Shown here in pieces: positions 1 to 64,000 of a stretch of 64,000 nt of DNA. The notes below the pieces were generated by a model. The model had not been told where the DNA came from. It searched no databases and saw only the letters and a list, made by a program, of their open reading frames with translations. The number at the start of each line of letters is the position of its first letter. Position 1 is the first letter of the stretch. The translations under genes were made by a program, and so were the position numbers. The stretch is from Pseudomonadota bacterium (GTDB lineage Bacteria > Desulfobacterota > Desulfobulbia > Desulfobulbales > Desulfocapsaceae): NCBI GenBank assembly GCA_018820855.1, contig JAHJNL010000038.1, positions 1 to 64,000 on the forward strand, written 5' to 3'.

Positions 1-297
1 AATGCCACATCCATTGCCAGCTTCCAAATTGCTGCCTTTGTCGATTTAGACAGTGACGGCATCGATGACAATTGGGAACGCTTCTATTTCAACTCACTCC
101 AGACAGCAGACGAGACAACGGATTTCGACAAAGATGGGTATACAGACCTCGAGGAATATCTCCTCTGGAAGGCAGGAACCCTTGATGACAGCGACTTAAC
201 GTTTACTCCGCTTACCTATAACCTGGGGGATAAAAATCCGGCCGGAAAAAGTATCTTGTTGATGATAATACCGGTTCTTTCGTCAAGCCGACAATAA
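1..297 (+). CDS. C-terminal fragment of a protein with Ca-binding EF-hand/thrombospondin-3-like repeats (partial)
   Basis: Frame 1 is open from the first base to a TAA at 295-297, so the start lies upstream of the window. It encodes two Asp-rich loops of the DxDxDGxxD type (DLDSDGIDDNWE and DFDKDGYTDLEEY), typical of calcium-binding repeats in dockerins, thrombospondin type 3 and many secreted adhesins of deltaproteobacteria. After the second loop the frame decays. A one-base shift at the A-run 246-250 would continue into YLVDDNTGSFVKPT and on to a TGA at 339-341, so a frameshift or a pseudogenized tail is possible. The parent protein cannot be identified from this tail. Confidence 0.5.
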   Translation, partial: NATSIASFQIAAFVDLDSDGIDDNWERFYFNSLQTADETTDFDKDGYTDLEEYLLWKAGTLDDSDLTFTPLTYNLGDKNPAGKSILLMIIPVLSSSRQ

Positions 298-741
298 AAG
301 GTGGAAATTCCTGTGCCAGGAAAGCATTATCAACTGCCTGACAACAACGCCGAATAAAAAGAGAGCCTATCAGAAAAGATCCTACGGTCTATCATATAGA
401 CACCAATTACAGGATGTCTCTGCCAACGGAACCTTTGTTGCGAGCTACTGGCTTTCAGTTTTCCCAAAAGCCATAGTCTCTGTAACAGCACAGACTGGGC
501 AAGAGTGAAAATCCACAATGCATCCTCCCCCCAGCCGACCCCAGTACTTGCCACAGCCTCTCAAACCTACAGTCCTGCAACGCCTATCAATAGCGAAAGG
601 AATAGAACGGACGCAGTAATCCTTTTTATAATCTCTCTATTGTGAGTATAGTCTCGTTTTTAAGATTATCATCGGACAATGCATTGAGATCAAATCATCA
701 AGGCAGGCTTGAAGGGTCTCGACAGCAATCAGGGCTGAATC
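298..741. other. gap with no convincing gene
   Basis: About 440 bases separate the truncated first gene from argO. Short open frames on both strands have no recognisable motif or good ribosome-binding site. The first 40 bases may be the frameshifted tail of the preceding gene. I see no hairpin followed by a T-run and no clear promoter. Confidence 0.5.
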
Positions 742-1350
742 ATGTTTTTAGTATTTTTAAAGGGGTTTGGCATTGGCGGGGGACTTATCGTGGCGATAGG
801 TGCCCAGAATGCGTTTGTCCTGAGTCAGGGGATCAAAAAGAATCACTACATCATTATTCCCTTAATCTGCTGCCTCTGTGATATCATTCTCATCGCAATA
901 GGCATTATGGGTGTGGGAGCTGCTGTTGCCGCCAACCATCTTCTCTCCCAAATCGCAACATTCGGTGGTGCCCTTTTTCTTTTCTGGTATGGCCTGAACT
1001 CTTTCCGATCAGCGTTTCAGGGAGGTGTCCTGAAACCTGAGGGGGAACTCATTCCATCGTTTCAATCAGCCCTGCTCACAACCCTGGCCATTACTTTGTT
1101 GAATCCTCATGTCTACCTGGACACAGTCATTCTGCTAGGCGGTATCAGTGGCCAGTTTGAGGGCAGGAAGCGACTTCTCTTTGGTGCCGGTGCCATGGCC
1201 GCATCAGTAATCTGGTTCTTTACCCTGAGCCTGGGGGGGCAATTACTCGCGCCGCTGTTCAGGAATATCACCTCCTGGCGCATCCTGGATAGCCTCGTAG
1301 GTCTTACCATGTGGACCATTGCCGGATCACTGCTGATCCACTCTCTCTGA
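742..1350 (+). CDS. argO: LysE/ArgO-family amino-acid exporter
   Basis: A 202-residue polytopic inner-membrane protein of the LysE superfamily, which exports basic amino acids such as arginine or lysine. The N-terminus carries the family pattern GxxxxIGAQNAFVLxQG (about residues 11-30), where ArgO and LysE share a near-identical stretch. There are about six hydrophobic segments, a central NPHVYLDT motif (about residues 124-131) matching the NPxxYLD signature, and the family's usual length. It stands alone, followed directly by pldA. Substrate choice among LysE members cannot be read from the sequence, so the gene name is by nearest resemblance. Confidence 0.85.
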   Translation: MFLVFLKGFGIGGGLIVAIGAQNAFVLSQGIKKNHYIIIPLICCLCDIILIAIGIMGVGAAVAANHLLSQIATFGGALFLFWYGLNSFRSAFQGGVLKPEGELIPSFQSALLTTLAITLLNPHVYLDTVILLGGISGQFEGRKRLLFGAGAMAASVIWFFTLSLGGQLLAPLFRNITSWRILDSLVGLTMWTIAGSLLIHSL

Positions 1351-1419
1351 TTGAGAAATGAAATAATTCCTTACCCATTCTCGCATGCAAAGGGTACCTT
1401 GAAAAAATTGACAGCTGCC

Positions 1420-2463
1420 ATGACAAAATACCTCCCAGCCCTCTCCCCACTCAGACTTATTATCCTTATCACCCTTCTCCTTTCAGGGACACCACTGCTG
1501 GCAGCAACTTACCAAGAATGCCTGCTGCGCACGCTCGAGGAAGGTAACGACAACCTTACTCTGGGAGAAATCAAGGCATTCTGCCAGGCCGAACAGACTG
1601 CGGCAACAGACCGGACGACATCAGAACGCCCTCTCCCTGAAGAAAAATCAACACCTGAAAGTATTATTCCAGTATCCTATGCAGACCTCTTTTTAATGGG
1701 TCCTCACAAACAAAATTACATCCTGCTTTACAGTCATAATAAGGCTCCCAACACGACGCCTTACCAGACCAACTCCGACGTCACCATTGATCCCAACGAA
1801 ATTACCTTCCAGGTCAGCCTCAAGTTTCCCATTACCAGTTTTCCCATCGGCAACAAAAGAACCTACCTCATGGCAGCCTACACGGCCCAATCATTTTGGC
1901 AGGCATACAACCGCCCCGTGTCGAGCCCTTTCCGCGAAACCAATCATGAGCCTGAAGTTTTTGCCATCTATCCCCTGGATATGACAATCCCCGGGGCCCG
2001 CCGGGTGTATCTCATGGGAGGATTTGTCCATCAATCAAACGGCCGCAGTCAACCCCTGTCACGGAGCTGGAACCGGCTCTATCTTGATTTTGTGGTTGAA
2101 GGCGACAATTTCAAAATCAGCCTGAAACCCTGGTATAGAATTCCGGAGGAAGACAAGGATGTTATCGGAGCCTCTGCAGGTGACGACAACCCCGACATCA
2201 GCGATTATCTTGGTTACGGAGAGATCAGCGGCGCCTTCAAAGCAGAAGATCATACCTTGAGTTTCATGCTCCGCAACAACCTTGACCGCCATGACAACAA
2301 AGGGGCTCTGAAGCTGGGCTGGTCCTTCAAGGTTCCCTTTATTAAGGCTGACAACGTCAAGGCCTATATCCAATACTTTAATGGCTACGGCGAATCCTTG
2401 ATCGACTACAACGCTGCTGTGGAACGCATCGGCATCGGACTCATGATCGCCGACTGGCTATAG
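1420..2463 (+). CDS. pldA: Outer-membrane phospholipase A (PldA)
   Basis: OMPLA hydrolyses acyl chains of phospholipids at the outer-membrane surface and helps keep lipid asymmetry. The ATG at 1420 is chosen because it starts directly before a signal peptide (MTKYLPALSPLRL, then a hydrophobic stretch ending near LLAA); the open frame reaches back to 1351 without a better start. The barrel region contains the catalytic pattern GGFVHQSNGRS, with the His and Ser nucleophile, and then SWNRLY, supplying the Asn of the His-Ser-Asn triad. The mature length, about 320 residues, is slightly longer than the E. coli enzyme because of an extra N-terminal linker. No operon partner is evident. Confidence 0.88.
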   Translation: MTKYLPALSPLRLIILITLLLSGTPLLAATYQECLLRTLEEGNDNLTLGEIKAFCQAEQTAATDRTTSERPLPEEKSTPESIIPVSYADLFLMGPHKQNYILLYSHNKAPNTTPYQTNSDVTIDPNEITFQVSLKFPITSFPIGNKRTYLMAAYTAQSFWQAYNRPVSSPFRETNHEPEVFAIYPLDMTIPGARRVYLMGGFVHQSNGRSQPLSRSWNRLYLDFVVEGDNFKISLKPWYRIPEEDKDVIGASAGDDNPDISDYLGYGEISGAFKAEDHTLSFMLRNNLDRHDNKGALKLGWSFKVPFIKADNVKAYIQYFNGYGESLIDYNAAVERIGIGLMIADWL

Positions 2464-2857
2464 ACCGCACGCCTGACAGACAAGTGACACTGCGAGCAAA
2501 CTGCGAGAACGATACCAACAGACCAGGCCTGACATTTTCTTTTTTGGGCAAGTTATTTTCTTAAAAAAACCGTTCATCTGCCAGTTCAGATTTTTCTTTT
2601 AGACACCCACGAATGCTGTCACAGAACGACTTGCGAGATCATCAACATCAGTTATGAAAGATCCTTGCCATCTTGCACCTGCCAGAGAGGACAGGTGTGG
2701 ATTGAAAGCCCAGACAGCGCACGCCTCCTCCCAGACAATCAGCCTTAAAACAGATTGCCTATCATCCTGTCCTAGTGATATACTGATAAGATAAGAGAAG
2801 GATCAAGACTGTGGATTATGGCTTCAGATACCGAAAAATATTAAATGGAGGTTGACG
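2464..2857. other. intergenic gap upstream of the glycine-rich gene
   Basis: About 390 bases without a supportable gene. The end of it carries the ribosome-binding site (GGAGG near 2847) of the next gene. I see no strong terminator or defined operator. Confidence 0.45.
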
Positions 2858-3472
2858 ATGAAAACATGGAAAACAGTACTGTCGATAATCATGATTGTTC
2901 TTTGCATCACCCTTAGCACCACACCCCTGCTTGCCAAAGGCGGTGGCGGTGGTGGAGGTGGAGGTGGAGGTGGTGGTGGTGGTGGGGGCGGCAACGGGGG
3001 TGGAGATGGTTCTTCCGGAGACCGGGGAGCCATGGGCCTTCAAAGTGAAAGTAAGGTGAAGAGTCAGGAGCAGAGCCAGTTTACCAATCAACAGCGCACC
3101 CAGATCCAGGACTGCCAGAGCACAGCGGAACGCGTGCAAGTCAGGATCAGAGAAATGGCCAGGCTGACATCAGGACAGGACCTGCAGGCTGGTAAACTGG
3201 AACAAACCCGTCTTACCCTGCGTAATGAATTGCAGCAACTGGAGGGAGCCCAGGCAAAATTTGCCGCAGGATTGAACACCCAAGATCGTGATAAACTCAG
3301 AGATCGACTCCATGATATGGATCGCGACCGGGACCGCATCCGCACCTGTCTCCAGGATATTGACAATGAGTTGGCACGACCCAATCCCGACCAGACCCAG
3401 CTGCGTCTCAAGACCAGGGATATGGAACAGGCCATGGAGAGATGGCAGGAGCAGTACACTCAGCTTGAGTAG
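2858..3472 (+). CDS. Secreted protein with an 18-residue poly-glycine run and a charged coiled-coil tail
   Basis: Function unknown. The ATG at 2858 follows GGAGG with good spacing and begins a clear signal peptide (MKTWKTVLSIIMIVLCIT... ending at LLAK). Immediately after the predicted cleavage site comes an uninterrupted run of 18 glycines encoded by mixed GGN codons (2939-2992), then NGGGDG. The remaining 140 residues are rich in Gln, Arg, Asp and Glu, with heptad-like spacing and two cysteines, and probably form a long helical hairpin in the periplasm. A flexible Gly linker before a coiled coil suggests an envelope spacer or binding protein. It is closely followed by a carboxymuconolactone-decarboxylase-like gene. 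Confidence 0.7.
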   Translation: MKTWKTVLSIIMIVLCITLSTTPLLAKGGGGGGGGGGGGGGGGGGNGGGDGSSGDRGAMGLQSESKVKSQEQSQFTNQQRTQIQDCQSTAERVQVRIREMARLTSGQDLQAGKLEQTRLTLRNELQQLEGAQAKFAAGLNTQDRDKLRDRLHDMDRDRDRIRTCLQDIDNELARPNPDQTQLRLKTRDMEQAMERWQEQYTQLE

Positions 3473-3503
3473 TTTAAAAAAAGCAGTTAACCGCGAGGAT
3501 GGC

Positions 3504-3830
3504 ATGACCGACTTTGGCCAGTTACCAGAAAATTTTCAGCAGTATCAACAGCAGTTTCCCGAAATGTTCGCCGCCTACACCAAGGGCGCGGAGGCAGCCC
3601 GAGCAAGTGGCCCTCTTGATACAAAGATGACCCATCTCGTCCAGCTCGGAGCCGCCATAGGGATCCGCAGCGAAGGAGCCGTGCGCTCTCATGCCCGGAG
3701 GGCCCTGGAGGCTGGGGCTAGCCACGAAGAACTGTTCCAGGTGATCAATTTGTCAATCTCGACGATTGGCTTTCCAGCGGCGGCAGCCGCCTATTCCTGG
3801 ATCCGTGATATGGACAGGCCAAAGAAATAG
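3504..3830 (+). CDS. Carboxymuconolactone decarboxylase/AhpD-like small protein lacking the redox cysteines
   Basis: A 108-residue, all-helical protein. The core pattern VQLGAAIGIRSEGAVRSHARRALEAGAS matches in shape the CMD/AhpD motif (E-x(6)-CxxC-x(3)-H then ALxAGA), but the two cysteines that give AhpD proteins peroxidase activity are absent; the His is kept. Members without cysteines are usually called CMD family proteins of unknown activity. The ATG at 3504 gives the family's usual length (about 105-115 residues); the open frame extends further upstream only as a shadow of the previous gene. It starts 31 bases after that gene, so the two may share a transcript. Confidence 0.75.
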   Translation: MTDFGQLPENFQQYQQQFPEMFAAYTKGAEAARASGPLDTKMTHLVQLGAAIGIRSEGAVRSHARRALEAGASHEELFQVINLSISTIGFPAAAAAYSWIRDMDRPKK

Positions 3831-3914
3831 CATGAGAAGACAGCCAAGCAATAGCTGACAGATTGCGGTTTTTGCCCCCCATTTGTTCAGTGTGCAGGAA
3901 AAGAAACCATCAGT

Positions 3915-3939
3915 GCCGTCCCCCGCAAGGGGGACTGGC
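3915..3939. terminator. Strong GCAA-loop hairpin between convergent genes
   Basis: GTCCCCC (3918-3924), loop GCAA, GGGGGAC (3929-3935), extended by GCC/GGC across one bulged T. It sits between the ends of two convergent genes. No T-run follows on either strand, so it may stabilise mRNA ends or act as a factor-dependent stop rather than a classic intrinsic terminator. Confidence 0.4.
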
Positions 3940-4051
3940 AGCTGACAAATAACATAGCGTTCACCGACAAACAGCAAGCCCGTATATCGACCCTGCAATA
4001 ACTTAGCGATTTTATTTTTTCGTAACTCGGGGTTACTGGGATAACGCAAGA

Positions 4052-5332
4052 TTACTTATCATTGCTCCTGTTGCGCCGCAGAATGCCATTCACCCTTCCC
4101 TGCAACAGGGGAGGATCCGTATGGAGCAGGACTCGATTTCCCGGATTGGCTCGAACTATCTCCTCCCCCCCTTCTGTCTCCATCAGGGTGACTGTAAGAG
4201 GAATAGTGTCAATGCCGGGCAGCATATACTCAATACGACTCCCGCTCTCCAGCACATTCCTGACCTCCACCAGAGGCGAAGCCCCCTCCACCCGAATCAC
4301 GGCAACCGGCTCCACCTGCTGCACAGCCCGAGGACTGGTGTAGAGCATCTCGGAACTTCCCGGGCGCTGACTGATAAAATTTTCGCTTATCCCTCTGGTT
4401 CCCGTCTTGGCGATCTCCTCGACAAAAACATGGGGCATGCGAATTTCTTCAGGCTTCTCCCAGGCCTCGGGCGAAAGAGAACTCAGATAATCCAGAGCAG
4501 CCCGATAGATACGTGTCACCCCGCCCACATAAAATATAGATTTCATCCGCCCTTCGATCTTCAGGGAGTTTACCCCGCAGGCCACCAACTCAGGTAGGCG
4601 TTGCAGAAGACAGAGGTCTTTGGAGTTGAAGATATAGGTCCCCCGTTCATCCTCTTCCACAGGAAAATACTCTCCGGGCCGTTTCTCTTCAATTAAACTG
4701 TAACTGTAACGGCAGGGATGGGCGCAGCTGCCCTGATTGGCATCTCTCCCTGTCATATAATTGGAGAGCATACAGCGCCCTGAATAGGAGATACAAAGAG
4801 CACCATGGACAAAGACCTCCAACTCACCACTCACCTCTTCCCGAATCTCCCTTATTTCTGTCAGGGACAACTCCCGGGCCAGATTGAGACGCCCGGCACT
4901 CTGTTCAAACCAGAAGCGGGCAGCCTGAGCGTTGGTAACATTGGCCTGGGTAGAGAGATGGACCGGAACACCTGGGACACATTGCCTAGCCCGCAGGAGG
5001 ATCCCGGGATCGGCAATGATCAAAGCATCCACTTTGGCCTCCTGCAGCTGCAACAGATAGCTGTCCAGCCCGGCAAAATCCCGATTATGGGCCAGGATAT
5101 TCACGGTCACATAGACCTTCACTCCATGAGCATGTGCATATCGCACTGCATCCACCATGGTCTGGTGACTGAAATTCCCGGCCTTTGCGCGAAGACTGAA
5201 CTCTTTTCCACCCATGTATACGGCATCTGCCCCGTAGTGGATGGCAGTAACCAGTTTCTCGAAGTTCCCGGCAGGAGCCAGGAGCTCAGGCATGAGAGGG
5301 GTGCCTGCTTTGTTGCTTTCTTTTTTCTTCAT
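4052..5332 (-). CDS. U32-family protein, TrhP/YegQ-like (tRNA hydroxylation)
   Basis: A 426-residue U32 family protein. It opens with PELLAPAGNFEKL and GADAVYMGG, the standard N-terminal signature, and has the cysteine signature VHGALCISYSGRCMLS followed by a GSCAHPCR cluster, which bind an iron-sulfur centre in this family. In E. coli the closest group (YegQ/TrhP) takes part in 5-hydroxyuridine formation at tRNA position 34; another member (RlhA) hydroxylates 23S rRNA. The family is annotated as a peptidase by history, not from this sequence. Length fits TrhP. The neighbours mnmA and mtaB, divergently transcribed on its upstream side, are also tRNA-modification genes, supporting a tRNA role. 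Confidence 0.82.
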   Translation of the reverse strand: MKKKESNKAGTPLMPELLAPAGNFEKLVTAIHYGADAVYMGGKEFSLRAKAGNFSHQTMVDAVRYAHAHGVKVYVTVNILAHNRDFAGLDSYLLQLQEAKVDALIIADPGILLRARQCVPGVPVHLSTQANVTNAQAARFWFEQSAGRLNLARELSLTEIREIREEVSGELEVFVHGALCISYSGRCMLSNYMTGRDANQGSCAHPCRYSYSLIEEKRPGEYFPVEEDERGTYIFNSKDLCLLQRLPELVACGVNSLKIEGRMKSIFYVGGVTRIYRAALDYLSSLSPEAWEKPEEIRMPHVFVEEIAKTGTRGISENFISQRPGSSEMLYTSPRAVQQVEPVAVIRVEGASPLVEVRNVLESGSRIEYMLPGIDTIPLTVTLMETEGGEEIVRANPGNRVLLHTDPPLLQGRVNGILRRNRSNDK

Positions 5333-5496
5333 TGTACGCTATTATCAACCGTTATTTTTATAAGTTCTCAATAAATGATGGCAACGAGATTTCATATACG
5401 TTTTGACTTTTCTACCACCAATCATTGAGATTGATGAAATCCTTACAGCAAGCTGAGTGGTAAATCAAGGCTAAGCGATCACAAGCAAGAGGCCAG

Positions 5497-6531
5497 GTGG
5501 GAAAAAAAGTTATCGGCATAGCCATGAGCGGAGGCGTGGATTCCACGGCCTGTGCGTTGCTTCTGCAAAAACAGTATCAGGTTCACGGATTTTTCATGCA
5601 GCTGGCCCAGCCTGACTTCTCCGAACAACTCAGACGAGTCAAGGAGGTAGCCCAAAGATGTGGTATCCCTCTCCAGGTCATTGACCTCCGTGCCCAGTTT
5701 GACGACAAGATTCTTAACTATTTCTCCACCTCCTATCAAAACGGACGCACCCCCAATCCCTGCATGATCTGTAATCGCGAGATAAAATTCGGCCTTTTCA
5801 TGGACGCCATCCTGGGACAGGGTGTAGACCATGTTGCCACCGGCCACTATGCAAACATCACTGAAGAGCAAGGCTGTTTTCTCTTACGTAAGGGAAAGGA
5901 CAAGAACAAAGACCAGTCCTACTTTCTTGCCCGATTGACTCAAAACCAGCTGGCACACACACTCTTCCCCTTAGGAGAGATGTGTAAAGAAGAGGTCTAC
6001 ACCATGGTGGAAGAACATGGCTTCAGCGAATTCAGAGGCCAGGAGTCTCAGGATGTCTGCTTTCTCGGCGCCAGTTCAGTAGGAGATTTCCTCGAAAAAC
6101 GGATGACCAGCCAAAAGAATGAGGGAGAAATCGTCAATCAAGACGGCCGCGTCCTCGGTCGACACAATGGCATCTACAACTATACCATCGGCCAGCGCAG
6201 GGGGCTTGGTATTTCAGACAGTTCTCCCTGGTATGTTGTTGCAATTGATGCCCTGGCAAACAGAGTCATTGTCGGAAAAGACGACGCTCTTTTCCGCAAC
6301 ACCATTGACATAGATGATGTCTCCTGGAGCTGCAGCAGGCTCCCGCACCCTGACCGGGACTATCAGGTTCGCATCCGTTATCGGCATCAGGGCGCAACAG
6401 CCCGACTCAGCCAGCTCTCGGAAAATCGTTACCGCATCACCTTCCCGGAAAAACAGCGGGCAGTAACACCAGGCCAGTTTGCCGTAATTTATGATAAGGA
6501 CCTGATCCTGGGCAGTGGTGAAATTCAGTGA
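5497..6531 (+). CDS. mnmA: tRNA-specific 2-thiouridylase MnmA
   Basis: MnmA adenylates and thiolates U34 of tRNA Lys, Glu and Gln. The N-terminus shows the PP-loop AMSGGVDST. The first catalytic cysteine lies in NPCMICNREIKF (about residue 88) and the second in ESQDVCFLG (about residue 187), with GHYAN and DQSYFL between them as in the family. Length 344 is slightly short but complete. The start is a GTG at 5497 immediately before GKKVIGIAMSGG; no ATG lies close by. Its stop overlaps the start of mtaB by four bases (GTGA), so the two are translationally coupled. Confidence 0.95.
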   Translation: MGKKVIGIAMSGGVDSTACALLLQKQYQVHGFFMQLAQPDFSEQLRRVKEVAQRCGIPLQVIDLRAQFDDKILNYFSTSYQNGRTPNPCMICNREIKFGLFMDAILGQGVDHVATGHYANITEEQGCFLLRKGKDKNKDQSYFLARLTQNQLAHTLFPLGEMCKEEVYTMVEEHGFSEFRGQESQDVCFLGASSVGDFLEKRMTSQKNEGEIVNQDGRVLGRHNGIYNYTIGQRRGLGISDSSPWYVVAIDALANRVIVGKDDALFRNTIDIDDVSWSCSRLPHPDRDYQVRIRYRHQGATARLSQLSENRYRITFPEKQRAVTPGQFAVIYDKDLILGSGEIQ

Positions 6532-7832
6532 AGAAAAAAGTCATCATCAACACCCTTGGTTGCAAAGTGAACCAATATGAATCAGCCTCCTTTCTCTGTT
6601 CCTTTGAGGAAGCCGGCTGCCGTGTGGCTGAAAAGGGAGAAGATGCTGACATCATAGTGATCAACACCTGTGCGGTTACCGCCAAGGCTGGTGCCCAATC
6701 CAGACAGACTGTACGCAGGCTCATACGCCGCCATCCACAGGCAAAAATCGTCATCACCGGTTGTTATGCCCAGATGGCCGCCAACGAACTGGCAGCCATG
6801 GTGGAGTCCCCTGTCTGTATCGTGGGCAACGGCAACAAACACCTGCTGGTGGAAACAGCACTGAAAGAGAGCCCCTGCGACCTGACCATGCTTATGGGGC
6901 GCATCCTGAAGAAAAAGGAAATATGCCCCCTGCCCATGCGCAGATTTGGCAACCGCACCCGTGCCTACCTGCGCGTCCAAGACGGCTGCAACAACTTCTG
7001 CACCTACTGTATAGTTCCCTACACCCGAGGCCCCAGCCGCAGCCTGGAACTGTCCGAAGTCCTGAGCCAGGCGAAACGTTTTGCACAGGCCGGTCACAGA
7101 GAAATCGTACTCACCGGTATCCATGTGGGGATGTACGGTCGTGACCTTGACAAACAGTGCGATATTGCAGATCTAGTCTTCACCCTGTGCCATGCCCATC
7201 CCGACATCCGTTTCCGCCTGAGTTCCATTGAACCCCAGGAAATTTCAGACAGGCTGCTCCAGACCATGAGCAGTTGTCAAAACTTCATGCCTCACTTCCA
7301 CATCCCGCTGCAGAGTGGAGACGATACCATCCTCAGCCGGATGAATCGCGGTTATGACCGGGAAACCTTTCGCAGGGTTGTGGAAAAATGCAGGAGCACC
7401 TTCCCGGATGCGGCCATCGGTATTGACATCCTCACAGGATTTCCTGGAGAAGGAGTAGAGGAGTTTGCAAACAGCAAAGCGTTGCTCAAAGAGCTTGACG
7501 CCACCTACTTTCATGTTTTCCCCTACTCCAGTCGCCCGGGCACCCCGGCAGCCACCTTCAAAAATCAGGTCCCCAAGGCTGTGCGCGAGGAGCGGGTGGC
7601 TGAACTGCGAACGCTCGCAGAAGAAAAGAAATCAGCATTTTATAAACGTTATCTGGGAACACAACGGCCAGTGCTTGTCGAACACAAACGAAATCGAGAA
7701 GGAATGCTCTCCGGATTCACCGACAATTACATCCCTGTCGCCTTCCCGGGAACCGACAGCCTGATGGGTAAAATTGTTCCCGTACTTCTGGAACTGCTTG
7801 AAGGTACTACTGTTGTAGGAAGGGGTATATAA
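6528..7832 (+). CDS. mtaB: tRNA t6A37 methylthiotransferase MtaB
   Basis: A radical-SAM methylthiotransferase that adds methylthio to t6A37 of tRNA. Domains in order: the UPF0004 N-terminal domain with NTLGCKVNQYES (first Cys of the auxiliary cluster), NTCAVT and TGCYAQ; the radical SAM core with CNNFCTYCIVPYTRGP (CxxxCxxC, near residue 150); and a C-terminal TRAM domain from about residue 375. Length 434 is normal. The GTG start overlaps mnmA by four bases, and cinA begins two bases after its stop, so the three form one transcription unit. Confidence 0.93.
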   Translation: MKKKVIINTLGCKVNQYESASFLCSFEEAGCRVAEKGEDADIIVINTCAVTAKAGAQSRQTVRRLIRRHPQAKIVITGCYAQMAANELAAMVESPVCIVGNGNKHLLVETALKESPCDLTMLMGRILKKKEICPLPMRRFGNRTRAYLRVQDGCNNFCTYCIVPYTRGPSRSLELSEVLSQAKRFAQAGHREIVLTGIHVGMYGRDLDKQCDIADLVFTLCHAHPDIRFRLSSIEPQEISDRLLQTMSSCQNFMPHFHIPLQSGDDTILSRMNRGYDRETFRRVVEKCRSTFPDAAIGIDILTGFPGEGVEEFANSKALLKELDATYFHVFPYSSRPGTPAATFKNQVPKAVREERVAELRTLAEEKKSAFYKRYLGTQRPVLVEHKRNREGMLSGFTDNYIPVAFPGTDSLMGKIVPVLLELLEGTTVVGRGI

Positions 7833-7834
7833 TC

Positions 7835-9070
7835 ATGCGGGGAGAAATCATCGCCATTGGGAACGAACTCACATCAGGGAGAATAGTCAATACCACCAGC
7901 GGTTTTGCAGCCCATCACCTCTTTGAAGCAGGCTTTGATATCTATGCCATGCATACCATTGGCGACACCCCGACACTGATCGGCGAAGCCCTGAAACGCG
8001 CCTTGGGCCGGGTCGACTTTGTCCTGGTCACCGGCGGCCTTGGCCCCACCGATGACGATCTCACCACCGAAGCAGTATCCGAGGCCCTTAACCGGCCTAC
8101 CATGCCTAACCTTGATCTCCTCTATCAGATCAGGTCACACCTGCAAGCTGTTTCAGGACCAGTTGTCAGCCCTTTGGAAAAGCTTGCCTGGCTTCCTCAG
8201 GGAGCAGAAACTCTGACTCCGAACTCAAAGATGTCAGGCTTTCAACTTATCCATGATGACAAACCCATTTTCTTTCTTCCCGGCGTCCCCTATCAGATGC
8301 AGACCCTGCTCATAGAGCAGGTCCTTCCCCGCCTTGCTGACTGGTATAAAGACCGACTACTGACCGTCTTTCAGCGAGTTTATAAGATTTTCGGGAAGAG
8401 CGAGATGGAAATCAACAAGGAGACAAAAGGCCTCAAGCTTGGTGAAGTCGTGGAAATCGGCTACTATCCGGTATTTCCCGATGTCCATCTCAGCATAACT
8501 GTACGCGGCAGTGACCCTGTGGCAATGCAGAATATTTTCACTGAAACCTGTGACATCGTAGAAGAAAAAATGAACCAATTCATTTATGCAAAGGACGAGG
8601 AAAACATGGAGTCAGTTGTTGGCACCCTATTGCAGCAACAGGGACAACAGCTGACAGTTGCCGAATCCTGCACCGGAGGACTGATCAGTCACCTCTTGAC
8701 CTCGGTTGCCGGCAGCTCATCCTACTATCTGGGAGGGGTTGTCTCTTATGCCAACTCCATGAAAACTTCCCTTCTCGGGGTTCCTGACTCACTTCTTCAG
8801 GAGTACGGAGCAGTGAGCCGGGAAGCGGCAGGGGCCATGGCTGCAGGAATGCGGAAAAGGAGCGCTGCGCATATTGCTCTTTCTGTCACCGGAATTGCAG
8901 GTCCTGACGGCGGCAGCCAGGAAAAACCTGTGGGAACTGTTTTTGTGGGAATAGCCACCGGAGAAGCGGTCCAGACACACCGTTTCCTCTTCTCCGGTAC
9001 TCGATATGAGATTCAACGTTTGACAGCACAAACAGCACTTGATCTTCTGCGCAGATATCTGCTAAGATAG
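7835..9070 (+). CDS. cinA: CinA-type competence/damage protein, NMN deamidase
   Basis: A full-length two-domain CinA (411 residues). The N-terminal molybdopterin-binding-fold domain begins MRGEIIAIGNELTSGRI and contains VTGGLGPTDDDLT. The C-terminal PncC domain contains TVAESCTGGLISHLLTSVAGSS (split here only for description) and VTGIAGPDGG, the nicotinamide-nucleotide amidase signature that recycles NMN to nicotinic acid mononucleotide. It starts two bases after mtaB and lies directly before recA, an arrangement common in bacteria and consistent with a repair or transformation link. Confidence 0.93.
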   Translation: MRGEIIAIGNELTSGRIVNTTSGFAAHHLFEAGFDIYAMHTIGDTPTLIGEALKRALGRVDFVLVTGGLGPTDDDLTTEAVSEALNRPTMPNLDLLYQIRSHLQAVSGPVVSPLEKLAWLPQGAETLTPNSKMSGFQLIHDDKPIFFLPGVPYQMQTLLIEQVLPRLADWYKDRLLTVFQRVYKIFGKSEMEINKETKGLKLGEVVEIGYYPVFPDVHLSITVRGSDPVAMQNIFTETCDIVEEKMNQFIYAKDEENMESVVGTLLQQQGQQLTVAESCTGGLISHLLTSVAGSSSYYLGGVVSYANSMKTSLLGVPDSLLQEYGAVSREAAGAMAAGMRKRSAAHIALSVTGIAGPDGGSQEKPVGTVFVGIATGEAVQTHRFLFSGTRYEIQRLTAQTALDLLRRYLLR

Positions 9071-9277
9071 TTTACTATTTTGAAAGATACTGTAACATCA
9101 GGTGCTCCAAGCAACAGGGTAAAGGCGATCAGGCATAACTCCCACAGGACAACCCGACCAGACGGCTTCAGTCCACAGCCATCGATTAGGATAAGGGGTT
9201 TCTCCTTAATTTTCCCCGGATTCAATCGCCTAACAATCGAATATGCCAATTAGTTAAAACCACAAAGGAGCACAGAT

Positions 9278-10330
9278 ATGGCAACAGCAACAGCAACAGC
9301 AACAGCAAAAGATAAAACAGGCAGTGTGGATAATGCCATCAGCCAGATCCAGCGACAGTTTGGTAAAGGCTCTATCATGCGCCTCGGTGCCCATACGGCA
9401 GAAAAGATTCCGGTTATTTCCACCGGCTCCCTGAGTCTGGATATTGCTCTGGGCGTCGGCGGCTTTCCCAAGGGAAGAGTTGCAGAAATCTACGGCCCTG
9501 AATCTTCGGGAAAGACCACTCTCGCCCTGCATGTGGTGGCCGAGGCACAAAAACAAGGGGGCACCGCCGCTTTTATCGATGCCGAGCACGCCCTGGACAC
9601 CTCGTATGCCAAACGACTGGGGGTCGACATCGACAATCTCCTGGTTTCCCAACCAGATTACGGCGAACAAGCCTTGGAAATCGCCGAAATCCTCATTCGC
9701 TCGGGTGGAGTGGATGTTATCGTCATCGATTCCGTGGCTGCTCTGACTCCGAAAGCCGAGATAGACGGGAATGTGGGAGATTCCCATATGGGACTGCAGG
9801 CCCGCCTGATGTCCCAGGCCATGCGCAAATTTACCGGGGTTCTGAATCGCAGCAATACAGTACTGATCTTCATCAACCAGATCAGAATGAAAATCGGCGT
9901 GATGTTCGGAAATCCCGAAACCACCACCGGCGGCAATGCCCTCAAATTTTACTCTTCTCTGCGCCTGGACATCCGCAGAATTGCCGCCCTCAAAGATGGC
10001 CAGGAAGTAATCGGCAACAGGACCAAGGTCAAGGTGGTCAAGAACAAGGTTGCACCGCCTTTCAAGGTAGCGGAATTTGATATTATTTACGGCGAAGGCA
10101 TCTCCAAGGAAGGGGACCTGCTTGATCTTGCCGTCGAACAGGACATAGTGGACAAAAGTGGTTCATGGTACTCATACCTTGACGAACGAATCGGACAGGG
10201 GCGTGAAAACGCGAAGAAATTCCTCAAAGATCACCCGGAAATGTGTAACGAGATCGACCAGAAAGTCCGCATGGGTTACGGCTTAGGGGCTCCTCTCGTA
10301 ACTGACATCGTACCGGACGAAAGCGAATAG
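9278..10330 (+). CDS. recA: Recombinase RecA
   Basis: RecA forms filaments on single-stranded DNA, catalyses strand exchange and stimulates LexA self-cleavage. Seen: Walker A GPESSGKT (about residues 70-77), Walker [11 protein letters not shown], the L2/DNA-contact region with [18 protein letters not shown], and NALKFYSS. Length 350 is typical. The ATG at 9278 follows AAAGGAG with good spacing. The first nine codons after Met are an Ala-Thr alternation, encoded by a hexamer repeat, before the conserved core begins at about residue 16. I found no clear LexA box in the 207 bases upstream, although a recA promoter is expected there. Confidence 0.97.
9281..9309 (+). repeat. GCAACA hexamer repeat inside the recA start
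   Basis: Four perfect tandem GCAACA units (9281-9304) and a partial fifth, encoding (Ala-Thr)4-Ala. The unit is six bases long, so expansion or contraction would keep the recA frame and only vary the N-terminal extension. Confidence 0.85.
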
Positions 10331-10374
10331 TTAACCGCCATCAACAACTCCAACAACCAATTGGTAAAAGACAT

Positions 10375-12609
10375 ATGATCTGGTCCAACCTGAAACTTTC
10401 AGCAAAATTTGGCCTAATTTTCGGCGGAGCCTTTGCCGCTTTTATTCTTGTTCTTCTTTTTTACCAACGGACCGTTACCGAGACGACAGGAGCCTTCAAG
10501 ACCCTGATCGACACAGATGTGGCCATCGCCTTTCATGCCTCAACCATCGACGGCGACATGAAACACTCCAGACGCCTGGAAAAGGAGTTTCTGCTCAGCA
10601 AAGACCGATCCTTTGAAAAGCAACTGCTGGATGCCGTTGAGGAATTAAAAAACGAGGCAAGGGCCATTACAGAACTGGCCAAAGGAACAAAGAGTGACAC
10701 CGCAGGCCTTGCCGCTGAAATTCTCGACCAGGTATCCATCTACGAACAGGCCTTTACAGACCTGGTTGCCGCGGAGGTCAAAAACGGCCTGGACAGCAAC
10801 TCTGGCCTGCAGGGAAAATTCAAAGCCCTGGCCCTGCAGGTTTCTCAGAACCTGAGGAAGCATCAGATCAGTGACTGCTATCTCGCCCTCCTCCAGATGC
10901 GTCGTTTTGAAAAGGAATATGTCCGCACCAATTCCGATCGCCACAAAGTAAAACTGATGGCCGCCATTGATGCCTATGAAACATCACTGGACTTACTTGA
11001 AGATGATGAGGACCTGTATGATGAACAGATAGATAAGCTCAGCTCTTACCAGGAAGCCGTAGAAGAATACGTTTCCTCCCCCGATGAAACCGCTTTGCAG
11101 AAGATGCAAAACAGCGCCGTAGAGGTGGAAAAGGCATTAAATCAGCTCTACGTCCCCAATGCCCGCATCCAGCTCCTGATCCTGAGACTGACTGAAAAAA
11201 ATTACATCCTTACCCGTCTTGAAAAATATGGTAACGCTACCCTGGCTGCAGCCGAAACCATTCAGGACACCTTTAATGAATCCAATGCAGCGCCTCAATA
11301 CATCGAATCCATTGACACGGACCTTACTGCCTACAGCGAAACCTTTGCCACCCTGATGGCCAATGACAAGAAAATCCACAACGCCCTTCAGGTCATGAAT
11401 GATGCGGCAGGCAAAGTTGAACCGCTGGTCAGCGAGATCATGACCCAAGGCAGTCAGGCCAAGGAAAGTCAAATCACCGCCACCACAACAACTGCTACAA
11501 ACAGAGGCATGCTTGCCATTGCTATCGGCCTGTGTGTTGTCTTTATCTCCGGGGTTATTACCTTTTTCACCATCCGCTCCATCGTCGCAGAACTGAAACG
11601 GGGCGTCAACTTTGCCAAGACCATGTCCCAAGGGGATTTCACCACCACACTCGACATCCAGCGCCATGACGAAATAGGGATCCTCGGAGAAGCTCTTAAC
11701 AGTATGGTTACCGGAATCAGAGAGATGTTCAAAGAGATCTCAGACGGTATCGTCTACCTCTCATCCTCATCCAGTGAGTTGTCCTCCATTGCTCATCAGA
11801 TGTCAGAAGGCGCTGACCTCTCCTCTCAGAAGGCTAACAGTGTCGCTGCCGCAGCCGAGGAGATGAGTGTCAATATGAACTCAGTGACCATGGCCAGTGA
11901 AACAGCGACCAACAGCGTCAATATGATGGCTGCCGCCGTTGAAGAGATGAACGCCACAGCCAATACCATCTCTCAGCAAACTGGAAAAGGACAAGAAATT
12001 TCCCACAGTGCAGCACAGCGTATCAAGCACTCCTCTCAAATGATCGAAAAGCTCGGCCGTGACATGCTGGAGATCAATAAAGTCACCGAGGCCATCAATG
12101 AAATTTCCGATCAGACCAACCTGCTGGCCCTGAATGCCACCATAGAGGCAGCCCGGGCCGGGGAGGCCGGAAAGGGTTTTGCCGTGGTCGCCAACGAGAT
12201 CAAGGAACTGGCCAAACAGACCTCGGCCGCCACCCAGGAAATCAAGCAACACATTGACGACATTCAGAAATCCACCGGCATTACGGTGGAAGAGATCAAG
12301 GATGTGGCATCCGTGGTTGAAGAGGTGGATGAGATCGTTTCCATGATTGCCATTTCCATGGATGAACAAACTGCCACCACCCGGGAAGTTGCAGGCAATA
12401 TCGCCGAGGCCTCAATGGGCATGGCGGAAGTCAACGAAAACGTGGCTCAGAGTTCAGCTGTGGCTGGCGAGACGGCAAGAGACATTGCAGAGGTAAGCAG
12501 AATCGCGGGAGAAATCTCCACAAATGGAAACAAGGTGAATCTCAGCGCCGAGGACCTCTCCAGCCTGGCATCGAGGCTGCGACAACTGGTCGAACGCTAC
12601 AGGGTGTAA
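10375..12609 (+). CDS. Methyl-accepting chemotaxis protein with a large helical periplasmic sensor
   Basis: A 744-residue chemoreceptor. TM1 is at about residues 12-32, followed by a periplasmic helical domain of about 345 residues resembling bimodular HBM-type sensors (long charged helices, no Cache features). TM2 is at about 380-402 ([18 protein letters not shown]), then a HAMP domain and a methyl-accepting signalling domain. The conserved hairpin tip is present as [20 protein letters not shown] then [15 protein letters not shown]. It lacks a C-terminal CheR/CheB-tethering pentapeptide and ends RYRV. It lies 44 bases after recA with no chemotaxis genes near it. Its ligand is unknown. Confidence 0.93.
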
Positions 12610-12625
12610 ACAGCGCCTTCTTCAG

Positions 12626-12662
12626 GCTGCCTGGGAGTTTTTTTCACTGCTTTTCAGGCAGC
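12626..12662. terminator. Inverted repeat between convergent genes
   Basis: GCTGCCTG (12626-12633) pairs with CAGGCAGC (12655-12662), with a T-rich 21-base loop. It lies between the 3' ends of the chemoreceptor gene and the convergent minus-strand nitrilase fusion, so a bidirectional transcription stop is plausible. The T-run is in the loop rather than after the stem, which weakens the call. Confidence 0.4.
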
Positions 12663-12668
12663 ACCAGA

Positions 12669-13961
12669 TCAATTCCCGGACTTGATCTGCTCGATAATTC
12701 CAGTGGTGGACGTCTGATTGGTGAAGGCAATCCGCTCAACCCGGCCACCACTCGCCTTGACTTCGGCAGCGCCGACGATCTCGTGCTCCTCCCAGTCGGC
12801 CCCTTTTACCAAGACATGGGGGGTCAGCCTGGCAATCAGGTTGATCGGGGTATCTTCCCCAAAGAGGACCACGGCATCCACGCAACCAAGAGCTGCCAAA
12901 ACCCTGGCCCTTTTTGATTCTTCGTTGATTGGTCGGTCCGCTCCTTTAATGGAGCGGATGGATTGATCATCATTCAGGCCGAGAATCAAAAAATCTCCCT
13001 GGCGACGCGCCTTCTGCAGATAGTCCACGTGGCCGGCATGAAGGATATCAAAACAGCCATTGGTAAAGACAATCTTCTGCCCCACCTTCTTCCGCTTGGC
13101 CACGACATTGACCAGGGCATCCAGTGCAAAAATTTTATCACTATCTTCACCGGACCAGGGTGTTGGAGCAACCGTATTAAAACGCCCCCGCAATTCCCGC
13201 AGCACCTCCCAGTTCAGAGAAACCACAGCTGATGCAGTCTCTTCCCCTGCCTCTGCCAGAATTTCACCGTCAGGGGCAATCACCAGGGAATGGCCGCCCA
13301 TCTGCAGCCCCTCCCATCTGCCGCAGGCATTGGCGGCCACGATAAAAACCTGATTTTCGATGGCACGTGCCTGAAGCAGAATCTTCCACTGCTCGATGCG
13401 GGCCAGGGGCCACTGGGCAGACATAAGAAGCAGATCTGCTCCCTGCCGGCACTGGAGTTGTGCTGTCTCAGGAAAGCGAAGATCATAGCAGATCAATCCT
13501 CCAGCCAGGCCTCTATCATTTATGCCCACCGGTGCCGGTCTCCTTCCGGATTGAAACCAGGCATCTTCTTTCCAGAAAGAAAAAAGATGCTGCTTTGAAA
13601 TTCCACGGGAGCCTGCTGCCCCGACCCCTGAAAAGAAGAGCGTATTGTAGAGTGCGGCACTCTCTCCTTCTCCTTTTTTGTCAGGAAGAGATCCGGCCAA
13701 CACGACACCATGAGATACGGCAAGCTCTTCCAACTCTTCCAGGAGCTCCGGCACCTCTTTACTGAGGGCATCCAGCTGCTCATAGACAAATCCCGTAGCC
13801 CACATTTCAGGGAGTCCAATCAAACTGCCGGGAGAAGGCTCAAGCCTGCTTAATCCAACTTTAACCTGCTTCAGATTCGTGCGAATATCAGCCTGAACGA
13901 TCTCAAACTGCAGAAAACCAACCTGGGAAAATGGATCTTGCTCAGAATCTACTAAACTCAT
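12669..13961 (-). CDS. Fusion: carbon-nitrogen hydrolase (omega-amidase-like) + RfaE2-type heptose-1-P adenylyltransferase
   Basis: A 430-residue two-enzyme protein. Residues 10 to about 265 form a nitrilase-superfamily domain with the catalytic Glu in GLPEMW, the Lys in the GISKQHLF region and the Cys in GLICYDLRFPE; the closest group is the omega-amidase/NIT2-like amidases. Residues from about 285 form a nucleotidyltransferase with FTNGCFDILHAGHVDYL (HxGH motif) and VKGADW, matching RfaE2/HldE-C, which converts heptose 1-phosphate to ADP-heptose for lipopolysaccharide core. The frame is continuous through the junction. The fusion is unusual, because RfaE2 is normally alone or fused to the RfaE1 kinase. 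No heptose-pathway gene lies adjacent. Confidence 0.88.
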   Translation of the reverse strand: MSLVDSEQDPFSQVGFLQFEIVQADIRTNLKQVKVGLSRLEPSPGSLIGLPEMWATGFVYEQLDALSKEVPELLEELEELAVSHGVVLAGSLPDKKGEGESAALYNTLFFSGVGAAGSRGISKQHLFSFWKEDAWFQSGRRPAPVGINDRGLAGGLICYDLRFPETAQLQCRQGADLLLMSAQWPLARIEQWKILLQARAIENQVFIVAANACGRWEGLQMGGHSLVIAPDGEILAEAGEETASAVVSLNWEVLRELRGRFNTVAPTPWSGEDSDKIFALDALVNVVAKRKKVGQKIVFTNGCFDILHAGHVDYLQKARRQGDFLILGLNDDQSIRSIKGADRPINEESKRARVLAALGCVDAVVLFGEDTPINLIARLTPHVLVKGADWEEHEIVGAAEVKASGGRVERIAFTNQTSTTGIIEQIKSGN

Positions 13962-14083
13962 GTTTTTAATTTCACAGTCTGTCTGTTTTTATAATAAGTT
14001 ATAGGCAGTACACTGGAAAAGCTACCAGTTGTTCAGCAACTATACCGTAAATCGGAGCCAACGCTTTATCCTGCTCTGAGCTG

Positions 14084-14803
14084 TCAGTGGTGGATCTCTT
14101 GGCTATTTTTAATCTCCACCAAGGCGTCGCCAGCCAGCTCTCCCACCGTGGTGACAATAATCTCCCCTTCATGATAAAACCGCACTTTCCGTTCATCGCC
14201 TTCAAGCTGTTTCATTTCCTCCACTGCCTGAACGGCTTTGAGCAGCCGCAAGGCCCGGGCAGCCAACCCACGCACTGCTGCATCTGCAGATGAGAGGTAC
14301 GTGAGCAGACTCGGAACAACCTGTTTTTCTACCAGTAAAGCAGCACGCTTCTCAGCCAGCCTGCCGATACCCCAGAGCAGTCCCCGTTGCAGCTCAGGCA
14401 ACTCAAGGAAGTTTCCGTCCTGATGCTCCAGCGGTCCATCGGGAAGCATATAGGAGATAAGCATGTGAAGATATTCATCACACAATCTGTCATGATGATA
14501 CATGGTCTCAGCCATGGCCTCAGGTGCCCCCCAGCCAATACCACCGGATTCATCATTAAGACTCCAGAGAAAACGACGCATAACAATGCGCGCTGCCTCC
14601 ATATCTTTATCTGCAAGACGTGACACCACTTCACCAAACAGGGTCACCGTATGCCAGCGCAGCATCTCCTCCGGCCGGAGCAAAGCAGAAAAGAGAGGAT
14701 TTACCAGACCATGTTCTTCATACCTGCCCAGTTCCCGGCGAATAGTCTCAAGATCGCTGCCTGCCAGGACGGCAAGAACCTGTTTTTTTATCTTTCTATT
14801 CAT
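14084..14803 (-). CDS. HEAT-repeat protein (DVU0298-like)
   Basis: A 239-residue all-helical protein with HEAT-like repeats: a conserved middle region with LRWHTVTLFGEVV, then RRFLWSLNDESGGIGWGAPEAMAE, and a C-terminal repeat AAVRGLAARALRLL. This arrangement matches a family known in sulfate reducers and other deltaproteobacteria as DVU0298-type; its function is not known. The GGIGWGAPE motif is its hallmark. It probably acts as a protein-protein scaffold in the cytoplasm, as there is no signal peptide. It is followed about 120 bases downstream by the nitrilase/RfaE2 fusion on the same strand. Confidence 0.75.
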   Translation of the reverse strand: MNRKIKKQVLAVLAGSDLETIRRELGRYEEHGLVNPLFSALLRPEEMLRWHTVTLFGEVVSRLADKDMEAARIVMRRFLWSLNDESGGIGWGAPEAMAETMYHHDRLCDEYLHMLISYMLPDGPLEHQDGNFLELPELQRGLLWGIGRLAEKRAALLVEKQVVPSLLTYLSSADAAVRGLAARALRLLKAVQAVEEMKQLEGDERKVRFYHEGEIIVTTVGELAGDALVEIKNSQEIHH

Positions 14804-15087
14804 TTATAACCCCTTGCCTAAATGAGATTTTTATCACAAGAATGATAAGCACTCGCCATATGAAAACAAGGTTCAGGAGTTATACTCCGAAAAGAAGACT
14901 GCAGCCGAATAGCGTTGAGAAAGTGGAAGCAGGCAACGTTGTCAAAGAACAACGTCACTAAGTACATCGATTCGAAAAACTTCATCTGTGAAGTGTGCAA
15001 TTTCAAAAGAATGCTGCGCACATAAAACACATGGCAGGGACTGAAAGTTTACGGCAACGAAACAGATGATGTTTTTTCAAAAGAGCA

Positions 15088-15591
15088 TTACTTTGGAGGC
15101 AGGGTAAACACCCGTTTGCCCAACTCAGAATCGAGAAGAAACAGTCCACTGGAATCATTGCCGATGAGACGAAGGCGATTGACAATCTCGCCGACAGTTG
15201 CCTCTTCTTCAACCTGTTCCATGATAAACCAGTCGAGAAAGGCCTTTGCCGCATGATCACGAACATCAAGAGCCACATCAATAAGGTCATTGATCAACTG
15301 CGTCACCTTTTGTTCATGCGCCAGAATATGCTCAAAGGCAGCCAGAGGTGATTCCCACTGAGTCTCTGGTTTGGCAATAGCTTCAAACTGCACTCTCCCT
15401 CCACGCTCATGGACATAATCGTAAAGCTTTATGCCGTGAAACATCTCTTCCTGTACCTGACCACGCATCCATGTAGCACAGCCGGAGAGACTGACAGACT
15501 GGAAGTAAGACTCCATGGCCAAATAGAGATAACTGGAATATAATTCTGCATTGACTTGGTTATTCAAGGCCTTCTCCATCTTCTTTTTCAT
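15088..15591 (-). CDS. ftnA: Ferritin (bacterial non-heme)
   Basis: A 167-residue ferritin that oxidises and stores iron in a 24-mer shell. Ferroxidase ligands are visible: Glu in NAELYSSYLYL (helix A, with the conserved Tyr), EEMFHG (Glu and His on helix B), Glu in HEQKVT, and EQVEEEATV on helix D. The start at 15591 follows AAAGGAG on the minus strand at the expected spacing. No heme-binding Met as in bacterioferritin is obvious. It stands alone; a Fur-type operator was not recognised upstream. In an anaerobe it protects against iron-driven oxidative damage as well as storing iron. Confidence 0.93.
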   Translation of the reverse strand: MKKKMEKALNNQVNAELYSSYLYLAMESYFQSVSLSGCATWMRGQVQEEMFHGIKLYDYVHERGGRVQFEAIAKPETQWESPLAAFEHILAHEQKVTQLINDLIDVALDVRDHAAKAFLDWFIMEQVEEEATVGEIVNRLRLIGNDSSGLFLLDSELGKRVFTLPPK

Positions 15592-16079
15592 CCATGTACT
15601 CCTTTGTTTTTCATTTTATTCTGATAGCAGGCAACAGAGCTGCTGTTCATTTGATTATTCCCACATACTGCAGGAGATTACCATATTACCGGGAGAGCCC
15701 TGGAGAGGAAAGCAAGAAAAGGAGCGAGTCAAAAAAAATTCAACAAAAGAGGAGAGGCTCTCAGACTGGCCAAAAAAACGGATACTGGTAATAAAATGGC
15801 GACTCTTTTACGACAGTCACCTTGCAGGAAGGGAAAACCATCACCAGAGGCTTAAGTCAAGTGATGTGAAGAGGCCCGGCAGGTTTCAGGCTGCACACGA
15901 CATTGGCAAACTACCTCAGGTAACGATAAGCTCACAGAAAGTCGGGTTCGGCTATTGGCTGAACAGATAGACATCACGGAACAGGCACGGTGAGTTACAG
16001 AAAGAAGAAGCAGAGAGAGGCCAATGCAGTGATCGAAAATCCGGGGTAACAAAGCGGATACCGTTTTCCGGCAAAGGTT
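15592..16079. other. gap upstream of the ferritin gene
   Basis: About 490 bases between the divergent side of ftnA and the end of the next minus-strand gene. It must hold the ftnA promoter. A 139-codon open frame on the plus strand (15551-15970) has no recognisable motif and overlaps the ftnA start, so it was not called. No clear operator, repeat or RNA was seen. Confidence 0.4.
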
Positions 16080-17150
16080 TCATGCAGTATCGTCTATACG
16101 TTGCATCCCTTCCATGAGCATGCCCATGAACCCCCCGACGATATCCAGTCCCATCTCCTGCAAACTCAGACCATGGACAAATTTAAAACGACCATCAGAG
16201 ACGGCAAGCGCCTCATAAAAAGCCTCCTTACCCTCTTTACCATTACAGGAGGCAAAGACCAGTTCCCCTTCATTAAAGAGAAGCCGGGCCTTTTTCTGCC
16301 CTGATTCCAGTTTCAGGCGACCGGTCTTCTGATTTGAATTTATCATCTGACACAGTTCAATGGGTGGGATATCGGCGAGCTGACCAACCATCCCCGAAGT
16401 AAGCTCTTCCGCCCGCTGAAAATTAATCGCCGTGATTCTGCCCACCAGCAGTTTGTAAAAAAAGACCTGAAGAGCGGGGAATCTATTAAGGACATGCCGG
16501 AAATTTTTCTGGCTGAGGCTGGCAATCTTGCACGGCTCCATGGCCATGATAGTCGTGGTTACACGGTCTCCGGACAACAAACTCATCTCACCGAAAACAT
16601 CCCCTCGTCCCATCTCGGCAAGCGTGACTCCATCCTCATCCATCACCTCCACTCGACCGGCAATAATGATAAACAGGTTAGACGCCGGATCCCCTTTCTG
16701 GATAATAGGAAATCCCCAGTTATAATCCTCGAGTTTCAACATGGTAGCCAGATCGAGCAGGTCATCGTCTGACAGCGGCTGAAAAATTTCAATGGTTCGC
16801 AAGAGTCCTGCAAAACGGGCTGTAGATTTCAGCTTCTCCCGTCGCTCGGCAGCAGCGAGAAGCTTCATCTGAATAGTGGCATACTCCTTTTCCTTTTTAA
16901 ACTCAAAACGGATGATACCTGTACAGCCACCGCATTCAAATTTGGTTTTCTGCCTGCTGCCCTGGAGATACTGCTCAAAAGCAACATCCTCTAAAGCCAG
17001 TTCAATAAGGTCCTTGGTCAGGGTAAGACATGTCGGTTTGGCCGCCGGCAGTTTGAGGACCCCCTCATCCACCTGCAATATTTCCCCAACATTGTACAGG
17101 GGACAATATTTTTCCTCAGTAATGATGAACACACCGTTACGAAACTGCAT
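16080..17150 (-). CDS. Cyclic-nucleotide-binding domain protein with C-terminal DUF4388/PatA-like domain
   Basis: A 356-residue cytoplasmic protein in three parts. The first 100 residues contain a single FECGGCTG CxxC pair that could bind metal. Residues about 120-235 form a cNMP/CRP-type sensor domain with FGEMSLLSGDRVTTTI, the phosphate-binding cassette region in which the usual RxA is replaced by VTT, so nucleotide binding is uncertain. Residues from about 250 match the DUF4388/PatA N-terminal fold (GRLKLESGQKKARLLFNEGELVFA), seen in two-component and gliding-related proteins. There is no DNA-binding helix-turn-helix, so it is likely a signalling adaptor rather than a transcription factor. 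Confidence 0.78.
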   Translation of the reverse strand: MQFRNGVFIITEEKYCPLYNVGEILQVDEGVLKLPAAKPTCLTLTKDLIELALEDVAFEQYLQGSRQKTKFECGGCTGIIRFEFKKEKEYATIQMKLLAAAERREKLKSTARFAGLLRTIEIFQPLSDDDLLDLATMLKLEDYNWGFPIIQKGDPASNLFIIIAGRVEVMDEDGVTLAEMGRGDVFGEMSLLSGDRVTTTIMAMEPCKIASLSQKNFRHVLNRFPALQVFFYKLLVGRITAINFQRAEELTSGMVGQLADIPPIELCQMINSNQKTGRLKLESGQKKARLLFNEGELVFASCNGKEGKEAFYEALAVSDGRFKFVHGLSLQEMGLDIVGGFMGMLMEGMQRIDDTA

Positions 17151-17236
17151 AGAGTGCCTTAGAAATAATATTCTCGTTTTCTATACGAACAGATCAAACC
17201 GTCTTCACCGAAGCCACAGCCCTCACCCAGACAGTC

Positions 17237-17569
17237 TCAATCGGACCGCCCAAAAAACATATAAATGACAAAACCCAACAAGGCCGCACCGCCAAAGAGC
17301 ACAGGTAAAATCTTGCTAATCTGCAGCTCGCCATTGACAATCAGAGTATCCATGTACTCCGTACCGCTTACCCACCACACAGCAATAAATAAAGATATAA
17401 TAATGAGATCTTTCCAGCCCTGTTTATAAAAAAGGTAAGCAACTACAAGAATAAAAGGTACCAGGAACCATGGATTGGTAAAGAGGCCAACTACGTCTAC
17501 ATCTTTCACCTGTTCCTGGACGTGAGTCGATTCGAACCAGGCTATAATCTTTGCAAATAAATCACTCAT
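17237..17569 (-). CDS. Small membrane protein with three hydrophobic segments
   Basis: An unrecognised protein of about 110 residues. The start MSDLFAKIIAWF at 17569 is preferred over a GTG/ATG two codons upstream. An N-terminal amphipathic stretch is followed by three predicted membrane helices (LVPFILVVAYLFY, LIIISLFIAVWWV and LPVLFGGAALLGFVIYMFF) and a short charged tail ending GRSD. It lies 87 bases from the downstream cyclic-nucleotide-domain gene, reading the same way, and is divergent from the glnB-amtB unit. The function is unknown. Confidence 0.6.
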   Translation of the reverse strand: MSDLFAKIIAWFESTHVQEQVKDVDVVGLFTNPWFLVPFILVVAYLFYKQGWKDLIIISLFIAVWWVSGTEYMDTLIVNGELQISKILPVLFGGAALLGFVIYMFFGRSD

Positions 17570-17878
17570 CAGCACGCAACCTCTTTTTTTCTCTTCCGGA
17601 GTTTATCTAACTAAGTTACCGGTTTTTTTAAATCAACAAGGCAGAACAGTAACTTTCCCCCACCCGCACAACTGCTCCTCTTATTCTCTGCTATATGAAG
17701 CTTAATTCAAGGATTATTTTTTTTCATCTACCTTTTGTCATCAATCCGGCAAAAACCACAGATCGACCATCGGCAAAAAGGCAACGCAGCGAGCCGACCA
17801 CACGTTATTGTAAAATTTACATAATATTAATGTACAATTTTGTAAACATAATCACATTCAATAAAACCCACAAAATAA

Positions 17879-18340
<462 letters not shown>

Positions 18341-18393
18341 GCGCAGATAAACAAATCAGGATCAACTTACAACACATACAGGAGGATTTTCTC

Positions 18394-19722
18394 GTGAAAA
18401 AAGCAGCGTGGGCACTCGCCCTTCTACTGGCCATCCCCGCCATTGCCTTCGGCGGGGATGAAGTGATCGAACTCACAGTCACCACCAACAAAGAGGCCAT
18501 CGATCTTCTCCAGACCAATCTGAACTACGTCTGGACCCTGGTTGCTGCCTGTCTGGTCTTTTTCATGCAGGCAGGGTTTGCCATGGTCGAGTCCGGCTTC
18601 ACCCGGGCCAAAAGCGCAGTGAACATCATGATGAAAAATCTCATGGATTTTTCTATGGGTTCAGTTGCATTCTGGGCCATAGGATTCGGCCTCATGTTCG
18701 GTACCAGCAAGACCGGTTGGTTCGGTACCGACGGATTTTTTCTCTCCGGCTGGGGCGGACCTGACAGCGACCCATGGGTTCTTGCCTTCTGGATGTTTCA
18801 GTGTGTCTTTGCAGCCACCGCTGCAACTATCGTCTCCGGTGCCATGGCAGAGCGAACAAAATTCACCGGCTATCTGGTCTATTCCTTTGTAGTCTGTGCC
18901 TTCATCTATCCGGTATTCGGCTCCTGGGCCTGGGGATCTCTTTTGAACGGCAGCGGCTGGCTGGAAGGCATGGGATTTATCGATTTTGCCGGCTCCACCG
19001 TGGTCCACTCAATCGGTGGCTGGGCAGCACTCGCCGGTGCCATCGTTCTTGGCCCGCGTCTGGGAAAATATGGAAAGAAAGGAGAGGTCCGGGCCATCCC
19101 CGGTCACAACATCCCCATGGCTGCCATTGGTGTCTTTATTCTCTGGCTTGGCTGGTTCGGCTTCAACCCCGGCTCCACCACCACCGGTGACAGTTCCATC
19201 GCCATGATTTTTGTAACCACTAACCTCTCGGCTGCCTGTGGAGCAGTTTTCGCAATGTTCACTTCCTGGCTCATGTTTAAAAAGCCGGATATCGGCATGA
19301 CCCTCAACGGTGCCCTGGCCGGACTGGTTGGAATCACTGCCGGCTGTGCCAATGTCTCCCCAACGAGTGCCACCATCATCGGGGCAATCTCCGGGATACT
19401 GGTTGTCATCTCAGTTGTGGTGATCGACCGCATGCACATTGATGATCCGGTCGGTGCAGTTTCTGTCCACGGTGTCTGCGGCGCATGGGGAACCCTGGCT
19501 GCCGGACTGTTCAATATGGGCGGTTTCACGACAAAAATTATAACCACCCAGCTAATCGGTATCGGTGCAGCTTTTATCTGGTCTTTTGGTGCAGCCCTTA
19601 TCCTCTTCAAAATAATTGATATGACCATCGGCCTGCGCATCAGCAAAGAAGACGAACTGATGGGTGTAGATATCACAGAGCACGGCACTCACGCCTATAA
19701 CGATTTTCAAACCATCAACTAA
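18394..19722 (+). CDS. amtB: Ammonium transporter Amt
   Basis: A 442-residue ammonium channel. It has a cleavable signal peptide (MKKAAWALALLLAIPAIAFG) and then 11 predicted membrane helices. The twin pore histidines are in STVVHSIGGWAALAGA and VGAVSVHGVCGAWGTLAAG; the signature DFAGSTVVH is present. The start follows GGAGG at 18381-18385. It is co-transcribed with the PII gene just upstream and closed by a strong terminator immediately after. Confidence 0.96.
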   Translation: MKKAAWALALLLAIPAIAFGGDEVIELTVTTNKEAIDLLQTNLNYVWTLVAACLVFFMQAGFAMVESGFTRAKSAVNIMMKNLMDFSMGSVAFWAIGFGLMFGTSKTGWFGTDGFFLSGWGGPDSDPWVLAFWMFQCVFAATAATIVSGAMAERTKFTGYLVYSFVVCAFIYPVFGSWAWGSLLNGSGWLEGMGFIDFAGSTVVHSIGGWAALAGAIVLGPRLGKYGKKGEVRAIPGHNIPMAAIGVFILWLGWFGFNPGSTTTGDSSIAMIFVTTNLSAACGAVFAMFTSWLMFKKPDIGMTLNGALAGLVGITAGCANVSPTSATIIGAISGILVVISVVVIDRMHIDDPVGAVSVHGVCGAWGTLAAGLFNMGGFTTKIITTQLIGIGAAFIWSFGAALILFKIIDMTIGLRISKEDELMGVDITEHGTHAYNDFQTIN

Positions 19723-19734
19723 CAAGCTCCTCCT

Positions 19735-19779
19735 CGGCCGCCCCTGCTTCTCCCTCCTCCTTGCAGGGGGGGCCGTTTT
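19735..19779 (+). terminator. Intrinsic terminator after amtB
   Basis: CGGCCGCCCCTGC (19735-19747) pairs with GCAGGGGGGGCCG (19763-19775) with one mismatch-like G-G position, followed by TTTT. It lies 12 bases after the amtB stop codon and closes the glnB-amtB operon. Confidence 0.8.
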
Positions 19780-20237
19780 CCTCCCACAAGCAGCATTCTC
19801 CTCTTTTTCCTACCAATTGCCACCACGCCTTATTTTTCTTTCAAAGAGATACAAATTTCCCTGGACATTCTATCTCCAATACTGGTAACACAAATCAATA
19901 TCCACACTTTGTGGTACATAAAAATACCACCGGCAACGAGAGCATTCAGAATTATTCTCACCTTTATTCCCAAACAACAGCAAGTTACAGCATCAGAACC
20001 AAGAAACCGTCAGGACTCACCCTTAATGTACTGTTTTAGTGAATATATATTTTTTGAGAAATAATAAATATTATCATTCCTATTTTTCAAATTAGTATTA
20101 GTGTACAATGTAGTATTGAAAGATGAGCTGCCTTCGGTCTGATTTTTTATCATAACCTGTGACGGCTTCTCCACCTACCTGTCGTATGCCCTATGGCAGG
20201 TACAATCAATTGGAATGACCTAGAGGGGGTTAATGAT
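19780..20237. other. AT-rich gap before the secreted-protein block
   Basis: About 460 bases with no supportable gene; base composition turns AT-rich from about 20040 to 20130. It probably carries the promoter for the long co-directional block that follows. A ribosome-binding site, AGAGGGGG, is at 20222-20229. Confidence 0.45.
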
Positions 20238-21062
20238 ATGAAAAGTATTTACCTGTTTTTTTCACTCCTCATGCTATTCACTACAATTCGAGCCACCCCG
20301 GCTTTGAGTGATGAATTTGTACTGACAGATCAACAACTCCTGGCCGTCAGGGAAATTGTCACCGAATTTCTCCTGCTGAAAACAAAATCCTCTGCTTCCC
20401 GCGAAGGTGATCAAGGTACTGTTTCCACCGCCGATTATGGTGATAACAGCACCAATAACCTCGACATAACCGTTCTCAGTTCCACACCAAATGAAATACT
20501 CGTGCAGACTGCTGACGGTCTCCTGTTCAATCTGACCAAAATCAGCCCATCTGGGCAGGAACTCCCTGCAGATGCAGAAGGATGGTCCTGTATCAGAGAT
20601 AATCTCAGCGGATTGATCTGGGAAATGAAGACCAACAATGGCGATCTCCACGACCAGAGGGATTCCTTCTCCTGGTACAACACCTCGAACACTATCGGCA
20701 AAACAGGATTTGCCGACAACAGTGGCGCAACCTGTTCCGGATATGTTGCTGGAGACCCCTCGACCTACTGCAACACCCAGGCCTATGTAGCCAGGGTCAA
20801 CACCAACGGCTGGTGCGGCTACCAGGACTGGCGTATGCCAACCATTTCAGAACTGAAAGGAATTATTTCTTTGAACGAAGCATCCCCTGACCTCTACGCC
20901 GGCCTCTTCCCTAAAGGAACTGACAAGGCGGTATGGTCTGCAACTTCAGTCACAAACTATTCCGGTTTTGCCTGGCATATCTATCTCAGTGACGGGTATG
21001 CACACGGCAATGACCAAAGCGGCAACCTTCCAGTACTGCTGGTTCGCAACGCCCAACCATGA
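20238..21062 (+). CDS. Secreted DUF1566 (Lcl C-terminal) domain protein
   Basis: A 274-residue exported protein. The ATG at 20238 follows a good ribosome-binding site and starts a signal peptide (MKSIYLFFSLLMLFTTIRATPALS). The C-terminal half, from about GWSCIRDNLSGLIWE, is a DUF1566/Lcl domain, recognised by WxxxDNxSGLIWE, NTNGWCGYQDWRMPTISELKGI and VWSATSV. These domains occur in surface proteins of deltaproteobacteria and in Legionella collagen-like adhesin; they probably bind ligands or carbohydrates. It precedes the 1696-residue protein by 71 bases on the same strand and may be part of the same unit. Confidence 0.8.
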   Translation: MKSIYLFFSLLMLFTTIRATPALSDEFVLTDQQLLAVREIVTEFLLLKTKSSASREGDQGTVSTADYGDNSTNNLDITVLSSTPNEILVQTADGLLFNLTKISPSGQELPADAEGWSCIRDNLSGLIWEMKTNNGDLHDQRDSFSWYNTSNTIGKTGFADNSGATCSGYVAGDPSTYCNTQAYVARVNTNGWCGYQDWRMPTISELKGIISLNEASPDLYAGLFPKGTDKAVWSATSVTNYSGFAWHIYLSDGYAHGNDQSGNLPVLLVRNAQP

Positions 21063-21133
21063 CAGCAGTTTTTTTTAACAGAAGACAAGCAGCTTGTTAG
21101 ACAGCACCCGACGATGCATACGGAGGAAAAACA

Positions 21134-24100
21134 ATGAATAGACACACTCAAATTAAAAGAAGCAGGCACCAGAAATTCGGTTTTTTAAAAGCCCTTATCT
21201 GCGCATTGGTTTTTCTTCTTAGCCCCATCCTGATTGCAGACACTGCTTTTGGCGCCAGCCTCAGGGTACTTGGCGTGCAAAAAGACGGTACAGTCAGCCG
21301 CCTGCCCGCGTACCGCTGGCTTATCGAGGAAGACAGGACCTATCATGTCATCCCTGGTAATCCGGTTGCAAACACCTTGGCTGTTAGCTTCCACTCCAGC
21401 TACATGCCGGTGGTTGCAGAAGGAGACGACAATGTAGCACTGCCGGACCTTGATCCGGGTAAGCGATATCACGTTTCGGTCATCCCGAAGATACCTGGCA
21501 CTTACAGTATTGGCGGTGGCTCCCTTGTCGGCAATGGTCTGATCACGGTTTATGTCAATGAACTCCCCTTACCCACGGCCCAGCTCTCAGTATTTGTCCA
21601 CCAGGACACCAATCCCATCAACAACGCCTATGATCCCGGGGAACCCGGACTGGAAGGGTTCAGAGTCAAACTGGAAGATGCCGGAGGGCGATACGGTGCT
21701 TCAGCAGGGGAACAGTCAGCAGATGCCTTTGGCAACATTTTGGGTACGACTTACCTTATGACCTGCGACGAATATGGTCAGACCCCTGGTAGCGGCACCT
21801 ACGGTTGTCTCGACGCCGAAGGAAGTCCGATTGTTGCCGTAGACGGAAGCGGAGCAGCAATTGTTGAACCTTTGCTCACCGGACCTGACGGCAGCTTGAC
21901 CATCAAAAATCTGGCACCTGCCAAATACGGCATCATTGTGATTCCTCCAAACGCAGTCGAATCCCCCCCAGGCTCCGGCATCTTTGTCGGAAGCAGCTGG
22001 GTACAGACCACTACCATCGAAGGAACAAAGGTCATTGATGCCTGGGTCAAGGCAAACGAACCACCTTTTTTCCAGGAATTCGGTGTGCCCACTGCCCACG
22101 TCTCCATCGGTTTTGTGCCTGCCAGCCCCACTAATCCTTATATAGACACAGCATTACTCAACGGCAGCGCCAGCATAAGTGGCCAGATTGTAAATATGCA
22201 CCTCTCCCGGGCACCCAACACTGCCCTCTACAGCGGCGTGCCCTTTGCCCACACCACACCATGGGTGGGCCTAAACCTCGGGGCAGCAGGCCTTGGTCGC
22301 GGCGTATATGCCGCCCAGGCAAACGATGACGGGACCTTTACGATTCCCAATGTCCCGGATGGAAACCATCAATTGGTGGTATGGGACAACAACCTTGATC
22401 TTATTATTGCCTTTCATGTCGTTGCGGTTACCGGCGGCTCCAGTGTTGCCCTTGGTGAGATTCCGGTCTTCCAGTGGTTTGCCAGGACTGAACATTGGAT
22501 CTACAAAGACAGCAATGAAAACGGTTTTCGCGATGCCGGTGAAGAAGGTATTCCCGAGCAGGCCGTCAACATTCGCTGGCGTGACGGAACGATATACCAG
22601 TCCTTTCCGACAGACAGCGAAGGATTCGCTCCGTTTGATCAGGTCTTTCCTTTTTTCTCCTGGCAGATTGCCGAAGTTGACTTCGCCCGCTTCAAGGCAA
22701 CCGGTCTGACCCTCACTGTAGATGACGGCGGTCCCATCGACAGTCTTGACCCCTGGTCCTGGGAAGGAGTTCTCACCCCCCAGCCACAGGGTATACCGAC
22801 TGATCCGGACTCCACTACGGTAACAGACAAATACCGTACCGAGCTGGGCCCGGTTCTTACCCAGGGATTCCAGGCATTCCAAGGACAGACCCACGTCTTC
22901 CAATGGGGAAAAAAATCTTATGGCCCCAATGAGAACGGCGGCATCTCCGGTATTGTTTTCTATGCCGTAACCCGTGCCGAGGACAACCCGGAACAGGCTG
23001 CTGCTGAGGTGTGGGAACCCGGTATTCCACGGGTCGAAGTGAATCTCTACGCCCATGACCCGAAAAAGGGTGATCTTAAAGGCGCTCTCCTCAACACCAC
23101 CCTTACCGACAGCTGGGACGACAGCCTGCCCGAAAATTGCCAGTACGGCAGCAATGCAGGAAATCCCGCGGAAGCCCCCTTTGTTTTCCGAGGAGTGGCA
23201 ACCGACTGTTTCGACGGCATGCGCAACTGGAATCAGGTACGCCCTGGTGTTTTTGACGGCGGTTATGCCTTTGATTCCATTTTTGATCCGCAGACCCTGA
23301 GCCAGATAAGCCCAATTCCCCCAGGACGCTATATTGTTGAGGTTGTCCCGCCTGCAGGGTACAAGATAATCAAGTCTCAGGATAAAAACGTCGACTTTGG
23401 AGAGGCCTACCTGCCTCGCCCCCAACAGCTGCCGCCGGAGTGTGTAGGAACCCCCTACACCGTCCCCGCTGAACTCACTCTCTTCCCGGGTGTCCCGGCA
23501 GCACTTGCCGGCCAGACCATACCCAGCTGCGACCGAAAGCTCGTCTCCCTTACCGGTGGTGCTAATGCAGCGGCCGATTTCATGCTGTTTACCAATACTC
23601 CCATTGCCGGTCATATTGTCGGTACCATCCTTGATGACACAGCCAACGAGTTAAATCCTGTATCACCCCTTTTTGGTGAAAAATTTGCCCCTCCCTGGCT
23701 GCCGGTTGCTATTCGTGACTGGACCGGAAGGATGATCACCTCCACCTACTCTGACGAATACGGGGCATACAACGCCCTTGTTCCCTCTACCTATACAGAA
23801 AACCTGCCCCAACCCAGCGGCATCTCCCCGAACATGCTGATCACCTGCATGAACGATCCAGAGGCAGACACGGTTGGCGGATTTTACAATAAACAATACT
23901 CAACCTTCTGTTATACCTTCAATTTTATGCCTGGCGCAACCACCTATCTGGACACACCAGTAGTACCTGTTTCTGCCTTTGCAGGTCAGGCACAGTTCCC
24001 CTTGGATTGTGAGTTTCCGGAAGGAACCCCACGCATAAAGGTAGTCACCAGCAGCGATGCCCCAGGACCATACCTGGCTGCAGCCAGCGGCACCCTGACC

Positions 24101-26224
24101 CTGAACGCAGTGGGCAGTGTCAACGTTCCCAACCCGGTCTATGACGGTGTTGGCGGAGTGCAACCCAAAACCATCATCCGTGATTACGGATTCGGCCCCA
24201 CCGAGGGAACAGTAACCCTGGGAGGAACCCCTGTGACCGTGGATTCCTGGAGCAATGAGACAATTGTGGTAACTGTCCCCGGTGGTGTAACTACGGGACA
24301 GCTCGTGGTCACTCGAGGTGACAACAACACCGCCTCCATTACGGGAGTCACTGTCCAGATCGGTCTCCGCTTCCGCGCCGCCCTCCGAACCGTCAGTGCC
24401 GGAGAATCTATTCAGGCTGCCATTGATGCTGCCAGGCCCAACGACCTGATCCTGGTAGGACCCGGTACCTTTTCAGAAATGCTTATCATGTGGAAACCCG
24501 TTCAACTTCAGGGTTCTGGCGAGGGGACCATCATCAATGCCGTCAAGAGCCCGGCTGACAAACTGATTGCCTGGCGTCAGAAAATTGAAGCGGTCGCCCC
24601 TTTCTACAACCTGGTTGATGGCCAGGGAACAGCTCTTGGAGGGGGCGTTCAGCCAGGAGCGTTTTTCAGTGAAGAAGGTGCAGGTATTCTGGTTCTGGCA
24701 ACGGCTAATGACGCAAGTCTCTACAGTTTCATGAACGCACGAAACCAGGATGCTCGCATCGACGGTTTCACTATCACTGGTGCTAATAATGGCGGAGGAA
24801 TAGTAGCCAACGGCTTTGCCGATTTCCTCAACATCTCCAACAACCGGATCATCGGCAACAATGGCGCCTTCGCAGGCGGCATCCGAGTCGGTCATCCCGA
24901 ACTTACCTATATTGACGGAGGAGGTAATGTGCTCTTTTCCGATGCCAGCAATGACAGCATCGACATCGCCAATAATCACATCAGCCAAAATGGCGGATTC
25001 GGCGGCGCAGGCGGAGGTGTTGCCCTCTGCAACGGTTCTGACAATTACCGGGTAAGCGGCAACTTCATCTGCGGAAACTTCACCCAGCAGGATGGAGCCG
25101 GTATCGCGCACCTTGGGCTCAGTGACAACAGTGAGATTTCTGACAACACCATCATTTTCAATGAAAACTTCAACCAGGGTGTCACCATCAATGGCGGAGG
25201 AATCTCCATTGCCGGTAATGCCCCGTCTGGCTGCCCCATAGACCCCGGCAATGGCCTGGCCGATCCGGCCTGCCTGGCCAATCTTAATCAGGCGCTGACC
25301 CCCGGCTCCGGTTCGGTGCAGATCCTGAGGAACCTGATCCAGGGCAACTCTGCCGGCGTTGGCGACGGCGGCGGTATCCGCATAAGTCGAGTCAATGGCC
25401 AAGATGTGGCTGCAGCCCCGCTGGTCCCTGCTTCCTGGCATGCCGTTGATATCATCAACAACATGATCTTCAACAATATGGCAGCACTTGCCGGAGGCGG
25501 CATATCCATTCAGGACTCTCTGCGGACCAGGATTCTATTCAACAGTATCGTCAATAACAACACTACTGCCACAGGTGCCGATGCCTTTACTCCCGGTATC
25601 CCCAATGAATCGAACCCACAACCGGGCGCCGGTATTGTGTCCCGGACGCACAGCGTCGAATTGAACGCCTACCTGCCCGCAGGAGAAGCTCTCTTCTCCG
25701 ACCCGCAGATTGAGAACAATGTTCTCTGGCACAACCGCCAGTTCTATTTTCTCATCGATAATACGGATCCCGCCAATGTCCTTACCGGTCTCTGCCCGGA
25801 CATCAACTCCACTGTCGGTCTAGCCTGCAATAACGGAACGGCCCCTGTTTATAGTGACTTTTCTGTCCTGCCGACAGGCAGCGGAACCCTGACTTCGACA
25901 AACAACATCGTGACCGGCGACCCGGACCCAGGCTTTGTCTTTGAATATGTCACCGGCAACCGGGAACCGACTATCAACGATCCGGCAACAGTAACCGCCA
26001 TTGGAGCGGTACCTGCCTTTGATGAAGCAGGCAACTATATCCGTCTCCGCTACGGACCTCTGACCCAGACCAGGGTCTTTGCAAGCGATCCTAACATAGG
26101 TGAACTGTATGGCGATCTCCACCTGAGCGCATCTGTTGGCGGCGGGACTGCCATCGGTGGAATCACCGATGACTTTGATGGTGACACCAGGGTGATCCCC
26201 GACATCGGTGCCGATGAGTTTTAA
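21134..26224 (+). CDS. 1696-residue secreted protein: SdrD-type B domains + IPT/TIG + NosD-like parallel beta-helix
   Basis: It begins MNRHTQIKRSRH with a signal peptide ending near DTAFGAS. In order: an N-terminal beta-rich domain; SdrD B/prealbumin-like domains (near residues 150-250, 450-560 and 610-760) marked by DTNPINNAYDPGEPGLEGF, YKDSNENGFRDAGEEGIP and GRYIVEVVPPAGY; an IPT/TIG domain around 1010-1080; then a right-handed parallel beta-helix starting AGESIQAAIDAARPNDLILV (about 1085) and carrying many NNxxxxN/GGGI turns up to about 1500. It ends DIGADEF, a common end for such proteins. The beta-helix start closely resembles NosD, the copper-assembly partner of nitrous oxide reductase. 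It is followed by three cupredoxin genes, so a scaffold or copper-handling role at the cell surface is inferred. Confidence 0.8.
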   Translation: MNRHTQIKRSRHQKFGFLKALICALVFLLSPILIADTAFGASLRVLGVQKDGTVSRLPAYRWLIEEDRTYHVIPGNPVANTLAVSFHSSYMPVVAEGDDNVALPDLDPGKRYHVSVIPKIPGTYSIGGGSLVGNGLITVYVNELPLPTAQLSVFVHQDTNPINNAYDPGEPGLEGFRVKLEDAGGRYGASAGEQSADAFGNILGTTYLMTCDEYGQTPGSGTYGCLDAEGSPIVAVDGSGAAIVEPLLTGPDGSLTIKNLAPAKYGIIVIPPNAVESPPGSGIFVGSSWVQTTTIEGTKVIDAWVKANEPPFFQEFGVPTAHVSIGFVPASPTNPYIDTALLNGSASISGQIVNMHLSRAPNTALYSGVPFAHTTPWVGLNLGAAGLGRGVYAAQANDDGTFTIPNVPDGNHQLVVWDNNLDLIIAFHVVAVTGGSSVALGEIPVFQWFARTEHWIYKDSNENGFRDAGEEGIPEQAVNIRWRDGTIYQSFPTDSEGFAPFDQVFPFFSWQIAEVDFARFKATGLTLTVDDGGPIDSLDPWSWEGVLTPQPQGIPTDPDSTTVTDKYRTELGPVLTQGFQAFQGQTHVFQWGKKSYGPNENGGISGIVFYAVTRAEDNPEQAAAEVWEPGIPRVEVNLYAHDPKKGDLKGALLNTTLTDSWDDSLPENCQYGSNAGNPAEAPFVFRGVATDCFDGMRNWNQVRPGVFDGGYAFDSIFDPQTLSQISPIPPGRYIVEVVPPAGYKIIKSQDKNVDFGEAYLPRPQQLPPECVGTPYTVPAELTLFPGVPAALAGQTIPSCDRKLVSLTGGANAAADFMLFTNTPIAGHIVGTILDDTANELNPVSPLFGEKFAPPWLPVAIRDWTGRMITSTYSDEYGAYNALVPSTYTENLPQPSGISPNMLITCMNDPEADTVGGFYNKQYSTFCYTFNFMPGATTYLDTPVVPVSAFAGQAQFPLDCEFPEGTPRIKVVTSSDAPGPYLAAASGTLTLNAVGSVNVPNPVYDGVGGVQPKTIIRDYGFGPTEGTVTLGGTPVTVDSWSNETIVVTVPGGVTTGQLVVTRGDNNTASITGVTVQIGLRFRAALRTVSAGESIQAAIDAARPNDLILVGPGTFSEMLIMWKPVQLQGSGEGTIINAVKSPADKLIAWRQKIEAVAPFYNLVDGQGTALGGGVQPGAFFSEEGAGILVLATANDASLYSFMNARNQDARIDGFTITGANNGGGIVANGFADFLNISNNRIIGNNGAFAGGIRVGHPELTYIDGGGNVLFSDASNDSIDIANNHISQNGGFGGAGGGVALCNGSDNYRVSGNFICGNFTQQDGAGIAHLGLSDNSEISDNTIIFNENFNQGVTINGGGISIAGNAPSGCPIDPGNGLADPACLANLNQALTPGSGSVQILRNLIQGNSAGVGDGGGIRISRVNGQDVAAAPLVPASWHAVDIINNMIFNNMAALAGGGISIQDSLRTRILFNSIVNNNTTATGADAFTPGIPNESNPQPGAGIVSRTHSVELNAYLPAGEALFSDPQIENNVLWHNRQFYFLIDNTDPANVLTGLCPDINSTVGLACNNGTAPVYSDFSVLPTGSGTLTSTNNIVTGDPDPGFVFEYVTGNREPTINDPATVTAIGAVPAFDEAGNYIRLRYGPLTQTRVFASDPNIGELYGDLHLSASVGGGTAIGGITDDFDGDTRVIPDIGADEF

Positions 26225-26273
26225 TGACGCCACATGACTCGCACTACGGCAGAATACCAAAGAGGATAACGAT

Positions 26274-27497
26274 ATGACAACCATATATAACTACATAAAA
26301 TCAGTACCAGTCGTGACAGGACTTTTTCTCTGTCTCGCGAGCCTTCCGGCCAATGGCGGGATCCTGGTACAATGTCCCGGCGATGCGGACGGCTCCGCTG
26401 ACTGGGCAGGCGGGGAAACCCAGCCGGCCAATACCAAATGTCTGCATCTGAGTTCAGGAGACGGATTTGTCACCATGGCCGACGGCAAGCTGCAGTACAT
26501 ATTCGGTTTCTCCAACCTGACCGGCATCCCGGCCAACGTGGAGACCGGAACCGCAGATATTCTGGCAGCAGGTTCTCTGGCCGCCAATTTCCCTGCGCCC
26601 CCTATCGTCCTTGACGAGGGGGATGATGTCTATCTGACGCTCACCAACATCGGTATGCTGAATCGACCGGATCTCTTCGATCCGCACTCCGTCCACTTCC
26701 ATGGTTTTCCCCAGTCCTCGGCAATCTTTGACGGACTTCCGGATTCCGGCGTCAGTATCAATATGGGTTCCAGCCTGACTTACTACTACAAGCCAAACGA
26801 CCCTGGAACCTATATGTACCATTGCCATGTGGAGGCAGCAGAACACATGCAGATGGGAATGCTGGGCAGTCTCTATGTCAGGGCCGGCCAGAATGGAGAG
26901 ACCCATACCTATAAGGGAAAAAACTTCACCATGTTCGCCTACAATGACGGTGATGGCTCCACGGGCTACGATAAAGAATACCCCATCCAGATCGGCTCTT
27001 TTGATTCCGCCTTTCACGATGCCAGCATTGATGTACAACCACTGCCCTTTGCCACCATGTTTGACAACTACCCCATGCTCAACGGCCGGGGCTACCCGGA
27101 CACAGTCAATCCTGACCCGTTGACCCCACCCGTTGAAAATGGTGAAAAACCGTCACAGAACGAAAGCACACTCATTACCGCCTCACCGGGCGAGAGTGTT
27201 CTGCTGCGCATCTCAAACTTGAACGTTACCCGGCTTTACACTCTGGGTACCCTGGGTATCTCCATGCGTGTGGTCGGCAAAGACGCCAAACTGCTGCGGG
27301 GACCTGATGGTAAGGATCTCTCCTACAAGACCAGTTCCATCACCCTTGGAGGAGGCGAAAGCACAGATGCCATTCTCGACATCCCTGCTGGCACGACTCC
27401 GGGAACAACCTATTTTCTCTACACAAAAAACTTGAACTATCTGAGTAATGATGCCGAGCAGTTTGGCGGCATGATGACTGAGATACGAATCAACTGA
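26274..27497 (+). CDS. Multicopper-oxidase-type cupredoxin protein, part 1 (type 1 copper site and half of trinuclear site)
   Basis: A 407-residue exported protein with two cupredoxin domains. The signal peptide ends near ANGG. The first domain holds HSVHFHG (His138, 141, 143), equivalent to HPxHxHG, and MYHCHVEAAEHMQMGM (His183, Cys184, His185, His191, Met196), equivalent to HCHxxxHxxxxM with a two-residue longer loop. These supply a complete type 1 copper site and four of the eight histidines of a type 2/3 trinuclear centre. The second domain has no copper ligands. A normal multicopper oxidase has all ten ligands in one chain; here the other four histidines appear to lie in the next gene. 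RBS AGAGGATA precedes the ATG. Confidence 0.82.
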   Translation: MTTIYNYIKSVPVVTGLFLCLASLPANGGILVQCPGDADGSADWAGGETQPANTKCLHLSSGDGFVTMADGKLQYIFGFSNLTGIPANVETGTADILAAGSLAANFPAPPIVLDEGDDVYLTLTNIGMLNRPDLFDPHSVHFHGFPQSSAIFDGLPDSGVSINMGSSLTYYYKPNDPGTYMYHCHVEAAEHMQMGMLGSLYVRAGQNGETHTYKGKNFTMFAYNDGDGSTGYDKEYPIQIGSFDSAFHDASIDVQPLPFATMFDNYPMLNGRGYPDTVNPDPLTPPVENGEKPSQNESTLITASPGESVLLRISNLNVTRLYTLGTLGISMRVVGKDAKLLRGPDGKDLSYKTSSITLGGGESTDAILDIPAGTTPGTTYFLYTKNLNYLSNDAEQFGGMMTEIRIN

Positions 27498-27516
27498 CGC
27501 ATGGGAGGAGTATGCA

Positions 27517-28857
27517 ATGAAAAGGGAACTCAAAACGACCATGCACTGTTTGTTCTGTACCGCACTGTTCCTGTTTTTTCTGACAGGGAACAGCCAGGCA
27601 GGCATTGACGGTATCACAGGAACCACTTTTGCCCTTACGGTCAAGACCGGCAGGGTTAACACCCCTGACGGCGCCAGTCTCCTCCTCTGGGGCTACGCCA
27701 ACGGCAATGACCCGGCCCAGTACCCGGGCCCGACACTGATTGTCAACCAGGGTGAAACCATCACCATAACACTCTCCAATGAACTGACCGTGACCGGCAC
27801 AGGTCCGGCGCCCAACGTCTCCATGGTCTTTCCCGGACATCAGGCGACAAGTTCCTTGAGCAATCCCGGGGTCCCGGGAATACTGGCCAACGAAGCCAGG
27901 CCCGGCGATTCGGTGACCTACACCTTCACTGCCACCCATCCCGGCACCTATCTCTACTACAGCGGAACCGACCCTGCGCTGCAGGTGGAAATGGGATTGC
28001 TGGGTGCGATCATCGTCCGCCCCAGCGACGGCAGCAGCTACGCCTACAACCATCCGGACACTCAGTTTGACCGGGAATACCTCTTTCTCCTCAGCGAGAT
28101 GGACCCACGTATTCATGAAGTGGTTGAACTCGACGGTGCCGAAGGTCTTGCGGCAACGGATTATCTTTCCAATCCCTTTCCGGTTGTCTGGTTCATCAAC
28201 GGTCGCAATGCTCCGGACACCCTGGATCAGCCAGGAACTGGCAGTCTGCCGAATCAGCCCTACAACTCAGCACCACTGGTGCATCCCGGCGAAAGACTGC
28301 TGATGCGCGTCATAGGCGGCGGCAAAGACCTGCACCCCTTCCACCACCATGGCAACCATGCCAGGATTATAGCTCGTGACGGGCGCTTACTTGAAAGCAT
28401 TCCCGGAGCAGGACCCGACCTCAGCCATGAAGTGTACACCATTCAGTCTGTACCCGGTGAAACCGTTGACGCCATCTTCCAATGGACCGGCAAGGGACTG
28501 AACTGGGATATCTACGGCACTCCTGAAGCAGGCCCACAGTTTGTCCACGACTGCACTGACGGGGACGCTGATGATTATGATGACACCACCTACGAATACT
28601 GCCCGGATCACGGAAAGAAATTCCCAGTGATCCTGCCGGACAATCTTGACCTGGCCTTTGGCGGTTTCTACAGCGGCAGCCCCTACTTCGGCAACCTCGG
28701 TTCCCTGCCTCCTGGCGAGGGTGGGCTGAACCCCTTCGGCGGATATGCCTTCATGTGGCATTCGCACACTGAAAAAGAACTGACAAACTTTGATATCTTT
28801 CCAGGCGGCCTCATGACCATGCTCGTTATTGTACCGCAGGGAGCGCCAATACCTTAA
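27517..28857 (+). CDS. Multicopper-oxidase-type cupredoxin protein, part 2 (other half of trinuclear site)
   Basis: A 446-residue exported protein (signal peptide ending NSQAG), start after GGGAGGAG. Two cupredoxin domains. In the first, the ligand positions are lost (SMVFPGHQ and LYYSGTDPALQVEMG). In the last, LHPFHHHGNH (His273, 276, 278) and MWHSHTEKE (His415, 417) provide HxH pairs typical of the trinuclear copper centre but no Cys, hence no type 1 site. Together with the preceding protein, the ligand set of one whole multicopper oxidase is complete. A region rich in Asp with two Cys (CTDGDADDYDD, EYCPDHGKK) is inserted before the last strand. It is 19 bases downstream of part 1, so co-translation in similar amounts is likely. 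Confidence 0.82.
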   Translation: MKRELKTTMHCLFCTALFLFFLTGNSQAGIDGITGTTFALTVKTGRVNTPDGASLLLWGYANGNDPAQYPGPTLIVNQGETITITLSNELTVTGTGPAPNVSMVFPGHQATSSLSNPGVPGILANEARPGDSVTYTFTATHPGTYLYYSGTDPALQVEMGLLGAIIVRPSDGSSYAYNHPDTQFDREYLFLLSEMDPRIHEVVELDGAEGLAATDYLSNPFPVVWFINGRNAPDTLDQPGTGSLPNQPYNSAPLVHPGERLLMRVIGGGKDLHPFHHHGNHARIIARDGRLLESIPGAGPDLSHEVYTIQSVPGETVDAIFQWTGKGLNWDIYGTPEAGPQFVHDCTDGDADDYDDTTYEYCPDHGKKFPVILPDNLDLAFGGFYSGSPYFGNLGSLPPGEGGLNPFGGYAFMWHSHTEKELTNFDIFPGGLMTMLVIVPQGAPIP

Positions 28858-28873
28858 TGAAGGAGACATCCTT

Positions 28874-29875
28874 ATGAATAGAATGACAATTTTGAGCACA
28901 AAAGGCGCCGGACTCCTTCTTTTTTCCATCTTCTTCCTTACACCGATGGTCTCTTTGGGTGTTGCATTGACAGCCATTGAAAACGAATGGAATCCTCCAA
29001 ACGGAGCCCCTGCAGTCAAGATGTGGGGATTTATCAGGGACCGGGGCTTCTGTCCTCCCGACCCGGCTCTCTGGTCTCCGGGCCAAGCCCAAAGAGGTTC
29101 GGTTGGCGGAAACTTTTCCATCACCCTCCGCAACTGTCTGAGCGAACCGGTTTCTCTGATCATCCCAGGACTCGAGTCCACACTCGCCCCCCAGACATTT
29201 GTTGACAGCAAGGGCAGGACCCGGGTTCGCGCCTTCACCAAGGAAGTCCCGGCCGATAATGGTGCAACAGTCGTCACTTACACCTGGAAGAATCTCCGTG
29301 CCGGGACGTACCTCATCCAGAGTGGTAGTCATCCAGCCAAACAGGTACACATGGGGCTCTACGCTGCCCTCGTAGTTGGGATGCACGGAGATGCTGACAA
29401 TGAAGCTGTGTTGCTTTTCAGTGAAATTGACCCGGCCCTGCATGCCGGTGCCGAGGCAGCCACTCCCCTGAACTACAAGCCAAAGTACTTTCTCATCAAC
29501 GGCAAATCAGGAATCCCTGGATACCCGGCACCAGCAACGTTCGGCGGCAAACCTGAACAGACTCTCCATCTTCGCTTTCTGAATGCGGGCCTCATGACCC
29601 ATGTTCCGACACTGCAGGGACCGTATATGCAGATATTTGCCGAGGATGGTAACCCTTACCCCTATCCGAGGGAGCAGTATTCGGTATTATTGCCTGCAGG
29701 AAAGACCATTGATGCCTTGTGGCGTCCGGCAACCCACAAGTTCTATCCTTTATACGACCGCCGCCTGTCCATGACCACCAATGGAAGAGCAGGAGGAGGA
29801 ATGGCCCATCGCCTTGAAGTACCTGGATTCCCATGGTATTTATACGTCCCTGCAATCATGCATCAAAAACAATAA
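28874..29875 (+). CDS. Cupredoxin-fold protein, part 3, without copper ligands
   Basis: A 333-residue exported protein (signal peptide ending VSLGVA). The ATG at 28874 follows AAGGAGA; the frame is open further upstream only inside the previous gene. Its two cupredoxin-like domains keep the fold pattern (TYTWKNLRAGTYLIQSGSH, then QVHMGLYAALVV) that aligns with the T1-loop region of multicopper oxidases, but the His and Cys ligands are gone. In six-domain multicopper oxidases such as ceruloplasmin or MnxG, several domains are likewise copper-free. I infer a structural subunit completing a six-domain assembly made from three polypeptides. Confidence 0.7.
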   Translation: MNRMTILSTKGAGLLLFSIFFLTPMVSLGVALTAIENEWNPPNGAPAVKMWGFIRDRGFCPPDPALWSPGQAQRGSVGGNFSITLRNCLSEPVSLIIPGLESTLAPQTFVDSKGRTRVRAFTKEVPADNGATVVTYTWKNLRAGTYLIQSGSHPAKQVHMGLYAALVVGMHGDADNEAVLLFSEIDPALHAGAEAATPLNYKPKYFLINGKSGIPGYPAPATFGGKPEQTLHLRFLNAGLMTHVPTLQGPYMQIFAEDGNPYPYPREQYSVLLPAGKTIDALWRPATHKFYPLYDRRLSMTTNGRAGGGMAHRLEVPGFPWYLYVPAIMHQKQ

Positions 29876-29914
29876 AGGCCTCAGACATTCATACAAGCTG
29901 GCAGAGGAGCGAAC

Positions 29915-30376
29915 ATGACCAGACAAAAAACATATCAAATAAGAGAACACGGTAGACGATTTACCACCGTCTTTCTGATTGTCGGGTTACTTTTCCTGGT
30001 AAGCTCCTGCGCAGACACTGGATCATCCGACAAATCCGCCTCAAATCTCAACAAAGACTGGGGCATTGAAGTCACCCGACTCCATCTCACGGCAAACGGA
30101 TATATGGTCGATTTCCGCTACCGGGTTTTGGATGCGAAGAAGGCGCAGGATCTGTTTAGTCGGCAAAACAAACCCTACCTCATTGACCAGGCAAGCGGAA
30201 AGGTGGTCGCCGTTCCCAATATTGGTAAAGTCGGGCCCCTCCGTAATTCAAATATGCCGAAGGAAGGGAAGATTTACTGGATGTTTTTCGACAATATTTC
30301 AGGGTTGATCAAAACCGGCAACAAGGTGACCGTGGTCATCGGAGATTTTCGAGCCGAAGACCTGGTTGTTATCTGA
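29915..30376 (+). CDS. Small lipoprotein in the copper-oxidase block
   Basis: A 153-residue protein with an N-terminal membrane segment and a lipobox (FLVSSCAD, Cys about residue 33), so it is probably anchored to a membrane by a lipid. The mature part is beta-rich (VTRLHLTANGYMVDFRYRVLD, then GKVGPLRNSNMPKEGK) and has no metal-binding cluster. It is not a family I can name, though its position between cupredoxins and NosL-like genes suggests an assembly or anchoring role. RBS AGAGGAG precedes the ATG. Confidence 0.65.
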   Translation: MTRQKTYQIREHGRRFTTVFLIVGLLFLVSSCADTGSSDKSASNLNKDWGIEVTRLHLTANGYMVDFRYRVLDAKKAQDLFSRQNKPYLIDQASGKVVAVPNIGKVGPLRNSNMPKEGKIYWMFFDNISGLIKTGNKVTVVIGDFRAEDLVVI

Positions 30377-30452
30377 CGGCAGTCAGTGTAGCGCCAGAGG
30401 CGGATCAGGAAAGATTCACGCAACAGGATTTTACAGGCAAAGGAAGCGGGTT

Positions 30453-32042
30453 ATGAAAGGTATCGTCATTCTCACAGGGATTTTTCTCAGCAATCTTGTC
30501 TGGCTGTTGCCGGGGACAGGGATTGCCGGAGAAATCAGCCCGCGACTGGAGGCAAAGATTGAACGGCTCCAGGCGGATGAGGAGATTGATGTGCTCGTTT
30601 TCCTGGCAGATCAGGTTGATCTCAAGCAATTCAGATCATTGCAAAGAAAGGACCAACGGATCAGCATCAACACTACCCTGAGGAAAAAAGCCGAAAAATC
30701 GCAAAAGACAATCAAACAGTTTTTACGGAAGAGCAATGGTCGGAACATCAAACCATTCTGGATTGTGAACGGACTGGCGGTCACACTCCAGGCAGGAGTC
30801 ATTGCTGAGATAGCCCGGCAGCCTGGGGTGGCTCGGGTAACTCTCGATGGCACCGTCAGCCTGCCGGTAGCGACTGTTTCCAGCTTCACTGGCAATCCCA
30901 CGTGGAACATTGACATCACTGATGCCTGGGAACTCTGGCAACAGGGCTACGATGGAAGCGGCGTTGTTGTGGCCATAATGGACACAGGGGTTGACCTTCA
31001 GCACCAGGATCTGAAAGAGCGCTGGCGGGGAGGGAGCAACTCCTGGTACGATCCCAACGGAGAACATCCCTCCCCCTATGACCATGATGGTCACGGCACC
31101 CGTACCACAGGTATCATCCTCGGCGGTGATGCAGGAGGATCCGCCATTGGTATGGCACCCGGCGCCCGCTGGATAGGGGTCAAAATTTTTAATGATTCCG
31201 GCGTGGCTTCCTACTCCGCCATCCATCTGGGGTTCCAGTGGCTGCTTGACCCGGACAACGATCCGCAAACCGATGACCTGCCTCACCTGGTGAACAATTC
31301 CTGGGGCCTGGACGAACTCCTCAACCAGTGTTTCACCGAGTTTGAAGCGGATATCCAGGCACTGCAGGCAAGCGGCATAGCCGTCAATTTCTCTGCCGGC
31401 AACACCGGCCCCAACCCGGCCTCAAGCATCAGTCCGGCCAACTACCCCGAAAGTTTTGCCGTGGGCGGCGTGGACAGTGATCTGAATGTAGCCGATTTCA
31501 GCAGCCGTGGCCCCTCTGCCTGCAATGGAGGTCTTTATCCAGCAATGGCAGCACCTGCAGTCGACATTCGCACTTCGGACCTTACCTTTGGCGGACTCTT
31601 TGTAGACAATTACGCCGTGGTCTCCGGGACCAGTTTTGCAGTTCCCCACATCACCGGCGCCATGGCCCTGTTAAAAAACGTTCGCCCCTGGCTCACGGCT
31701 GAGGATCTCCAGCTGGTACTGACCCTCTCGGCAGTGGATCTGGGAATTTCAGGCACCGACCACGATTCAGGATACGGCCTGGTCAACATGGCCCAGGCCC
31801 TCGACCTGCTTGAGAATAACACCTGCACAGGCACGAACGGCCACCTCTACTTCAGCATAGACGGTTGTAAAACAACACCTAAGGAAGGAGGAGGAATATT
31901 TCCAGTCATCCAACTGCTCTTAGGCACTACCACAGCACCGCACGAACGCAACAACGGTTCCCCCCAGTCACCTTTGACCGGGAAAAATCCACTTACACAT
32001 TCAATCTTCACCCATGAGGGATATCATGAAAGCACTATATAA
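30453..32042 (+). CDS. Secreted subtilisin-like (S8) serine protease
   Basis: A 529-residue subtilase. Signal peptide MKGIVILTGIFLSNLVWLLP; an inhibitor-I9-like propeptide from about residues 30-140; and a catalytic domain with the triad Asp in AIMDTGVDLQHQD, His in HDGHGTRTTGI and Ser in SGTSFAVPHITGAMAL. The oxyanion Asn is in VNNSWG. The last 60 residues include two Cys (NNTCTG, IDGCKT) and a Pro/Thr-rich tail. It may process the neighbouring secreted proteins. The frame overlaps the next gene's start by 17 bases. Confidence 0.88.
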   Translation: MKGIVILTGIFLSNLVWLLPGTGIAGEISPRLEAKIERLQADEEIDVLVFLADQVDLKQFRSLQRKDQRISINTTLRKKAEKSQKTIKQFLRKSNGRNIKPFWIVNGLAVTLQAGVIAEIARQPGVARVTLDGTVSLPVATVSSFTGNPTWNIDITDAWELWQQGYDGSGVVVAIMDTGVDLQHQDLKERWRGGSNSWYDPNGEHPSPYDHDGHGTRTTGIILGGDAGGSAIGMAPGARWIGVKIFNDSGVASYSAIHLGFQWLLDPDNDPQTDDLPHLVNNSWGLDELLNQCFTEFEADIQALQASGIAVNFSAGNTGPNPASSISPANYPESFAVGGVDSDLNVADFSSRGPSACNGGLYPAMAAPAVDIRTSDLTFGGLFVDNYAVVSGTSFAVPHITGAMALLKNVRPWLTAEDLQLVLTLSAVDLGISGTDHDSGYGLVNMAQALDLLENNTCTGTNGHLYFSIDGCKTTPKEGGGIFPVIQLLLGTTTAPHERNNGSPQSPLTGKNPLTHSIFTHEGYHESTI

Positions 32043-33984
32043 AAAACACATCCTATTGTGGCTTGGACTTACGGTCTCTCTCTTCCTGGTCACTCCAACA
32101 ATTGCCCTGGCGTATCCTGCAATAAGTAGCGCCGATAATACCTATGAGTACATCACCAATGTCACCTTCAATGACATTAACAACACCACAATTGGTGATG
32201 CCGGCGGCTATGGCGACTACTACACTACGCCTACGGGTACAACTACGACTACAGTTGCCCCTGGCTCCACCTATCCCCTCACTGTCACCATCGTTCCCGA
32301 TACCGGTGACAAAATCAGTGCCTTCTTTGACTGGAATCAGGATGGTATCGTTGACGCTGGCGAAGAGGTAGTGATGACGCCGACTATCATCCAGACCATT
32401 GAAACCACCTATTCTGTCACCGTAGCAGTTAACATCCCTGCCAATGCCACTCTGGGAGACATCAGGATGCGAGTAGTTTTGAGCGGCTTTCTTCTGGACA
32501 GTGACCCGGTCCAGAGCTCAGGAATTCTGACATACGGAGAGGCGGAAGACTATAGAATTACCATCGATAATGGCAGCACCGGCCCGATCATTACTGCTAC
32601 GACAGGCGATATCAACGGCACCATTACCCCTGCAGGAGCCGTCGATATCGTCAGTGGTGCGAATCAATCTTTCACCATCGCCCCGAATACAGGCTTTTTT
32701 ATCGATGACGTGCTGGTGGACGGAATCTCTGTAGGTGCGGTGACCAGCTACGATTTTACCAATGTTGTGGCCAATCATACCATCCATGCCATCTTTTCAT
32801 CCACCCTCAGTCATACCATCACAGCCACAGCCGGTCTCAACGGCAATATCACTCCTGCCGGTGCGGTGAGGGTCAATGATGGCGGTAGCAAGACCTTTTC
32901 CATCCTGGCAGCGTCCGGATACCAGGTGGCCGATGTCCTGGTTGACGGGGGAAGTGTGGGAGCAGTATCCTCCCATACCCTCACCAACATTACAGCAGAC
33001 CACACCATTGCGGCCAGTTTCTCCGCAGATGGATATCCGCTCATCAGCTCCACTGATTTCAGCACAGAATGGATCACCAATGTGACCTTTGGCACCATCA
33101 ATAACAGCTCTAATGCTGAAGGTTATGGCTCTTTCCTGGATCTGAGTACTGAAGTGCAGCAGGGCGGTGCATACCCCATTGCCATCACTGTCCTGGCTCA
33201 GGCAGATGAGAACATCAGTGTCTTCATTGACTGGAATCAGGACAATATCTTTGACCCTGGCGAAGAAACCGTAGTGGCCACCCGCTCCCCTGCTGCAGGT
33301 CCCCATTTGGCCACAATCACAGTACCAATCGACGCCACCCTGGGAACCACGAGAATGCGGGTTGTCCTCCGCTATTTCGAATCCGCCGTCAGTTCCGGTG
33401 ATATTGCTACCAATGATTCCGGCGGAGAAGCGGAAGATTATACCATTACCATTGCACCTGCGGTTCCTGCCATCATCGCCTCTGCCGGTGCCAACGGCAC
33501 AATCGCTCCCCCGGGCACCACCTTGCCAGTCTCCGGTGCCAACCTGGACGTGACCATCACAGCAGATGCAGATTTTTTCATCAAAGATGTCCTGGTAGAT
33601 GGAGTAACAGTGGGCGGATCATTTGCATCTCCATTCACTTTCTCCTTTACCAATGTAATAGTCACGCATACGATTCATGCCGAATTTCTCGATAAAGCGG
33701 TCTACACGATCACTGCCACCTCCGGCCCCAACGGGACTATCTCTCCATCAGGTGTGACAGAGGTAGTAGAGGGTAACAGCCAGGTATTCACCATTACCCC
33801 AAATGCGGGATATGTAGTGAAGGATGTGGTGGTCGACAGCGGTTCAGTGGGGACAGCTGCCTCCTATACCTTTCCCAATGTGACAGCACCTCACTCAATC
33901 ACAGCAACCTTTGCCCCGGAACCGCCCCCACCTTTCTCCTGGGCCATGTTTCTTCCGGCAATCATAAAAAACAGAGGGCCTTGA
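32026..33984 (+). CDS. Secreted GEVED-domain protein with four beta-repeats
   Basis: A 652-residue exported protein starting at 32026 after GAGGG; the signal peptide ends near ALAYP. Two GEVED domains are recognised by FFDWNQDGIVDAGEE ... YGEAEDYRITI and FIDWNQDNIFDPGEE ... GGEAEDYTITI, the typical putative calcium-binding adhesion modules. They alternate with four bacterial beta-grasp-type repeats of the form HTITATAGLNGNITPAGAV ... VADVLVDGGSVG. The C-terminus ends in a Pro-rich stretch then SWAMFLPAIIKNRGP, which could be a sorting or anchoring tail. It is probably a surface adhesin or matrix protein of the same cluster. Confidence 0.82.
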   Translation: MKALYKKHILLWLGLTVSLFLVTPTIALAYPAISSADNTYEYITNVTFNDINNTTIGDAGGYGDYYTTPTGTTTTTVAPGSTYPLTVTIVPDTGDKISAFFDWNQDGIVDAGEEVVMTPTIIQTIETTYSVTVAVNIPANATLGDIRMRVVLSGFLLDSDPVQSSGILTYGEAEDYRITIDNGSTGPIITATTGDINGTITPAGAVDIVSGANQSFTIAPNTGFFIDDVLVDGISVGAVTSYDFTNVVANHTIHAIFSSTLSHTITATAGLNGNITPAGAVRVNDGGSKTFSILAASGYQVADVLVDGGSVGAVSSHTLTNITADHTIAASFSADGYPLISSTDFSTEWITNVTFGTINNSSNAEGYGSFLDLSTEVQQGGAYPIAITVLAQADENISVFIDWNQDNIFDPGEETVVATRSPAAGPHLATITVPIDATLGTTRMRVVLRYFESAVSSGDIATNDSGGEAEDYTITIAPAVPAIIASAGANGTIAPPGTTLPVSGANLDVTITADADFFIKDVLVDGVTVGGSFASPFTFSFTNVIVTHTIHAEFLDKAVYTITATSGPNGTISPSGVTEVVEGNSQVFTITPNAGYVVKDVVVDSGSVGTAASYTFPNVTAPHSITATFAPEPPPPFSWAMFLPAIIKNRGP

Positions 33985-34039
33985 CCTGTTCATTGAATTA
34001 CGCTAGGCTATATCTTATATTTTATGTCAAGGAGCCCCT

Positions 34040-34576
34040 ATGAAACCATTTTTTCTCCTATTCTTTATATCCGCCCTTTTTTTCTCCAGTCCACTGTCTG
34101 CCGAAGAGCCATCGGACATTGCTGCACATCCTGCCTGCCAGTACTGCGGAATGTATCGTCATAAATTTGCTCACAGCAGGATGCTGATTGAATATGATGA
34201 CGGCAACACCATCCCCACTTGCTCCATCCACTGCGCTGCCATTGATCTTGCCCTGAAGATCAATACAGCTCCTGCCTCCATCAAGGTTGGGGACTACAAC
34301 ACAAAAGAACTGATAGATGCCGAGACTGCCATCTGGGTCCTGGGTGGTGACATAGATGGTGTCATGTCATTACAGGGAAAGTGGGCATTTGGCAGTCATG
34401 AGGCAGCAGCTGCCTTTGTCGCGGCACATGGCGGCAACATTGCCACCTTTGACGAGGCGATGGAGGTCACCTATACACATATGTATAACGACACCAAGAA
34501 CATTCGCAAAAAACGGCAGAACAAAAAAATGAAGATGATGGAACACCAGAACATGGGTCAGATGCATGACCATTAA
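34040..34576 (+). CDS. NosL-like copper-binding protein with a His/Met-rich tail
   Basis: A 178-residue exported protein (signal peptide MKPFFLLFFISALFFSSPLSA). The NosL core is recognised by CQYCGMYRHKFAHSRMLIEYDDG, matching the CxxCGM motif that binds Cu(I) in NosL, and by the following beta pattern around FGSHEAAAAFVAAHGG. The C-terminal tail KMKMMEHQNMGQMHDH is rich in His and Met, a likely extra copper site. It has no lipobox Cys of the classic NosL type. It is followed two bases later by a second NosL-like gene. Known NosL proteins deliver copper to nitrous oxide reductase, but no nosZ is in this window. Confidence 0.85.
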   Translation: MKPFFLLFFISALFFSSPLSAEEPSDIAAHPACQYCGMYRHKFAHSRMLIEYDDGNTIPTCSIHCAAIDLALKINTAPASIKVGDYNTKELIDAETAIWVLGGDIDGVMSLQGKWAFGSHEAAAAFVAAHGGNIATFDEAMEVTYTHMYNDTKNIRKKRQNKKMKMMEHQNMGQMHDH

Positions 34577-34578
34577 TC

Positions 34579-35121
34579 ATGATTATTCTAAAAAGCCTTC
34601 AACACAATAACAGGAGCGCAGGGAACACCGCTACCCGCCACTGCTCCGGGACACCTGGATTTCTGTTGCTCTCCACCGTTCTTCTTTGCCTTTCCCTGTC
34701 CTCCCCTCTGGCGGCAGAACCGGTAACACCTGGCAATCGAGACCGCTGTCCGATCTGCGGGATGTTTGTCGCCCCCTATCCCGACTGGTTGGCTCAAATC
34801 GAGTTCAAAGACGGCTCCCGCGAGTTCTTTGACGGTCCCAAGGACATGTTCCGCTTCTTTCTGCTACTCCCCGAAAACAATTCCATACGCAGCAGAGAAG
34901 ACATTGCCGCCATTTATGTCACCGAATATTATTCGACAAAAATGATGCAAGCAGATAAGCTGTTCTTTGTAATCGATAGCGATGTCTATGGCCCCATGGG
35001 AAAAGAACTGATTCCCATCCACACCAGGGAGGCAGCCGAAACCTTTAAACGCGACCACAGGGCCAACGCCGTAGTCACCTTTGACCAGGTCACTCGTGAC
35101 ATGCTCTCTGACAACGATTGA
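34579..35121 (+). CDS. Second NosL-like protein
   Basis: A 180-residue protein with a long N-region before its membrane segment (LLLSTVLLCLSLSSPLAAEP). The NosL signature is RCPICGMFVAPYPDWLAQIEFKDG and the rest follows the fold (DGPKDMFRFF, IYVTEYYSTKMM, SDVYGPMG, THTREAAETF-like segment). Unlike its neighbour it lacks the His/Met tail. Two tandem NosL paralogues suggest a donor and relay pair. The start at 34579 is two bases after the previous stop; a later start inside the N-region is possible. Confidence 0.83.
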   Translation: MIILKSLQHNNRSAGNTATRHCSGTPGFLLLSTVLLCLSLSSPLAAEPVTPGNRDRCPICGMFVAPYPDWLAQIEFKDGSREFFDGPKDMFRFFLLLPENNSIRSREDIAAIYVTEYYSTKMMQADKLFFVIDSDVYGPMGKELIPIHTREAAETFKRDHRANAVVTFDQVTRDMLSDND

Positions 35122-35382
35122 TGGCAGCGCAGATCAGCAAACAAAGACTTTATAAACTCTTCACCTGCCTCACTGCGGCATACCTCATATTCAGCGACGA
35201 GAGGCTAACGGCTGAAGAAAAAAGATACCAGGACCCAGCTGACATAATTGTTGGTCTTGAGCCGGGCAGATCAACATGACATCAGTTGCGTTGCTTAGCC
35301 TTCAATATTCAGTCTATTTACTCTGAACAGTTACACCTAGATTAATCCCCCAAAGCCCTTGAGGGTTACGAGCCTCTTACCA

Positions 35383-35718
35383 ATGATACGGACACGCTTT
35401 TTCCTCAGCTGCATCGCACTCCTCCTCATCAGCCTGGCCCTTCTCTCCCTGCACAGTCGGCATGGAAAACAGGTCTGGATAACACAGGAGCTGACACCAA
35501 ACCGGGAACTTGTCGCGCATCTGGCCCTCACCGACCTTGCCCTCTGGACCGAGGCCCGTTACACCCGGCATCCGGCCCTGGCTGATTTTTTCGCCCCTTT
35601 CCAGGATTTCCCTGCCTCCTTTGAACACTTTCCGGCAGGATCCATTATTGCCCCTCATCTGCCCGCCGTGTCCACCACCCTTCGGGTTCGCCGCATCACT
35701 GACGGTTCACCGCAATGA
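35383..35718 (+). CDS. Small protein with one N-terminal membrane helix
   Basis: About 111 residues: an N-terminal hydrophobic helix (FFLSCIALLLISLALLSL) followed by a periplasmic region rich in aromatic and Pro residues. No known motif. The frame is open upstream to 35359; the ATG at 35383 is preferred because it directly precedes the membrane helix. Its stop overlaps the start of the permease gene by four bases, so it is likely an accessory of that ABC transporter. Confidence 0.55.
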   Translation: MIRTRFFLSCIALLLISLALLSLHSRHGKQVWITQELTPNRELVAHLALTDLALWTEARYTRHPALADFFAPFQDFPASFEHFPAGSIIAPHLPAVSTTLRVRRITDGSPQ

Positions 35719-36872
35719 CCCGTTTGTTAAAGATACTTGAATATGGCCTGTCCTCACTTGCCAGGAGAAAATTCAAAAACTTCTCAATCATTGCCATCTA
35801 TTCATTTACCATTGCAGCCCTTGCCTCCATTCTTCTCTTAACCCACTCTTTAAAAGAGATTGCAGTAAATGTTCTGGCCGATGGTCCAGATATAGTCGTG
35901 CAACGACTTACAGGCGGGCGCCACGATCTGATCCCGGCAAACTATACACAAGGCATTGAACAACTGGCTGGCGTGGGCCGCGTCACTCCAAGAATATGGG
36001 GATATTACTATGACAGCCTCTACCAGACCAACTACACCATGCTTGGTGTGCAGCAAGACATGCCGCAACTTGAAATGGTCGAGGGAAGAATGGTTGTAGC
36101 AGATGGTGAATGTACCGTTGGCCAGGGAGTGGCAACAGCCCAGAACGCTGAAATCGGCAACGAGCTCTTACTGATAAACAGCGCCGGCATCGGATCTACC
36201 TGTGAGATAACGGGAATGTTCAAGGCCCGCTCAAATTTATGGACCAACGACCTCATCCTCTTCACCAAGGATGACCTGCAGCGCTTTTTCGCCACGCCCG
36301 CAGGACTGGCAACGGATATAACGGTGGAGGTCTTCAATCCGAAGGAAATACCAGTTGTCGCCCAGAAGATAAGACAATTGTTCCCCGACACTCGGCCAGT
36401 TACAATTAATGAAATCCTGCACACCTACGAGTCGGTTTTCAACTGGCGAAGCGGTATGATGCTCACCATTTTCGCCTCATCCCTGATCGCCTTCTCCATC
36501 CTGGCCTGGGACAAGGCCACCGGCATCAGCGGTGAGGAGAAACAGGAAATCGGCATTCTCAAGGCCATTGGCTGGGACACCGGCGACATCCTTGCCCTGA
36601 AATTCAGCGAAGGATCCGTTATCTCCGTCACCGCCTTCCTGCTCGGAATATTTTTTGCCTATATCCATGTATTTCTCCTGGGTGCCCCACTCCTTGTGCC
36701 GGTACTCAAAGGCTGGTCAGTCCTCTTTCCCCCTCTCCATCTTGTCCCCTACGTTAATATGTATCAAATTTTCACTCTGGGCTTTTTGACAATTGTTCCC
36801 TATATGGCCAGCACTGTTATTCCATCATGGAAAAGTGCGATCACCGATCCGGAAAGTATCATGAGAGGGTGA
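35715..36872 (+). CDS. FtsX/MacB-type ABC transporter permease
   Basis: A 385-residue inner-membrane protein with the FtsX/MacB architecture: one N-terminal helix (FSIIAIYSFTIAALASILLL), a periplasmic domain of about 200 residues, then three C-terminal helices. The cytoplasmic coupling motif EEKQEIGILKAIGWDTGDI matches the family pattern (RxEIGxLKAxGxxxxxI). These transporters drive lipoprotein release or mechanical work on periplasmic partners and usually do not pass a small solute through the membrane. It fills the place that NosFY has in nos clusters. It overlaps its upstream gene by four bases and is six bases before its ATPase. Confidence 0.88.
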   Translation: MTRLLKILEYGLSSLARRKFKNFSIIAIYSFTIAALASILLLTHSLKEIAVNVLADGPDIVVQRLTGGRHDLIPANYTQGIEQLAGVGRVTPRIWGYYYDSLYQTNYTMLGVQQDMPQLEMVEGRMVVADGECTVGQGVATAQNAEIGNELLLINSAGIGSTCEITGMFKARSNLWTNDLILFTKDDLQRFFATPAGLATDITVEVFNPKEIPVVAQKIRQLFPDTRPVTINEILHTYESVFNWRSGMMLTIFASSLIAFSILAWDKATGISGEEKQEIGILKAIGWDTGDILALKFSEGSVISVTAFLLGIFFAYIHVFLLGAPLLVPVLKGWSVLFPPLHLVPYVNMYQIFTLGFLTIVPYMASTVIPSWKSAITDPESIMRG

Positions 36873-36878
36873 TGAAGA

Positions 36879-37571
36879 ATGCCACTGATCATTAAGACTG
36901 AGCATGTCAGCAAATATTACAATCGACACAAACCTGACGAAGTGAGGGCTTTGGATGACGTATCTCTGACAATAGCCCAAGGGGAAGCCCTTGTTCTCAA
37001 TGGTGCCAGCGGGTCCGGAAAAACAACCCTCCTCAGCCTGATAGGGTGCATGGCTCGTCCTACTTCCGGAAGTGTCTCCATCCAGGACAAAGAGGTCTCC
37101 AAATTACCGGAGAGATTCCTTACCGACATCCGCAGGCAGACCTTTGGTTTCATCTTTCAGCAGCTCAATCTGATCAGAAATATCAGTGTGATGGAGAACA
37201 TCCAGCTTCCGCTTTATCCAAGCGCAATCCCTATGAGAGAGATGAACAGGCGGGCAATAGAGATCCTGACACGACTCAACATCCTCAACAAGGCACGAAT
37301 GAAAGTGTCTGCCTTATCCGGAGGAGAGCAACAACGCGTAGCCATTGCCAGGGCCCTGATCAACCAACCGCAAATCATTATTGCCGATGAACCCACAGCT
37401 CATCTGGACAGTTCCCTTGCCGCAGAACTGCTTGAAATTCTCTCCGAGCTTAACAGGGGCGGAAAGACAGTGGTGATTGCCACTCACGACCCCTATGTTT
37501 CCAGGCACAGACTAATCGACCGGATCATCCGCATGCGGGACGGTCGCATCATAGGCGGATCAGAACCATGA
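36879..37571 (+). CDS. ABC transporter ATP-binding protein (LolD/MacB-type)
   Basis: A 230-residue nucleotide-binding subunit with Walker A GASGSGKTTLL, Q-loop FIFQQLNL, signature LSGGEQQRVAIARAL, Walker B IIIADEPTAHLDS and the switch His in VVIATHDPYVS. The FQQ(L/F)NL sequence is typical of the MacB/LolD subgroup, which pairs with FtsX-type permeases such as the one just upstream. The next gene overlaps its end by four bases, implying a single translation-coupled unit. Confidence 0.93.
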   Translation: MPLIIKTEHVSKYYNRHKPDEVRALDDVSLTIAQGEALVLNGASGSGKTTLLSLIGCMARPTSGSVSIQDKEVSKLPERFLTDIRRQTFGFIFQQLNLIRNISVMENIQLPLYPSAIPMREMNRRAIEILTRLNILNKARMKVSALSGGEQQRVAIARALINQPQIIIADEPTAHLDSSLAAELLEILSELNRGGKTVVIATHDPYVSRHRLIDRIIRMRDGRIIGGSEP

Positions 37572-38575
37572 TGCTGCACCCGGGAATCCTTGCCCTGCTG
37601 CTCGGCTCGGCAATCTCCTTCTTTCTGGTTTTCTACGCCTCTATCCTCGGCCTGATAATAATGACGCACTGGGACTTTACCTCCAGTTCCGAAGGACAGC
37701 TGCTCCTCGAGCGCAAGACATACCTCATCTCAACCATTGTCGGCATGGTTTTGGGCTTCACCCTCTTTTCCGGCCTGCTCTTTCTCTATACAATCGACGA
37801 CATCCACTCCCTGTTTGTCGGAGCCATGTGCGGTACCGGGACCCTGAATGCCAACCCCATCGGCTGGCTGGTTCTGCTGTCCAAAGGGATCATCTTTTTT
37901 TGTGCTTCCCTGTGGGTGATTTTCAACCACCTCGACCAGCACTGTGAAGATGCCCCCTTGGTCAGATACAAATATGGTGCCTTACTGATACTGGCTCTGC
38001 TACTCGGTGCCGACCTGGTACTTCAGAGCTACTTTTTTTCCGGCCTGCATCCGGAAAAAATCACCTCCTGCTGCGGCTCTCTGTTCGGATCCGGTTCCGC
38101 AACTGTTGCCGGCGAACTTGCAGCTTTTCCTCCGGGCAGAACCATGTGGATCTTTTATGGTGCGGCATGCTGCTACCTGCTCTCTATCCTCCTCTGCCTG
38201 ATCAGTCACTCCTGGTTGCTTCGCATTCTCCTGCTCATTGAATCCCTGTTGCTCTTGCCTATTTCTCTGACCTCTGTCATTTCTTTTATTTCTCTCTATA
38301 TATACCAGATGCCGTCCCACCATTGCCCCTTTGACATGATCCAAAAAAATTACTACTTTATCGGATATCCCCTGTATATGGGTCTGTTTGGAGGTATTCT
38401 GTTTGGACTTGTCCCCGGTCTCTGTCTGTTGTTGCGCAACACAGCAAGCCTGAACCGGGAAATCGAAAAAAGGGAAAAACGTTGGCTCATCCAGGCGTTC
38501 CTCTTTTTTTCCATTTTCCTGACCATATCCACCTGGCCCATACTCTTCGGCAAGTTTCAGCTCTTCGCCTACTGA
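37568..38575 (+). CDS. Cys-rich polytopic membrane protein of unknown function
   Basis: A 335-residue protein with about eight membrane helices. Conserved-looking cysteines lie at the membrane edges: AMCGTGTLNANPIGW, TSCCGSLFGSGS, and MPSHHCPFDM with an adjacent His pair. This is reminiscent of copper- or heme-handling membrane proteins, and the position in an operon with NosL and SCO1 proteins supports a copper-related task. It is not a family I can name with certainty. It overlaps the ATPase gene by four bases. Confidence 0.7.
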   Translation: MMLHPGILALLLGSAISFFLVFYASILGLIIMTHWDFTSSSEGQLLLERKTYLISTIVGMVLGFTLFSGLLFLYTIDDIHSLFVGAMCGTGTLNANPIGWLVLLSKGIIFFCASLWVIFNHLDQHCEDAPLVRYKYGALLILALLLGADLVLQSYFFSGLHPEKITSCCGSLFGSGSATVAGELAAFPPGRTMWIFYGAACCYLLSILLCLISHSWLLRILLLIESLLLLPISLTSVISFISLYIYQMPSHHCPFDMIQKNYYFIGYPLYMGLFGGILFGLVPGLCLLLRNTASLNREIEKREKRWLIQAFLFFSIFLTISTWPILFGKFQLFAY

Positions 38576-38623
38576 CGTATGCCCCATACACAGAAAAACA
38601 TTTTTTCAACCAAGAGGTCCTCC

Positions 38624-39202
38624 GTGACAACCATGACACGCTCCGTCTTTCTCCCCTTCATTTCATTTTTCCTCCTCCTCACCCTTGGTGCGAGCACGAC
38701 TCTGGCCAAACCGCGTTATAACAGGACAGTGGAGGAGTACAAAATTCCAGACATCACTCTGATCAATCAGGATGGAGAAAAAGTTCGACTGGTGGAATAC
38801 CTGGACACGGGAAAACCTGTCATCCTTGAATTCATCTTTGCTACCTGCACCACCATCTGCCCGATTCTTTCCATCGGTTTTACCAATCTGCAGGAGAAAT
38901 TGGGTCCGGAAGCAGCCAATCTTCGCCTGGTCTCCATCTCCATTGATCCTGAACACGACACCCCCGAGGTCATGAAATCCTATCTGCAGCGCTATGAAGC
39001 CCAGCCTGGATGGGATTTTCTCACAGGAAGTATCAGCGATATCAACCAGACCATGCGGGCATTCGACGCATATGTCTCTGATAAGATGGGACACCGGCCC
39101 CTCATTTTTCTCCACTCGCCAAAAGAAAACACATGGGTTCGCATCGATGGCCTGATGAGCGGAAAAGAGCTGAAAGATGAATATCTTCGGCTCAAGAAAT
39201 AA
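38624..39202 (+). CDS. SCO1/SenC-family copper chaperone
   Basis: A protein of about 192 residues with a thioredoxin fold. A signal or anchor helix (FLPFISFFLLLTLGAS) is followed by the copper motif FATCTTICPILS (CxxxCP). The distal metal-binding His is less obvious; HRPLIFLHSP and the region around SDKMGH are candidates. SCO1 proteins deliver copper to the CuA site of oxidases and, in some bacteria, to other copper enzymes. The GTG at 38624 has a GAGGT six bases upstream; alternative starts are ATG 38579, right after the previous stop, and ATG 38633. It closes the copper-oxidase block. Confidence 0.85.
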   Translation: MTTMTRSVFLPFISFFLLLTLGASTTLAKPRYNRTVEEYKIPDITLINQDGEKVRLVEYLDTGKPVILEFIFATCTTICPILSIGFTNLQEKLGPEAANLRLVSISIDPEHDTPEVMKSYLQRYEAQPGWDFLTGSISDINQTMRAFDAYVSDKMGHRPLIFLHSPKENTWVRIDGLMSGKELKDEYLRLKK

Positions 39203-39620
39203 GAGGTCGATAGCTTTCAGACTTCTTCAGAGGCTGCGTGGCAGAATACGCAGGATGTCGAGACAGTCGGATCACCTTTTCTGTTTTTCAGCAAAAATAT
39301 CAAAAAAAAAGATCTTTTTTTTTAAGTACACACCCCCCTGCACCTCCCAATAACCTCTCTGAAACACAAACATTCCCCTTCACACACGCCTTTCCACAAG
39401 TAGTATCTGCAGCAAAGAGACGGAGAGCAAGAAGTAGCTCACTGCCCCATGGAGCAGTGCACACCCTCCTGTGCAATACGCAAAAATACCATGTGCGTAT
39501 TGTGCCAACAAATTCAGCACAATAGAAAAAATCGATGTTTTAACCAAAAAATATAGTTGATTTTTCCTTAGCGGAATGATATTTCTTACCATAACTCAAC
39601 ATGGAGGCACTGTTCGCACA
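39203..39620. other. gap between the copper block and the hydrogenase operon
   Basis: About 420 bases without a gene. A T-rich palindrome AAAAAAGATCTTTTTTT near 39301-39323 may end the previous transcript. The second half holds an array of inverted repeats (39471-39523), and then the likely promoter of the hydrogenase operon. Confidence 0.5.
39471..39523. promoter_or_regulatory. Array of three alternating half-sites upstream of the hydrogenase/hdr operon
   Basis: CAATACGCA (39474-39482) is a perfect inverted match to TGCGTATTG (39494-39502) over an 11-base spacer. The second arm continues into ATTGTGC (39499-39505), which is a perfect inverted match to GCACAAT (39517-39523), again over an 11-base spacer. 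Shared arms with an identical spacer suggest a multi-site operator for a dimeric regulator. It ends about 100 bases before the first gene. Confidence 0.55.
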
Positions 39621-40115
39621 ATGCAATCGACAAAACATACAACAATGATTTTTGGCTGTGGAAACGTAATCATGGGTGACGATGGCTATGGACCGGCTGT
39701 TGTAGATAAGCTAAATGCTTACTACAATCTTCCGGATAGTGTTCAGGCCATAGATGTAGGCACATGCGTCCGTGAGTATCTTTTTGATTATCTTCTGACA
39801 GAAGAAGGCAGACCTGATCAGATCATCATTCTCGATGCAGTTGATTTTCCAGATCACAAGCCTGGTGACGTATTTCAAATTTTCCCAGACACCATCCCAG
39901 CAAAAAAAATTCACGATTTTTCCCTTCACCAATTTCCCACCGTAAATTTACTGCAGGAACTTGAGCAACATACCGGAATCAAGATTCTCATCCTTGCTGC
40001 CCAGGTCAAATATATCCCGGAAGAAATTGAGCCGGGTCTCTCGTCCGCGATGTCTCTCGCCGTAACTGAAGCATGTGAACATATATCAAGAATTCTAAAC
40101 GATAACGTTAATTGA
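39621..40115 (+). CDS. Hydrogenase maturation protease (HycI/FrhD type)
   Basis: A 164-residue endopeptidase of the HyaD/HybD/FrhD family that trims the C-terminus of the [NiFe] large subunit once nickel is inserted. Seen: FGCGNVIMGDDGYGPAVVDKL (G-N-x-x-x-G-D-D-G-x-G nickel-sensing start), an Asp in ILDAVDFPD, and His in DFSLHQFPT. The ATG at 39621 has GGAGG at 39603-39607, spacing a little long. It is the first gene of the operon, 11 bases before the HdrD-like gene, and its target is presumably the MvhA encoded downstream. Confidence 0.88.
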   Translation: MQSTKHTTMIFGCGNVIMGDDGYGPAVVDKLNAYYNLPDSVQAIDVGTCVREYLFDYLLTEEGRPDQIIILDAVDFPDHKPGDVFQIFPDTIPAKKIHDFSLHQFPTVNLLQELEQHTGIKILILAAQVKYIPEEIEPGLSSAMSLAVTEACEHISRILNDNVN

Positions 40116-40126
40116 GGTGACCTTTT

Positions 40127-41578
40127 ATGATCTACGAATTTAAAGTCAGCGAAATGGCAGAAGAGTTTGGGGTACATCGAAACACCATTAGGAACTGGAT
40201 TAATGCCGGCACTCTTCCTGCCAAGGAAGGTCCCGGCCGCAAGTACCTTATGGAGTTTCATGAATACCAGATTCTCTGTGAAAAATTTGGGCGTGAACCA
40301 CATGTTCACCCCGGAAACCATGTCAACCCGGATGCTTTAGGCGCATTGGAAAAAGCCGATGTTGAGCCCTTGAATATTACAGGCATGAAGAGCCAGCTGG
40401 TGCAGGACTCTTCATGGGCGAATGCATGTTTGACTTGTGGAACCTGTGCAAGTGCCTGCCCTATTTCCGGCGTGGACGGACTCGATCCTCGAAAGATTGT
40501 CCGCATGGCAGCCCTGGGCATGGACAAAGAACTGATTGAATCGTCCTGGCCATGGAAATGCACCATGTGCGCGAAGTGCGAAGAAGCATGCCCTGCTAAT
40601 ATTCAGATCATAGCTCTGATGAGAAAAATACGCGGAACCCGTGATCGCGCCAAGGTTCCTGGGCCAATTCACAAAGGTGTCGCCATGTGCCTTGAGCGTG
40701 GCAACAACCTGGGAATCCCCAAAGACGACTTTGTGTTTCTCTGCGAAGAACTGGGCGAAGAACTGGCTGCTGACGAATGTCCGGGGTTTGTAACTCCCAT
40801 TGATGTGCATGGAGCAAGAGTCCTTGTCACCGTGAATTCCAAAGAGCCGTTTGGGGAACCTGACGACATGAAATGGTGGTGGAAGATCTTCTACGCCGCC
40901 GGTGAATCGTGGACCATATCATCTGAATACTGGGAAGGCGTGAACTGGGGATTATTTTCCGGTGACGATGAAGCAATGAAAACAATTGTCGGCAGAATTG
41001 TTGACAACATGAGGAGGCTGAACTGTCAGGTCCTCCTCCTTCCCGAGTGAGGCCATGCCTACTTTGCAACCCGGTCTGGGTTGAACAAATGGTACCCCGA
41101 AGCACTCAAAGAATTCAAAATCGTAACAGTATTCGACCTTCTCCTTGAATATATAACTGACGGGAAAATACAACTCGACAAATCAATTCACAACATTGCG
41201 ACTGCCTATCACGACCCATGCAATTACGGTCGAAAGTCCTTAAAGGCATTTGGACAGGCCTACTTTGAAGAAGGCCGCGCAGTGACCAAAGCCTGTTGTG
41301 ATGATGTAAGAGAACTGAATCCCAACAGAAACGGTGCCTACTGTTGTGGGGCCGGTGGCGGTGCCTGGGCCATGCCTTACTCCGACGAAAGGGTATTCTA
41401 CGCTCGCATCAAGGCACGACAAATCACGGAATCAGGAGCTGAACTGGTTATTGCGCCATGTCACAATTGCCGTGATCAGATAATGAAATCCATTAACCAT
41501 GAGTATGATCTGGGCATAAAGGTAAAGTACATTTGGCAACTTGTTGCTGATTCACTGATTATACCTGAGAAACATTAG
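40127..41578 (+). CDS. Selenoprotein: HTH domain + HdrC/HdrB-like (HdrD-type) iron-sulfur protein, TGA at 41048 read as Sec
   Basis: A 483-residue protein if TGA 41048-41050 (residue 308) is read as selenocysteine. Residues 1-60 form an excisionase/MerR-like helix-turn-helix (SEMAEEFGVHRNTIRNWI). Residues about 100-170 carry two 4Fe-4S motifs, CLTCGTCASACP and CTMCAKCEEACP, as in HdrC. The rest is HdrB/CCG-like: LLPEUGHAYF (Sec in place of the first CCG Cys), HDPCNYGRKS, CCGAGGGAW and APCHNC. The TGA is in frame with uninterrupted coding on both sides, and the usual residue there is Cys. Its ATG at 40127 follows TGAGGTGA. The protein should form the thiol/disulfide end of the Hdr complex with HdrA and Mvh. 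Confidence 0.9.
41067..41083 (+). promoter_or_regulatory. bSECIS hairpin of the HdrD-like gene
   Basis: CAACCC (41067-41072), loop GGTCT, GGGTTG (41078-41083): a perfect six-base-pair stem. It begins 16 bases after the TGA, and its loop begins 22 bases after. This position and the G-rich apical loop fit bacterial selenocysteine insertion elements. Confidence 0.8.
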
Positions 41579-41701
41579 AATAGAGAAGATTAGCCGTTAT
41601 CGCCGAAGAAATTAAGGCGAAGATCAAACAGTAGATACCCTACTATTGATAACTGGCTTGGATGTTACGTTTTTTTCAAAAACAGAGAGGAGAGGCCTAT
41701 C

Positions 41702-44700
41702 ATGCTTGACACAAAAAAAGTTGGGTCGGTAATGATTGTAGGAGGTGGAGTCACAGGGATGCAGACCGCTTTGGATCTCGCTGATTCAGGATACTACGTG
41801 TATTTGGTGGAGAAGTCCGGTGCCATTGGCGGTGCCATGGCTCAGTTGGACAAGACCTTCCCCACCAATGATTGCTCGATGTGAATTATCGCGCCAAAAC
41901 TGGTTGAGTGCGGTCGGCACTTAAATATAAAATTGATGACTCTCAGCGAAGTGGCCGGCATTGCCGGCAGTGCTGGGGATTTTACTGTAACTGTGAAAGA
42001 AGCTCCACGGTATGTGGACGTGAACAAATGTATTGCCTGCGGTGCCTGTACGGAGAAATGTCCGAAAAAGGTAGACAGTGAATATGACGCTGCAACCGGC
42101 AAACGCAAGGCCATCTATGTCAAATATGCCCAGGCAGTGCCTCTGAAGTACCAGATTGACCCGAACTCATGTATCAGATTAAAAAAACCCGGCGCCTGCG
42201 GTTTCTGTGAAACAGTGTGCGATGCCGGGGCTATCAATTTTGATGACACTGAGAAGATACACGAGATAAATGTCGGAGCCATTGTTCTGGCTCCCGGCTT
42301 TGAAGTGTATGACCCCAAAGATGCAGGAGTCTGGGGATACGGTACTTTTCCAAATGTAATAACCTCTCTGCAGCTCGAAAGATATCTCTCTGCCTCAGGT
42401 CCGACCGAAGGACATCTGGTACGGCCTTCAGACGGAAAGCCTGTCAACAAGGTTGCCTTCCTCCAGTGTATTGGTTCACGGGACGAAAACCTGTGCGGCA
42501 ACGGATACTGTTCCTCGGTTTGCTGTATGTATGCCATCAAGGAAGCAGTCATTGCTAAAGACCATGTTCCCGGTCTGGGAGCCTCTATCTTCTATATGGA
42601 TATGCGGACCCATGGAAAGGAATTTGACCAGTACATGGAACGAGCCAAAGAGGATGCAGGTGTTCGTTTTGTCCGATGTCGTGTCAACGGTGTGGAGACA
42701 GATGGAGACAGCGATGACCTGCGTTTGAGCTACGTGAATGAAGCAGGCCGCCAGGTTGAAGAATTCTACGACCTGGTTGTTCTCTCCGTTGGCCTGCAGA
42801 CGCCGAAACATGTCTTGGAACTTGCTGACAAGGCAGACATCAAACTGACTGCTGACAATTTTGCAGCTACCTCAGATTTTGCACCGGTGCAGACTTCACG
42901 GCAAGGTATCTTTACCTGTGGCGCTTTTGCAGGACCAAAAGATATTCCCCAGTCTGTTGTGGAAGGTTCTGCAGCTGCTGCTGCGGTTGCCGATCTGCTG
43001 GCACCGGCCCGTTTTGAGTTGTCTACAGAGGCTAGTTTTCCGCTTGAAAAAGATGTGTCAGCAGATGAACCAAGGATCGGTGTTTTCGTCTGTCACTGCG
43101 GTTCCAATATTGCCGGTGTCGTCGATGTAAAAGCGGTGGAAGAATACGCCGCCACACTCCCTGATGTTGTTTACGTAGAGCGGAACCTTTTCTCCTGTTC
43201 CCAGGATACACAGGATATGATTACCAAAAGGATTCAGGAACAGAATCTGAACCGGATAGTTATTGCAGCCTGTACCCCGAGAACCCACGAACCACTCTTT
43301 CGCGAAACCCTGAAATCCGCCGGTTTAAACGAATATCTCGTTGAGATGGCCAATATCAGGAATCATAATGCCTGGGTCCATAGCGCAGAACCAAAGGCGG
43401 CCACTTCAAAAGCCAATGACCTGGTACGCATGGCAGTGGCAAAGGTTGCCTACAGTAACTCCCTGAGACCTATTTCCGTACCAATTTCCCAGAAGGGACT
43501 GATTATTGGCGGTGGTGTATCCGGTATGACTGCCGCCCTGAACATGGCTGAGCAGGGATTCGAGGCGCATCTGGTGGAAAGAACCGACACCCTCGGCGGC
43601 AATGCTCTGCACCTGAAGCATACCTGGTCCGGAGAACACGTTCCAACTGCAGTTGCCAAACTTATCGATAAGGTTGTCTTACATGATAAGGTTATTATCC
43701 ACAAAGAATTTGAGGTAACTCATGTCGAAGGTTTTGTCGGCAACTTCAAATCCACCATCACCGGCAAGGACGGCTCCAAAAAAATTATAGAGCATGGTGC
43801 CGGGATTGTGGCCACCGGTGCTGAACCGTATATTCCCACTGAGTACAATTATGACTCTATCACCAGGGTTGTAACTTCAGTCCAGTTTGACAAGCTTTAT
43901 GAATTAAATGAAGTTCATGTGAAGAAGGCGAAGAACTTCGTCTTTATCCAGTGTGTGGGTTCTCGCGAAGAAGACAACATGTATTGTTCAAAGGTCTGCT
44001 GTACCCACTCGGTTCAATCGGCCATTGCTCTGAAAAAGGATAACCCAGGACGCAATATCTATATTCTCTACAGAGATATGCGCACCTATGGCCAGCGGGA
44101 AGCCTTATATAGGGAGGCAAGAAAACTTGGCGTGATTTTCATAAATTACGAACTCCATGGAAAACCAAATGTTCGCGAGAATGGCCAGGTAATCGATGTC
44201 GAGGTATGGGATCATGTCCTGCACCGACCATTGATACTGAACGCAGATATGGTCATTCTGGCCACAGCTATCCGCCCCATGGGAGATGCCTCGAAACTGG
44301 GTGCACTCTATAAAGTTCCTGTGGATGGAGACGGTTTTTTTCAGGAAGCACATGCCAAGCTCAGACCGGTTGATTTTTCAACTGACGGAATGTTTGTTGC
44401 CGGATTGGCTCATTATCCAAAACCGATCGAAGAATCCGTTGCCCAGGCTCTGGCTGCATCCGCAAGAGCAGTCACCCTGTTATCCAAAAAGGAAGTCTCT
44501 CTGGATGCCATCAAGGCAACTGTGGATGAAACACATTGTGACGGCTGCGCCCTCTGTGTTGATGTCTGTCCATACCATGCAATCACCCTTGTGGAGAAGA
44601 AAACAGATGATGGTGCTGATGCAGGTAAAATAATCCTGGTAAACAAAGCCCAGTGTAAAGGTTGCGGACTCTGTCAGGGTACCTGTCCCAAAAGAGGCGT

Positions 44701-44764
44701 ATATGTTGCCGGCTTCACAATGAATCAGATCAATGCTCAGATTCGGGCGGCTCTGGCAGCCTGA
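41702..44764 (+). CDS. hdrA: Selenoprotein: double HdrA flavoprotein, TGA at 41882 read as Sec
   Basis: A 1020-residue HdrA in which TGA 41882-41884 (residue 61) replaces the Cys of the highly conserved TNDCSMC segment (here TNDCSMU, then IIAPKLVECGRH). Domains: first FAD fold (GGGVTGMQTALDLADSG) with two 4Fe-4S groups (CIACGACTEKCP, CGFCETVC); then a second complete HdrA, with CHCGSNIAGVVD, CTPRTHEPLF, another FAD fold (GGGVSGMTAALNMAEQG) and two C-terminal 4Fe-4S motifs (CDGCALCVDVCP, CKGCGLCQGTCP). HdrA splits electron pairs from the hydrogenase between ferredoxin and the disulfide side. The ATG at 41702 follows AGAGGAGAGG. It is downstream of the HdrD-like gene and upstream of mvhD. Confidence 0.93.
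41904..41924 (+). promoter_or_regulatory. bSECIS hairpin of hdrA
   Basis: TTGAGTGC (41904-41911), loop GGTCG, GCACTTAA (41917-41924), eight pairs with one G-U. The loop starts 27 bases after the TGA, five more than in the other three genes, but starts GGTC, like the HdrD-like gene's loop. Confidence 0.65.
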
Positions 44765-44881
44765 ATTTAAAAACGGACAACCCGGAAGACCTTCGGCCAG
44801 CCTTGCCAGTATCGCATAGGCGACAGAAGGTCTTCCAGGCATGAACTATAAAGCTACACTCACATGAAAGGAGTAGATCAC

Positions 44882-45301
44882 ATGAACTTTGAGCCTAAAA
44901 TCGTTGCATTCTGTTGCAACTGGTGCTCCTATGCCGCAGCTGATCTCGCAGGGACTGCCAGGATGCAGTACCCACATAACGTACGGATTGTACGGGTAAT
45001 GTGCTCGGGCATGGTCCACCCTGAGTTTGTTATGAATGCATTATCTCAAGGGGCTGACGGGGTCATGATACTTGGCTGACACCTCGGCGAATGTCATTAC
45101 CTGGATGGTAATTATAAAGCGTTGGATCGTTCTGAGATGGTAAGCGAATTGTTGGAAGATTTTGGCTACGAACCGGAGAGGGTCAAGTTGACCTGGGTCT
45201 CTTCTGCCGAACCGGATAAATTTGTTGCAGCCGTAACTGAGATGACTTCAAGTATCAAGAAGTTAGGCCCTGTAAACAGTCAAGAAGCCCAGACCACATA
45301 A
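44882..45301 (+). CDS. mvhD: Selenoprotein: MvhD (2Fe-2S linker subunit), TGA at 45077 read as Sec
   Basis: A 139-residue MvhD, the 2Fe-2S protein that joins the Mvh hydrogenase to HdrA. Cys motifs: [15 protein letters not shown] (CCxxC) near residue 10-15 and VMCSGMV near 40; then ILGUHLGECHY with Sec at residue 66 (TGA 45077-45079), where MvhD homologues have Cys or Sec in GCxxGxCHY. Coding continues unbroken to TAA 45299-45301, with normal MvhD end content ([16 protein letters not shown]). The ATG at 44882 follows AAAGGAG; an upstream ATG at 44864 would place the ribosome site inside the gene. Confidence 0.93.
45096..45112 (+). promoter_or_regulatory. bSECIS hairpin of mvhD
   Basis: ATTACC (45096-45101), loop TGGAT, GGTAAT (45107-45112). 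The stem starts 16 bases and the loop 22 bases after the TGA, exactly as in the HdrD-like gene and mvhA. Confidence 0.8.
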
Positions 45302-45313
45302 AGGGAGAGAGAG

Positions 45314-46258
45314 ATGGGAGTAACTACTGCTTTGGAGTGGTTGGGATCCTGTTCGGGGTGTGAAATCGCAATCCTGAACATCGGTGAAGATCTCGTTCCA
45401 ATTATAACTGAAGTTCTGGATATTGTGCACGCTCCAGTTCTCATGGATCACAAATATTATGGCCAGTGCGGCGAAGGGCTTACCCTGACGATTCCGAATG
45501 CTGTCGTTGGTATCGTCACAGGCGGCGTCAGTAATCACGAACACCTTGAAGTCCTGGAAGAGATGCGCAGAAAGTGCACGGTGCTCATTGCCTTGGGCAG
45601 CTGTGCAACCCACGGGGGCATTCCTGCTTTGATGAACGGTCAGGATCGGGCTGACAGCTGGAAAGGGATTTTTAATACCATAACCACCGACCCGGGTGCG
45701 GAAATTCCCACTGTGGAAGTTCCGGCACCCCTTGATCGCGTCTATGCCTGCGATGAAAAGGTGAAGATTGACCTGCAGCTGCCGGGCTGTCCCCCGAATC
45801 CTGAACTTATCGCAGAGGTAATCATGTCCCTCGTCGAGGGAAGGGATCCGGTCCTGCCGGGTAAAAGCGTCTGCGACACCTGCCCTACCAAAAGAGAAGG
45901 CAAAGGGGCTGTGGATATGGTGAAGCGTTTTCTGGAAAATGCTGCGTTTGAGCCAGGTGCCCCCATTGACGAAATGCGCTGCCTGCTGGAGCAGGGGTAT
46001 CTGTGCATGGGTCCCGTAACCGCAGCTGGTTGTGCCAAGCGTGGAGCGCCCAGCTGTATCAGCGCCAGAGTTCCGTGCCGTGGCTGTTTTGGCCCTGTAC
46101 GCAAAGACGGCAACCAACTGCTTGACATGATGAATGCCCTGGCAAGTAACGGCATTGATTATAAATCAGTTATTGATCGTCGTTCAATTCTAAGGTTCTC
46201 AGGAGCACACGGCAGACTGCGTCCCGTGAAAAAGCAAGTTGAGAAGGAGGAAGGTTGA
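45314..46258 (+). CDS. mvhG: [NiFe] hydrogenase small subunit MvhG/VhuG
   Basis: A 314-residue F420-non-reducing-type small subunit carrying the electron-transfer iron-sulfur clusters. The proximal-cluster motif is EWLGSCSGCEI at the N-terminus, with ALGSCATHGGIPA and LQLPGCPPNP completing it. C-terminal clusters use CDTCPTKREG, GYLCMGPVTAAGCAKRGAPSC and PCRGCFGP. There is no twin-arginine signal, so the enzyme is cytoplasmic. The ATG follows AGGGAGAGAG, and the stop at 46258 is one base before the mvhA start. Confidence 0.95.
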   Translation: MGVTTALEWLGSCSGCEIAILNIGEDLVPIITEVLDIVHAPVLMDHKYYGQCGEGLTLTIPNAVVGIVTGGVSNHEHLEVLEEMRRKCTVLIALGSCATHGGIPALMNGQDRADSWKGIFNTITTDPGAEIPTVEVPAPLDRVYACDEKVKIDLQLPGCPPNPELIAEVIMSLVEGRDPVLPGKSVCDTCPTKREGKGAVDMVKRFLENAAFEPGAPIDEMRCLLEQGYLCMGPVTAAGCAKRGAPSCISARVPCRGCFGPVRKDGNQLLDMMNALASNGIDYKSVIDRRSILRFSGAHGRLRPVKKQVEKEEG

Positions 46259-46259
46259 A

Positions 46260-47708
46260 ATGGGAAAAGTATTAAACATAGCACCAGTTTCCCGCATTGA
46301 AGGGCACGCAAAAATAGCCATTCATCTGAATGATGACGGTAATGTGGAGAACGCGTATCTTCACATTCAGTCTCTTCGCGGGTTTGAAAAATTTATCGAA
46401 GGAAGACCTGCGGAAGAGGTCCCTCGTATCGTCAACCGTATCTGCGGCATTTGTCCGTGGATGCATCATCTTGCCTCAAACAAGGCTGTTGATGGTGCCT
46501 TTGGTGTCACCCCGACTCCTACCGGCTATAAACTCCGGGAAATGTGTCAGGTCATGGCGCATATCAATGACAAAATTCTGCACTTCTTTTTTCTTGCATC
46601 TCCGGATTTTGTCCTGGGTCCTGATGCGGATTACTCTGTTCGCAACGTAATAGGAGTCGTCAAGGCTGCTCCGGAGCTTGCCACTCAAGTTGTTAAGATG
46701 CGCCAACTCGGGCAGATGATGCTTGATAAGTTTGCCGGCAAAGCAATTCACCCTGTTGCCGGAGTTGTCGGCGGCTTTGCCAAGCCGATGGTTGAATCGG
46801 AACGAAAAGAACTTCTTGCAGGAACCCGAACGCTGCTCGACTTTTCCACTTTTGCCCTGGATTTTGCCATCAACAATGTCTTTGCAAAATACATGGATGT
46901 CATCGGAGAACTTGGTGTGATCAATACCGGTTTTCTGGGAACGGTAGACCGTGAGGATGGTTCTCTTCGGCTTTACGACGGAATACAGAGATTGATGAGA
47001 AATGATGGCAGTTATGTTGACTTCGAAGGTGAAGACTATGCCAGCTATATCGGTGAACACGTGGAGCCATGGGGTTACTCAAAAATGCCCTATGCAAAAT
47101 CCTGGAACGAAGGGTTTGATATGGACCTGGCCCAGCCAAAAGGTATCTACCGTTCCAACACTCTGGCCAGAATTAATGTCTGCGATAAAATATCCACCCC
47201 AAAGGCCCAGGCGGCACTGGAGGCCTTCCGAAGTTCCTTTGGTCGTCCTGCACAGCAAACTCTGCTCTATCACTACGCCAGGCTGATTGAACTTATTTAT
47301 GCCTGCGAGCGTACCATTGAATTACTCGAGTGGGAAGGCATTACCGATCCGAACGTAAGAGCAAAGGCTGAGCCGAAAGCTGGAAGAGGAGTGGGGATCG
47401 TTGAAGCACCAAGAGGTACACTCATCCATGATTATACAACCGATGATAACGGCTGTATTACCAGTGCAAATCTTATTGTCGGAACGACTCATAATATTGC
47501 ACCAATGAATATGAGTGTGAAACAGGCAGCAACCACTCTCATAAAAGATGGTGTGTATAACGAAGGATTACTGAATCAGGTGGAAATGGCTGTCAGGGCC
47601 TACGACCCCTGAATGTCCTGTGCAACTCACCGCCTGGATGGCGGTATCCCTGTAGCAATTAGTATTGTCAATCCTGAAGGAACTGAGATCGACAGAATTG
47701 TCAATTAG
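46260..47708 (+). CDS. mvhA: Selenoprotein: [NiFeSe] hydrogenase large subunit MvhA/VhuA, TGA at 47610 read as Sec
   Basis: A 482-residue large subunit with the L1 motif RICGIC (residues 60-65) and the L2 motif DPUMSCATH, Sec at residue 451 (TGA 47610-47612). In ordinary enzymes this first L2 Cys is a terminal nickel ligand; its replacement by Sec defines NiFeSe hydrogenases. Reading through adds 31 residues to a TAG at 47706. Cleavage after His457 would remove a 25-residue tail, consistent with the protease gene at the head of the operon. Stopping at the TGA would delete the active site's second Cys pair. The start at 46260 follows GAAGGAGGAAGG. Confidence 0.95.
47629..47645 (+). promoter_or_regulatory. 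bSECIS hairpin of mvhA
   Basis: ACCGCC (47629-47634), loop TGGAT, GGCGGT (47640-47645). The stem starts 16 bases after the TGA and the loop is identical to that of mvhD. Confidence 0.8.
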
Positions 47709-47758
47709 ATATCAGTTACAACAGCTAAGCAAGTGTGAGCAAAAACCACGAAAGTGAA

Positions 47759-47798
47759 AAGAATGGCGGGTAAGAGAACTGTCTGACCCGCCATTCTT
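47759..47798. terminator. 13-bp perfect hairpin after mvhA
   Basis: AAGAATGGCGGGT (47759-47771) pairs perfectly with ACCCGCCATTCTT (47786-47798), 14-base loop. No T-run follows, so it could be an mRNA-stabilising or partial terminator that lets the small downstream gene be set at a different level. Confidence 0.55.
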
Positions 47799-47880
47799 AG
47801 CTTCAATTAATGCGCAAGGCGCTTGTTTTGTGAACATTTTTCCACCATTTTAAAAAAACAGTATCACACAGGAGGCGGTA

Positions 47881-48123
47881 ATGTCAGACAAAAAAAGATC
47901 TCTGGTACGTGCAGAGAATCCCAGTGGAGCATGTGGCAAACTGGATCATATGACTGTTGAAGAGCTCAAGGCCAGGGCCGTGGGAGATGAATTTGATGGA
48001 ACCTGTCCGGCTTGCGGTCAATTTCACCTGACTCGGGCTGAAATCGAGAAAATAGAAGAAAAGAAAATCACCGAATCTGAAAGCTACAAAGCCATGAAAA
48101 CCGAGGCTGAAGCGCCTGAGTAG
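47881..48123 (+). CDS. Small Cys-containing protein (80 aa) in the hydrogenase operon
   Basis: Function unknown. An 80-residue soluble protein with GACGKLDH near residue 18 and GTCPACGQFHLT near residue 42, a possible zinc ribbon of three Cys and one His, and a Glu/Lys-rich helical tail (AEIEKIEEKKITESE). The ATG follows AGGAGGCGGT. It sits between the [NiFeSe] large subunit and the HypD-like gene and is closed by its own intrinsic terminator, so a role in hydrogenase assembly or in holding the complex is a reasonable inference only. Confidence 0.7.
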   Translation: MSDKKRSLVRAENPSGACGKLDHMTVEELKARAVGDEFDGTCPACGQFHLTRAEIEKIEEKKITESESYKAMKTEAEAPE

Positions 48124-48127
48124 AATC

Positions 48128-48161
48128 TTAACAGGAAGATTTCCTGTTAAATTTGTCTTTT
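48128..48161 (+). terminator. Intrinsic terminator after the 80-aa gene
   Basis: TTAACAGGA (48128-48136), loop AGATT, TCCTGTTAA (48142-48150), followed by ATTTGTCTTTT. Confidence 0.8.
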
Positions 48162-48180
48162 CAGCTGTTAAAAATATAAA
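48153..48180 (+). promoter_or_regulatory. Candidate promoter for the HypD-like gene
   Basis: TTGTCT (48153-48158), 16-base spacer, TATAAA (48175-48180), overlapping the preceding terminator's tail. This would give hypD-hypA their own sigma-70 start. Confidence 0.45.
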
Positions 48181-48234
48181 TTATGCCGCCAGCTGAAATT
48201 ATTAAATCTCAACCTGAATTGAAAGGGAAACAGA

Positions 48235-49395
48235 ATGGATATCGCCAAGGTGACAACTGACAATAATCGTCAGAAAAAACTCCTCAAAGAGTTACATGAT
48301 ATCGTAGATCGCCCCATACGATTAATGGTTGCCTGTGGGACACAGCATCGCACCATTCTGCAACATGGTTTTCTGAACCAGCTGCCTGAGGAAATAGACA
48401 TCGTTTCCGGTCCCGGCTGCAGTGTCTGTGTTATGCCAGCCGGGCATGTCGACGCCTTTATCAAAATTGCTGTTCAGTCCGACGTCATCACAGCGGCCTG
48501 TAGTGATCTGATCAAAGTTCCGGGCAGCAATGAATCACTGGAGTCTGTCATGAAAAAGGGAGCCCGTGTGGAGATTATATCCTCCCCTATGGATGCCCTT
48601 GATATTGCCAGTCGTGAACCAGACAAGATAGTGGTTTATCCGGCGGTAGGCTTTGAGGCAACAGCACCAAGTGTTGCTGAAACTATTCTTGTTGCTGCAC
48701 AACGTGGCCTCGAAAACTTCTGTGTTATTCCATCCATCAGACTTTTACCACCAACCATTGATTTACTCATGCGCGACCCAGAGCTCAATATTCAAGGTTT
48801 GCTCAGTTCTGATCACTTCAATACCATTTCCGACACAGAAGCCTACACAGTTATTGCCCAAAAACATCATATCCCCTGCTGTCTTGCAGGGTTTGAAGTG
48901 ACGGAAATTCTCGAAGGTATTGTCAGCCTTGTTAAGCAGATAAAAAATGGCCAATCATTTTTTGATAACACCTCTGCCTTTGTTTATTCATCCAAGGAAA
49001 CAATGCAGGCCAGAGAAATGGTTTCAGAAGTGTTTTTTGCTGTCGACACCCTATGGCGAGGACTGGGAAGCATCAAAAACAGTGGCTTTGTCATCCGGGA
49101 TGAACTCTCCCTCTATGATGCGACAAAAAGGTTTAGCATCCGCTTTTCCGAAGGCCAGGAAGAGGGCTTTTGTCAGTGTAACGCCATTATTTCCGGACGG
49201 GGTTTGCCTCCCGATTGTCCGGCTTTCGGCATGGCTTGTACTACGCAAAACCCGATTGGTCCCTGCATGATCGCAGATGAGGGCATATGTTCCTCGTACT
49301 TCAAATATAACAATAATACCATGATGAGTGACAAGAACAAAACGGATTTTCCATTGAGCAGTGACCTGAACATGAAGTGTGTCAGCCATGCGTGA
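48235..49395 (+). CDS. hypD: Divergent HypD-like hydrogenase cofactor-assembly protein
   Basis: HypD, with HypC, builds the Fe(CN)2CO group of [NiFe] hydrogenases. This 386-residue copy has the family frame: GPGCSVCVMPAGHVD (normally GPGCPVCV), YPAVGFEATAPS (normally GFETTAP) and the C-terminal 4Fe-4S segment CQCNAIISGRG, PPDCPAFGMACTTQNPIGPC. The first motif, usually CGGHTH, is ACGTQHRTI here: the Cys is kept, but the histidines are shifted or lost. It is therefore either a specialised paralogue or a HypD with an altered site. It follows its own candidate promoter and overlaps the mini-HypA by eight bases. Confidence 0.85.
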   Translation: MDIAKVTTDNNRQKKLLKELHDIVDRPIRLMVACGTQHRTILQHGFLNQLPEEIDIVSGPGCSVCVMPAGHVDAFIKIAVQSDVITAACSDLIKVPGSNESLESVMKKGARVEIISSPMDALDIASREPDKIVVYPAVGFEATAPSVAETILVAAQRGLENFCVIPSIRLLPPTIDLLMRDPELNIQGLLSSDHFNTISDTEAYTVIAQKHHIPCCLAGFEVTEILEGIVSLVKQIKNGQSFFDNTSAFVYSSKETMQAREMVSEVFFAVDTLWRGLGSIKNSGFVIRDELSLYDATKRFSIRFSEGQEEGFCQCNAIISGRGLPPDCPAFGMACTTQNPIGPCMIADEGICSSYFKYNNNTMMSDKNKTDFPLSSDLNMKCVSHA

Positions 49396-49633
49396 ATTTT
49401 CCCTCGCCCAAGGACTGCATGCTCAGTTACTCGGACTTGCAGTAAGACATCAGGCGGTCAAAATCCGCAAGGCAGAGATTTGCGTGGGAAGCAACGCCGG
49501 AATCGTGGTCGATTCATTTAACTGTGGCTTGAATGCGCTCATAAAACAGAATGTTTCTACCAGAGACATGGACCTTGTGATTAGGCGTGACTCCAGCAAT
49601 GACCTGATGCTGATGAGCGTTGAACTTGAATAG
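49388..49633 (+). CDS. Truncated HypA-like protein lacking nickel and zinc ligands
   Basis: An 81-residue protein whose start MREFSLAQGLHAQLLGLAV resembles HypA/HybF (MHExSLxxxVxxxxxxxA), the nickel-inserting chaperone, and which continues KAEICVGSNAGIVVDSFNCGLN like the HypA beta-sheet region. It lacks the second-position His that binds nickel (Arg instead) and stops before the zinc-finger CxxC pairs; HypA is normally about 113 residues. The next 40 bases offer no frame that would restore them. It overlaps the HypD-like stop by eight bases. It may be a non-catalytic partner or a decaying gene. Confidence 0.65.
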   Translation: MREFSLAQGLHAQLLGLAVRHQAVKIRKAEICVGSNAGIVVDSFNCGLNALIKQNVSTRDMDLVIRRDSSNDLMLMSVELE

Positions 49634-49908
49634 AAGGCCGGGGATGACGGACCGCAGCACGATTAATTGTTGCAGTCTACACAGTATAAAAAGTCATCTT
49701 ATAGCCATAACTTGTTGTTATTCCAATGCTGACTCTCAATCCAGCAAAGACCTTTGAAAAAACGGTACCGCGATATTGTATTTTAGCATTTGATTAAGAT
49801 AATTATTTGTGTGATGATTATTATTGTCACAACTTGCCGAAGCGCTATGGGGCCTGGATATGGCATCAACCGGGTGCTTTACAACACCTTTAACAGGGAG
49901 ACGTCGAG

Positions 49909-50565
49909 ATGAATTTTTTAAGTTGCACAAAGGTATTATTGATTATGGTTATGTCTGCTTTCCTTACAACCACCATTGCCCCCCTGACCGCAATGGCCGA
50001 GGAAGGCAAGAGTCCCTGGTTAGTAAGGGCTCGTCTGTTAGGAGTAGTGCCCGATGACAGCAGTTCCGACATTACCGTAATCGGCGGAAAGGCTGAAGTC
50101 GATGACAGTATTACAGCCGATCTTGATTTCACTTACTTTTTCACCAATCACTTTGCAGCGGAACTGACTCTGGCTGTAGCCAAAAATGATGTCAGTGCAG
50201 TCAACACTGCTGTTGGCAATCTCGATCTCGGACATGTGTATCTGTTACCCCCAACCCTGACAGCGCAGTATCACTTTACTCCTGACAGTCGTTTCCGTCC
50301 CTATGTCGGCGCAGGTGTTAATTACACCGTGTTCTTTAATGAGGACGCCGGCGTTGCCAATGACATAGAGTATGACAACGGATTCGGCTTTGCCCTGCAG
50401 GCCGGTTTTGACATTGGACTCGATGAGAATTGGGCCTTGAACTTCGACGTTAAAAAGATATGGCTGAGTACAGATGTCACTGTCCATGCTCTGGGAACAA
50501 CAGTAGAGACTGATGTGGATATCGATCCGTGGCTTTTCGGAATGGGTATCGCCTACCGTTTCTAA
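49909..50565 (+). CDS. ompW: OmpW-family outer-membrane protein
   Basis: A 218-residue eight-stranded barrel protein. Signal peptide MNFLSCTKVLLIMVMSAFL ending MAEEG; then WLVRARLLGVVPDDSSSD, TYFFTNHFAAELTLAV, LGHVYLLPPTLTAQYHF and YVGAGVNYTVFF, all diagnostic of OmpW; C-terminal Phe in GMGIAYRF for Bam recognition. RBS AGGGAG at 49895. OmpW forms a narrow hydrophobic channel, often stress- or redox-regulated. Its end faces a small minus-strand frame across a perfect inverted repeat. Confidence 0.92.
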   Translation: MNFLSCTKVLLIMVMSAFLTTTIAPLTAMAEEGKSPWLVRARLLGVVPDDSSSDITVIGGKAEVDDSITADLDFTYFFTNHFAAELTLAVAKNDVSAVNTAVGNLDLGHVYLLPPTLTAQYHFTPDSRFRPYVGAGVNYTVFFNEDAGVANDIEYDNGFGFALQAGFDIGLDENWALNFDVKKIWLSTDVTVHALGTTVETDVDIDPWLFGMGIAYRF

Positions 50566-50575
50566 ACTTTGTGTG

Positions 50576-50646
50576 TATTTCTCACGTGATTAACAGATAC
50601 AGATCTGAACCTGTTCAGTCAGTAGAACTTGATCACGTGAGAAATA
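50576..50646. terminator. 15-bp perfect inverted repeat, likely bidirectional terminator
   Basis: TATTTCTCACGTGAT (50576-50590) and ATCACGTGAGAAATA (50632-50646) are perfect reverse complements separated by 41 bases that contain a smaller hairpin (CTGAA/TTCAG). It begins 10 bases after the ompW stop and ends just before the 3' end of the small minus-strand frame. Confidence 0.55.
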
Positions 50647-50653
50647 AAGATTC

Positions 50654-50863
50654 TCAAGCCAACCCCAGATTATTGGCCCATTCTTTTGACCTGAGAATTT
50701 TATACACATCAGTATCAACAGCAAAACGAGAACCTGTGGAAAGGTTTTCAGCTAGAGCTATCCGGCCTTCACCTGTCTTAAAATAAAAACAGGTTCCACG
50801 AACACGGACGTCTGGCAGGCCGACTTCCCCGGACGCAGAATTTTCACCTTTCCCCACTACCAC
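50654..50863 (-). CDS. Possible small protein (69 aa) of unknown function
   Basis: A minus-strand frame from a GTG at 50863, with a protein-like composition (VRGTCFYFKTGEGRIALAENL, then STGSRFAVDTDVYKILRSKEW). There is no known motif and no strong ribosome-binding site. The perfect inverted repeat after its stop, shared with ompW as a two-way terminator, is the main reason for keeping it. The alternative is that the stretch is non-coding leader for the downstream plus-strand gene. Confidence 0.35.
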   Translation of the reverse strand: MVVGKGENSASGEVGLPDVRVRGTCFYFKTGEGRIALAENLSTGSRFAVDTDVYKILRSKEWANNLGLA

Positions 50864-50997
50864 CAGTAAACACTATTCAAACAGCGACACCTCAGTGCCG
50901 GCCGACTGTCCTCTGATCACGCCAGGACCTCTCTTTGCCACGGAACTTTTAAAGCTTGCTGCGTATATATTCTCTCGAAGCTGGCTCGTCGATAGAC

Positions 50998-53640
50998 ATG
51001 AACATGAAACGAGAATTAATTGCCAAGAATCTGAAACGCTCCGTCCTCTTTCAGGATGCCAGTGCATCAGAGCTTTCTTCCCATGCAGAGCTTGCCCGGG
51101 TGATGGTTATTCCTCAGGGACAGTATGTGTACAGGAAAGATGATCCCAGCGAGATATTCTATATCATTGCCATGGGAAAGGCAGAAATCATTTTAACGCG
51201 GGATGACGGAACCAACACTATTGTTGGTCGAATTGGTATGGGTGGTCATTTCGGAGAAACCGGCATTCTCAGCGCAAAGCCCCGTTCGGTAGCGGTACGG
51301 GCACTTTGTAACCTTGTCGTTATCTGTTTTGACAAACGATATTTCAAGTCATCTCTTCTTGCCAACAACAGGATTCACAGCCGCCTTGATGCTGCCCTGG
51401 CAGAACGGTTGCGAGTGGCCTTTCTGGACCAGGCCCACACGACCAATGAGCAACAACCCAACAGAAAGAAATCAGAAGCCAATGACGTAATTCTCCTGAA
51501 GAATAAATCCGTCCCTAAGTACCGAATACCCCGGGTAATTAAAAGTCAAAATGATGCCATTCGACAATCCAGAACGGCTCAAAAAACTCAAGCCGCGATA
51601 AACAGGTTTGCCGCAAACAGTGCTCCCTATATTCTGACCGCTGAGGCAGGAACCGGTAAATCAATTATTGCCCAACAAATTCATTTCCAGTCCGATCGGG
51701 CAGACAACCCATACCGTGAGATTGATCTGAGAGAATATGAATCAAGTTCTCTGGAAAGAAAACTCTTTGGAACTGAGCAAAGTGCCTACCCCTTCACCCA
51801 GACACGACAGACCGGTGTCCTCGAACAGGCCTCTGGCGGAACAGTAGTTTTCACCCATGTTCATCTGATGAGCAAAGCGTTACAGAAATGCCTGCTCCAG
51901 GCAATGGCAAGCAGCACCTTTACCCATGTGGACAGCGATCAGACACTGGATGTACAGTCAAGAATTGTTTTCATTTCCACCTTCACTCTTGACCACCTCA
52001 AAAAAACAGAGAAAATACTTCCTGACTTGCTGAATCTTTTTGAAAAACAGAATTTCACCGTACCTCCTTTACGCAGGCATAAAGAAGATCTCCCACGACT
52101 TATTTCACATTATCTCGATCGTTACAGCAAAGAATACGGGAAAAAGATACACGACCTATCGTCTGAAACACTCGGCATTTTGATGAGTTACGACTGGCCT
52201 GGCAATCTAACTGAATTGTCCAGTGTTATTCGTCGAGCAGTGATGCTCACCAAAAATGATGAAATTCTTCCGGAACAGATTCTACTCGGCTTACCCAAAA
52301 GTGAAGGAAAATGGGAATACAATATCCTGCGAATTTCCTGGATACGAAAACTACTCAGCAATTGGATTTTTCCGCGTGTCCCCCAAATAATCGTCGGATT
52401 CTTTTTACTCATTACCGTTCTCACCCTTTTTTTCGGACCACACAATCCTGTCGCCAATGCAGGATTGACCATGGCCTGGTACATCGGCTGGCCCCTGATG
52501 TTTTTCTCCTTTTTCTTTCTGGCCAGGATCTGGTGTAGTGTCTGCACACTTGCTGTTCCTGGAACTCTCCTACAGAACCTGATTAAGCCGCAAAGAAAGA
52601 CACCACCCTTTATAAAAAATAACTCAGGCTGGATAATGGCTGTCTTCTGCATCATTGTCTTCTGGGTAGAAATTGTCTGGGACGCCTACAACGCCCCCTA
52701 TCTCACCGGCGGGATTATTTTGATAATCACAATTGGTTCCGTTATTTTCAGTGTTCTCTATGCGAGAAGATCCTGGTGCCGCTATCTCTGCCCACTGGGT
52801 GCGGTAAATGCGATTTTTGCCATGCCTTCGATTGTCGAATTACGATCAAATCGTCATGTCTGCCTGAATAGTTGCCAGGAACACTCCTGTTTTGCTGGAG
52901 ATAGTGCAGCCCCCGGCTGTCCGATGTTCAGACATCCCTATCTGGTAGACAATAATCGAGACTGTATCATGTGTGCGAAGTGCATAAAAACCTGCAACAA
53001 CAGCTCGATCCAGTTGAACGTCAGGCTATCCCCGGAGGAATTATGGGCACAGAAAAACCCAAGAAATGCCGACAGTTTCCTGATAATTTCCATGGGAGCA
53101 ATTTTTTTCCCTTTCGCCCTGCAAACAAGGTTTTCACAGCTGGTTGAGCTGTTGGTAAAGGCAATAGCAAAACTTGGGATGACTATTCCAGATTTTCTAG
53201 CAGGCAGTTTTATTTTCTTTGCATTTATCCTTGTTTTTCAGCTTGCTTACTATTTAATGGTCACCTTTCAATGCTGTTATGCCAAAATGAAAAAAAGGGA
53301 GGTGCTCCCACTTTTGGGTTACGGCTTCATTCCACTCATCCTCGCTGGCTATCTTGCTGTCCATCTGGAATTTTTTGTCAGCGGAGCAGGACGTATTGTC
53401 CCTAATATTCAAGAATTGCTGGGATGGCAATATTCATACGAAAATATTCGACTGATAAGTTCAGACAGCACCTATGTCTTGAAAACACTCACTGTGCTGG
53501 GCGGATTACTGGCATCGCTGTACGCAACTTACAGGGTTATTGAGCGTACTCTGGCAGAAAGTGTTTTCAATTCCAGTGCCCTGATTATTCCGTTTAGCTT
53601 TCTTTTCACGTTAGCAGGGCTTTTCCTTTTCATAGTATAA
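50998..53640 (+). CDS. Fusion: cNMP-binding domain + degenerate sigma-54-type AAA+ + NapH/NosR-like membrane ferredoxin
   Basis: An 880-residue protein. Residues about 10-130 are a CRP-type cyclic-nucleotide domain (HFGETGILSAKPRSVAV). Residues about 170-450 are an AAA+ domain of the NtrC class with Walker A EAGTGKS (Lys221), but the sigma-54 loop GAFTGA reads SAYPFT (262-267) and Walker B reads VVFTHVHL (Asp/Glu replaced by Thr286-His287). There is no DNA-binding HTH. From about 455 the protein is a polytopic membrane domain of the NapH/NosR type with CRYLCPLG (Cys594, 598) and one 4Fe-4S group CIMCAKCIKTC (656-666), then more helices. I infer a membrane redox sensor rather than a transcription activator. 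Confidence 0.85.
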   Translation: MNMKRELIAKNLKRSVLFQDASASELSSHAELARVMVIPQGQYVYRKDDPSEIFYIIAMGKAEIILTRDDGTNTIVGRIGMGGHFGETGILSAKPRSVAVRALCNLVVICFDKRYFKSSLLANNRIHSRLDAALAERLRVAFLDQAHTTNEQQPNRKKSEANDVILLKNKSVPKYRIPRVIKSQNDAIRQSRTAQKTQAAINRFAANSAPYILTAEAGTGKSIIAQQIHFQSDRADNPYREIDLREYESSSLERKLFGTEQSAYPFTQTRQTGVLEQASGGTVVFTHVHLMSKALQKCLLQAMASSTFTHVDSDQTLDVQSRIVFISTFTLDHLKKTEKILPDLLNLFEKQNFTVPPLRRHKEDLPRLISHYLDRYSKEYGKKIHDLSSETLGILMSYDWPGNLTELSSVIRRAVMLTKNDEILPEQILLGLPKSEGKWEYNILRISWIRKLLSNWIFPRVPQIIVGFFLLITVLTLFFGPHNPVANAGLTMAWYIGWPLMFFSFFFLARIWCSVCTLAVPGTLLQNLIKPQRKTPPFIKNNSGWIMAVFCIIVFWVEIVWDAYNAPYLTGGIILIITIGSVIFSVLYARRSWCRYLCPLGAVNAIFAMPSIVELRSNRHVCLNSCQEHSCFAGDSAAPGCPMFRHPYLVDNNRDCIMCAKCIKTCNNSSIQLNVRLSPEELWAQKNPRNADSFLIISMGAIFFPFALQTRFSQLVELLVKAIAKLGMTIPDFLAGSFIFFAFILVFQLAYYLMVTFQCCYAKMKKREVLPLLGYGFIPLILAGYLAVHLEFFVSGAGRIVPNIQELLGWQYSYENIRLISSDSTYVLKTLTVLGGLLASLYATYRVIERTLAESVFNSSALIIPFSFLFTLAGLFLFIV

Positions 53641-53860
53641 ATACAATACACCTGTAAGGGGCTACGGAGTCATACTTCTATTTCCGAGCGAAGAAAATCA
53701 CATTTCAGCAATTAATTATGATTATTATTTTCCCTTTCAATCTCTTCATAATTCAGCTTAACATCTATAATATTCAAAAACTCAATACTGAATGAAAAAA
53801 CCCATTCGGGAAAATATTTTCCCCGAAAAAACCTTTATTTTCCAAAGCGAGGAACAGCCC

Positions 53861-55195
53861 ATGAGTATCAAACTGAAAGTTATCTCCCTCACCGCCTTTT
53901 CATGCATCCTCCTGCTGGGCGCACTCATGGCCAACATCTTCTACCAGGAGAAGATCGTCAGTGCACAGGTTGACCAGGAACTCGATGCCCTGATGCTCAG
54001 TAACACCAAAAACGTTGTCCAGAATGTTGGATCCCAACTGGAAGCCCTCAACGATGTTCTCCAATCTGAAGTAAAAAACGGACTGAAAGTTTCCTGGGAT
54101 GTATTGAACAGGAAGGGAAATGTCACACTCAGCGACCTGGAAACAGCGAACTGGAATGCAGTGAATCAGTACACCAAAGAAACCACCAAAGTGAACATCC
54201 CCAAGATGATGGTCGGGGGTGAGTGGCTCGGCCAGAACAGATCGCTGTCGGTGTCTTCACCCTTTGTTGATAAGACCAAACGGCTGGTTGGGGGAACGAC
54301 CACTATCTTTCAGCGCATCAACGAGCGAGGTGATATGCTCAGGGTGTGCACCAATGTGGAACAGCTCGATAACAGCCGGGCTATTGGAACCTATATCCCC
54401 GCCATAAATCCGGATGATTCCGAGAATCCTGTAGTCAAAACACTGATGGCAGGACAAACCTTTAACGGCAGAGCCTATGTGGTCAATGCCTGGTACCTGA
54501 CAACCTATGAACCTATTTACGATACCAACAGACAGATAATCGGCGCACTCTACTTTGGCATTATGCAGGAAAAAACCGAAGCTCTGCGAAAAGGAATATC
54601 AAACATCGTTTTGGGTAAAAACGGATATCTCTATGTCCTTGACCGAGATGGAAACTACATCATCTCCAAGAATAAACAGCAGGACGGTGAAAATGTCTGG
54701 GATTCAAAGGACAGCGACGGTAACTACTATATCCAGTCCATCATCAAAAACGCTCTCAAGCTCAAACCGGGCGAGGTAGCCTACGAAAGATACAGAATGA
54801 CCGACACAGCAGAAACCGATGCCAAAATGAAGGTTGCCGCCATCACCTACTTTGAGCCATGGGACTGGATCGTTGGTGCCGGTGCCTATGAGGACGACTT
54901 CAAAGAAGCCAAATTCAAAATGCAGAGCTCTATCACCAAAATGGTAACCTGGGGTGGCATTATCGGCGGGATAGTCGCGGTCATGATTCTGCTCGTGGCA
55001 GTCATCGTTTCCGACAAAATCACCAGTCCTATCATACAATTGACTCAGGCTGCCGATGAAATTTCCCGCGGCAATCTCAGTCGTAAAATAGACATAACAA
55101 GCAAGGATGAAACAGGGCAGCTGGCCGCAGCATTTAAACGGATGCAGTCAAGTCTGGTCATACTCATGCAACGAGCTCAGAAACAGAAGAAATAG
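53861..55195 (+). CDS. Cache-domain receptor with HAMP and no output domain
   Basis: A 444-residue protein: TM1 (about 7-28), a large periplasmic Cache3/Cache2 sensor (about 35-345; AYVVNAWYLTTYEPIYDTN, NIVLGKNGYLYVLDRDGNYI, FEPWDWIVGAGAYEDDF), TM2 (about 358-380) and a HAMP domain (SPIIQLTQAADEISRGNL, DEIG-like KDETGQLAAAFKRM). It then stops at RAQKQKK. No methyl-accepting, kinase or GGDEF domain follows, and none appears in other frames after the stop. The start ATG 53861 has GAGGA upstream; an in-frame ATG at 53792 is less likely. It probably signals through a partner, perhaps the neighbouring fusion. Confidence 0.85.
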   Translation: MSIKLKVISLTAFSCILLLGALMANIFYQEKIVSAQVDQELDALMLSNTKNVVQNVGSQLEALNDVLQSEVKNGLKVSWDVLNRKGNVTLSDLETANWNAVNQYTKETTKVNIPKMMVGGEWLGQNRSLSVSSPFVDKTKRLVGGTTTIFQRINERGDMLRVCTNVEQLDNSRAIGTYIPAINPDDSENPVVKTLMAGQTFNGRAYVVNAWYLTTYEPIYDTNRQIIGALYFGIMQEKTEALRKGISNIVLGKNGYLYVLDRDGNYIISKNKQQDGENVWDSKDSDGNYYIQSIIKNALKLKPGEVAYERYRMTDTAETDAKMKVAAITYFEPWDWIVGAGAYEDDFKEAKFKMQSSITKMVTWGGIIGGIVAVMILLVAVIVSDKITSPIIQLTQAADEISRGNLSRKIDITSKDETGQLAAAFKRMQSSLVILMQRAQKQKK

Positions 55196-55237
55196 GGCAT
55201 CAAACGCCGAACCGGCACAACAGATACAATCAAGCTC

Positions 55238-55291
55238 CAAGCCTGCGCCAGGAAACAACTTCTTTTTGAAGAAACTCTTGGCACAGGCTTG
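55238..55291. terminator. Long imperfect hairpin between convergent genes
   Basis: CAAGCCTG (55238-55245) pairs with CAGGCTTG (55284-55291), continued inward by GCCA/TGGC across one mismatch, with an inner CTTC/GAAG hairpin over a T-run. It lies between the ends of the Cache gene and the minus-strand cytochrome gene. Confidence 0.45.
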
Positions 55292-55470
55292 CATTCTGTA
55301 AAAATCCCTGTCTACAACCCTGCCTGCAATGCCTGCCGATACCAGATACGCTATATTATTCACACATGCCGCTACACTGGTGGCAATGCTTTCTTACAGA
55401 TCTGCTCCAACTTTTTTTATTATTGATAATATCCTTCTGATCTTCAATACCATTTCAACCAAGCTTACCC

Positions 55471-57138
55471 CTACAGATGGGGGACTATCCAGGTTGCCCG
55501 GGCAGGTGTTTTTTCCAATCCGGCTTCAGTGTATTCTATAATATATGCCCCCTTGGCCAGATATCTCTGTCCTGGCCCATAGCTCAGGCGGGGATAGTTG
55601 ACGGAATAGATGGACTTGGCATTCCCGTGGTCCACGGCATCCAAGAGATAGTCCCGATAAAAATGCCTCTTGATATGCATGAATCCTTCCCCGAGTATCA
55701 TACACGCATAATAGGTCTGTCCCAGAATTCTGTAATTGTTGACCGGGATATTTCTCTGTTCGAGCCAGACCTGAACACGTTTAAACACAACCTTCTGATC
55801 CTGCGGCAAGACAAAGGGATGTACCACTTTCACCCCTGTCCCCAGGCTTGAGGGAACTGGCACGAAAAGACCTCCCAGCATCGAGGAAGAAAGAAAGACA
55901 TTGCCTGCGATCACCTCTTCCGTCCCTGCAAGGCTCTCCCCTGCCAATTCCCCGGGAGGCAACCAGAGGATTACCGTTTCCGCTCCCGCCTCCTTTACCC
56001 TGTTCAAAAGTTCTGAACGGTTAAAAGACGCTTCTCCCTCCAGGACCCAGTCTGTGACGGTTACACCATCAATCCGGGCTGCAGCATCCCTGAAAGAATG
56101 ACCGGCAAACGCCCCGTTCTCTTCAGGACGATAAACCTGGAGAACCCGAACAGGCCGCTTCAGTCCTGCAAGGTCCGCGGCAATGACCCGTGATTCAAGT
56201 TGCAGACCTTCGGAAAAATAGAGTGTATAAAAATCATCCGTCCCTACCCCCCCCGGTTCATCCGTATTGGGGAGCAGAGAGGGTATCTCATTTTTTTCAC
56301 AAAATGTATGAACAGGCTGCCAGGGGCCCTGCACCATACCCCCCAGCATGGCAAATACCGGTTGCTGTTCATAGTATTTTTCAAGCTGCACAGACCAGGT
56401 CTCAGGAGGTCCATGCAACTCCCAGACATGGAGGATCCAGTCGCGGTAGGCCTTGAGTCTGTAATGCTGGTAAAAGGGCCCATGTTTAACCCGTTTTTTT
56501 TCGTAGCGAGTTTGAGCATTTTTATCTTTAAAGAAACCTTCCATGACTGCCAGCATTGCCTTCTCAGCCATGGGGTCCACGTGATCACTGATCACGGTAG
56601 CAATATGGACTCCCGTATCTGTCAAGCCCGGTGAGAATTCCTTCGACAATGTTTTCAGATAGGTGATGAGAGCAGCCAGCTCCGTGTCCGGAAGATGATA
56701 GACTGGCATTGCCGGTGTTAATGCCGTTCCCTCAGGTGTCTCACCCTGTCGAATTGCAATTTCCAGAGTTCTCTCGTCATAGGCGGATCGTTCCAGGTAA
56801 ACATCCTTTCGCGGGGTAAAGAGTGCCGCAGGATTGATTGCCAGGGTAAAGGTTTTTCCCTCAGCCCCTCCCATGCCACTTCTCCCATGACAATTCAGAC
56901 AGGTAAACTGGGTGCCCAGCACCTTGACATCACCCATGACATAGGCCTCGACAGGTTCCCCGTTGCCAAGAATCCCCTGGCGATAGACCTGTCGCCCCAA
57001 GGCGATGCGTTCTTTTAAAGCCGGCTCCCCCTTTTTCCGATCAGGTTCCTTTCCCTGGCACACCCCTGAAAAGAGCAGCAACACAAGCATAAAAAGAAAC
57101 GCTATTCTTCCGTTAAAGACAATTCTTTCCCCAGCCAT
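55471..57138 (-). CDS. Exported cytochrome c fused to a type I periplasmic-binding-protein domain
   Basis: A 555-residue exported protein. The start at 57138 (MAGERIVFNGR) is chosen since it directly precedes the signal peptide (FLFMLVLLLFSGVCQG). Residues about 35-160 form a mono-heme cytochrome c with FTCLNCHGRSGMGG and, as likely distal ligand, the Met in LTPAMPVYH. Residues about 170-555 match the ABC-type branched-chain amino-acid binding fold (LEKYYEQQPVFAMLGGMV, RVLQVYRPEENGAFAG, ETVILWLPPGELAG). It is divergent from the ten-heme cytochrome gene. The combination suggests a sensor or electron-transfer receptor that reacts to a small ligand. Confidence 0.8.
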   Translation of the reverse strand: MAGERIVFNGRIAFLFMLVLLLFSGVCQGKEPDRKKGEPALKERIALGRQVYRQGILGNGEPVEAYVMGDVKVLGTQFTCLNCHGRSGMGGAEGKTFTLAINPAALFTPRKDVYLERSAYDERTLEIAIRQGETPEGTALTPAMPVYHLPDTELAALITYLKTLSKEFSPGLTDTGVHIATVISDHVDPMAEKAMLAVMEGFFKDKNAQTRYEKKRVKHGPFYQHYRLKAYRDWILHVWELHGPPETWSVQLEKYYEQQPVFAMLGGMVQGPWQPVHTFCEKNEIPSLLPNTDEPGGVGTDDFYTLYFSEGLQLESRVIAADLAGLKRPVRVLQVYRPEENGAFAGHSFRDAAARIDGVTVTDWVLEGEASFNRSELLNRVKEAGAETVILWLPPGELAGESLAGTEEVIAGNVFLSSSMLGGLFVPVPSSLGTGVKVVHPFVLPQDQKVVFKRVQVWLEQRNIPVNNYRILGQTYYACMILGEGFMHIKRHFYRDYLLDAVDHGNAKSIYSVNYPRLSYGPGQRYLAKGAYIIEYTEAGLEKTPARATWIVPHL

Positions 57139-57360
57139 CGTCGTCTCGTTCTTTCTTTTCACTATTCCCCTGATTTTCTGCAGCAAAGATTCAGTTTTTT
57201 TTAATTCCCATGCACTCTTTTCAGCCGACCTCAAAAAAAGCGTACCACAAAAGTCACGACCAGCAAAGAAGAAAGGCTTTCCTTTCTATAAGATAGGTGA
57301 CCACCACACAATCCTGTCAAGGAAAAATGAATTTTTGTAGCAGTTCAACCCTTGTTTTTT

Positions 57361-57385
57361 TACCACTTTGTGGTACTTTTATAGT
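57361..57385 (+). promoter_or_regulatory. Palindrome overlapping the candidate promoter of the ten-heme cytochrome
   Basis: TACCAC-TTT-GTGGTA (57361-57375) is a perfect palindrome, followed after four bases by TATAGT (57380-57385), a good -10 box, about 40 bases before the start at 57426. The weak -35 TTTTTA would lie 17 bases upstream of the -10, so the palindrome fills the spacer, as repressor sites often do. Confidence 0.5.
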
Positions 57386-57425
57386 AGTGCTACCTGACAA
57401 CATCTTGTCTTTAGAGGAGGAACAC

Positions 57426-59036
57426 ATGCAGTACTTATCCGGACGGTCGTATTTTGTTATATATCTATGCTTTTTTCTTCTGGGCGCAGCCGTTCCAACC
57501 CTGGCCCCTGCAAAAACAACAAATATTCTCTTCCTGGCACTCCCTGCCATCCTCAAAAAAAGCCATGCTGACGTTCCTCTCCCTCCTCCTTCCGGAGAGG
57601 GTGTTCACGGAACAATTCTGCAATGGAAGGGAACGGAGACATGCTTGGCCTGTCACATAGAAGAGGCCAGACAGGTCTTTTCTTCCAGCCATTACCAGTG
57701 GCTGGGTGAGACCCCTTATATGACCAATGGTCCCGACCTTCAGGGAAAACTCGATCTTGGAGTGAATTCCTACTGCATTAACATCACTGGAAACTGGAAC
57801 GGTTGCGGGGCATGTCACATTGGCCTCGGCCTTCGTCCGGAAACAACTCAGACAGCTAGTCAGCTGGCAAACATCGATTGCCTGGTCTGTCACCAGCAGG
57901 AGTATAGACGAAAAAAAGTAGATGGCATATTCGTCCCGGATACAGCCAACATGAGCATCAGCATGCTGCAGGCGGCCCGAACCGTTCATCTGCCCACCAG
58001 AGCAACCTGTCTCCCATGCCATGCCAAGGGCGGTGGCGGTGACAATTTCAAACGTGGAGACATGGCCTTGGCCCATGCGAATACCCAGGATAAGAACTTT
58101 GACGTCCACATGGCAAAAAACGGAGGAGACCTTTCCTGTCAGTCTTGCCATACCACGGAAAAACACAGGATGGCCGGGAGGGGATCAGACCTGCGACCGA
58201 CCGACCTTGATGTGGCAATGGAATGCAGCAGCTGCCATGAAGAAGGCCAGGGCAGCGGCAACCATGACAATAAGACGATTAACCGTCATCTGGCCAGAGT
58301 CGCCTGCCAGACCTGCCATATCCCGACCTATGCCAAGAATGCCGCTGATACCGTTGCCGACGAGAAGACCGAGGTCCACAGAGACTGGCTGAAGCCGCAC
58401 CTCACTGCCAGTGGTGCCATTCACCCAACTCCGACCATGGCCGGTAACCTGACCCCGCGCTATGGCTGGTGGAACGGTTTCAGTTCAAGCTATCTCCTCT
58501 TTGACCAGGCGGAAGTCGATGCACAGACCGGGAGAATCCCGACATCCAGACCACAGGGAGGTGTTAATGACCAGAACGCAAAGCTGTATCCCTTCAAGTA
58601 CAAAACAGCCCTGCAACCTCTGGCAACCACAGCAAATCAGCTCATAGCACTGGATACCAGCGTCTATTTCAGTGGCGGCGATCCCGTTGCAGCCGTCCGT
58701 TCCGGCCTGAAAAACATGGGCTACCCCGAGGGAGATCTCTATAAATGGGTGGAGACCGATACCATGCAGCTCATCACCCACGAAGTGCCGCCCGCATCCC
58801 AGGCCCTAAGCTGCAACGCCTGTCACGACAACACCGCAAGGATGGATCTGAATTCTCTCGGCTATGGTCTCAAAAACAGCCGTCAGGTGGTCTGCACCCA
58901 GTGTCATGGGCAGGAGGATAATAAAGGCGGAGCGGAGTACCTATGGATTCACGACAAACATGTGAACGACAAACGGTATGACTGTTCCTGGTGCCATGGC
59001 TTCAGCAGACCGGAAAGGGGATTAAGAATGCCCTGA
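57426..59036 (+). CDS. Ten-heme c-type cytochrome (OTR/tetrathionate-reductase-like)
   Basis: A 536-residue exported cytochrome. ATG 57426 follows AGAGGAGG; signal peptide MQYLSGRSYFVIYLCFFLLGAA, cleaved after a Pro/Ala region. Ten CxxCH heme sites are seen: CLACH, CGACH, CLVCH, CLPCH, CQSCH, CSSCH, CQTCH, CNACH, CTQCH and CSWCH. The spacing and segments such as WNGCGACHIGLG resemble the octaheme tetrathionate reductase and related multiheme families, here with extra hemes. It could pass electrons to or from extracellular acceptors, or reduce a sulfur or nitrogen compound. No membrane quinol module sits beside it except the NosR-like fusion. Confidence 0.88.
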   Translation: MQYLSGRSYFVIYLCFFLLGAAVPTLAPAKTTNILFLALPAILKKSHADVPLPPPSGEGVHGTILQWKGTETCLACHIEEARQVFSSSHYQWLGETPYMTNGPDLQGKLDLGVNSYCINITGNWNGCGACHIGLGLRPETTQTASQLANIDCLVCHQQEYRRKKVDGIFVPDTANMSISMLQAARTVHLPTRATCLPCHAKGGGGDNFKRGDMALAHANTQDKNFDVHMAKNGGDLSCQSCHTTEKHRMAGRGSDLRPTDLDVAMECSSCHEEGQGSGNHDNKTINRHLARVACQTCHIPTYAKNAADTVADEKTEVHRDWLKPHLTASGAIHPTPTMAGNLTPRYGWWNGFSSSYLLFDQAEVDAQTGRIPTSRPQGGVNDQNAKLYPFKYKTALQPLATTANQLIALDTSVYFSGGDPVAAVRSGLKNMGYPEGDLYKWVETDTMQLITHEVPPASQALSCNACHDNTARMDLNSLGYGLKNSRQVVCTQCHGQEDNKGGAEYLWIHDKHVNDKRYDCSWCHGFSRPERGLRMP

Positions 59037-59069
59037 CACTTCAACTGTCAGAAACAATTCCACCACTCC

Positions 59070-60746
59070 TTATTCCTTGTCGGCCGATGCACGCACATCG
59101 GTCGACAACTCATTTTTCCTGAAGCGAAGAGCCAATCCGCTGAAGCGTTCTATCTTCCTGCTCACCGCAGTGTCGAAAACAGCCTGTCTCCCTCGTATTC
59201 TTACGCACTTGGCTGCCCTGGTAACAGCCGTATAAAGAAGCTCACGGGTAACAAGAGCAGAATCATGCTCTGGCAGCACCACCAGAACTTCATCAATTTC
59301 AGCCCCTTGACTCTTGTGAATGGTGAGCGCATAGACAGTCTCACAGGCACTGAGCCGCCCCGGAAGCATTCCCTGCAGTATGGTTGCGGACCGCTCGAAC
59401 CAGACCTTCATAATATCAGGCTGCTCGGGATCAGGCATACAGATGCCGATATCTCCGTTGTAGAGGTCAAGTGCATAATCATTCCTGGTGACCATGACAG
59501 GTCGCCCCGGGTACCACGGTGAGCCAAAACAGTCATATCCCCTGGCCGTTAAATAGCGCTCCACCTGTGCATTGACACCGGTCACTCCAGCCTTGCCGTT
59601 GCGCAGGGCACAGAGGATTTTAAAGGAATGCAGAAACGAAAACAACTTCCCGTAATCATGAAGCGTCCTGGCCTGACAAACAGCCTCCATATACCTGCAG
59701 TACTTTTCTCCACCATAGTCCGCCACCTCTTCCTGCAGCAGGGAGATATTTCCCGGTTCCTTCCCAGTCATGATGGCCCAGGCACGTGAACTGTCACCTG
59801 AATTGACGGCCTCGGCAAAACCTTTTATCCCTCCATCGAAACGATAACTTTTCTGCAGCTCCACGGTATTATCCGGAAGAGCGGCAATCAGGTCAGCCAG
59901 TACGGCCCCTGACTCCACTGAGGCCAGCTGATTCCTATCGCCGAGAAGGATGAGACGGCTTCCCGGACGCAGGGCATCCACAAGCTTACTCATTAGAGCC
60001 AGGTCCACCATGGAGGCCTCATCAACGACCACCACATCATATGAAAGTGGATTATCTCCATGGTGGAAAAAGTAAGGTGAAAAACGGCGGACACCAAGGA
60101 GACGGTGCAGGGTATGGGCCTGACCAGGAATAGCCGCCTTTATTAGATCATGGATGGGTAACTGACTGATGCTGTGACCGATGGACTCCTGCAACCGCAT
60201 AGCAGCCTTACCCGTGGGAGCTGCCAGACCAACACGCAACTCCGGCCCCATAGCAGATACCAGCAGAGCCAGGATCTTGACCACGGTGGAAGTTTTTCCT
60301 GTTCCCGGTCCTCCTGAAATAATAAGAAATTTTTGTTCCAAAGCTCGTTCGGCAGAGATCCTTTGCCAGTTGACTTCTCCGGAGTCAACTCCCCCGAACA
60401 GTGTATCGAGCAGGGCCTCATCCCTGACAAGGGAACTTGAATCTGCTGTCAGGCGCTTGAGATTTTCCGCCAGGCGTCTTTCATGGGCAAATATTTTCTG
60501 GAGGTACAGGCGCCCCTGCCAGACAACCAGAGGATTTGCCTCTGTACCTGCCAGTCCCGAACTCCTCACCAGCCCTTCTTCCTCTTCCGTCAGCGCAATA
60601 CAGCTGTCCCCTGCGGCCAGACTCATGGAGAGTTTACAGACCAACTGGGCAAACTGTTCCCGGAACTTCCCGGAAATCGTTGAGCGTTTTGCCAGAAATT
60701 TTGCAAACTGGCTGTCCAGGAGACGTGGTTTCTGTTCTTCCATCAC
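59070..60746 (-). CDS. recD: Exodeoxyribonuclease V alpha subunit RecD
   Basis: A 558-residue 5'-3' helicase subunit of RecBCD, which processes double-strand ends for recombination. Seen: Walker A SGGPGTGKTSTVV, Walker B VVVDEASMVD, LGDRNQLASVESG (motif III), and the C-terminal LTIHKSQGAEIDEVLVV with LLYTAVTRAAKCV. It overlaps recB by four bases and is translated after it on the minus strand. RecC is expected upstream of recB, outside the window. Confidence 0.95.
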   Translation of the reverse strand: MMEEQKPRLLDSQFAKFLAKRSTISGKFREQFAQLVCKLSMSLAAGDSCIALTEEEEGLVRSSGLAGTEANPLVVWQGRLYLQKIFAHERRLAENLKRLTADSSSLVRDEALLDTLFGGVDSGEVNWQRISAERALEQKFLIISGGPGTGKTSTVVKILALLVSAMGPELRVGLAAPTGKAAMRLQESIGHSISQLPIHDLIKAAIPGQAHTLHRLLGVRRFSPYFFHHGDNPLSYDVVVVDEASMVDLALMSKLVDALRPGSRLILLGDRNQLASVESGAVLADLIAALPDNTVELQKSYRFDGGIKGFAEAVNSGDSSRAWAIMTGKEPGNISLLQEEVADYGGEKYCRYMEAVCQARTLHDYGKLFSFLHSFKILCALRNGKAGVTGVNAQVERYLTARGYDCFGSPWYPGRPVMVTRNDYALDLYNGDIGICMPDPEQPDIMKVWFERSATILQGMLPGRLSACETVYALTIHKSQGAEIDEVLVVLPEHDSALVTRELLYTAVTRAAKCVRIRGRQAVFDTAVSRKIERFSGLALRFRKNELSTDVRASADKE

Positions 60747-63700
60747 CCTGCTCCCAGACTGGTGTGCAGTTCATTCAGCACTGCCAATTGCGGCCGATCA
60801 TAAAAGAGGCCATTTCCCGGTTGCCCGGGATCCATCCCCCTGGCAAACAGGTAAAAAACGCCACCAAAATTCTCTTCATACTCGTAGGCGCCAAGGGTAT
60901 TGCGCAGGAAGCGATGCAGGACCAGAGTATAAATCCAGTATTGCAGGCCGTAGTTGTGATCCCGCATGGCTGCAGTAAGATTGTCTGGGCCATAATCAAT
61001 CAAACGATCACCAAGATAATTGGTCTTATAGTCCATGATATAATATCTGCAGCCTACACGGCAGACCAGATCAACAAATCCTGTGAGATAACCCTTTAAC
61101 CTGCGTTCCTGAATGGGTGCCACCACCTCTGAAAAGCTAAGCAGTTCATTAATTCGTTCCGTGGATCCCTCACGCAGATGAAAGTAGAAAGGCATCTCTT
61201 TGAGCACATCTTTTTCTTCAAGCTCCGCCAGACAGAACGGTTTTTCTCTCCCTTCATGAGCTAAGGGAGAACGCGTAACAGCCTGCAACAGGAATACAAG
61301 CTGTTTTGTATCGGCCTCCACTCCGTAACGTCGGCACTGGGCAACTGTCTCTTCCTCATATCCTGCCCCCTCAGCCAGCAGAGAAAAGGGAAGTTCTTCC
61401 AGCAGGCCGTGCACCACATTGCCGAGCCCGGCCCCCAGCGGCAGCTCAACAACTCGCGGCGACGCTTCATTCTCCGATGTTATCACCGGCGGCCCGATCA
61501 CTCCGCCCGGAGAATGCCCTTGTCCGGCCAAGGCTGAATAACTGCTCATCAGCCACTCTCCCGGCAGAGAGGAACGGGAAAACGTCCTGCACTGTAACGG
61601 CGCGACCTCAGAAGTTTCCGCTTCCAGCGACACACCTGCCGGAGCCAGCGGAGGTAGCTTCCTCAATTCAGCCATCTCATTATCACAGAGTCCTGCAAAC
61701 CGCTCTGTATGTCCGCTGATATCCTCACAATCCGCCAGGGACAACACCCAGGACAAGGCTGACTCCCTTGAGGATGCAGTAAATCCCGTCTTAGCAACAT
61801 CGGCCCAGAAGACATAGCAGCGGCAGGCGGCCCGGGTCAGCGCCACATAGAGCAGCCTCACTTCCTCGGCCAGCTCTTCGTCCAGGGCGTCGTTTCGTTT
61901 TTCCCGAAATTGCGGAGAGCCAAGATCCGTTACCATCCGTCCCTGCTCATCATGATAGCTGAGACAGTACTCTTCTTTTTGCAAGCGTGCCGAGCGATAC
62001 CAGAGATAGGGACAGAAGACGATGGGATATTCCAGCCCCTTCACCGCATGCATGGTCACCACCTTGACTGCAAGCTCATCACTTTCCAGCCGCAACTCTG
62101 CATGTTCAGAACTCTCGCCGCCTTCCATCACTGAAGAGAGATATTGCAAGGTATGGGCAATGGCTAGATTCTCACGACTTTCCGCCTCCTGAACCAGTTC
62201 GACAAGGTGCATAAGATTAGAGATCTGCCGCTCTGCCAGAGAGAGACCGGCCAATGTCTGAAAAACTGACTCCCGGACAAAGAGACTGTTCATCATGGTC
62301 AGAAAACCCTTTTCCCGCCAGATTCGATGGTAGTCGTGGAAACGGCCCATCCACTCCTCCATGCGCTTCTCGTCCTGCACCTGCTCATACAGGCCACGCC
62401 CATTCAGACCGAACCACTTGCAGCTCATGGCCGTGCGCAGCAGTCCGATATCAGAGGGTGCGGCCACGGCCATGCTCACCAGCTTCAGATCCCGACATTC
62501 CTGTGTGGCAAACACTGTCTTGCGACTGGACATGACTGCCGGAATATTGGCCCGAGCAAGAGTCTCCTGAAAGGCCTCTGCCTGTCTGTTGCTGCGGACC
62601 AGCACCGCAATATCACCACCGGTCACCCGTCTCTTCATTTCCGGACCAGTACCGGGTACCATTGATCCTGTCCGCAGCAGTTCTTTTATCTCTGCCACCA
62701 CATAGGCATGGATACGCTGCTGGCAGTTGCCCGATGTCCACGCCTTCACACCATTTTCATCAGGAGATTCGAGACTGCAGTACACCATACCCGCCTGTGC
62801 CTTCTCATCCTGCCATAACCTCCAGTGTTCAGGGAGCTGGGCCGCGGACACCTCATGATAGGGAAGCTGGTCGGCGACAAAAGACTTCTCTTTCTTTTTA
62901 AACAAAGTATTTACGGCCTGTACAAGCAGAGGACTGGATCGATAATTTCTGTCAAGACTAAGGGTGTGATCTGCCGACTGGCGGGCCTGAAAATAGGCAT
63001 AGATGTCTGCCCCGCGAAACTTATATATGGCCTGTTTCGGATCACCGATGAGATAGAGGAAGTGCTGGCCAGCCCCGAACAGTGTGGAGAAAATTCGATA
63101 CTGGGCGGAATCGGTGTCCTGAAACTCATCGATCAGTGCCACCTGAAAACGACCTGCCAACAGCCCCCTCAGTTCCTGTCCCTGTTCTTTTTCCAGGGCC
63201 TGGGCCAGCAGGATAATGAGATCATCAAAAGACAACCGTCCCTGTTTGTTCAAACGTTCCCTGAGTCCACTCTGCAGTTCCCGGGCCAGGGCAATACGCA
63301 GGGCAACAACTGCACGCCCGCAGCTCTCAAGAAAGCGCTCAACGTTTTCTCCGGCCAGCGGCCATTCCTGCAGGAAGGCCATCTTCTTGGCATCACCCCG
63401 CAATTTATTGCCGTTCAGCTCCCCCATCAGTCCTTCAAAGCCAAGATACTCAAGGCCAGGCGGAAGATGCATGGAGACTCCGGCAAAAAAAGCACAACAC
63501 TGCTGCCACCAGGAAGCAAATCCTTCAGCAAAACCCTTTTTGAACATCCCCTGACCAAGGGCCTGGTGAAAACAGTGTTGAAGGGAAGAAGATGCGCCAT
63601 GCCACCAGTCGGCCAAGGCAGCACGAGTCTCATCCACCTCCTGCAATGCCTGCTCAGGGCTGATTCTGTCAGCCGGTTCAAGAATATCCTCTGAACCGAC

Positions 63701-64000
63701 ATCCCTGACACTTTTATACAAGGCCTCCGGGGTCTCAAAATGGCTGAGAAAGAGGGAGCAGTGAAAAGGTTCAAGTTCATAGAGTTGGCAGCGCCAGTAA
63801 TCATCGACAAGCTCTTCTTTGACCTGGCCTATATCAGCAGTCAGCTCCATATCAAAAAGCTGACCGCTCTCCAGGGCCTGTTCCTGGAGCATTCGCTGGC
63901 AAAAACCGTGAATGGTAAAAACCGCGGCCCGATCCATATCGAGCAGGGCCAAATCAAGACGCTCCAAAGCCAGTCGCCTGTCCGGAAGTTGGCTAAGGGT
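60743..64000 (-). CDS. recB: Exodeoxyribonuclease V beta subunit RecB (5' end outside window)
   Basis: Codons run off the window's end: the reading frame continues to base 64000 without a start or stop, so the N-terminal part with Walker A is missing. Present: AVFTIHGFCQRML, VALIDEFQDTDSAQ (Walker B/DEXX), LIGDPKQAIYKFRGADI, VVTMHAVKGLEYPIVFCP, LLYVALTRAA, and the C-terminal nuclease domain with YYIMDYKTNYLGD (catalytic Asp and Lys). About 1085 residues are visible; RecB is about 1180-1200. It is directly followed by recD with a four-base overlap. Confidence 0.94.
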   Translation of the reverse strand, partial: TLSQLPDRRLALERLDLALLDMDRAAVFTIHGFCQRMLQEQALESGQLFDMELTADIGQVKEELVDDYWRCQLYELEPFHCSLFLSHFETPEALYKSVRDVGSEDILEPADRISPEQALQEVDETRAALADWWHGASSSLQHCFHQALGQGMFKKGFAEGFASWWQQCCAFFAGVSMHLPPGLEYLGFEGLMGELNGNKLRGDAKKMAFLQEWPLAGENVERFLESCGRAVVALRIALARELQSGLRERLNKQGRLSFDDLIILLAQALEKEQGQELRGLLAGRFQVALIDEFQDTDSAQYRIFSTLFGAGQHFLYLIGDPKQAIYKFRGADIYAYFQARQSADHTLSLDRNYRSSPLLVQAVNTLFKKKEKSFVADQLPYHEVSAAQLPEHWRLWQDEKAQAGMVYCSLESPDENGVKAWTSGNCQQRIHAYVVAEIKELLRTGSMVPGTGPEMKRRVTGGDIAVLVRSNRQAEAFQETLARANIPAVMSSRKTVFATQECRDLKLVSMAVAAPSDIGLLRTAMSCKWFGLNGRGLYEQVQDEKRMEEWMGRFHDYHRIWREKGFLTMMNSLFVRESVFQTLAGLSLAERQISNLMHLVELVQEAESRENLAIAHTLQYLSSVMEGGESSEHAELRLESDELAVKVVTMHAVKGLEYPIVFCPYLWYRSARLQKEEYCLSYHDEQGRMVTDLGSPQFREKRNDALDEELAEEVRLLYVALTRAACRCYVFWADVAKTGFTASSRESALSWVLSLADCEDISGHTERFAGLCDNEMAELRKLPPLAPAGVSLEAETSEVAPLQCRTFSRSSLPGEWLMSSYSALAGQGHSPGGVIGPPVITSENEASPRVVELPLGAGLGNVVHGLLEELPFSLLAEGAGYEEETVAQCRRYGVEADTKQLVFLLQAVTRSPLAHEGREKPFCLAELEEKDVLKEMPFYFHLREGSTERINELLSFSEVVAPIQERRLKGYLTGFVDLVCRVGCRYYIMDYKTNYLGDRLIDYGPDNLTAAMRDHNYGLQYWIYTLVLHRFLRNTLGAYEYEENFGGVFYLFARGMDPGQPGNGLFYDRPQLAVLNELHTSLGAG

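Follow-up and report, generated by a model that had tools for sequence, protein, structure and literature searches.

A four-selenoprotein hydrogenase/heterodisulfide reductase operon in a Desulfocapsaceae genome and a possible regulatory role of its GlpC subunit

When genes for redox enzymes are interrupted by in-frame TGA codons, these codons may encode selenocysteine (Sec), may be the scars of decaying genes or may be read as another amino acid throughout the genome. The window analysed here, i.e. the whole 64,000-nucleotide stretch of DNA from the genome of a sulfur-metabolising member of the Desulfocapsaceae, raises this question four times within a single operon. On the forward strand glpC (40127..41578), encoding a GlpC/HdrD-like protein of 483 residues, is followed by hdrA (41702..44764; 1020 residues, two thioredoxin-reductase-like flavin domains by Pfam and NCBIfam), mvhD (44864..45301, likely start ATG 44882; MvhD/FrhD, PF02662 with 189.2 bits), mvhG (45314..46258; MvhG/FrhG hydrogenase small subunit by Pfam and NCBIfam) and mvhA (46260..47708; [NiFeSe] hydrogenase large subunit, likely start ATG 46260 in a frame open from TTG 46239). 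The limits 40127-47708 given in a preliminary description are exact; of the four genes in a row that it reported, all carry a TGA, but mvhG, which has no TGA and encodes no Sec, lies between mvhD and mvhA, so that four of five genes are affected.

The unit probably also takes in a gene on either side. Upstream, hycI (39576..40115, forward strand; likely start ATG 39621) encodes a HycI-type hydrogenase maturation protease (PF01750, 75.4 bits) and precedes glpC in 64 of the 65 MvhA-containing operons with at least 700 nt of upstream sequence. Downstream lies a gene for an 80-residue protein (47881..48123, forward strand), which belongs to no Pfam or NCBIfam family and whose structure model is too poor for use (mean pLDDT 59.5). 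The gene is conserved as an additional member of the operon, with G19, H23, C42, P43, C45, G46, H49 and L50 invariant in 27 aligned sequences. Promoter, terminator and tandem-repeat scans returned nothing informative.

Each of glpC, hdrA, mvhD and mvhA contains one in-frame TGA and no further in-frame stop before its end. On the forward strand the codons correspond to Sec308 of GlpC (41048..41050; 308/483), Sec61 of HdrA (41882..41884; 61/1020, motif NDCSMU), Sec72 of MvhD (45077..45079; 72/145) and Sec458 of MvhA (47610..47612; 458/489 counted from TTG 46239, motif DPUMSCATH). Openness of the flanking frames alone is weak evidence, since by the thresholds set a TGA lies between two open stretches at 43 places in the window, the four Sec sites included; three of the others, read individually, are not Sec-like. 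Relatives are far more telling. Of 93 distinct operons, 66 have TGA at the GlpC site, 23 have Cys and four have Ser, and among the readable cases the HdrA site is TGA in 64 and Cys in 24, the MvhD site TGA in 51 and Cys in 26, with nothing else at either, and the MvhA site TGA in 64 and Cys in none. In solved structures, where the displayed alignments reach the site, the HdrA, MvhD and MvhA positions are Cys, and 16 hand-picked, more distant GlpC homologues (about 34-51% identity) have TGA in 11 and Cys in five cases. Thus, apart from the four Ser residues at the GlpC site, every TGA is matched by Cys or Sec in homologues, as had been predicted, and chance co-occurrence, judged improbable from the start, is excluded because the orthologous sites are TGA or Cys. 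The earlier caution that the HdrD-like site is less documented can be dropped given these 16 homologues and the 'GlpC' selenoprotein family described in the accessible portion of PMC1794560.

The genome encodes the corresponding machinery, which the preliminary description had proposed to look for: selA, selB and a selD that itself carries one TGA are present, together with a tRNA-Sec with anticodon TCA (73.4 bits, gathering score 47). This tRNA also bears on a reading of TGA as a genome-wide sense codon for Trp or Gly. Any residue at TGA would open the four frames equally well, yet hdrA, mvhG and hypD terminate at TGA and the sites align with Cys, Trp or Gly occurring at none of them in the 93-operon comparison. 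We therefore reject a global code change, which we regard as extremely improbable.

Directly 3' of each TGA a short SECIS-type hairpin can be drawn on the forward strand: 41067..41083 in glpC (CAACCC-GGTCT-GGGTTG), 41905..41923 in hdrA (loop GGTCG), 45096..45112 in mvhD (ATTACC-TGGAT-GGTAAT) and 47629..47645 in mvhA (ACCGCC-TGGAT-GGCGGT). A hairpin at this place is found in most of the sampled orthologues of all four genes (23-24 aligned per gene), the drawn hairpin not being the minimum-energy fold in some of them, e.g. in mvhD of L110, L079, L134 and L171, hdrA of L171 and glpC of L156. An Rfam scan of the window gave no family at its gathering score. Covariation, counted for mvhA and glpC only, proved weak as evidence for SECIS elements: the mvhA hairpin is paired in 91.7% of cells, with 12 of 24 sequences failing to form pair 20-36 and one compensatory pair (a count reached by 80 of 500 shuffles, the covariation score by 1 of 500), and the glpC hairpin is paired in 97.2% without any compensatory change, no better than shuffles. 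In its place we used synonymous constraint, i.e. the excess of synonymous identity in the stretch that follows the TGA (codons +1 to +14) relative to comparable windows of the same gene. In Sec orthologues this excess is matched by none of 371 (glpC), 716 (hdrA), 80 (mvhD) and 371 (mvhA) windows, whereas in Cys/Ser orthologues the post-site level is reached by 28 of 338 windows for GlpC, 426 of 624 for HdrA and 24 of 54 for MvhD. Synonymous sites downstream of the codon are frozen in Sec orthologues, but not in Cys ones.

This constraint also decides on decay. Nonsense or frameshift damage or assembly errors would leave what translation table 11, and hence standard annotation, makes of the locus, namely broken fragments, as anticipated in the preliminary description, and a few relatives do appear damaged (besides an extra TGA, the hdrA of L129 contains two more stops, and L073 has a split mvhA). 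However, dozens of genomes share the identical TGA codons, the commonest operon state being UUUU (46 of 93), the window genes have no other in-frame stop ahead of their ends, and synonymous constraint tracks the Sec state. Cultured carriers of the UUUU operon include Desulfopila aestuarii DSM 18488 (L113), Desulfosediminicola flagellatus IMCC35005 (L118), Desulfoprunum benzoelyticum DSM 28570 (L120) and Desulfogranum marinum DSM 2058 (L144). The orthologues and the Sec-specific constraint refute pseudogenes and assembly errors, to which we assign a negligible probability. Taken together, the machinery, the TGA/Cys sites in relatives and the Sec-specific constraint lead us to state with high confidence that the four TGAs very probably encode Sec, which the SelB/tRNA-Sec system would insert at the short hairpins just downstream.

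What, then, might the four selenoproteins do? Domains of MvhA, MvhG, MvhD, HdrA and HdrC, as in MvhAGD-HdrABC, were all found with Pfam and NCBIfam, and solved chains of heterodisulfide reductase/hydrogenase complexes are among the best matches. GlpC consists of a winged helix-turn-helix (HTH; about residues 2-55), an HdrC-type 4Fe-4S domain (98-159) and an HdrB-type CCG region (230-480), and its model matches EtfD (Z 26.1), HdrB (Z 19.4-20.4) and HdrC (Z 10.4). It retains C365, C406, C407, C445 and C448 as well as H310, and the segment 230-311 contributes no more than C300 and Sec308. Measured against the two complete non-cubane cluster sites of HdrB, GlpC thus has a single complete ligand set, with Sec308 beside the predicted His ligand of this one kept site, and it is therefore not assured that GlpC reduces disulfides in the way HdrB does. 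Its best NCBIfam relatives, all under the curated cut-offs, are TmcB (201.2/750), HmcF (176.5/735) and DsrK (135.8/400); the 16 chosen homologues share with GlpC a TGA or Cys at the Sec site, but their alignments begin at residue 56 or later, past the HTH.

Based on these features we suggest that the products of all five genes may form one cytoplasmic complex. MvhA and MvhG would oxidise H2 at a [NiFeSe] site, MvhD would hand the electrons to HdrA, and HdrA would bifurcate them, by means of flavin, to ferredoxin and to GlpC as fused HdrC/HdrB-like subunit, where a disulfide-type acceptor may be reduced at the one non-cubane iron-sulfur cluster adjacent to Sec308. We infer from family knowledge that Sec458 is a nickel ligand, that electrons are bifurcated and in which direction, and that the acceptor is a disulfide, of the DsrC type or another. 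As a whole, an H2-oxidising, bifurcating disulfide-reducing complex is the likely reading. Alternatively, the Sec assignment would be right while the complex does not act as a bifurcating H2:disulfide reductase in vivo and instead runs in reverse, releasing H2, or uses another donor. Seven operons whose flanks span more than 3 kb on the downstream and 700 nt on the upstream side lack mvhA, and six of these also lack hycI (in one, L150, hypF, hypD and an AIRS-domain, hypE-like gene lie downstream), so that GlpC, HdrA and MvhD can exist without this hydrogenase. Set against this, nearly all hydrogenase-bearing operons keep the maturation protease and the subunits match MvhAGD with HdrA and HdrC/HdrB-like parts, and we consider this alternative rather unlikely.

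The distribution of Sec and Cys offers a natural experiment on Sec retention, three subunits tending to vary jointly and the hydrogenase being Sec in all 64 readable operons. GlpC, HdrA and MvhD appear to change between Sec and Cys largely together, although this is not statistically proven. An independent-pairs test on a quick tree of bacterial GlpC only, in which the long branches L062 and L070 meet, yielded five pairs for GlpC-HdrA, changing the same way in 4.3 on average and never in opposite ways (p 0.06-0.13), and four pairs each for HdrA-MvhD (2.6 the same way) and GlpC-MvhD (2.8; p 0.25-1 for both), i.e. no subunit pair reached significance in this test.

The N-terminal domain of GlpC raises the possibility of a second function. 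It matches HTH_17 with 34.0 bits (cut-off 27), residues 2-55 of the model align with BldC (6ama) over 54 residues at a modest Z of 5.8, and we classify it as a BldC/MerR-type winged helix. Of 93 operons, 92 encode the HTH, the remaining one being cut by a contig end, and its recognition-helix residues are conserved. BldC binds 9-bp direct repeats (PMC5859096, as far as accessible), and two such tandem repeats, GGCACTGTT CGCACAATG, lie at 39606..39623 on the forward strand as predicted operator; they end in the likely start codon of hycI and are the best site of the window (18.1 bits), a further match to the repeat matrix, in inverted orientation, lying at 39490..39516 on the reverse strand (16.1 bits). 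The pattern KGCACWNNDBGCACAA has a single match in the 4.82-Mb genome, which is this operator, the reversed control pattern also giving one match. Repeats with a consensus of roughly (T/G)GCACAnnn occur in 88 of 90 operon 5' regions, counted with a matrix trained on the same regions. In a fairer cross-test, its seed having been picked by eye from all data, a block of coding sequence within hycI likewise has gapped 8-mers in common among up to 39 of 92 loci, so that sharing alone partly reflects kinship. A binomial value, which presupposes that the genomes are independent, was set aside. Where hycI is absent, the repeats precede glpC (best sites at -45 to -250 relative to its start, seven over 10 bits). 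Other places in the genome of the window score lower, with at most 6.6 bits at the [NiFe] hydrogenase/hypF locus, 10.3 at four other loci and 11.9 at the other fetched loci, and we claim no additional site there.

We tentatively propose, from sequence comparison, that GlpC may be a bifunctional 'trigger' selenoprotein whose winged helix binds the repeats in front of the operon that encodes it, as well as, in some relatives, repeats near a periplasmic [NiFe] hydrogenase and hypF, thereby linking H2 and redox state, and perhaps selenium supply via UGA308, to expression. If UGA308 terminates translation at low selenium, the 307-residue product would still contain the DNA-binding domain; Cys-type operons keep both HTH and repeats, so that selenium sensing would be at most one use. 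If GlpC does bind the repeats, a redox-enzyme subunit and selenoprotein would act as transcription factor and provide a handle on the regulation of H2 metabolism in environmentally important sulfur bacteria. With a probability only somewhat short of even, however, the HTH is a relic or structural module and the repeats are the target of a different regulator or function at the RNA level. Those of the window extend over GGAGG and the start region of hycI; five of 16 loci of non-HTH homologues score at least 12 bits with the matrix, and five family genomes without HTH-type GlpC each contain one match to the tight pattern, four at one conserved and probably intragenic place. The modest BldC match points the same way, whereas the near-universal HTH with its conserved recognition helix, the repeats ahead of glpC in operons without hycI and the type of target, which is that of BldC (PMC5859096, in its accessible part), argue for DNA binding by GlpC.

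The operon type with four selenoproteins is already known. A glpC-hdrA-frhD-frhG-frhA operon of Deltaproteobacteria, with the same five genes, order and four selenoproteins, was published in 2006 (Zhang et al., PMC1794560), and 'four-selenoprotein-gene operon' is the wording of a 2026 review (PMC13188914), both cited from the text accessible. The hosts named in that part of the 2006 paper are Syntrophobacter fumaroxidans and Desulfotalea psychrophila, whereas the present genome is close to Desulfocapsa MAGs; HdrA is here one 1020-residue chain with both flavin domains, whereas hdrA genes clustered with themselves are described there. Added are hycI, the gene for the 80-residue protein, the GlpC winged helix and the 9-bp repeats, 'helix-turn-helix' and 'DNA-binding' not occurring in the main text of PMC1794560. 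Desulfobacterium autotrophicum HRM2 likewise encodes a Sec-containing HdrA1 next to an Mvh hydrogenase that also contains Sec (mvhA2DG-hdrA1) and lists HdrD4 as selenoprotein, but its cluster adjoins the [NiFeSe] hydrogenase HysAB, and the accessible part of the report mentions no HTH on HdrD (PMC2702500). With methanogen MvhAGD-HdrABC (5odc, 8rvu, 7bkb and others) the HdrA, MvhD, MvhA and HdrC-type domains align, with Cys at the Sec sites in the HdrA, MvhD and MvhA alignments displayed, whereas here HdrB and HdrC form a single fused chain in which one of the non-cubane ligand sets is incomplete, and a second flavin domain is present in HdrA and an HTH in GlpC. BldC shares the MerR-like winged helix and the 9-bp direct repeats but, according to the accessible text of PMC5859096, is a stand-alone regulator of 68 residues acting on AT-rich repeats, whereas the domain of GlpC is fused to a redox-enzyme subunit. 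A title and abstract search outside subscription papers and preprints found no paper on a DNA-binding fusion of GlpC/HdrD, one of the papers listed being on a separate regulator, HdrR. Thus, the operon, of a kind whose genes standard annotation breaks, adds to a case already on record, in which a single H2-oxidising electron path would contain selenium at four points, and the new lead is that one of the selenoprotein subunits may regulate its own operon.

The preliminary description, which placed one in-frame TGA in each of four hydrogenase/heterodisulfide reductase genes, is confirmed in its observation. The operon glpC-hdrA-mvhD-mvhG-mvhA (40127-47708) carries TGA codons in the genes of the GlpC/HdrD-like protein (41048, Sec308), HdrA (41882, Sec61), MvhD (45077, Sec72) and MvhA (47610, Sec458), with mvhG, which has no TGA, placed between mvhD and mvhA. 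The products were assigned by Pfam, i.e. HTH_17, 4Fe-4S and CCG domains for GlpC, Pyr_redox and Fer4 for HdrA, FlpD for MvhD, Oxidored_q6 for MvhG and NiFeSe_Hases for MvhA, with HycI encoded upstream and HypD downstream of the operon. The reading of the four TGAs as Sec codons is supported as well, and we regard it as very probable. The kind of operon is already published: hdrA-frhD-frhG-frhA operons with GlpC appear in a 2006 account of Syntrophobacter fumaroxidans (three) and Desulfotalea psychrophila (PMC1794560), and "four-selenoprotein-gene operon" is a term used in a 2026 paper (PMC13188914). Thus the operon is an added case and not the discovery of a type. Among named records, a Desulfocapsa sp. 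MAG comes closest (GlpC 96%). HdrA contains two thioredoxin-reductase-like domains; for archaeal type II HdrA, which has two such domains, no biochemistry has been done according to an excerpt of a 2025 survey (PMC12054007).

A search for sel genes in the genome to which the window belongs (4.82 Mb in 106 contigs, completeness given as 100%) found tRNA-Sec as a single match above the cut-off (73.4 bits, anticodon TCA), together with selA (609.5 bits), selB (367.7 bits) and selD (366.6 bits, one internal TGA). A GlpC relative (E <= 1e-30) occurs in 113 of the 257 genomes of the order searched, and 150 locus rows (overlapping fetches plus the window) were reduced to 93 operons with distinct GlpC peptides by removing 57 repeats. 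The expectation that the TGAs align with Cys or Sec in homologues was borne out in these operons, except for Ser at the GlpC site in 4/93. In the order GlpC, HdrA, MvhD, MvhA (U, Sec; C, Cys; S, Ser; -, gene absent or site not readable) the states are UUUU (46), CCCU (11), UU-- (7), CCC- (7), UUU- (5), UUCU (4), U--- (4), SCCU (3), CC-- (3), CU-- (1), SUC- (1) and C--- (1). MvhA has Sec in all 64 readable operons, and solved chains whose displayed alignments reach the site have Cys at the HdrA, MvhD and MvhA positions. The operons with Ser (L057 = L128, L058, L059 = L135, and L163) have Cys in MvhD, the Ser codons being TCG, TCA and TCC in L057, L058 and L059, respectively. Among 16 more distant GlpC homologues, hand-picked from the order-wide match list so that both kinds were represented, the site equivalent to Sec308 is TGA in 11 and Cys in 5. 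The 11 (L190-L199, L204) are TmcB/HmcF-like and have no HTH, i.e. this group of selenoproteins is wider than the operon.

Codons +1 to +14 after the TGA show, in Sec orthologues, a synonymous identity above that of every other window of the gene in all four genes (0/371 windows reach that level in GlpC, 0/716 in HdrA, 0/80 in MvhD and 0/371 in MvhA; n = 66, 64, 51 and 64). In Cys/Ser orthologues, a comparison covering GlpC, HdrA and MvhD as MvhA has no Cys group, the effect is gone in HdrA (426/624) and MvhD (24/54) and much weaker in GlpC (28/338). The constraint remains in Sec orthologues less than 76% identical to the window's proteins (0/354, 0/506 and 0/73 for GlpC, HdrA and MvhD). Short hairpins lie at a distance of 26-35 nt, counted from the first base (T) of each TGA, with loops GGUC(U/C) in glpC, GGUCG in hdrA and UGGAU in both mvhD and mvhA, and for some sampled sequences a fold of lower energy than the drawn hairpin exists. 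GGUC also forms the loop of the fdhF element in E. coli. Pairs were counted for mvhA and glpC (24 sequences each), where 91.7% of cells are paired with one compensatory pair and 97.2% with none, respectively.

Of interest to specialists, the Sec/Cys state appears joint for three subunits and not for the fourth, MvhA. Where GlpC, HdrA and MvhD are all readable (77 operons), the states are UUU in 51, CCC in 18, UUC in 4, SCC in 3 and SUC in 1, so that the exceptions are UUC (4), SUC (1) and, from the wider set, CU- (1). On a GlpC tree of 89 rows 7 changes are needed for the GlpC state, 5 for HdrA and 6 for MvhD, and rows without Sec in the three proteins are scattered: a Desulfobulbus-type clade of 15, a clade of 5 made up of L130/L132 and Ser rows, and, separately, L121/L122, L170 and L056 (contig-cut, MvhD unread). 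Differing pairs never run in opposite directions, but as sign tests give p 0.06-0.13 for GlpC-HdrA and 0.25-1 for both comparisons with MvhD, co-switching is a pattern and not proof. Since L121 and L122 come from MAGs also bearing a UUUU operon (record series shared with L103 and L102), the Sec and the Cys form apparently occur side by side. The window's genome has two further full-length HdrA loci with a nearby MvhD gene (contigs C77, L174 and L182, and C99, L173 and L181), with TGA in both genes of one pair and in neither gene of the other, which fits a joint state.

HycI is encoded upstream in 64/65 operons with MvhA and at least 700 nt of upstream sequence, and is missing from 6/7 operons without MvhA that have enough sequence. 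Downstream, where more than 1800 nt follow the last subunit gene, a gene for an 80-aa protein (47881-48123) is present in 53/53 operons with and 4/7 without MvhA; it is a conserved further gene of the operon, also in those four that have no hydrogenase genes. H23, CPxCG and H49 are invariant in its alignment, searches of Pfam and NCBIfam with the chosen thresholds assigned the protein to no family, and its predicted structure was too poor for use.

Also of interest to specialists, GlpC has a putative DNA-binding domain, and its operon a matching candidate operator. HTH_17 is matched above cut-off by residues 6-41, residues 2-55 align modestly with DNA-bound BldC (6ama; Z 5.8, 54 residues), and GlpC alignments begin at residue 1-7 in 92/93 operons, the remaining one being cut by a contig end. 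Each BldC protomer is described as binding a 9-bp direct repeat (PMC5859096, in part). Conserved direct repeats of the same length precede the operon (39606-39623) and lie in the 5' regions of relatives. A count that presupposes no model shows gapped 8-mers (GCAC-N5-GCAC, for instance) common to up to 63/87 operon 5' regions vs at most 11 in five shuffles, and at -120 to +5 to 56-59/90 regions vs at most 14/89 in four equal-sized blocks further upstream; in one block of hycI coding sequence, however, the figure is up to 39/92. A 27-bp matrix, counted on the same 5' regions on which it was trained, gives matches of at least 12 bits in 88/90 of them (180 matches) and 30 in the remainder of the 1358 kb; several of the 30 lie a short way downstream of the operon in loci of the Desulfobulbus type. 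Opposite-strand matches shortly downstream of the operon in these and related loci (L067, L149, L065, L155, L153, L161, L068, L166) possibly belong to the next transcription unit. Measured against 1900 control windows, a matrix from 64 Sec operons only ranks 22/26 Cys/Ser operons beyond the 99th percentile and 10/26 beyond the 99.9th. Most operons lacking hycI have the repeats before glpC, while none were found there in L121 and L146.

The two-repeat pattern has a single match in the window's genome, the one at the operon, and its reversed control likewise has a single match in that genome. A tighter pattern gave 47 matches in 93 family genomes vs 3 for its reversed control, 25 of them about 505-600 bp upstream of HTH-type glpC by hand comparison, and was found in 30/58 genomes with a close GlpC (E < 1e-140) vs 5/35 without (Fisher p 0.0003, uncorrected for kinship). 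Five of the 16 loci of non-HTH homologues also score at least 12 bits with the matrix. Given the HTH and the distribution of the repeats, GlpC itself is the leading candidate for the regulator acting at them. Of the 22 matches away from HTH-type glpC 20 were examined in context: 4 have a [NiFe] hydrogenase small-subunit gene no more than 500 bp away (two divergent), 2 are at hypF (seemingly the same site at the ends of two contigs), 3 precede a dihydroorotate-dehydrogenase-like gene, 5 share a single conserved place that is probably coding, and 6 are elsewhere. The sites near periplasmic [NiFe] small-subunit genes and hypF (L214, L219, L222, L225, L212) are in relatives that carry HTH-GlpC, and those before the dihydroorotate-dehydrogenase-like gene (NF005741; L215, L217, L221) in genomes of three genus codes. 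A hydrogenase regulon under these repeats is possible; at the equivalent [NiFe] hydrogenase/hypF locus of the window's genome the repeats were not found.

As the best NCBIfam relatives of GlpC are HmcF, TmcB and DsrK, all below family cut-offs, a sulfur-pathway acceptor such as DsrC is plausible. Ser at the GlpC site of 4/93 operons speaks against the selenol being indispensable in all of them. An alignment of GlpC with EtfD (9ojn) places Sec308, Gly309, His310 and Ala311 opposite Cys581, Pro582, His583 and Cys584; by sequence the match is weak on its own (E 7.1e-5), but the GlpC model (mean pLDDT 83.4) matches EtfD with Z 26.1 across 365 residues. In the portion of the EtfD report that describes the clusters (PMC13083937), Cys503, 538, 581 and 584 ligate a linear cluster, whereas the ligands of the non-cubane cluster are Cys637, 672, 673, 709 and 712 together with His583. 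All six non-cubane ligands have GlpC counterparts (H310, C365, C406, C407, C445, C448), whereas residues 230-311 of GlpC retain just C300 and Sec308. From this comparison we infer for GlpC one non-cubane cluster with an adjacent selenol; with the second cluster lost, the selenol could serve in its stead to bind one half of a disulfide substrate.
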